From NCBI GenBank assembly GCA_002686955.1, contig NYZA01000207.1, forward strand, positions 1 through 24,819: DNA of 24,819 nt, read 5' to 3'. Below, piece after piece: positions 1 through 24,819 of this stretch. How positions within the stretch are numbered: the stretch's first letter is position 1; each line of letters begins with the position of its first letter. The stretch is from Gemmatimonadota bacterium (GTDB lineage: Bacteria > GCA-2686955). Both the position numbers and the translations under genes were made by a program. The notes under the pieces were generated by a model. The model saw nothing but the letters and a program-made list of their open reading frames with translations, made no database searches and was not told the DNA's origin.

Positions 1-1773
1 ATCGCGCAGGTCGGCCGTGCGGAAGCCGGGGCGCTCGGGGGCGAGGGGGCGATCGACGAAGATCAGGCCAACGGCGACACCCGCGCCGTCGATCGCGAAA
101 GCCATGGCGCTCCGCGATCCAGGGGACGGCGAGACGATCGCCTCGTCGAGGGAGCGGTGGGTGGTGTCGGCCTCGGGCGCTTCGTGGAGCAGGCGCAATA
201 CTGTCGCTACCGGATCGTCGGGGTTCGATGTGTCGCGGACAAGGGCGGGTTGATCGGGAGTGAGCAGGTCGGCGCTCAGCAGGGCGCGTGTGAGATCGAG
301 GGCGCGCTCCGGCTCGATGCCGTGGGCGCCGATGACATCGAAAGTGCCGGGGTGGTCCCCCTCGAGGACCATCGTCGCGCGCTCGGCGCCGAGCTGTTCG
401 GCGATCGAATCGGTGAAACGGGAAAGATGCGCGAGCGGATCTTCGGAGCGAAGGCCGGCGACCACTTCGTCCATGGCCGCGACATCTTGGGCGAGAGAGT
501 CGCGAAGCTGCCGGCGGTCGGTGTCGATCTCGGCCGTGAGCCAACCGGTCCAGAGATCGTGCTGGTAATCCGATATTTCGTTGTTGGCCAGGGCGGCGCT
601 CAGCTCGCGGCGGCAAGCTTCGAGCTCGCCGATCGGGCGCTCGTATGCCAGCTTCGATGTGGTGAGCACCTCGAAGACGCGAACCTCCCATCCGAAGCTG
701 GGATGGTCGAAGGCGGGGATGCAGGCGCGGGCCTGGGGGACGGTCGATTCCAGAAGTGTCGCCGACTCGGGGCGGGTTTCGGCCTCGAAGAGGAGCGAAC
801 CGGCGTGGTCGCGAAGCGCGAGGTAGCGATAGAGAACATGGTCGGAGGAGCGTGAGCGCTCGAGCGCTTCGGCGTAGGCCGCGTCCGATTCAGCCGTGCG
901 CCCGGAGAGCCGCAGCGCCGCGCCATAAATGCGATAGATCTCGATCGCGAGCAGAGGTTGCGTCACTTCATCGAGCCGCCCGACCAGCTCCGTGGTCTGC
1001 TCGATGGCGCGTTTGGGATGGGCGCCGGAGGCGATGAGGGCTTCGGCCTGGCGAAGCCGCGCTTCGATCTCGTAGTTCGGGTTGCGGAGGGTTTCGTCGT
1101 TCAGGTAGCGGGCCTTGCGGAAGGCCTTCGCGGCGCGGGCGGGGTGGCCGAGCTGGATGTTGGCAGCGCCGCGGGCGAGGTGACAGGCGATCTTGACCTG
1201 TACATCGTTCGAATCTGCAAAATGTTGGACACGGCGGATACAGGAATCGATCTGCTTGGGGTCGTGAATGTAGATGGCGCGGGTGAGGCGGCGGATGGCG
1301 GTGGAGACAGATTTGCCGGAGTGTTGCTCGACTTCGGTTAGGAGGGTGGCGGCTTCTTCGGTGCGGGCGATGCGGAGGAGGGTGTCGGTTAGGCGGAGGG
1401 TTATCTGCCTCAGCGGCTTCGGATGGTCCGCGACCGCCATCCTCGCGGACTTGAGCAAGCGAATGGAGCGTTCAACGTCACCCAGACGAAGGGAGACGCC
1501 GGCATCGACCTGAAGCGCAGCGGCTTGGAGCACACCGTCGTCCACATCATCGGCGAGAACTCGCGAGCTGCGCGCGTACTGTTCCGCAGTCTCCAGTAGA
1601 CCCACTTGCAGTGTTGCGAGCGCCCGCGCAATCGCTATGTATGCTCGATCCGCGACAGGAAGTCGCAACTCGTCGACATCGACCAAGGCGGCGTCGATGG
1701 AGCCCATATCCCCATGTCGCCCGTGTCTCAGGATCTCTTTTACGGCTCCAATGCCCACTGACCCGCGCATCAT
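1..1773 (-). CDS. TPR-GAF domain regulator, C-terminus beyond left edge
   Basis: The minus strand reads open from position 1773 to the window edge, giving 591 residues without a stop. Residues 1 to about 430 are helical and Ala/Leu/Arg-rich with TPR-like spacing, for example ARAAKAFRKARYLNDET and GRTAESDAAYAEALERS. From about residue 440 a GAF-type domain begins (LSRFTDSIAEQLGAERATMV), continuing to SAMAFAIDGAGVAVGLIFVD near the edge. TPR followed by GAF is a common sensor half of large cytoplasmic signalling proteins, most often sigma-54 activators, kinases or cyclases, so an output domain probably lies outside the window. No signal peptide is seen. The start is the first of two adjacent ATGs, with GGAAGG five bases upstream, and it overlaps the stop of the preceding small ORF as ATGA. 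The output class is unknown; the reading frame and TPR-GAF content are well supported. Confidence 0.8.
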   Translation of the reverse strand, partial: MMRGSVGIGAVKEILRHGRHGDMGSIDAALVDVDELRLPVADRAYIAIARALATLQVGLLETAEQYARSSRVLADDVDDGVLQAAALQVDAGVSLRLGDVERSIRLLKSARMAVADHPKPLRQITLRLTDTLLRIARTEEAATLLTEVEQHSGKSVSTAIRRLTRAIYIHDPKQIDSCIRRVQHFADSNDVQVKIACHLARGAANIQLGHPARAAKAFRKARYLNDETLRNPNYEIEARLRQAEALIASGAHPKRAIEQTTELVGRLDEVTQPLLAIEIYRIYGAALRLSGRTAESDAAYAEALERSRSSDHVLYRYLALRDHAGSLLFEAETRPESATLLESTVPQARACIPAFDHPSFGWEVRVFEVLTTSKLAYERPIGELEACRRELSAALANNEISDYQHDLWTGWLTAEIDTDRRQLRDSLAQDVAAMDEVVAGLRSEDPLAHLSRFTDSIAEQLGAERATMVLEGDHPGTFDVIGAHGIEPERALDLTRALLSADLLTPDQPALVRDTSNPDDPVATVLRLLHEAPEADTTHRSLDEAIVSPSPGSRSAMAFAIDGAGVAVGLIFVDRPLAPERPGFRTADLRD

Positions 1774-2132
1774 CGCGAACCTTCCCACTGATCGGTACGA
1801 GAAGACACTGCCCGACACCGCACGATCTTGTTGGCCGAGAACCAATCATCCCGCCCAGTAGATCTCGGCAACACTCCCTGCAGTTTCTGAGGCAGCATCC
1901 GCGTGAGGTGGATCCATATCGATGGCGATGGTACGAATGCCGCTGAACTCTGCACCCCGCTCTCTTCCCGAACCACGCCTCCTTGCTGAACCACGCCTTC
2001 TTCCGGCTCCGCCACCAAATACCCCCGCGCCCCAACCCCCGAAAAGAGCAAAGCCCCGACCACCAAGCCCCCCCGCAGCCGGCAACCCAGCCAACCCCGC
2101 TCGCTCTCAGGCTTCGTCCGATTCGTTCGCAT
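1770..2132 (-). CDS. putative small signal-peptide or membrane-anchored protein
   Basis: This is a 120-residue reading frame with no recognised family. Its start is well supported: GAGGAG sits seven bases before the ATG. Residues 20-42 (RGGLVVGALLFSGVGARGYL) form a basic-plus-hydrophobic segment that fits a signal anchor. The stop overlaps the ATG of the TPR-GAF gene (ATGA), which suggests translational coupling. The C-terminal half is less convincing: it is rich in Arg, Ser and Trp. In the next frame the same DNA reads a more protein-like stretch, SGIRTIAIDMDPPHADAASE, ending in a stop near 1846. The gene may therefore carry a frameshift between about 1930 and 2010, with a real end near 1846. 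I treat it as a probable gene of uncertain 3' half. Confidence 0.42.
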   Translation of the reverse strand: MRTNRTKPESERGWLGCRLRGGLVVGALLFSGVGARGYLVAEPEEGVVQQGGVVREESGVQSSAAFVPSPSIWIHLTRMLPQKLQGVLPRSTGRDDWFSANKIVRCRAVSSRTDQWEGSR

Positions 2133-2139
2133 CGCATCG

Positions 2140-2145
2140 CTCCTC
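2140..2145 (-). promoter_or_regulatory. Shine-Dalgarno GAGGAG
   Basis: A strong ribosome-binding site lies seven bases before the ATG at 2132. It is the main reason to believe a gene starts there, because the downstream product is not recognisable. Confidence 0.5.
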
Positions 2146-2205
2146 GAGGCTGCCGATTTCTCGGCACTCGACGGGTGTGACGGCGTCCCGGTTCGGGATC
2201 ACTCC

Positions 2206-2211
2206 TTTATA
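2206..2211 (-). promoter_or_regulatory. possible -10 element (TATAAA)
   Basis: TATAAA on the minus strand lies about 75 bases before the ATG at 2132. No good -35 is seen at 16-18 bases. It is AT-rich against a GC-rich background and is the best promoter candidate for the small gene and the TPR-GAF regulator. Confidence 0.28.
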
Positions 2212-2258
2212 GCAGAACAATCGGCAGCTTGGGGGAGGATCTGATCCGGGGCTCGGAT

Positions 2259-2279
2259 GGGGTGGGGAAGGGGCCGGGG
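2259..2279 (+). other. G-quadruplex motif, four GGGG tracts
   Basis: Four runs of four guanines are separated by loops of one base (T), two bases (AA) and two bases (CC). Two further G runs lie just upstream, at 2231 and 2248. Short loops and four-base tracts are the most stable class of intramolecular quadruplex. It lies between divergent genes, roughly 50 bases upstream of the minus-strand -10 candidate and about 350 bases before the plus-strand ATG. Formation in the cell is inferred. Confidence 0.6.
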
Positions 2280-2527
2280 ATCGACTCCAGCATCTGCGCA
2301 CGCGTTCAAAAGCGGCGAGAGTCCGGAGCCGGTATTGGGGAGGCAGCGACGGGGCTTGCGTGGCCCGCGCGGTCGAAGAAGAGAGACCTCTGTCGCCATC
2401 CCCATCCTCCTGTGCGGGGAATGAGGAGATCCCAGCGGCTGGAACCGGTTCTCCGGATGCATGTGAGCCCGAACAGAAACGAGCGCTGTCAATTCAGAGG
2501 AATCGTGAGGGGGAGCGCGCCGACCCA

Positions 2528-2556
2528 TTGTGAGATTCGCGAGAGCGACGCATACT
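2528..2556 (+). promoter_or_regulatory. possible sigma-70-type promoter of the Asp-box gene
   Basis: TTGTGA and CATACT are spaced by exactly 17 bases, about 70 bases before the ATG at 2626. Each matches four of six consensus positions. A second, weaker pair (TTGCTC, 17 bases, TATACC) lies 35 bases downstream. Both are guesses by pattern alone. Confidence 0.27.
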
Positions 2557-2625
2557 CGCCACTTGCTCGCCAACCCGCCGGCGCGTATACCCGCGCACCG
2601 AGAAACGTATTTCGCGGAGAAATCG

Positions 2626-4425
2626 ATGTCTGCTCGCCACAACCCGCTGCTCCTCACGCTGGCCTGCCTCGGCGGCGCCGCCTCGGCCAAGCTCGTTCAA
2701 CCGGTGGTCGTTCCCGGCCCCACCGGTGGAAACGAGCATCAGAAGATGGGGCAGTACTTCGGCTATCCCGCGCCCGACTCCTTGCTGACGGTCCGCGCGA
2801 ACATCGACCGTGGCGCACCCTTCTACGGACCGACCGACTACCCGCCGGAGCGGCACACCGCGTTCGGCTCCGCGATGGACACCTACTTCGCGGCCTACGA
2901 GTGGGACGCCGCCAACGATTTCATGGTGAACACCCGCTACTGGGATACTGTCTTGGGATTCGGCTTCTGGTCGTCGGAGGGCACACCCAGCGAGGAAGGC
3001 ACCCAGAGCGACGCCGGACGACCAAGCCTGCACGGCACCGCGGACGGCATGGCTATCGCCTACCACGGCGTTGCCGGCCCCTCCGACTTCCAGGCCTACT
3101 TCAACAGCTTCGACAGCCTGAGCGCGTCGTGGGGCGAGAGCCAACTGCTCGCCGACGATATCAACTCCCCCAACTTCCCCTTCCTCGACCGTTCGTCGAC
3201 CGGCACCTGGATGATCGTCTGCAACGACGGCCATATCGGCGACGCGACGGGCGATGTGATGGTCTTCCTTTCCGACGACACCGTGACCTGGACGCGATCG
3301 ACGGTTCAGCAGAACGCGATCATGAGCTGGACCCTGCCGACGGGCGCTTCCGATCCGAGCAACGGCGATCTGTACGTGGCCTACTCCGACGACCAGGACG
3401 GCGATGAGGACGGCGATGTTGTGATTCACCGCTCGACCGACAGCGGCGTCACCTGGTCGGCGCAGCAGCTCGTGGCGGAGGGGGCGCCGGGCGGCCAGGC
3501 GGTCGTGCCGAGCATCGTGGTCGATCGGGACCACAGGGTTCACATCATCTTTCAACACAATACCTCGCCCACCTTCGAGGGGCTCCTGTCCGGCTTCAAC
3601 GAAATCGGTATCGCCGGTCCCCCGCAGTACGTCAGCGGTGCATTCGATGGTGGCAACGAATGGCAGGGCGGGGTTCCGGCGCCGCTCAATCCACGAGCCA
3701 ACCTCGTCGCCCTTCCCGACAGCTGCGGCATCACGCCCGACAGCGTGACTGTTGCGACCGATACTCTGACCGGCATGCCGCAGCTCGGTATCTACAGCGG
3801 CCCGAGCGGTGATGTGCTCCACGCGACCTACAACCAGACCTACCTTTCAATCAGCACGGAGGGGGGGTTCTCGAGCTGCCCGCCTTGGCAGACCTGGCGA
3901 CAGAGCTACGATCTTTCGGACGAATCGGGCTGGAGCGATCGGCTACAGGTCTCGGAGATCGATGTGGATCAGGCGATCGCCGGGCGCAACGCGATGTACG
4001 CCGGCATCACGCACGATGTGCCCGAAGCCGGCCCGGGGATCATCTGGTCGGAGATGCACAACGCTGCCGGTCCTTCCGAAGTGATGTTCAAGCGCCCCCT
4101 TACGGTGGGGATCGAAGACTCGGGTGGCGGCGCGCCGCGCGTCTCCGCGGGTGCGTTGCTGCACCCCGCCGCCCCCAACCCATTCAACCCGATGACGCGG
4201 ATCAGCTACGAGCTCACGCGCGCGGCCGATGTGTCGCTGGTCGTCTACGATGCCGCGGGGCGGATGGTGAGAATGCTGGAGAGGGGCTGGAAGGCCGCGG
4301 GGCGACACACTATCGCCTGGAAAGGCACGAACGACCAGGGTGTCGCGGTGAGCTCCGGTGTCTACTTCTATCGCCTCGACGATGGGGAGCGGGTGGCTAC
4401 GCGGTCTATGTTGCTGGTGAAGTGA
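2626..4425 (+). CDS. secreted Asp-box (BNR/sialidase-like) protein with C-terminal FlgD-like domain
   Basis: This is a 599-residue exported protein. Residues 1-21 form a signal peptide (MSARHNPLLLTLACLGGAASA), which decides the start over an ATG 32 codons earlier; GGAGA lies seven bases before the chosen ATG. The central region resembles exo-sialidase/BNR propellers, with an Asp-box STDSGVTWS at residues 270-278 and a related VFLSDDTVTWTRS at 213-225. An acidic stretch, SDDQDGDEDGD, at 254-264 could bind calcium. No catalytic sialidase residues can be assigned, so enzymatic activity is not claimed. Residues 511-599 form a FlgD-type Ig domain: PNPFNP at 517-522, then SLVVYDAAGRMVRML and SSGVYFYRLDDGE. 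In FCB-group and related phyla this domain ends many secreted proteins. It is the only protein in the window carrying it. It converges on the PHP gene with a 20-base gap. Confidence 0.82.
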   Translation: MSARHNPLLLTLACLGGAASAKLVQPVVVPGPTGGNEHQKMGQYFGYPAPDSLLTVRANIDRGAPFYGPTDYPPERHTAFGSAMDTYFAAYEWDAANDFMVNTRYWDTVLGFGFWSSEGTPSEEGTQSDAGRPSLHGTADGMAIAYHGVAGPSDFQAYFNSFDSLSASWGESQLLADDINSPNFPFLDRSSTGTWMIVCNDGHIGDATGDVMVFLSDDTVTWTRSTVQQNAIMSWTLPTGASDPSNGDLYVAYSDDQDGDEDGDVVIHRSTDSGVTWSAQQLVAEGAPGGQAVVPSIVVDRDHRVHIIFQHNTSPTFEGLLSGFNEIGIAGPPQYVSGAFDGGNEWQGGVPAPLNPRANLVALPDSCGITPDSVTVATDTLTGMPQLGIYSGPSGDVLHATYNQTYLSISTEGGFSSCPPWQTWRQSYDLSDESGWSDRLQVSEIDVDQAIAGRNAMYAGITHDVPEAGPGIIWSEMHNAAGPSEVMFKRPLTVGIEDSGGGAPRVSAGALLHPAAPNPFNPMTRISYELTRAADVSLVVYDAAGRMVRMLERGWKAAGRHTIAWKGTNDQGVAVSSGVYFYRLDDGERVATRSMLLVK

Positions 4426-4445
4426 GGTTGACTCAATCGACGTAG

Positions 4446-5066
4446 TTAAAGTAGATCGGGTTGGTTGGCGCGCCAGTCGTCCGGTTGTGGCCACCACCAG
4501 ATCGAGTTCCAGACCTCGATCCCCTCGATGCCGAGTGAAAGGCGGTGCTCGGGCCAAGGGTCACCGCTGAAAAAGGGGTGGTTCGCGATCACCGTAGCCC
4601 CTATCGCCCGCGCCTCCGGAACCATGTCGGCGATCTCCCAACCGTCCATCGAGTCGGCATCGGGCGGCATATTGGGCAGTCCGGCGTGCCCGTCCGATCC
4701 CCATTCCTCGCCACAGATCGGGATCACGCCGAAGCTCGGCTCGAACGAGGGGTAGCTGCACGCTTCGAGGGTGCGATGATCCGTAATGTTGATGCTGGCG
4801 AAGCCGTGCAGGGCGGCCTGCGCGAGCAGGGTCGTCAGCGGAGTGGAGCTGTCGTGGCTGGCGCGGGTGTGGCAGTGATTGGCGAGGAGGAACCAGTCTA
4901 GTTCGTTGCTACGGGAGTCGCCGCCGGAAGGGCGGGTGGGGTCGCGGAGGGCTTCGGGGGGTGTTTCGTTGAAGGAGAGGAGCTCCAGCGGGGTGCCGGC
5001 CAGGGCTGTCGTGGCGCAGTGGAAGAGGAGGAAGAGGGGGACGGATACCGGGATCGACAAGACCAT
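4446..5066 (-). CDS. secreted PHP-domain protein, apparently C-terminally truncated
   Basis: This is a 206-residue protein with a signal peptide (LSIPVSVPLFLLFHCATTALA). PHP phosphoesterase signatures follow: HxH at residues 64-66 (LANHCHT), an Asp-His pair at 96-97 (NITDHR), Glu120/121 and His127 (CGEEWGSDGHAG), and His163 (IANHPF). It ends soon after GIEVWN. In the CehA/McbA-like group of PHP proteins this strand is followed by a segment carrying a last Asp-x-His metal motif, which is missing here, so it is probably shortened. A reading shift at the 3' end would give only about nine more residues. The start overlaps the stop of the upstream beta-helix gene by one base (TAATG), making it third in a minus-strand operon. 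PHP domains usually hydrolyse phosphoesters at a di- or trinuclear metal site; whether this one is active is doubtful. Confidence 0.75.
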   Translation of the reverse strand: MVLSIPVSVPLFLLFHCATTALAGTPLELLSFNETPPEALRDPTRPSGGDSRSNELDWFLLANHCHTRASHDSSTPLTTLLAQAALHGFASINITDHRTLEACSYPSFEPSFGVIPICGEEWGSDGHAGLPNMPPDADSMDGWEIADMVPEARAIGATVIANHPFFSGDPWPEHRLSLGIEGIEVWNSIWWWPQPDDWRANQPDLL

Positions 5067-8000
5067 TATTTCGTCCCTTTCGGTGTGCCCGCCCTCAAAG
5101 CACCCACTCCGCCGAAGGCGCCGATATCGCCCCAGTCACCGCCGAGCCCCGCATCACAGCCAAGCGCTCGGTCCTTGAGCCAGGGAGCACCCGCGTCGAT
5201 CGCCGGAGAATCCTGCTGCCAGCCGCACATGCGCGCCTGGAGGCGAAGGTCCACCTCGACCCGGAATAGAGGATCCTGGTCGAGGTTCCCCTCGCCGGGC
5301 CAGCCCCCCTCGATGATGGAGTGGGTGGCGGCGATTTGGCCGCCATCTTCGTGGATTTCGGTGTCTGTATCACCCCAAAGGATGCAGCTCGTCAGAGATG
5401 GCGAGCCGGCGAAGAGATAGATTCCGCCCCCATCTTCCGGCGCATGGTTGGCCGTGAATGTGCTGTTTGCGAGTTCCGCGTCCCCGCTGAGATAGGTCCC
5501 TCCGCCCCGTGATGCTTGGTTGAATGCAAAGGTGCATCCAGAGAGCGCCACGTTCCCGTAGTAGATACCCGCGCCTCCCCCTTCATGCGAGGATTCGTTT
5601 CCAAGAAGAGCGCTTCGCACGACCGTCACATCGGCACTCGAAGCGTAGAGGCCGCCGCCCCACCCTCGGCCATCAGAGATGGCGGAGTTGTCGCTCACCG
5701 CGCAGTCGATCATCTCGAGTTGACCGCGGAGAGTGTAGACACCACCCCCAAGCGCCCAGAAGCGCCCCGATGATGAGTTCTCGTCTATGTGGCATCCGAT
5801 AATTGAGATTCTGCTCTCCGAATCCCAGGAATAGAGGCCACCACCTTTGCTCGAGCCGAGGGAATCGATGAGATTCGACGACACATCGCAGTCGATCAGC
5901 TCGATCTCTCCACGACCGACATAGATCCCTCCGCCGTATCCCCAGCCGGCTCCCCATATTCCGTCTCCCACGATTCGGTTGTCGGTGATCGAACACTCAA
6001 TGAAGTGGGCGGTGGAATCTGAAACACACCAGACCCCGCCGCCACGGGCGCCGCAGTCGCCGATCGCTTCCGCCCGGTTCCTCTCGATCCGACAACGCTC
6101 GAAGCGGGGGGCGCCCTCATAAGAGTAGACACCGGCGCCGTTGCCCGAGGCCAGTTCCCCCTCGACCCGCAATCCGTTGCCCGCAATCCAACAGTCCCGA
6201 AGCACCGGCGAACCCCCGTCGCTGTAGACCCCTCCACCCCGCGCGACAAGATAGCTCAACACGCCACCAACAGGGGCGGTGTCGTGAGACGTAACCCAGT
6301 TCCCGCGAATCACGCACTTCTCGATCAGTGGCGACGATGAGCAGCGAACACCGCCCCCGAGACGCGCGCGCCCACCGGTGATGGTGAGCCCGGCCAAGAT
6401 GCTGGTTGTATCTTCTTCGTTCTCGAAAACGAACACCGAACCTTCGCCCGAACCGTCCACGATGGTGGTGGCCACGAGGGCGGGGTCCGAGGGGTTTTCG
6501 CTTTGAAGTGTGAGCGCCTTCCCGTCGAAATCGATTTCGCTCTCCAGATAGGTTCCGGGCGCGACGACCACTGCGTCGCCGTCGTTCGCCAAGGCGATCG
6601 CTTGGGCGATCGATGCCACATCGAGCGGCACGCGGATCTCGAGCGGCTCCTCGCCGCGGATCACGACGTAGCGATCGTCACTCGCCACCTCCACACCCTT
6701 ATGCAGCAGAATCATCTTCACGCGTTCGATTCCGGTCGGCACAATGGGCGGCACTTCGAGAGCAAAGGACCGCTCCACACTCTCGCCGTGCTGTAGCGAC
6801 ACTTCCGGCCCGAAGTAGATCGTTCGCGTCACAGGGCGCGGGCCGAGCAGCACAGCGCGGATCCTGTCGAAGGCGAGTGTGTCCCCGCACCAGGCCGCGA
6901 TCTCCATGTTCCCACTGATGCTGTCTCCAGGAGTCGCGACAAGTGGATCGGGATCCACCGTGATCTCAAACTCACATATCCCTCCGCCGTACGCACCCTG
7001 ATCTGCTCGGGTCCCCCCCAGTCCGAAGGCGCAATCGATCCTCCAGTCTTCGTCCCCCGAATATCCGTGATCGATCGCCGCCGACTCCTCATCGAAGCCG
7101 CACTCGGTCGAGCGCAAGCGCCAGTCCCCACTTTCAGGATCGCGAAAAAGCGGATCTTGGAAGAGGTTCCCTTGTCCTGGCCATTCTTCATCGATGGTCG
7201 ACCAAGTGATCTCGATGTCGTCCGGGTCGGCGGAGATTTCGTTCGGCTCGTTGGCCCAAAAGATCGAGTTCATCGCGGTCACTAAAGCGCGATCAGCGTA
7301 GATCCCGCCCGCATCCTCGGGGGCTGTGTTTCCGGCGATCGTACAGTTCCGCAGGAGCGGATTGCTCTGAGAGATGAAAATACCGCCGCCGATTCCAAAA
7401 TCCCCCGGATCGCTCTCCGCCAGATTGGCGACGATGGCGCAGTTCTGGAACTCGGTTCGTCCCCCGAGACCGATCCAGAGACCGCCCCCGTACGATTCCG
7501 AACGATTGTTCTCGATTCTGCAGTTCTCCATTCGCAAGGCGCCCTCATAGCCTCGTGCCAAGACCCCGCCACCGGATCCTTTGCTTCGGTTTCCGGAGAT
7601 CGTGCAACCCTGGAGTAGATAGCTCGTGGAATCAGCGTCGTAGCCCCCATAGAGGTAGATCCCGCCGCCGGAGGTGCAGTCACCTCCGGTAGCAAAGTTT
7701 CCACGGATGGTCACCCTCTCGAGGGTCAGATTTGATATTTCGGCGTACAGCCCTCCGCCTTTTCCGAGATCCGCCTCGTTCCGATTCCCTTCGATCACAC
7801 AGTCGATGAATGCCGGTGCACCGTGGTCACATGCAACGCCACCGCCCTTGCCGTTGGCTCCCGAAAACGAGTCAAACAGAGTATTGCCGGCGATCGTCGT
7901 TCGGACAATGCACGCGGAGGAGTGGTCGCAATAGAGTCCCCCGCCCGCCGGATACCGCAGGTCGGCAGCTTCGTTGTCTACGATTCTGCAGCGATCGATC

Positions 8001-8373
8001 GTCGGAGAACTCCAGGAGCAGAGCACTCCGCCACCCCTCTGATCCCGCCCCCGGTGATCGTAAGCCCGGCCAGAACGCTCGACCTTTCCTCCCCGGCTTG
8101 GAAGTGAAACGGCCGCTCGCTGCCGCCACCCGACACGACCGTCGTCGCAACCGTGAGAGAATCGTCAGGGTCGAGACTGCTCACCAGGATCGCTTTGCCG
8201 TGAAAACCGATCTCGGTTTCGAAGTATGTACCGGGGTGCACGAGCACCGTATCGCCTTCGATCGCAACATCGATCCCAGCCTGGATGGTTGGGTAGTCCG
8301 CCGGAATATCGATCGTTCCGGCCGTCGCCGTGATGGCGAGACTGAGTGTCACCAACGGGGTCGTACAACGCAT
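5066..8373 (-). CDS. large secreted beta-helix protein, interrupted by a one-base frameshift
   Basis: Two overlapping frames together encode one roughly 1,102-residue protein. The first begins at 8373 with a signal peptide (MRCTTPLVTLSLAITATAG), then DYPTIQAGIDVAIEGDTVLV and GLTITGG. It then runs into nonsense and stops at 7978. The second frame takes over at GGGVLCSWSSPTIDRCRIV and runs to 5066. Restoring one G to the GGGG run at 8037-8034 rejoins them. Layout: beta-helix 1 to about residue 450; an Ig-like linker (about 458-577); beta-helix 2 beginning VPLDVASIAQAIALANDGDA, ending in SPAIDAGAPWLKD. Coils follow GGGIYxxxGxxxxxxCxIxxN ladders, as in polymorphic-membrane-protein-like repeats. 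There is no sorting or anchor domain at the C-terminus. AAGGAG four bases before the ATG supports the start, eight bases after the propeller gene. It could be a sequencing error in a homopolymer, or a real broken gene. Confidence 0.8.
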
Positions 8374-8377
8374 ATTG

Positions 8378-8383
8378 CTCCTT
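8378..8383 (-). promoter_or_regulatory. Shine-Dalgarno AAGGAG
   Basis: This site overlaps the stop codon of the upstream propeller gene and lies four bases before the ATG at 8373. It fixes the true N-terminus of the frameshifted beta-helix gene and places that gene in the operon. Confidence 0.6.
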
Positions 8384-9674
8384 AATCCGCGGATGAATCC
8401 CGCCTCCACACCTCGGTTCCACCCACCGACATCACGCAGAAGAAACACTGCGCCGTGCCGATGTGCAGCTCGTCCTGGAATGGCTCCAGAACGCGGATTC
8501 CGTAGTTGTTGCGATCGAGGAAGCCGGGCGGCGAGAGACGTCCCAATATGCCGACGTCGCGGGTCCAGTGGGCGCCGTCTTCGGTGGAATAGAGCGACGC
8601 GCCGTGATGGAAGGGATCGATGAGCCCCATCGTGAAGGTGCCGAGGAAGAGTTGTTCGTTGTGGATCTCCATATCCCACGCGTAATTCGCCCTGAAGTCG
8701 CCGAAGCCGGAGCGCCCCACCCGTTCCCAGGTGGCGCCCTGATCTTCGGTGCGCCAGAGGGTGAATCCGCTCAGGAAGTTCGCGGTTCCGACATAGAGGG
8801 CATCGCGAAACTCGATCATGCTCATGACGCCGGCGTTGAAGGGATCGCCGAAGCCGGCCGGTGTCGCCGATTCGGGACCGACGAGCTGGTTCCACCGCAG
8901 GCCATCGTATCTGTAGATCTGGCAACCATTCGGATTCCAGGTGCCTGCGTAAAGGCTGCCCTTGTGGCCGGTGAGCTCGCTGACGCTGAAGTTGGCGACA
9001 CTTCCGAATCCCGGGAGGGCGTGGGGCACCCAAAGGAAGCCCGAGGTGGAGTAGATCTGGCCCCCGATCGGGCTCGAGATGCCGATGTAGAGGCGTTCCC
9101 CCCAAACGGTCATGGCGCGAACCGAGAGGTTCAGCGGGTTGCGCAGACCGTCGGCTCCGAATTGGCTCCAGTTCGTCCCGTCGGTCGAGCGCCAGATTTC
9201 GCAGCCGGTGTCGGAGTTCATCGTTCCCGCGTAGAGTCGGCCCCGGTAGACGGCCATATTGCGGATGCCTACATTGCCGGTGTCGCCGAAGCCGCGATCG
9301 GCGACCTGGTCCCAGGCCTCGCCGTCGTAGCGCCACAGTTCCGCGCCCTCGCTGACGAAGCGGGCGAAGTCGGGGATTTCCGGTATGTCGGGGATCTTAG
9401 GCAGCGCCACCGCCGTCCGTGGGCCGACCGGCGGGTCGAAGGGCCACCGCTCGAAGGGCAGACCGAGCGTCGTATTCAGCGTGCCCACGAAGAGATGGTC
9501 GCCGAAGCTCTCCATGCTCCATGCATAGCGGTTGTTGTGTTTTCCGAAACCGTCCTCGTTGATCTGCTCGAGGTGTTTGATCGGTCCTCTCTCTTCTTGG
9601 GCGTATACGGGAGTGGTGGGAGCGAGGAGGAGGACGAGGGGGAGATTGCCGCCGAAATGGGTCGCATGGGCCAT
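8382..9674 (-). CDS. secreted seven-repeat beta-propeller protein
   Basis: This is a 430-residue exported protein with a signal peptide (NLPLVLLLAPTTPVYAQ). It carries seven evenly spaced copies of a strand motif LxxGT: HLFVGTLN, RLYAGTMN, RLYIGISS, SLYAGTWN, ALYVGTAN, QLFLGTFT and ELHIGTAQ. Most are followed by G-x-x-[IL]-[WY]-R and then W, for example GCEIWRSTDGTNW and GFTLWRTEDQGATW, the latter resembling an Asp-box. Seven repeats predict a seven-bladed propeller. No catalytic residues or C-terminal sorting domain are visible, so the likely role is binding or scaffolding. GGAGG lies seven bases before the ATG. It is first in a minus-strand operon with the beta-helix and PHP genes, and divergent from the 9834 gene across 159 bases. 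Confidence 0.78.
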   Translation of the reverse strand: MAHATHFGGNLPLVLLLAPTTPVYAQEERGPIKHLEQINEDGFGKHNNRYAWSMESFGDHLFVGTLNTTLGLPFERWPFDPPVGPRTAVALPKIPDIPEIPDFARFVSEGAELWRYDGEAWDQVADRGFGDTGNVGIRNMAVYRGRLYAGTMNSDTGCEIWRSTDGTNWSQFGADGLRNPLNLSVRAMTVWGERLYIGISSPIGGQIYSTSGFLWVPHALPGFGSVANFSVSELTGHKGSLYAGTWNPNGCQIYRYDGLRWNQLVGPESATPAGFGDPFNAGVMSMIEFRDALYVGTANFLSGFTLWRTEDQGATWERVGRSGFGDFRANYAWDMEIHNEQLFLGTFTMGLIDPFHHGASLYSTEDGAHWTRDVGILGRLSPPGFLDRNNYGIRVLEPFQDELHIGTAQCFFCVMSVGGTEVWRRDSSAD

Positions 9675-9681
9675 TGCTCGG

Positions 9682-9686
9682 CCTCC
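9682..9686 (-). promoter_or_regulatory. Shine-Dalgarno GGAGG
   Basis: This site is seven bases upstream of the ATG at 9674 and supports that start for the propeller gene. Confidence 0.55.
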
Positions 9687-9705
9687 GTTTGATGTCGAGA
9701 ATTCG

Positions 9706-9711
9706 AGTGTA
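9706..9711 (-). promoter_or_regulatory. possible -10 (TACACT) for the minus-strand operon
   Basis: TACACT lies about 35 bases upstream of the propeller ATG in the divergent intergenic space. No convincing -35 is seen, so this is a weak call. Confidence 0.2.
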
Positions 9712-9750
9712 ACGCAGCCGCGGACTCGTGAGCCTCTCGGAAGGGTGCGT

Positions 9751-9756
9751 TATACT
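9751..9756 (+). promoter_or_regulatory. probable -10 (TATACT) of beta-helix unit copy 1
   Basis: TATACT, followed by GATTT, is 92 bases before the ATG at 9843. The paralogous unit has TATGATTTT at 91 bases before its matching ATG, so position and sequence are kept between the two copies. No clear -35 can be named. Confidence 0.4.
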
Positions 9757-9833
9757 GATTTGGCCGAAGCCAATTCGCGAGGAGACCGAGGCATCGGGAA
9801 CCAGACCGGCTGCCGCACGACCCCGGAGGGGGG

Positions 9834-12692
9834 ATGAGAGCCATGCGCCGTCTTTCGCTTCTCACGGCCCTTTGGATAGCAGGCTCGCAAGGGCCGACGG
9901 CCAACGCGGCTGTGCTCGAGGTCCCCGACGACTACGCCACGATCCAGGCGGGCATCGATGCCGCGGGATTCAGCGACACCGTACTGGTGGCGCCGGGCAC
10001 TTACTTCGAGACCGCGTTGATCGAGAGGAAGAGCCTGGTTTTGATGTCCGAAGCGGGGCCGAAGGCCACCGTGATCGACGGAAATGGCGCCGAGCGCGTG
10101 GTTCAGCTTCTCGGCCACCGGCACACCTCGCCGACGATCGAAGGGTTCACGATCCGCGGGGGCGATGGGAGCAGAAAAGCCGGCTCGGGGATCGATATCG
10201 ACTCGGCGGCCTCGATCCGCCGCTGCGTCGTTACCGAGTGCAGGGCCGCTTCGTCCTTGAGCGCCCCGATCTGGATCCACTCCGGCCCGGTCACGATCAC
10301 CGACACCCGAATCACGGACAATCCGGTGGACTACGCGGCGGTCAGCGCAACCTGCTCGCACAACGTCGTCTTGGAACGGTGCACGATCTCCGACAACGCC
10401 GGCCCCGCGGTTCTCTATCCGCCCTATTGCGGCCCCGGACCAACGATCCGTTCCTGCACGATCGTAAACAACCGATCCGGGCTCGTACTCTCCGGCACCG
10501 GATCCGCTCACATCGAGCACAACATCATCGCGTTCAACGAAGAAGCGGGCATCACGGGCGACGATGCCTGGCCGAGGCTGACGCGCAATTTGGTCTTCGG
10601 CAACGGCATCAACTACGGCGGTCCGATCCCGGCGGGCCCACTCGATCTTCATATCGATCCACTCTTGCTCGACGCCGAAGAGGGCTATGCCCCCTCACAA
10701 CGCTCTCCCGCCGTCGACGCGGGCGATCCTCACCTCTCCGTCGGAGGGATCCAAGGCCCTCGGGCCGATCTCGGGGCCATGGATGCGCCTTACCTACAGC
10801 ATACGGCTCTGGCTTTCAGATTCGAGCCGCCACGGGCACGGCTCAAGGTCGGGACCGAGCTCGATGTCGAGTTGCTGGTCACGAATCCGGGCTCGCGAAG
10901 CGTCGACTTCACACTCCTGCTGCGGGCCGACGGAGGCCTCGCCTCCCCCAGCGAAGAGCAGCTCTCCCTTGCCCCGCGCGAGAGCTGGAGGGTTCCGATC
11001 ACGGTCGCGGCCCCGAATTGGCAACAGACCGGAGACTACGTTCTGAGCGCCCGCGCCCTGCTCCCCGATACACTTCATCTGGCCGGCGGCGCGGTTCTCG
11101 ATCTCGAAGTCTGGCGGGGAAACGACACTTGGCGCGTACCTGAGGACTTCCCGACGATCCAATCAGCCATAGATGCCGCCGATGACGGCGACACCGTGCT
11201 GGTTTCTCCCGGCACGTGGGAGGAAGCGCTCAGGATCAGACGCAAGTGGATCATGCTTCTCTCGACCGACGGACCGGATTCCACCGTGATCCTGCCCCCG
11301 GAGTGGAAGCAAGGGATCTACTGCGAGGACGCCGGCGGAATCGTCGAGATTGGCGGGTTCACCGTGCGCGGAGCGGTGTACAACGGCACCGGCGCCGGAA
11401 TATCGCTGGTCCGAACCGACGCCCACATCATCGAGTGTATCGTCGAGGATTGCCAGACCTGGGGCTATCGACACGAAGGCGGCGGAATGGCGCTGGGAAC
11501 CGGCCGAGCTCATGTCGAGGGGTGTATCGTGCGCAACAACATCTCGACGCACTACGGAGGCGGTATCTTCAGCGACTGGGGAGGTGTCGCGATCATCACG
11601 GGGAGCCTCATCGTGGACAACCTGACCTACGTGGTCGGTGGGGGCATCTACGCCGCCCATCGGGTCGAAGGCAACACGGTCTCCCGCAATTCCGTGAGGG
11701 GCGTGTCCATGAGCGACATAAGCGATCCGGACGCCAGCCCCGATCTCGACAAAAGCACGTCGTATTTCGGGGGCGGAATCGCGGTCAGCGACAGCGTGAT
11801 CGGAAACGATGTGCGCGACAATCTATGCTACTGCAGCGTCAGGCCTGGAGGAGAGGGGGGCGGCATCGCCTTTGGGGACGTGATCGAAGGCAATCTGGTG
11901 GTCGGCAACGAGGGTGATGGAATCGGAGCGGGGAGCTGGTACTCTCCCACCCACATCGAACGAAATATCGTAGCTTTCAGCGATGGCAGCGGCATCGAGG
12001 TCCAGAACTCGCGACTGGTGGAGGTGGTCGGCAATATCCTCTACCGCAATCGTGGATCGGGGTTCTTTCAGGTCTCCAGTATCGAAATCGATGCCACGAA
12101 CAACGCGATGATCGAGAACGGCATCTACGGGATTGAGAGCTACACCTACGACGGCATCGAACGGATTCAGCACAACTCCCTCCACGGCAATGTGGTGCAG
12201 GACGCCCACGGATTCGTGCCCGACTCGACTCAGATCTGGGGTGATCCTCTTTTCTTCGATCCCGGCGCTTTCGATTTCCGCCTCCTTCCCGATTCACCCC
12301 TGATCGACACCGGCGATCCCGATCGCATCGATCCGGACGGTACACGAAGCGATATCGGTCCGGCGCCCTACGATCAGTCTCTCGATGCTCAGCTCTATCT
12401 GAGCCCCGACCGCGAGCAGGTGAAGCCGGGCGAGCGCCTCTTCTTGCGGGTGATGCTGGCAAACCTTGTCGGCAGCCCCCGCGCTTTCGAGATCGAAGAC
12501 GCAATCCGTGCGCCTTCCGGGGACGTGTCGCGTCCCCATCGTATTCACGTCGTCTTGGGTCCGGCGGCAAGCGCAGTCCGCACCGTAGAGTGGCGGGTGC
12601 CGCTCGATTCGGAGATCGGGGTCCACGAAGTCGGGGCTCGGGCGGCCCCGGGGGTTTGGGATCGCTTCGAGATCGAAGTGGTGCCACGATGA
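9834..12692 (+). CDS. secreted two-module beta-helix protein (copy 1, gene A)
   Basis: This is a 952-residue exported protein. A signal peptide (LSLLTALWIAGSQGPTANA) is followed by beta-helix 1, opening VPDDYATIQAGIDAAGFSDT and ending at SPAVDAGDP near residue 290. An Ig-like linker spans about 320-430. Beta-helix 2 opens VPEDFPTIQSAIDAADDGDT near 431 and ends at SPLIDTGDPDRIDPDGTRSD near 820. A second Ig-like domain covers 850-952. Coils show CTISDN, CTIVNN and GGGIYAA ladders. It is a full-length paralogue of the 941-residue protein in copy 2 and has no membrane anchor or sorting domain. The ATG at 9834 has GGAGG four bases upstream; an ATG three codons later, at 9843, aligns with the paralogue's start and may be the real one. 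Its stop overlaps the relic's ATG (ATGA). Parallel beta-helix proteins of this style are usually adhesins or polysaccharide-binding proteins; function is not assignable here. Confidence 0.83.
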   Translation: MRAMRRLSLLTALWIAGSQGPTANAAVLEVPDDYATIQAGIDAAGFSDTVLVAPGTYFETALIERKSLVLMSEAGPKATVIDGNGAERVVQLLGHRHTSPTIEGFTIRGGDGSRKAGSGIDIDSAASIRRCVVTECRAASSLSAPIWIHSGPVTITDTRITDNPVDYAAVSATCSHNVVLERCTISDNAGPAVLYPPYCGPGPTIRSCTIVNNRSGLVLSGTGSAHIEHNIIAFNEEAGITGDDAWPRLTRNLVFGNGINYGGPIPAGPLDLHIDPLLLDAEEGYAPSQRSPAVDAGDPHLSVGGIQGPRADLGAMDAPYLQHTALAFRFEPPRARLKVGTELDVELLVTNPGSRSVDFTLLLRADGGLASPSEEQLSLAPRESWRVPITVAAPNWQQTGDYVLSARALLPDTLHLAGGAVLDLEVWRGNDTWRVPEDFPTIQSAIDAADDGDTVLVSPGTWEEALRIRRKWIMLLSTDGPDSTVILPPEWKQGIYCEDAGGIVEIGGFTVRGAVYNGTGAGISLVRTDAHIIECIVEDCQTWGYRHEGGGMALGTGRAHVEGCIVRNNISTHYGGGIFSDWGGVAIITGSLIVDNLTYVVGGGIYAAHRVEGNTVSRNSVRGVSMSDISDPDASPDLDKSTSYFGGGIAVSDSVIGNDVRDNLCYCSVRPGGEGGGIAFGDVIEGNLVVGNEGDGIGAGSWYSPTHIERNIVAFSDGSGIEVQNSRLVEVVGNILYRNRGSGFFQVSSIEIDATNNAMIENGIYGIESYTYDGIERIQHNSLHGNVVQDAHGFVPDSTQIWGDPLFFDPGAFDFRLLPDSPLIDTGDPDRIDPDGTRSDIGPAPYDQSLDAQLYLSPDREQVKPGERLFLRVMLANLVGSPRAFEIEDAIRAPSGDVSRPHRIHVVLGPAASAVRTVEWRVPLDSEIGVHEVGARAAPGVWDRFEIEVVPR

Positions 12693-12955
12693 GGCCGGTG
12701 GGTCGCTTGCTGCTGGTATGTGGGATCGCGTGCGGAGCGGCCAAAGGTCCCGGAGGTGCCATGGCCGCGTAGATCGTGGTGCGTTCCTCGGAGGGCGCGG
12801 GAGCAACCGCGATCACCGTCGACGTGCCCGCGGGCGGCTCGGTCGCCGTTGAGGATTCGATGATCCTTCCTCCCAGTGCACCGCTCGGGCGGTACTTGTG
12901 TCGCGGCGAAGTGGAAGGGCTCGCCCGGGACGAACGAGAGGTGTGGGTGGAATAG
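12689..12955 (+). pseudogene. relic of a large beta-helix gene (copy 1, gene B), internally deleted
   Basis: The ATG overlaps the preceding stop exactly as in copy 2. It reads a signal-peptide-like start (MRPVGRLLLVCGIACG) and meets an in-frame TAG at 12770. The same frame then continues IVVRSSEGAGATAITV and DVPAGGSVAVEDSMILPP, and ends with VEGLARDEREVWVE and a stop. The intact 1,532-residue protein has IVV at residues 31-33 and ends RSIEDPG, DVPAGGSIAVEDSMIVPP, VEGLARDEREVWVK. So the start and the last ~60 codons survive, joined in frame, and roughly residues 34-1470 are lost. The junction is near 12781. The DNA of the tail is still closely similar to copy 2. The stop and the loss of every helix coil make this a pseudogene; re-initiation at GTG 12776 could give only a short Ig fragment. 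Confidence 0.82.
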
Positions 12956-12976
12956 GCTACGAATCAGGGCACGGGC

Positions 12977-15100
12977 TCAGTCCATCCGATCCCGCACCGG
13001 CCGCAACTCACCATCTCGCCACTGCCCGACCTCGACGGGCGGCCTCGGCAGATCGGCGTTGACGACTCGAAGAGTGTCGTCGACTCCCCAGATGATGAGC
13101 GCTTCGTTCAAAGGGCGGAGCTCGACTTTGGGCCAGCACTTGGGGAGCTCGATCAGCGCACCTCGATTACGAAAGCGTTCGTTCGAGGGCTCGATTAGCT
13201 CGACAAGGCAATGCTCCCCGAACACATCGATGTGCGCGAGTGAATATGAACCTTCCTCCACGCCTGATGCCGCGCCGAAATACTTCACACCATGCCGCAG
13301 AGGCCATTCGGTGTGTACATAGGTCAATGTCCCGTCGCTCTCGATCTCGAAGCGCATCGCAGAATAGTTGATTGAGACAAAAAAGCCGTCGTGGACCAGG
13401 TCGGCGTTGTGAGAGTAATCGTAGCGCCGTTCCCTTCCGAAGGACACTCCTCCGTCATGATCCGGCTTCCAGGACACGAAGAAGCTCTCATAGCCGTAAG
13501 GTCCGATCGCTCCAGAGACAATGGCAATCGCTCCACTGGCGACGAGGTCGCTGGGACTGTACTCGCCGGACAGCACGCCCGCAGCGATGAGACGGGGAGC
13601 GGCAGGAGCAGTGATGTCGGTTGTGTTCACCGCCAGATCGCCGAATCCGAACACCTCGGTCTTTCCGGCCGAGTGCAGATAGGTGCCGGAGCGGCGGCCG
13701 ATCCGCGACCCATTCCCCCGCCGCTCCAGCCCCGGCCGGGCGTCGGAGCTTCCGACGGCGAGACCGTAGATGTTGTGGTCTAGTTCGATGGTGGAGCGAT
13801 GGCGTGGCGTCCAGGGGTGCTCCAAGTCGAAAACATAGACTCGATTGGCGGAACTCGCCGCCAGCCGGCTTCCTCCGGCTGCAAGTCGATCCCAATAGGG
13901 TACTCCCGGCACACCGATCTCCCCGACAACCCAGGGATCACGTGGATTCGACAGGTCGACCGCAACCAGAAGCGAGTCGACTTGCGCGGAATGAGCGTAG
14001 AGAGTGCTCGACGCTTCGTCGACCACGGCTCCGTGGGAGGCGCTCGCGGGCAGGTGGCGAATCCAGCGGCCGGATCTCTCCATCGCAAGTCGCCGCACTC
14101 GGATCGGCTGCTCGTTCTCGACCAATGTGATCCGTTCTCCGGCCGCCGAGATGCTGAGCACGATGTCGTTCCGCTCGCGATCCTCCTTCCATCCCCCCAA
14201 CTCCCTGCCATCGCTGAGCCACCAAAGCGCTACACCCGATGAATCGACGACTTCGTTGTGGGCGTGCCAGTGAATCGCCGCAAGTGAATCGGTCGCGGTG
14301 ATACCGGCCACACGCCCGAACATGTGGCTGAGTGAGCTAGTCCATCGCTTGACTGGATGGCGCGGATCGGTCACGTCCCACGCCTTGATGCCATTCCAGC
14401 CGGTCGCCAGCAGTTTATCCCCGGTGCGCACCAGCGGTGGTGAAACGCGGGGCCAGGGAAGACGCACCGCGGAGCCTATCCAGAGCGAGTCGGTCTGAAT
14501 TACCGTCTCTGGGTCGGATGCGTCCAGTACTTCGATCCACCATTCTACGTCCTGGTAGGGCTCCCACTTCGCGCACGCCGCATAGACCACTCCGTCCCCT
14601 CCGGCGGCCACGCCCGGCCCGGAATCCGCCCCCGTATCCCAGCTCCCCAGCAGATCGAGCTCCCCCGGAGCCGAAATATCGAGAATCTCCAGGCGCCCGT
14701 CATCGATCATCAGGTAGGCACGGTCGGCGGCCATCGCGACCCCCGCGACTTCAGATTCGCCCAGATCCGGCAGGTAGGTTCCGAAAAGCCCCGGCTCTCC
14801 GGGATCGCTGAGGTCGATCGCCAGCACCGAATCGGATCCGGTGGCCACGATGGCCAAATCGCCCTCGGCCGCCATCGCGAATACGCCCCCGGGTGCATCG
14901 ATCCGCCCGAGCTCGACCGGCGCGCTCCAATCGTCGCCCCCCAGCAGAACGAGCTCGCTATCGGTGCTGACGAGGTCGAGCTCGCCAATCGAGAGCAAGC
15001 GGGAGTAGCCGGCGTGCGTCACCGCATGGGCGCTCGATGCCGCGACAAGGAGAGAGCGAAGGATGGGTGATCGGTGTTGTGGGTTACCTATCTCGATCAT
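12977..15100 (-). CDS. secreted LVIVD-repeat beta-propeller protein
   Basis: This is a 707-residue exported protein with a signal peptide ending about AASSAHA. It has repeated blades of the LVIVD type, consensus [LV]xxxD[ILV][ST]xPxxP: VLAIDLSDPGEPGLFGTY, LEILDISAPGELDLLGSW, IEVLDASDPETVI, IKAWDVTDPRHPVKRW, LVAVDLSNPRDPWVVGEI, VYVFDLEHPWTPRH and TTDITAPAAPRLIAAG. About seven such units can be seen, plus other less regular strands. LVIVD proteins are secreted or surface propellers of unknown function; no catalytic residues are visible. AGGAGG lies seven bases before the ATG, so the start is secure. The gene lies in the opposite direction between the two copies of the duplicated beta-helix unit and ends 21 bases after the relic. 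Confidence 0.8.
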   Translation of the reverse strand: MIEIGNPQHRSPILRSLLVAASSAHAVTHAGYSRLLSIGELDLVSTDSELVLLGGDDWSAPVELGRIDAPGGVFAMAAEGDLAIVATGSDSVLAIDLSDPGEPGLFGTYLPDLGESEVAGVAMAADRAYLMIDDGRLEILDISAPGELDLLGSWDTGADSGPGVAAGGDGVVYAACAKWEPYQDVEWWIEVLDASDPETVIQTDSLWIGSAVRLPWPRVSPPLVRTGDKLLATGWNGIKAWDVTDPRHPVKRWTSSLSHMFGRVAGITATDSLAAIHWHAHNEVVDSSGVALWWLSDGRELGGWKEDRERNDIVLSISAAGERITLVENEQPIRVRRLAMERSGRWIRHLPASASHGAVVDEASSTLYAHSAQVDSLLVAVDLSNPRDPWVVGEIGVPGVPYWDRLAAGGSRLAASSANRVYVFDLEHPWTPRHRSTIELDHNIYGLAVGSSDARPGLERRGNGSRIGRRSGTYLHSAGKTEVFGFGDLAVNTTDITAPAAPRLIAAGVLSGEYSPSDLVASGAIAIVSGAIGPYGYESFFVSWKPDHDGGVSFGRERRYDYSHNADLVHDGFFVSINYSAMRFEIESDGTLTYVHTEWPLRHGVKYFGAASGVEEGSYSLAHIDVFGEHCLVELIEPSNERFRNRGALIELPKCWPKVELRPLNEALIIWGVDDTLRVVNADLPRPPVEVGQWRDGELRPVRDRMD

Positions 15101-15107
15101 GGCGCTT

Positions 15108-15113
15108 CCTCCT
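15108..15113 (-). promoter_or_regulatory. Shine-Dalgarno AGGAGG
   Basis: A perfect site seven bases before the ATG at 15100 sets the start of the LVIVD gene. Confidence 0.6.
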
Positions 15114-15127
15114 GGTTGTTGAGATCG

Positions 15128-15133
15128 AGTATA
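15128..15133 (-). promoter_or_regulatory. possible -10 (TATACT) of the LVIVD gene
   Basis: TATACT on the minus strand, inside the local run GATATACTCGAT, lies about 28 bases before the ATG. The -35 region is not convincing. Confidence 0.33.
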
Positions 15134-15359
15134 TCAGGGTGTGCCACAAGGGTGTTCGCGCCAATTCTCGTGCGCAGGGGTGGGGCGCGCCTGGCTCGGG
15201 TCTTTTCGCGGGCAAAGAGGGCGTCGCGTTCGGGGACACGGAGCCGTTGGGCGGGCCTGGCTGCGAATGGCGGCACTCGGCGAGTCAATGCTCGGTCATC
15301 CCGCCTCTTCCTCTGCTCTGCGCCGGCAATTCGCCCGCCTGATCAACCACTACTGCTGT

Positions 15360-15365
15360 TATGAT
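15360..15365 (+). promoter_or_regulatory. probable -10 (TATGAT) of beta-helix unit copy 2
   Basis: TATGAT, followed by TTT, lies 91 bases before the ATG at 15451 and aligns with TATACT of copy 1. Conservation of spacing and of nearby GGAGxCCGxGG and CCGCAC blocks supports a kept promoter and leader. Confidence 0.4.
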
Positions 15366-15450
15366 TTTGCGTAGTAGTAGTTCAGTGCTCAGGAGTCCGC
15401 GGTGCCGGCTTCGACGGGGTACCGCACTGTCCCGATGGGGGAACCGAGCG

Positions 15451-18276
15451 ATGCGCAATTTCTCCCTGCTGATCGCAAGCGTGCTGATGGTCTGGATCGC
15501 TGTCTTCTCGGGGTCGATCGCCGGAGCAAGAGTGCTCAGAGTTCCGGCCGGGTTTCCCAGCATTCAAGAGGCCGTCGATGCGGCTGGCGAGACCGATACG
15601 GTCTTGGTGGCGCCCGGAACCTACTTCGAATCGGTGCTCGTCGATGATAAGAGTCTGCTTCTCGTTTCCGAGGCGGGACCGGAAGAGACTGTCATCGATG
15701 GGGACGGGGTGGAGAGAGTAATCGAGCTAGCGGGCTATCGGGATGCACTCCCAACGCTTGCGGGGTTCACGATTCGTGGCGGCGACGGGGGTAGAGAGGA
15801 TGGGGCGGGAATCCATATCGGATCGGCGGCCACGGTCCGCGAGTGCATCGTCACCGATTGCCTTGCCGACTACAGCAAGGGCGCCGTGATTTGGTGCGAC
15901 TCGGGTCCCGCCACGATCGTCGATACGCGAATCGTAAACAATGAAGCGAACTTCGCGGCCATCAACGTCGATTGTTACTCCGCCGTTCCGAGCGTGGAAC
16001 GCTGCACGATATCCGGCAATACCGGGAGCGCAATCCGGTCTGAGTGTAGATACACCACGAGCCCCACTTTCACGGTCCGGTCGTGCACAATCGTCGACAA
16101 TAGAAACGGGATAGTCTCCGCCCCGGAGTCGGCACATATCGAAAGGAGTATCGTTGCGTTCAACGAGGGCACCGGTATTTCGGGTATCGATCACGGGCCG
16201 ATTTTGCACCACAATCTGGTGTTTGGGAACGGTGTCGACTATTCAGGCGCCGCTGAGCCGGGGAGGCTCGATCTTCGCATCGATCCCCATCTGCTCGGTC
16301 CCAAGCACGACTACGCGCCTTCGAAGATCTCTCCCGCGGTCGACGCAGGCGATCCTTCCCTCCCCATCGGACCCCGCGACGGCCCGCGAGCCGATCTCGG
16401 CGCTCTCGAAGCCCCTCATCTCGATCCCGCGCCGCTGGCGCTCTCCTTCGACCCACCCGAAACGCTCATCGCGATCGGTTCGAGCGCTCGAGTCTCGCTG
16501 CTCATCGCCAATCGAACGCCGCGCAGCCTCGAATCGACGCTTCTGGTGCGCGCCGATGGTGGGCTTGCCGAGCCGCGGGAAAGCGTCGTTTCCCTGGCGC
16601 CGCACCAGAGTCTGAGACTGCCGATCGAGGTCGTCGCTCCCGATTCCCTGCGTCCGGGCGACTATGTCGTGACGGCGCGAGTGCTGACCGCCGATCCTCT
16701 GCCTCTGGCCGGCGGCGCGATTCTCGATCTGGAAATCTGGAACGAGCCCAGAGCTTGGCGCGTTCCCGACGACTTCCCCACGATCCAGGACGCGATCGAT
16801 GCTGCCGATGATGGCGACACAGTGCTCGTCTCTCCCGGCACCTGGGAGGAAGGCCTCAAAATCATCGGCAAGTGGATCAAGCTTCTGTCGACCGAGGGTC
16901 CCGATACGACGGTGATCCTGCCGCCGCATTGGAAGCGAGGAATCGAGTGCGAGCGAGTAGGCAACGACATGGAAATACGCGGTTTCACCGTGCGCAACGC
17001 ATCGTACAACGGATCCGGTGCAGGGCTGTCGCTCTTCGAGACGGATGCCCTCATCGCCGCTTGCATCGTCGAGAACTGTGAAGCGTGGGGATGGCATCAT
17101 GACGGCGGCGGGATGTGGCTCGGAACCGGATATGTCAGGGTCGAGGGGTGCGTCGTTCGCAACAACAGCTCCTCCTATCACGGCGGCGGAATCTACAGCA
17201 GTTGGCGCGAGAATGCAGTCATCACCGGCTGTGTGGTCGTCGATAACGAAACGGTCGTCACCGGCGGCGGCATTCGAGGTGGACGGCGTATCGAGGGCAA
17301 TACGGTCGCCCGCAACGCCATCAGGCCGGATTGGCTTTACGAACTACCCGAGCCCGGCGCCGGTTCCGATCTCGGAAAGACGACCGACTACTACGGGTCT
17401 GGCATCGCCTCTGCCGACAGCGTCATCGGCAATGAGGTGCGGGATAATGAAGGGGGTGATTCGAGCCTGACCGGAGGCAACTGCGTCGCCGGCAATTTGG
17501 TCCTGAACGGCAGCAGAGGCGGTATCGAAGCCTGGCCAGGCCCTATCAGCAACAATATCGTCGCTTACTGCGCAGGTGACGGCATCTATGCTCGCGGGTC
17601 CCATGCCGACATGATCGGGAATATCCTCTATCGCAACGCCCAGAGCGGAATCCTGCAATCAGGCAACTACGCCTTCGAGATCACCAACAACGCACTCATC
17701 GAAAACGGCATGTACGGAATCCTCAGCTCCGACTCACCGAGCGCACGGATTCATCACAATGCCTTCGACGGCAATATCGTCGATCCCTATTGGGGATTCG
17801 ATGCCGACTCCACTCAGGTCTACGGCGACCCGCTCTTCTTCGATCCGGCGACCCTCGACTTCCGTCTGCTGCCCGATTCGCCACTGATCGACACCGGAGA
17901 TCCCGATAGGATCGATCCCGACGGCACAAGAAGCGATATCGGCATCACGCCCTACGACCATTCGGGGGACGCTCGGCTCTATCTGAGTCCCGATCGAGAG
18001 CAAGCGAGGCCCGGCGAGCGCGTGTTTCTGCGGGTGATGTTGGCGAGCCATGTCGATTCGCCTCGTGCCTACGAGATCGAGGACGGCGTGCTCACTCCAT
18101 CCGGAGATGTGCTGCGGCCTCATCGGATTCACGTTGTGCTGGGGCCGCGCGCCACGGCGCTGCGCACCCTGGAGTGGAGGGTGCTCGTGGACGCCGAAAC
18201 CGGAGTCTACGAAATTGGGGCCCGGGCAGCGCCTGGAGTGACCGATCGTTTCCAGATTGAGGTGATATCGCCATGA
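15451..18276 (+). CDS. secreted two-module beta-helix protein (copy 2, gene A)
   Basis: This is a 941-residue exported protein. The start at 15451 is chosen because it begins a proper signal peptide (MRNFSLLIASVLMVWIAVFS), has GGGGGA about eight bases upstream, and aligns with the paralogue; an upstream in-frame ATG at 15361 falls inside the -10. Beta-helix 1 opens VPAGFPSIQEAVDAAGETDT and ends at SPAVDAGDPSLPIG near residue 294. An Ig-like linker follows. Beta-helix 2 opens VPDDFPTIQDAIDAADDGDT near 436 and ends at SPLIDTGDPDRIDPDGTRSD near 811. A C-terminal Ig-like domain runs from about 843 and contains LYLSPDREQARPGERVFLRV, nearly the same as in copy 1. The stop overlaps the next gene's ATG (ATGA), so the two proteins are probably made together. 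There is no anchor or sorting domain. Ligand and role are unknown. Confidence 0.85.
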   Translation: MRNFSLLIASVLMVWIAVFSGSIAGARVLRVPAGFPSIQEAVDAAGETDTVLVAPGTYFESVLVDDKSLLLVSEAGPEETVIDGDGVERVIELAGYRDALPTLAGFTIRGGDGGREDGAGIHIGSAATVRECIVTDCLADYSKGAVIWCDSGPATIVDTRIVNNEANFAAINVDCYSAVPSVERCTISGNTGSAIRSECRYTTSPTFTVRSCTIVDNRNGIVSAPESAHIERSIVAFNEGTGISGIDHGPILHHNLVFGNGVDYSGAAEPGRLDLRIDPHLLGPKHDYAPSKISPAVDAGDPSLPIGPRDGPRADLGALEAPHLDPAPLALSFDPPETLIAIGSSARVSLLIANRTPRSLESTLLVRADGGLAEPRESVVSLAPHQSLRLPIEVVAPDSLRPGDYVVTARVLTADPLPLAGGAILDLEIWNEPRAWRVPDDFPTIQDAIDAADDGDTVLVSPGTWEEGLKIIGKWIKLLSTEGPDTTVILPPHWKRGIECERVGNDMEIRGFTVRNASYNGSGAGLSLFETDALIAACIVENCEAWGWHHDGGGMWLGTGYVRVEGCVVRNNSSSYHGGGIYSSWRENAVITGCVVVDNETVVTGGGIRGGRRIEGNTVARNAIRPDWLYELPEPGAGSDLGKTTDYYGSGIASADSVIGNEVRDNEGGDSSLTGGNCVAGNLVLNGSRGGIEAWPGPISNNIVAYCAGDGIYARGSHADMIGNILYRNAQSGILQSGNYAFEITNNALIENGMYGILSSDSPSARIHHNAFDGNIVDPYWGFDADSTQVYGDPLFFDPATLDFRLLPDSPLIDTGDPDRIDPDGTRSDIGITPYDHSGDARLYLSPDREQARPGERVFLRVMLASHVDSPRAYEIEDGVLTPSGDVLRPHRIHVVLGPRATALRTLEWRVLVDAETGVYEIGARAAPGVTDRFQIEVISP

Positions 18277-21200
18277 AGCATCCGACCCGATCGCTGCTGA
18301 TATCCGGAGCGCTATACACACTGGTGGCGTTTGGGTTTGCTAGATCGACCCAGAGCGAGCTGATCGTAGTTCCCCGCGACGTGCCGACGATCAAGGCGGG
18401 GTTCGATCTGTCGGCCGAAGGCGATACCGTATTGGTGCAGCCCGGAACCTACCCAGAGCGAATCGTTTTTCCGGCGCACGAGATTTCGTTGATTTCTCTG
18501 CGCGGTCCAGAAATGACCATAATCGACGGAGAGAACGCAGGCACGGTCGTGAGGTTCGATCCGGGAGATCACCAGAGCACTCTCCTCGAGGGATTCACGA
18601 TAAGACGTGGTAGCGCGATGAACGGCGGAGGGATCAGGGTCGTGGGTGCGTCGCCGGCCATACGTGGCAACATTATCTCCGGCAATCTGGCGACAGGCGA
18701 TGGTGGTGGGATTTGGGTAGAGAGCGGCGGTGCTCCTTGGATCGTTGGCAACAGGATAGATGGGAACATCTCCGATGACGATGGAGCGGGATTGTGGTTC
18801 TATTACGCGGGAGCAGCCTTGGTGGAGGGGAATGAGATCATCAACAACTGGAGTGAGTCGGCCGCGGGCGGGATCGGGGCTACTGGAACCGACAGTTTGG
18901 TGCTTCTCGAGAATCGCATCGAGTACAACGTGGCCACCTCGAGAGGTGCTGTCTATCTCGGCAGCTGCGTTCGTCCCCGGATTGAGGGAGGCTCGGTCTC
19001 CTGGAACCAATCGCGCGGTGTCTACCTTTCGTGGTGCGAAAGCGCCGAACTGAGGAGCGTCGACATCGTGGGCAATTCCTCAGCTTCATATGGCGGTGGC
19101 ATCTACGTCTACGACTATCGCCGTGACGAGTACAGCAGGATAGTCGGCTGCCGTGTCGTGGGTAACAGCGCCTCGTCCAGGGGGGGGGGAATCTACAAGA
19201 GCTTCGGAGGCGGGAGCATCGAGCACTGCACGGTGGCCGGGAACACTGTCGACGATCCGGCGGGACAGGGCGCTGGAATCTACTGGTACCAACCGGATTC
19301 GACTGCGGCGATCCTCGGCAGCATCATCGCCGGCAACGAACCAGACGGCATCTACGGCTACGACTACTACGACGAAACCGAGATCTCCCTGATCCGCAAC
19401 CTCATGTGGAATCATACGGGTGGCCACTACGACAATGTTCGCCCCGGTCGCTGGGATGTGCTCGCCGACCCCCTGCCGATCGCACCCGACAGCCTCGATT
19501 GGCGCCCCCGCGCCGATTCCCCCGCCATCGACGCCGGGCTCCCCGAATGGGAGGTTCCGGAGGGCGGGGGCGCACTGGCCGATATCGGTGCGGACGAGGC
19601 GGTCTTTCCTGATGGTGGCGCTGTGAGCGTCGTGCTCGACTCAGTGTCGGCGGAGATCCGGGACGACTCGCCCCTGCGAATTGCCGCCCGCGTAGTCAAC
19701 CGAACGAACCGGCGGCTGGATACCCGACTACACCTGGCTCTGACCGGCGTTGGGGGAACGACCGTTGCTTTCGACAGCCTGGTCAGTGTTCCGCGCTTCG
19801 GCAGCCTGTGGACCGAGGCCACCGCCGACATCCCGCTGCGGATTTACTCAGGGCCCGCAAGCGTGACAGCGCGCGCGCTCGTAGATCGTCCGCCCGACGC
19901 CGACCCCCTTTTGCTGGCGGGTGACGCCGTAGCGACCACACTCGCCCATGTCGGCGATACTCTCAGAGTTCCGGACGATGCAGCGACCATCGGCGAGGCG
20001 ATTGCATGGGCCGAGGACGGAGACCTCGTGCTCGTGTCGGCCGGCACTTGGTTCGAGCGAATCGACTTCGACGGTAAAGCGATCCGGGTCGTGGGAGCCG
20101 AGGGGCCAAGCGCTTGCGTGATCGACGCCGAACGCGCGGGAACCGCCATCGTGTTCCACCATCTCGAGGATTCCTTGAGCGTGATCGAGGGATTCACGAT
20201 CACCGGCGGCTACGGTAATGATTGGAGAGATATGGGCGGCGGAATGCGCATCGAGCACGGGTGCTCGCCGATCGTTCGCGATTTGTGGTTCGTCGAAAAC
20301 GAAACCACCGGTTCCGGCGGCGGGGTGTTGCTAGAAGGGGGCTCGCCACGCTTCGAGCGTTGCCTGTTCAGCCGCAACATCGCCGTCGGCTTCGGAGGCG
20401 GAGTCGCGGTAGTCGGCGAAACGGCCCACCCCCGCATCACATCGTGCACCTTCTACAAAAATGTGGCGGAGGACGAGGGAGGCGCCATCACACTCGCCGA
20501 CGGCAACGCGACCCTCGAAGGCTCGATCCTGCTGGCCAACAGCGGCTACGGTGCGGTTGCTCATCCCCCGCTGCTCCTGTTACAGGGAAGCGACAATGTC
20601 TACTGGGCCAACGATCCGGCCGAACGCGGGCCTTCACTGATACCGGCCAACCGGCTACCCGGTGACCGCGATGTCGATCCCGGGCTGCGCGATCCGGCCG
20701 CCGGCGATTTCCGGCCGCTGCCGGTGTCGCCCGTCGTGAACGCCGGCCCTGCGGCGCTCGATCCCGGTCTCGACGGCGGGCCACGAATCGATGTTGGTGC
20801 TTTCGAGCTACCCTATCCGCTCTCGGCCCCGATCGAAGTGTCGCTCATATCCGAGCTCCCACAGCTCGTCGGCGGCGCGGAGTTCGAGTGGTCGTACCAG
20901 CTGATCAGCCGCTTCTATGCGACGAACGAATACGACATCTTTCCGAGCATCATCGGCAGAGGTTGGCCGAATCTGGCTGAGCTAGACTCGGATCACACAC
21001 TGCTTGCACCCGGCGACACCTTGCGGATCGATCGATCCGATCTGCTGCCCGACATCTTCCCGACGGGAACCGCGATCCTGCGCCTGCAGGTCCTTGACGC
21101 AGCGGGCGATCCGGTCGCCGCTGCCGTCGCGGATGCGGACTTCCAACACATCCCTCGCGCCCTGCACGTTCCCGCGGACCACCCGAGCGTCGAGGCCGCG

Positions 21201-22871
21201 ATAGAGACAGCGCTTCACTCAGACACCATCGTGGTCGGCCCCGGCACCTGGCACGAAGTGCTGCGCCCGGGCAACAGGCAGATCGTGCTTCGCTCCACTT
21301 TCGGTCCGGAGGCGACGGTGATCGACGGCGGTGGAGATGGCCCGGTCCTGCTGCTGAACGAGGGACAGGATTCGACCACGGTGATCGAAGGCCTGACCTT
21401 CAGCGGTGGGGTGGCCGACGCGGGCGGCGGAGTGACCTTGGGCGGCACATCACCCGTACTGCGCAATGTCATCGTGAAGAAGAGCTCGGCGCTCCCGGCG
21501 CCTGCACCGGGCTACGAGCTCGGCCCGGAGACCTCCACCTTGGCAGAAGAGGTGCGCGGGCACGGCGGCGGCCTCCTGGTCGCCGAGGGTGCACCTCGAA
21601 TCATCGGAAGCGAGCTGCGCGGCAACGACGCCGATGTGGGTGGGGGCCTCTCGGTCTTCAACGGCAGCCTGATGCTGGACCGCACCCGCATTGCGCGCAA
21701 CAGCGCCTTGCTCGGCGGCGGCGGGATCTACATCGGCACCGAGGCGCTTCTGGTCGCCACTGAGCGAAGCGTCATAGATTCCAATGCGGTGCCCTGGCCC
21801 ATGCGGGGTTCGCGGGCCGAGGGGTTCGATCTGCTATCCATCCCCGCCCCGCCCGGTGACATCCGACCCAACACCGGTACCCCGCGACATGCCGGGGGGA
21901 TTTGGATCGAAGGTGAGGCATTCATGGCCGATGCCCTGGTGCGAGCCAATCAAGCCTGGATTCACAGCGAGGCGGGCATCGAAGTCGCGGGTGAGGGATC
22001 TCTCTTCCTCGATCGATCCGAAGTGTCGGCCAACGGAGGTGACGGCATCGCGGTCGAGCGGAACGGCACACTTACGCTCTACGAGGTTCTGTGCAGCGAC
22101 AACACCGGCAACGGAGTATTCGCTGAGGGAACACTCGACATCGACCGCTCGTGGTTCCTGCGCAACGGCGACGATGGCCTCAACTTCCGCTATTACACCC
22201 AGGCCGATATTCGCCGATCCACCCTCGTCGGCAACCTTGGCGCCGGCCTCTATGCGTGGGGCTCGGACGTCGATGGAGTTATGACATCGACGCTGATCGT
22301 CGCCAACGGTATGGGTGTGTCCGGCTACTACAGCTGGCCGCAGCTCGACTACCGCTACAACAACGTCTGGGGCAACGATGTCGATTACTACTGGTCCAAT
22401 CCCGGTCCTACCGACATATCGGTCGACCCCCTCTTTCTCGACGAGGCGGCCGAGGACTACCGCATCATGCCCACCTCGCCCCTGCTCGATGCCGGCGACC
22501 CCGAGATCGATCTCGATCCCGACTCCACATTGAGCGAAATCGGAGCCGGTTGGATCGATCAATCCTCCGGTTTGGTGCTCACGGCAACGCCGCAAGAATC
22601 CACGTACTTCCCGGGTGTGACCGCACGGGTCATCCACCGACTGACCGACCTCGCGGGTGATGGCTGGGCGGTCGAGCTCGAACGCTCGATCGAGGACCCC
22701 GGGCAGCAGCTCCACTCGCTCGAGCCGATCGCCGTCGATGTGCCGGCGGGCGGCTCGATCGCCGTGGAGGACTCGATGATCGTTCCGCCCAACGTACCGC
22801 TCGGGCGCTACTTGTATGGCGTCGAAGTGGAAGGGCTCGCCCGCGATGAGCGGGAGGTGTGGGTGAAGTAG
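18273..22871 (+). CDS. giant secreted three-module beta-helix protein (copy 2, gene B)
   Basis: This is a 1,532-residue exported protein with a signal peptide (TRSLLISGALYTLVAFGFA). It is three repeats of [beta-helix, cap, Ig-like domain]. Helix 1 opens VPRDVPTIKAGFDLSAEGDT and is capped by SPAIDAGLPEW near residue 417. Helix 2 opens VPDDAATIGEAIAWAEDGD near 563 and is capped by SPVVNAGPAALDPG near 819. Helix 3 opens VPADHPSVEAAIETALHSDT near 963 and is capped by SPLLDAGDPEIDLDPDS near 1403. Ig-like segments lie at about 449-560, 845-960 and 1430-1532. Coils are rich in GGGIxxx and CxIxxN ladders, and in Tyr on the outer face of helices 1 and 3. The last ~60 residues match the tail of the relic in copy 1. 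It is coupled to gene A by ATGA and ends 11 bases from the convergent HD gene. An adhesin-like or glycan-binding role is possible but not shown. Confidence 0.85.
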   Translation: MKHPTRSLLISGALYTLVAFGFARSTQSELIVVPRDVPTIKAGFDLSAEGDTVLVQPGTYPERIVFPAHEISLISLRGPEMTIIDGENAGTVVRFDPGDHQSTLLEGFTIRRGSAMNGGGIRVVGASPAIRGNIISGNLATGDGGGIWVESGGAPWIVGNRIDGNISDDDGAGLWFYYAGAALVEGNEIINNWSESAAGGIGATGTDSLVLLENRIEYNVATSRGAVYLGSCVRPRIEGGSVSWNQSRGVYLSWCESAELRSVDIVGNSSASYGGGIYVYDYRRDEYSRIVGCRVVGNSASSRGGGIYKSFGGGSIEHCTVAGNTVDDPAGQGAGIYWYQPDSTAAILGSIIAGNEPDGIYGYDYYDETEISLIRNLMWNHTGGHYDNVRPGRWDVLADPLPIAPDSLDWRPRADSPAIDAGLPEWEVPEGGGALADIGADEAVFPDGGAVSVVLDSVSAEIRDDSPLRIAARVVNRTNRRLDTRLHLALTGVGGTTVAFDSLVSVPRFGSLWTEATADIPLRIYSGPASVTARALVDRPPDADPLLLAGDAVATTLAHVGDTLRVPDDAATIGEAIAWAEDGDLVLVSAGTWFERIDFDGKAIRVVGAEGPSACVIDAERAGTAIVFHHLEDSLSVIEGFTITGGYGNDWRDMGGGMRIEHGCSPIVRDLWFVENETTGSGGGVLLEGGSPRFERCLFSRNIAVGFGGGVAVVGETAHPRITSCTFYKNVAEDEGGAITLADGNATLEGSILLANSGYGAVAHPPLLLLQGSDNVYWANDPAERGPSLIPANRLPGDRDVDPGLRDPAAGDFRPLPVSPVVNAGPAALDPGLDGGPRIDVGAFELPYPLSAPIEVSLISELPQLVGGAEFEWSYQLISRFYATNEYDIFPSIIGRGWPNLAELDSDHTLLAPGDTLRIDRSDLLPDIFPTGTAILRLQVLDAAGDPVAAAVADADFQHIPRALHVPADHPSVEAAIETALHSDTIVVGPGTWHEVLRPGNRQIVLRSTFGPEATVIDGGGDGPVLLLNEGQDSTTVIEGLTFSGGVADAGGGVTLGGTSPVLRNVIVKKSSALPAPAPGYELGPETSTLAEEVRGHGGGLLVAEGAPRIIGSELRGNDADVGGGLSVFNGSLMLDRTRIARNSALLGGGGIYIGTEALLVATERSVIDSNAVPWPMRGSRAEGFDLLSIPAPPGDIRPNTGTPRHAGGIWIEGEAFMADALVRANQAWIHSEAGIEVAGEGSLFLDRSEVSANGGDGIAVERNGTLTLYEVLCSDNTGNGVFAEGTLDIDRSWFLRNGDDGLNFRYYTQADIRRSTLVGNLGAGLYAWGSDVDGVMTSTLIVANGMGVSGYYSWPQLDYRYNNVWGNDVDYYWSNPGPTDISVDPLFLDEAAEDYRIMPTSPLLDAGDPEIDLDPDSTLSEIGAGWIDQSSGLVLTATPQESTYFPGVTARVIHRLTDLAGDGWAVELERSIEDPGQQLHSLEPIAVDVPAGGSIAVEDSMIVPPNVPLGRYLYGVEVEGLARDEREVWVK

Positions 22872-22872
22872 A

Positions 22873-22899
22873 GGGACTTTCGCTACCCCCGCAAAGCCC
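22873..22899. terminator. possible bidirectional hairpin between convergent genes
   Basis: GGG-a-CTTT-c-GC pairs with GC-AAAG-CCC across a seven-base C-rich loop, with two small bulges. It begins just after the beta-helix stop and overlaps the last codons of the HD gene. There is no T-run, so it is a weak candidate. Confidence 0.25.
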
Positions 22900-23422
22900 C
22901 TATGACAAACGCAATATGCTCATCGGGCGTGACGCCCAAGAGCCGAATCCCTTCGGCTATATCGTTACGGTCGACCTTGGCCGCGAAGCTCTTGTCCTTC
23001 AGCTTCTTCTTCACGCTCTTCGGCTTCAGGGACGCGATCCCGTCGGGTCGCACGAGACAGCACGCTCCGATGAAGCCTGTCAGCTCGTCGCAAGCCAGCA
23101 AGGCTTTGTCGAGCATCGATTCGTGAGGCACTCCCCACTGAGTGAAATGGGCGCTGATTGCATGGGCCATCGGCTCTTCGCCCAGCTCTCGCAGATGCTC
23201 GACGATCCGCTTGGGGTGCTCTTCGGGCCATTGCTCATAGTCGGCATCATGCAGGAGCCCCGTGATTCCCCAGAGCTCCTCCGCATCGGCACCCGAACCG
23301 TATCGATGGGCCGCTGCACGCATCACTTTTTCAACTTCGAGCGCGTGGCGGCGCAACGCATCACCCCGGGTCCATTCGCAGAGTAAGCTCCACGCTTCCG
23401 CGCGGGTCAATTTGCAGGTCAT
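22883..23422 (-). CDS. HD-superfamily metal-dependent hydrolase (COG2316-like)
   Basis: This is a 179-residue cytoplasmic protein. The HD metal site is complete: His26 (RRHALEVEKV), His58-Asp59 (TGLLHDADYEQWP), His92 (ISAHFTQWG) and Asp112 (LLACDELTGFIGA). A Lys-rich stretch, KPKSVKKKLKDKSFA, at 134-148 is also typical of the small stand-alone HD hydrolases of the COG2316 type, whose usual length this matches. The substrate of that group is not settled; phosphoester or nucleotide hydrolysis is the general HD chemistry. The start is set by AGGAG five bases upstream and by the ATGA overlap with the hydrolase gene; a longer frame from 23515 would overlap that gene by about 100 bases for no gain. 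Confidence 0.85.
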   Translation of the reverse strand: MTCKLTRAEAWSLLCEWTRGDALRRHALEVEKVMRAAAHRYGSGADAEELWGITGLLHDADYEQWPEEHPKRIVEHLRELGEEPMAHAISAHFTQWGVPHESMLDKALLACDELTGFIGACCLVRPDGIASLKPKSVKKKLKDKSFAAKVDRNDIAEGIRLLGVTPDEHIAFVIGALRG

Positions 23423-24162
23423 TGCGGCTCCTGATTTGTTGGAAAGGGTGTGGCCGGAGGGTTGCCGAGAAAACGTTGATGCCAATGAACCACGTTGGCC
23501 CAGAGCCGGGTCCACTCGGCATCCGGCATGAAGTGTCGGCAGTTCGGGAACTCCAGGTAGCGCAGGCGATCGGGATGCGATGCGTAGCGCGGCTCGAGCC
23601 GCTCGTGAAAGCGACGAGCCCCCTCAGGCGGCACGTTGTCGTCGAGTGCGGCTGTCTGGGAAAGCAGTGCGATCGGTGGGAAGCGGTCGAGATGCCGGTG
23701 CGGGCTCTCCGCGAACGATCCGGGCCATTCAGGCGACGCCAGGACCGGGGTCATCGCGCTGATGCGGGTCTCGCTGAGAGCAGCCGCATAGGCGATATAG
23801 CCCCCCATCGAAATGCCCACGATGCCGATGCGATCCGGGCTGGCCCCTTCGGTCTCGATCAATGCGTCGATCAGAGAGGGGACTTCCGCCGCGGTTCGAG
23901 TCACGACCTCCAGGAAGGGGTCCTCACGCCTGCCCTCACCGCCCCCGAAACGTGCCTCGAAATCGGAGAAGCGACGGGCCCCGTGGCCGACCGCATCGAC
24001 GCCGACCGCTAGAAAGCCCGCCCCTGCAAGGCTCAGCAGCTCTTTGGTCTGAGCGGCGCTTTCGGCGCCGAATCCGTGGTAGACGAGGATTGTGCCCCGC
24101 TCCGATCCTCCGTGGATCAGGCGAAGCGGAATCTCGCCGATCCGTGTGCGTCGATCGATCAT
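23419..24162 (-). CDS. alpha/beta hydrolase (dienelactone/prolyl-oligopeptidase-like)
   Basis: This is a 247-residue cytoplasmic protein with no signal peptide. Strand and oxyanion region: TILVYHGFGAES at residues 24-35. The nucleophile elbow is GISMGG with Ser118. Asp175 (ALDDNVP) is the likely acid. His210 (FPNCRHFMP) completes the triad. The fold is that of small carboxylesterases or peptidase-like hydrolases such as the YitV/dienelactone hydrolase group; the substrate cannot be told. A perfect TATAAT begins 11 bases before the ATG, so the 5' leader would be only a few bases long, and no good ribosome-binding site is seen at the ATG. The stop overlaps the HD gene's ATG by ATGA, so the two form one operon. 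Confidence 0.83.
   Translation of the reverse strand: MIDRRTRIGEIPLRLIHGGSERGTILVYHGFGAESAAQTKELLSLAGAGFLAVGVDAVGHGARRFSDFEARFGGGEGRREDPFLEVVTRTAAEVPSLIDALIETEGASPDRIGIVGISMGGYIAYAAALSETRISAMTPVLASPEWPGSFAESPHRHLDRFPPIALLSQTAALDDNVPPEGARRFHERLEPRYASHPDRLRYLEFPNCRHFMPDAEWTRLWANVVHWHQRFLGNPPATPFPTNQEPQ
23428..23432 (-). promoter_or_regulatory. Shine-Dalgarno AGGAG of the HD gene
   Basis: It lies inside the 3' end of the hydrolase gene, five bases before the ATG at 23422, and decides the HD start. Confidence 0.6.
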
Positions 24163-24172
24163 GGAGCCGGTG

Positions 24173-24178
24173 ATTATA
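24173..24178 (-). promoter_or_regulatory. -10 (TATAAT) of the hydrolase-HD operon
   Basis: An exact TATAAT on the minus strand begins 11 bases upstream of the hydrolase ATG. Transcription would start almost at the start codon, giving a very short or absent leader. The -35 region is poor. The same AT-rich patch could also serve the divergent amylase gene on the plus strand (TTATAG). Confidence 0.42.
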
Positions 24179-24230
24179 GACGTCTTTCGCGAACGCGTGT
24201 CCTCGATTCCCCCGCGAGGTAGACTGCCCC

Positions 24231-24819
24231 ATGCCGATCCGCCATCTGCTCCGACTCGCCGCGCTCGCGCCGGCGCTGCTGCTCTGGGGGTGCCGGGCGC
24301 TGAGAAGCGGCAGCGCGCTTCCCTGCACGACTCCCCCGTCTTGGAGTCGAAACGCCAACATCTACGAGCTCAACCTGCGTCAGTTCACCCCCACTGGAAC
24401 GCTCCAGGCGGCCGCTGAGCATCTGCCCAGACTCTGTGAGCTCGGCGTCGACATCATCTGGTTGATGCCGATCCACCCAATCGGTGAAGACCGACGCAAG
24501 GGCACACTCGGTAGCTACTATTCGGTTCGCGATTATCGAGGGGTCAATCCCGAATTCGGCAACCTCCAGGACATGAAATCGTTCGTGAATCAAGCCCACG
24601 ACCTGCGAATGCGCGTCATTCTCGACTGGGTGGCCAACCACTGCGCATGGGACAATCCTCTAGTGAGCGAGCATCCCGACTGGTTTACGCGCGACGACGC
24701 AGGCCACATGGTTGCGCCAGTTCCCGATTGGAGCGACGTCGTCGATCTGGACTACGACGATCCCGAGCTCCGGCGCTACATGATCGATTCGTTGCTCTTC
24801 TGGGTGAGAGAGGCCGATA
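24231..24819 (+). CDS. GH13 alpha-amylase-family lipoprotein, C-terminus beyond right edge
   Basis: The frame is open to the window edge (196 residues seen). The N-terminus is a lipoprotein signal, with Cys21 in LLLWGC, so the enzyme should be tethered to a membrane and face the periplasm or exterior. The start of the GH13 TIM barrel follows: IYELNLRQFTPTGT at 44-57, LGVDIIWLMPIHPIGEDRRK at 71-90, GSYYSVRDYRGVNPEFG at 94-110, and conserved region I DWVANH at 132-137 with its Asp and His. The catalytic Asp and Glu of regions II and III lie outside the window. The family hydrolyses or rearranges alpha-1,4-glucans such as starch and maltodextrins. The gene is divergent from the hydrolase-HD operon across 68 bases. 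Confidence 0.85.
   Translation, partial: MPIRHLLRLAALAPALLLWGCRALRSGSALPCTTPPSWSRNANIYELNLRQFTPTGTLQAAAEHLPRLCELGVDIIWLMPIHPIGEDRRKGTLGSYYSVRDYRGVNPEFGNLQDMKSFVNQAHDLRMRVILDWVANHCAWDNPLVSEHPDWFTRDDAGHMVAPVPDWSDVVDLDYDDPELRRYMIDSLLFWVREAD

Follow-up and report, generated by a model that had tools for sequence, protein, structure and literature searches.

The short reading frame directly behind the 952-aa gene in the window (the whole stretch of 24,819 nucleotides that was analysed) is probably a pseudogene remnant (12689-12955), left over from a duplicated two-gene unit whose second gene has lost its interior. The genes of the unit with the remnant are called A1 and B1 here, those of the complete unit A2 and B2. 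A1 (9834-12692, plus strand) is intact and encodes a 952-aa protein with beta-helix modules, Ig-like domains and a signal-like N-terminus (Pfam Beta_helix, 4e-28). Its homologue A2 (15361-18276, plus strand; 971 aa as called) is followed by the intact B2 (18273-22871, plus strand; 1,532 aa), a multi-module beta-helix/Ig-like protein with Beta_helix matches in four stretches (2e-36). Profile scores of 125.5 bits for B2, 98.5 bits for A1 and 81.9 bits for A2, compared with a curated cut-off of 25.9, place all three in the Beta_helix family. Between the two units lies a convergent gene for a 707-aa LVIVD-repeat protein (12977-15100, minus strand; Pfam LVIVD, 5e-8).

A1 and A2 are paralogous over their whole length, with 60% identity at the amino acid and 66-73% at the DNA level, and the end of each overlaps the start of the following gene in an identical ATGA. 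In addition, the flank upstream of A1 (9746-9833, plus strand) weakly resembles 15354-15441, which lies 5' of the homologous start of A2 (shuffle p 0.0034, or 0.003 when rounded; 0.017 in a wider first test), while alignment of the 3' flanks beyond the stop codons of B1 and B2 revealed no common sequence. The end-to-end paralogy, the common ATGA overlaps, the weakly similar upstream flanks and the Beta_helix matches in all three genes together suggest that the two-gene unit was likely duplicated. For A2, the start as called probably lies too far in the 5' direction, as the homology to A1 sets in at codon 31 (15451) or slightly before it, and 15354-15441, which overlaps the called A2 start (15361-15450), resembles the non-coding flank of A1.

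The frame behind A1 starts with an ATG at 12689 within the ATGA overlap with the A1 stop codon, as described previously, and reads MRPVGRLLLVCGIACGAAKGPGGAMAA, a TAG at 12770-12772, and then IVVRSSEGAGATAITVDVPAGGS...VWVE up to a second TAG at 12953-12955. It can be divided into a 27-aa signal-like leader closed by the first TAG (12689-12772, plus strand), a junction stretch (12773-12811, plus strand) and a tail (12812-12955, plus strand) that comprises the last 48 codons including the stop. The 27 leader residues, the TAG at 12770 and the 60 further codons to the TAG at 12953 all lie in one frame, for which the chance is one in three. Self-comparison of the window led to an ungapped alignment of 12810-12955 with 22726-22871 (146 bp, 85.6% identity, E 8e-43), which terminates exactly at the stop codons of B1 and B2, so that the significant DNA match expected for the 3' end was indeed obtained. 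This match is unique in the genome at its level, the next DNA match being 29 bp long and the next protein match having an E value of 0.018. The preliminary description had given the near copy about 60 residues and the loss about 1,436 codons; the copy itself and the preserved frame hold, but its certain part is about 47 residues and the net loss amounts to 1,444 codons. The remnant thus combines an intact paralogue in the same genome, recognised by the 85.6% identity (E 8e-43) of its tail to B2, with disabling lesions, namely the TAG at 12770 and the absence of 1,444 codons. From the strong paralogy of A1 and A2, the similar upstream flanks and a tail at the expected end of gene B, duplication of the unit followed by an interior collapse of its second gene appears to be the best reading. 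In this respect the earlier view of 9743-12955 as a duplicate of 15352-22871 is retained, but not the single deletion it assumed, as the breakpoints cannot be placed.

Modelling of the end of B2 alongside those of A1 and A2 led to an eight-stranded Ig-like sandwich (best mean pLDDT 88, with five models spanning 40 to 88), and its matches in the PDB are Ig-like domains, e.g. the alpha2-macroglobulin domain 2p9r. The tail of B1 corresponds to strands 5-8 of the eight in this model, i.e. to the C-terminal half of an Ig-like domain. As half a domain, the tail is unlikely ever to have been free, which would make the long form ancestral and the short form derived. At least two genes have the long form, namely B2 and a third gene B on another contig (locus L021, contig C83, 1-1290, minus strand), which shows 59% amino acid identity over residues 27-433, is cut by the contig end and has no gene A before it. 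This copy was also considered as the missing interior of B1 and was rejected because its upstream genes differ. With half a domain lying behind a stop codon, the remnant is probably without useful function.

The 5' part of the remnant is less clearly related to B2. Its leader, which had been taken for the 5' end of the intact gene, occupies the same ATGA position, but the DNA match is marginal (shuffle p 0.083 in one test and 0.040 in another), and that it is B1's own start would follow mainly from its position in the common ATGA overlap. The junction stretch shows no significant match to the ends or the interior of B2 (p 0.71 and 0.18). Therefore, neither the junction at an IVV motif near 12781 nor the microhomology proposed for it can be located, since IVV is three residues within 12773-12811 and this stretch matches no part of B2; the idea that the helix-Ig repeats drove the deletion is likewise unsupported, as the breakpoints cannot be placed. 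A marginal leader would also fit a different history, in which the old duplication involved gene A alone and the tail was later copied behind A1 from B2 or an unsampled paralogue by ectopic recombination, so that B1 was never whole at this place. Such a late transfer would agree with a tail pair that is younger than the A pair (see below). However, the copied segment extends precisely to the stop codon and no 3' flank is common, and the remnant has a start with a signal-like leader placed in an ATGA overlap just like that of the intact pair, so that a chance transfer would have to hit both; we therefore regard this history as unlikely.

The apparent ages of the two parts of the unit differ. 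Fourfold sites are identical in 18 of 24 cases in the tail pair compared to 139 of 330 in the A pair, which is near saturation (Fisher p 0.002, in a test picked after the fact), and NG86 dS values are 0.46 and 1.25 respectively. The tail dS lies below that of every 45-codon segment of A taken in steps of 15 codons (minimum 0.49), but the contrast is weaker when all synonymous codons are used (p 0.014), and A codons 452-517 reach the same synonymous identity as the tail. A single duplication with subsequent divergence does not predict this difference without gene conversion or rate variation. The simplest reading suggested by the sequences would be that the 3' ends were made alike by gene conversion after the duplication, rate variation being a further possible reason. 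Silent divergence between A1 and A2 is itself uneven along the gene and drops locally around codons 120-165 and 452-517 of A1, which would fit either patchy gene conversion between the two or rate variation. The dN/dS of the tail is about 0.18 (0.084/0.461; 45 codons with 8 changed residues, hence small counts) and reflects mostly the time before the loss, indicating that B1 was probably under coding constraint for most of its history since the duplication and that its collapse is probably recent. An ancient duplication would thus have led to two A-B pairs for secreted beta-helix/Ig-like proteins, and B1 would have been coding through most of its life, gene conversion having perhaps made its 3' end similar to that of B2. 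About 1,440 interior codons may then have been lost from B1 in one or more deletions, which would leave the start and the last half-domain, with the leader now closed by a stop codon, a useful product improbable and A1 intact.

Other decayed copies are found in the same genome. One LVIVD paralogue (locus L130, contig C21, 1463-1996, minus strand) consists of residues 5-138 joined in frame to residues 664-707 as an uninterrupted ORF, with about 525 residues absent and a 6-base overlap of the head and tail matches at the join. Its fourfold identity is equal in head (28/42) and tail (11/16), as predicted for a single internal deletion, and these counts do not support a general excess of young tails. 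A second LVIVD paralogue (locus L129, contig C113, 2463-3562) retains residues 13-277 followed by 576-697 in another frame, so that about 300 interior residues are absent, and partial LVIVD copies are present on contigs C112 and C149. Immediately upstream of the paralogue on C113 lies a frame-broken beta-helix C-terminus. Within the window, a beta-helix gene (5066-8373, minus strand) is split near 8032 compared to an intact 1,105-aa paralogue on contig C35, residues 1-114 being read in one frame and 115-1092 in another, which reflects either a sequencing error or a pseudogene disrupted by a frameshift. Further frame-broken beta-helix copies were detected on contigs C228 and C35. When about 151 kb of this genome were compared with themselves for further ends-only pairs, most matches were repeat-driven. 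From these sequences the B1 remnant appears to belong to a genome background of decayed copies. It is highly improbable that ends-only genes recur in this lineage as a state of their own, as opposed to random decay, through a specific recombination route that repeatedly collapses paralogues of large secreted proteins to both ends and spares start and stop, with the 3' ends held alike by gene conversion.

A short form that is kept and expressed, yielding either the leader or, from a GTG at 12776, a tail of 59 aa, would be in line with the common frame of leader and tail, the dN/dS of about 0.18 and the uninterrupted ORF of the ends-only copy on C21. But the TAG divides leader from tail, the tail has half a domain and no signal peptide, no ribosome-binding site is visible in the sequence upstream of GTG 12776, and constraint before the collapse explains the low dN/dS equally well, so that we give very little weight to this possibility. 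Similarly small is the probability that the end of A1 was falsely joined to the tail of another gene B paralogue during assembly. The source is a single metagenome-type assembly, fragmented into 270 contigs and 84.5% complete, and the third gene B runs off its contig end with its tail unseen, both of which would allow such an artefact; on the other hand, the junction shows no repeat able to cause a false join, the upstream genes of the third copy differ, and ends-only copies also lie inside contigs C21 and C113. More generally, with one fragmented assembly as the source, an assembly error at the junction or at the TAG is unlikely but conceivable. Although the 146-bp segment lies in non-coding DNA close to the large surface-type gene whose 3' end it nearly duplicates, and RVT_1 matches are present in the genome, its interpretation as a template repeat that serves a diversity-generating retroelement (with the B2 end as variable repeat) or as a cassette that donates sequence to gene conversion in antigenic variation can be practically dismissed, the template repeat being ruled out by mismatches of all kinds instead of adenine-specific changes (17 of 21 at non-A positions in B1, and 17 of 21 in B2) and by RVT_1 matches only on contigs C71, C265 and C181 and none on this contig, and the cassette being at odds with a remnant that carries no variable cassette, unlike the functional pseudogenes of Anaplasma msp2 (PMC2789410).

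The B1 remnant is a further, otherwise ordinary example of an already known process, pseudogene decay, within an expanded paralogue family. Redundant bacterial genes are well known to decay under deletional bias (PMC3899985), and the B1 remnant resembles such cases as a redundant copy with a stop codon and a large deletion whose ends are still recognisable, but differs in that the loss is internal, leaves both ends and was possibly preceded by homogenisation of the tail. In large genomes from sediments, duplicated genes are often disrupted (PMC3244439); both cases involve uncultured bacteria in which paralogue families are expanded and many of the copies disrupted, whereas point mutations and frameshifts prevail there and large internal deletions are found here as well. 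The msp2 pseudogenes of Anaplasma (PMC2789410) share surface-protein paralogues, conserved ends and conversion between copies (the last a possibility only for B1 and B2), but they keep a variable cassette as donor. B1 clearly illustrates how large modular surface-protein paralogues decay within an uncultured phylum, and it shows that the components of a single duplicated unit can differ in apparent age. For annotators, short frames after large beta-helix genes should be treated with caution, as they can be remnants.

No close homologue of B2 was found in the searched collection of genome contigs, and one other genome examined from the same phylum gave distant matches only and no clear orthologue. 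Gene A had no relatives in the searched viral contigs; those in the searched genome contigs reached 23-51% in the best segment and were mostly generic beta-helix proteins. Within its own genome, gene A gave 102 matches.
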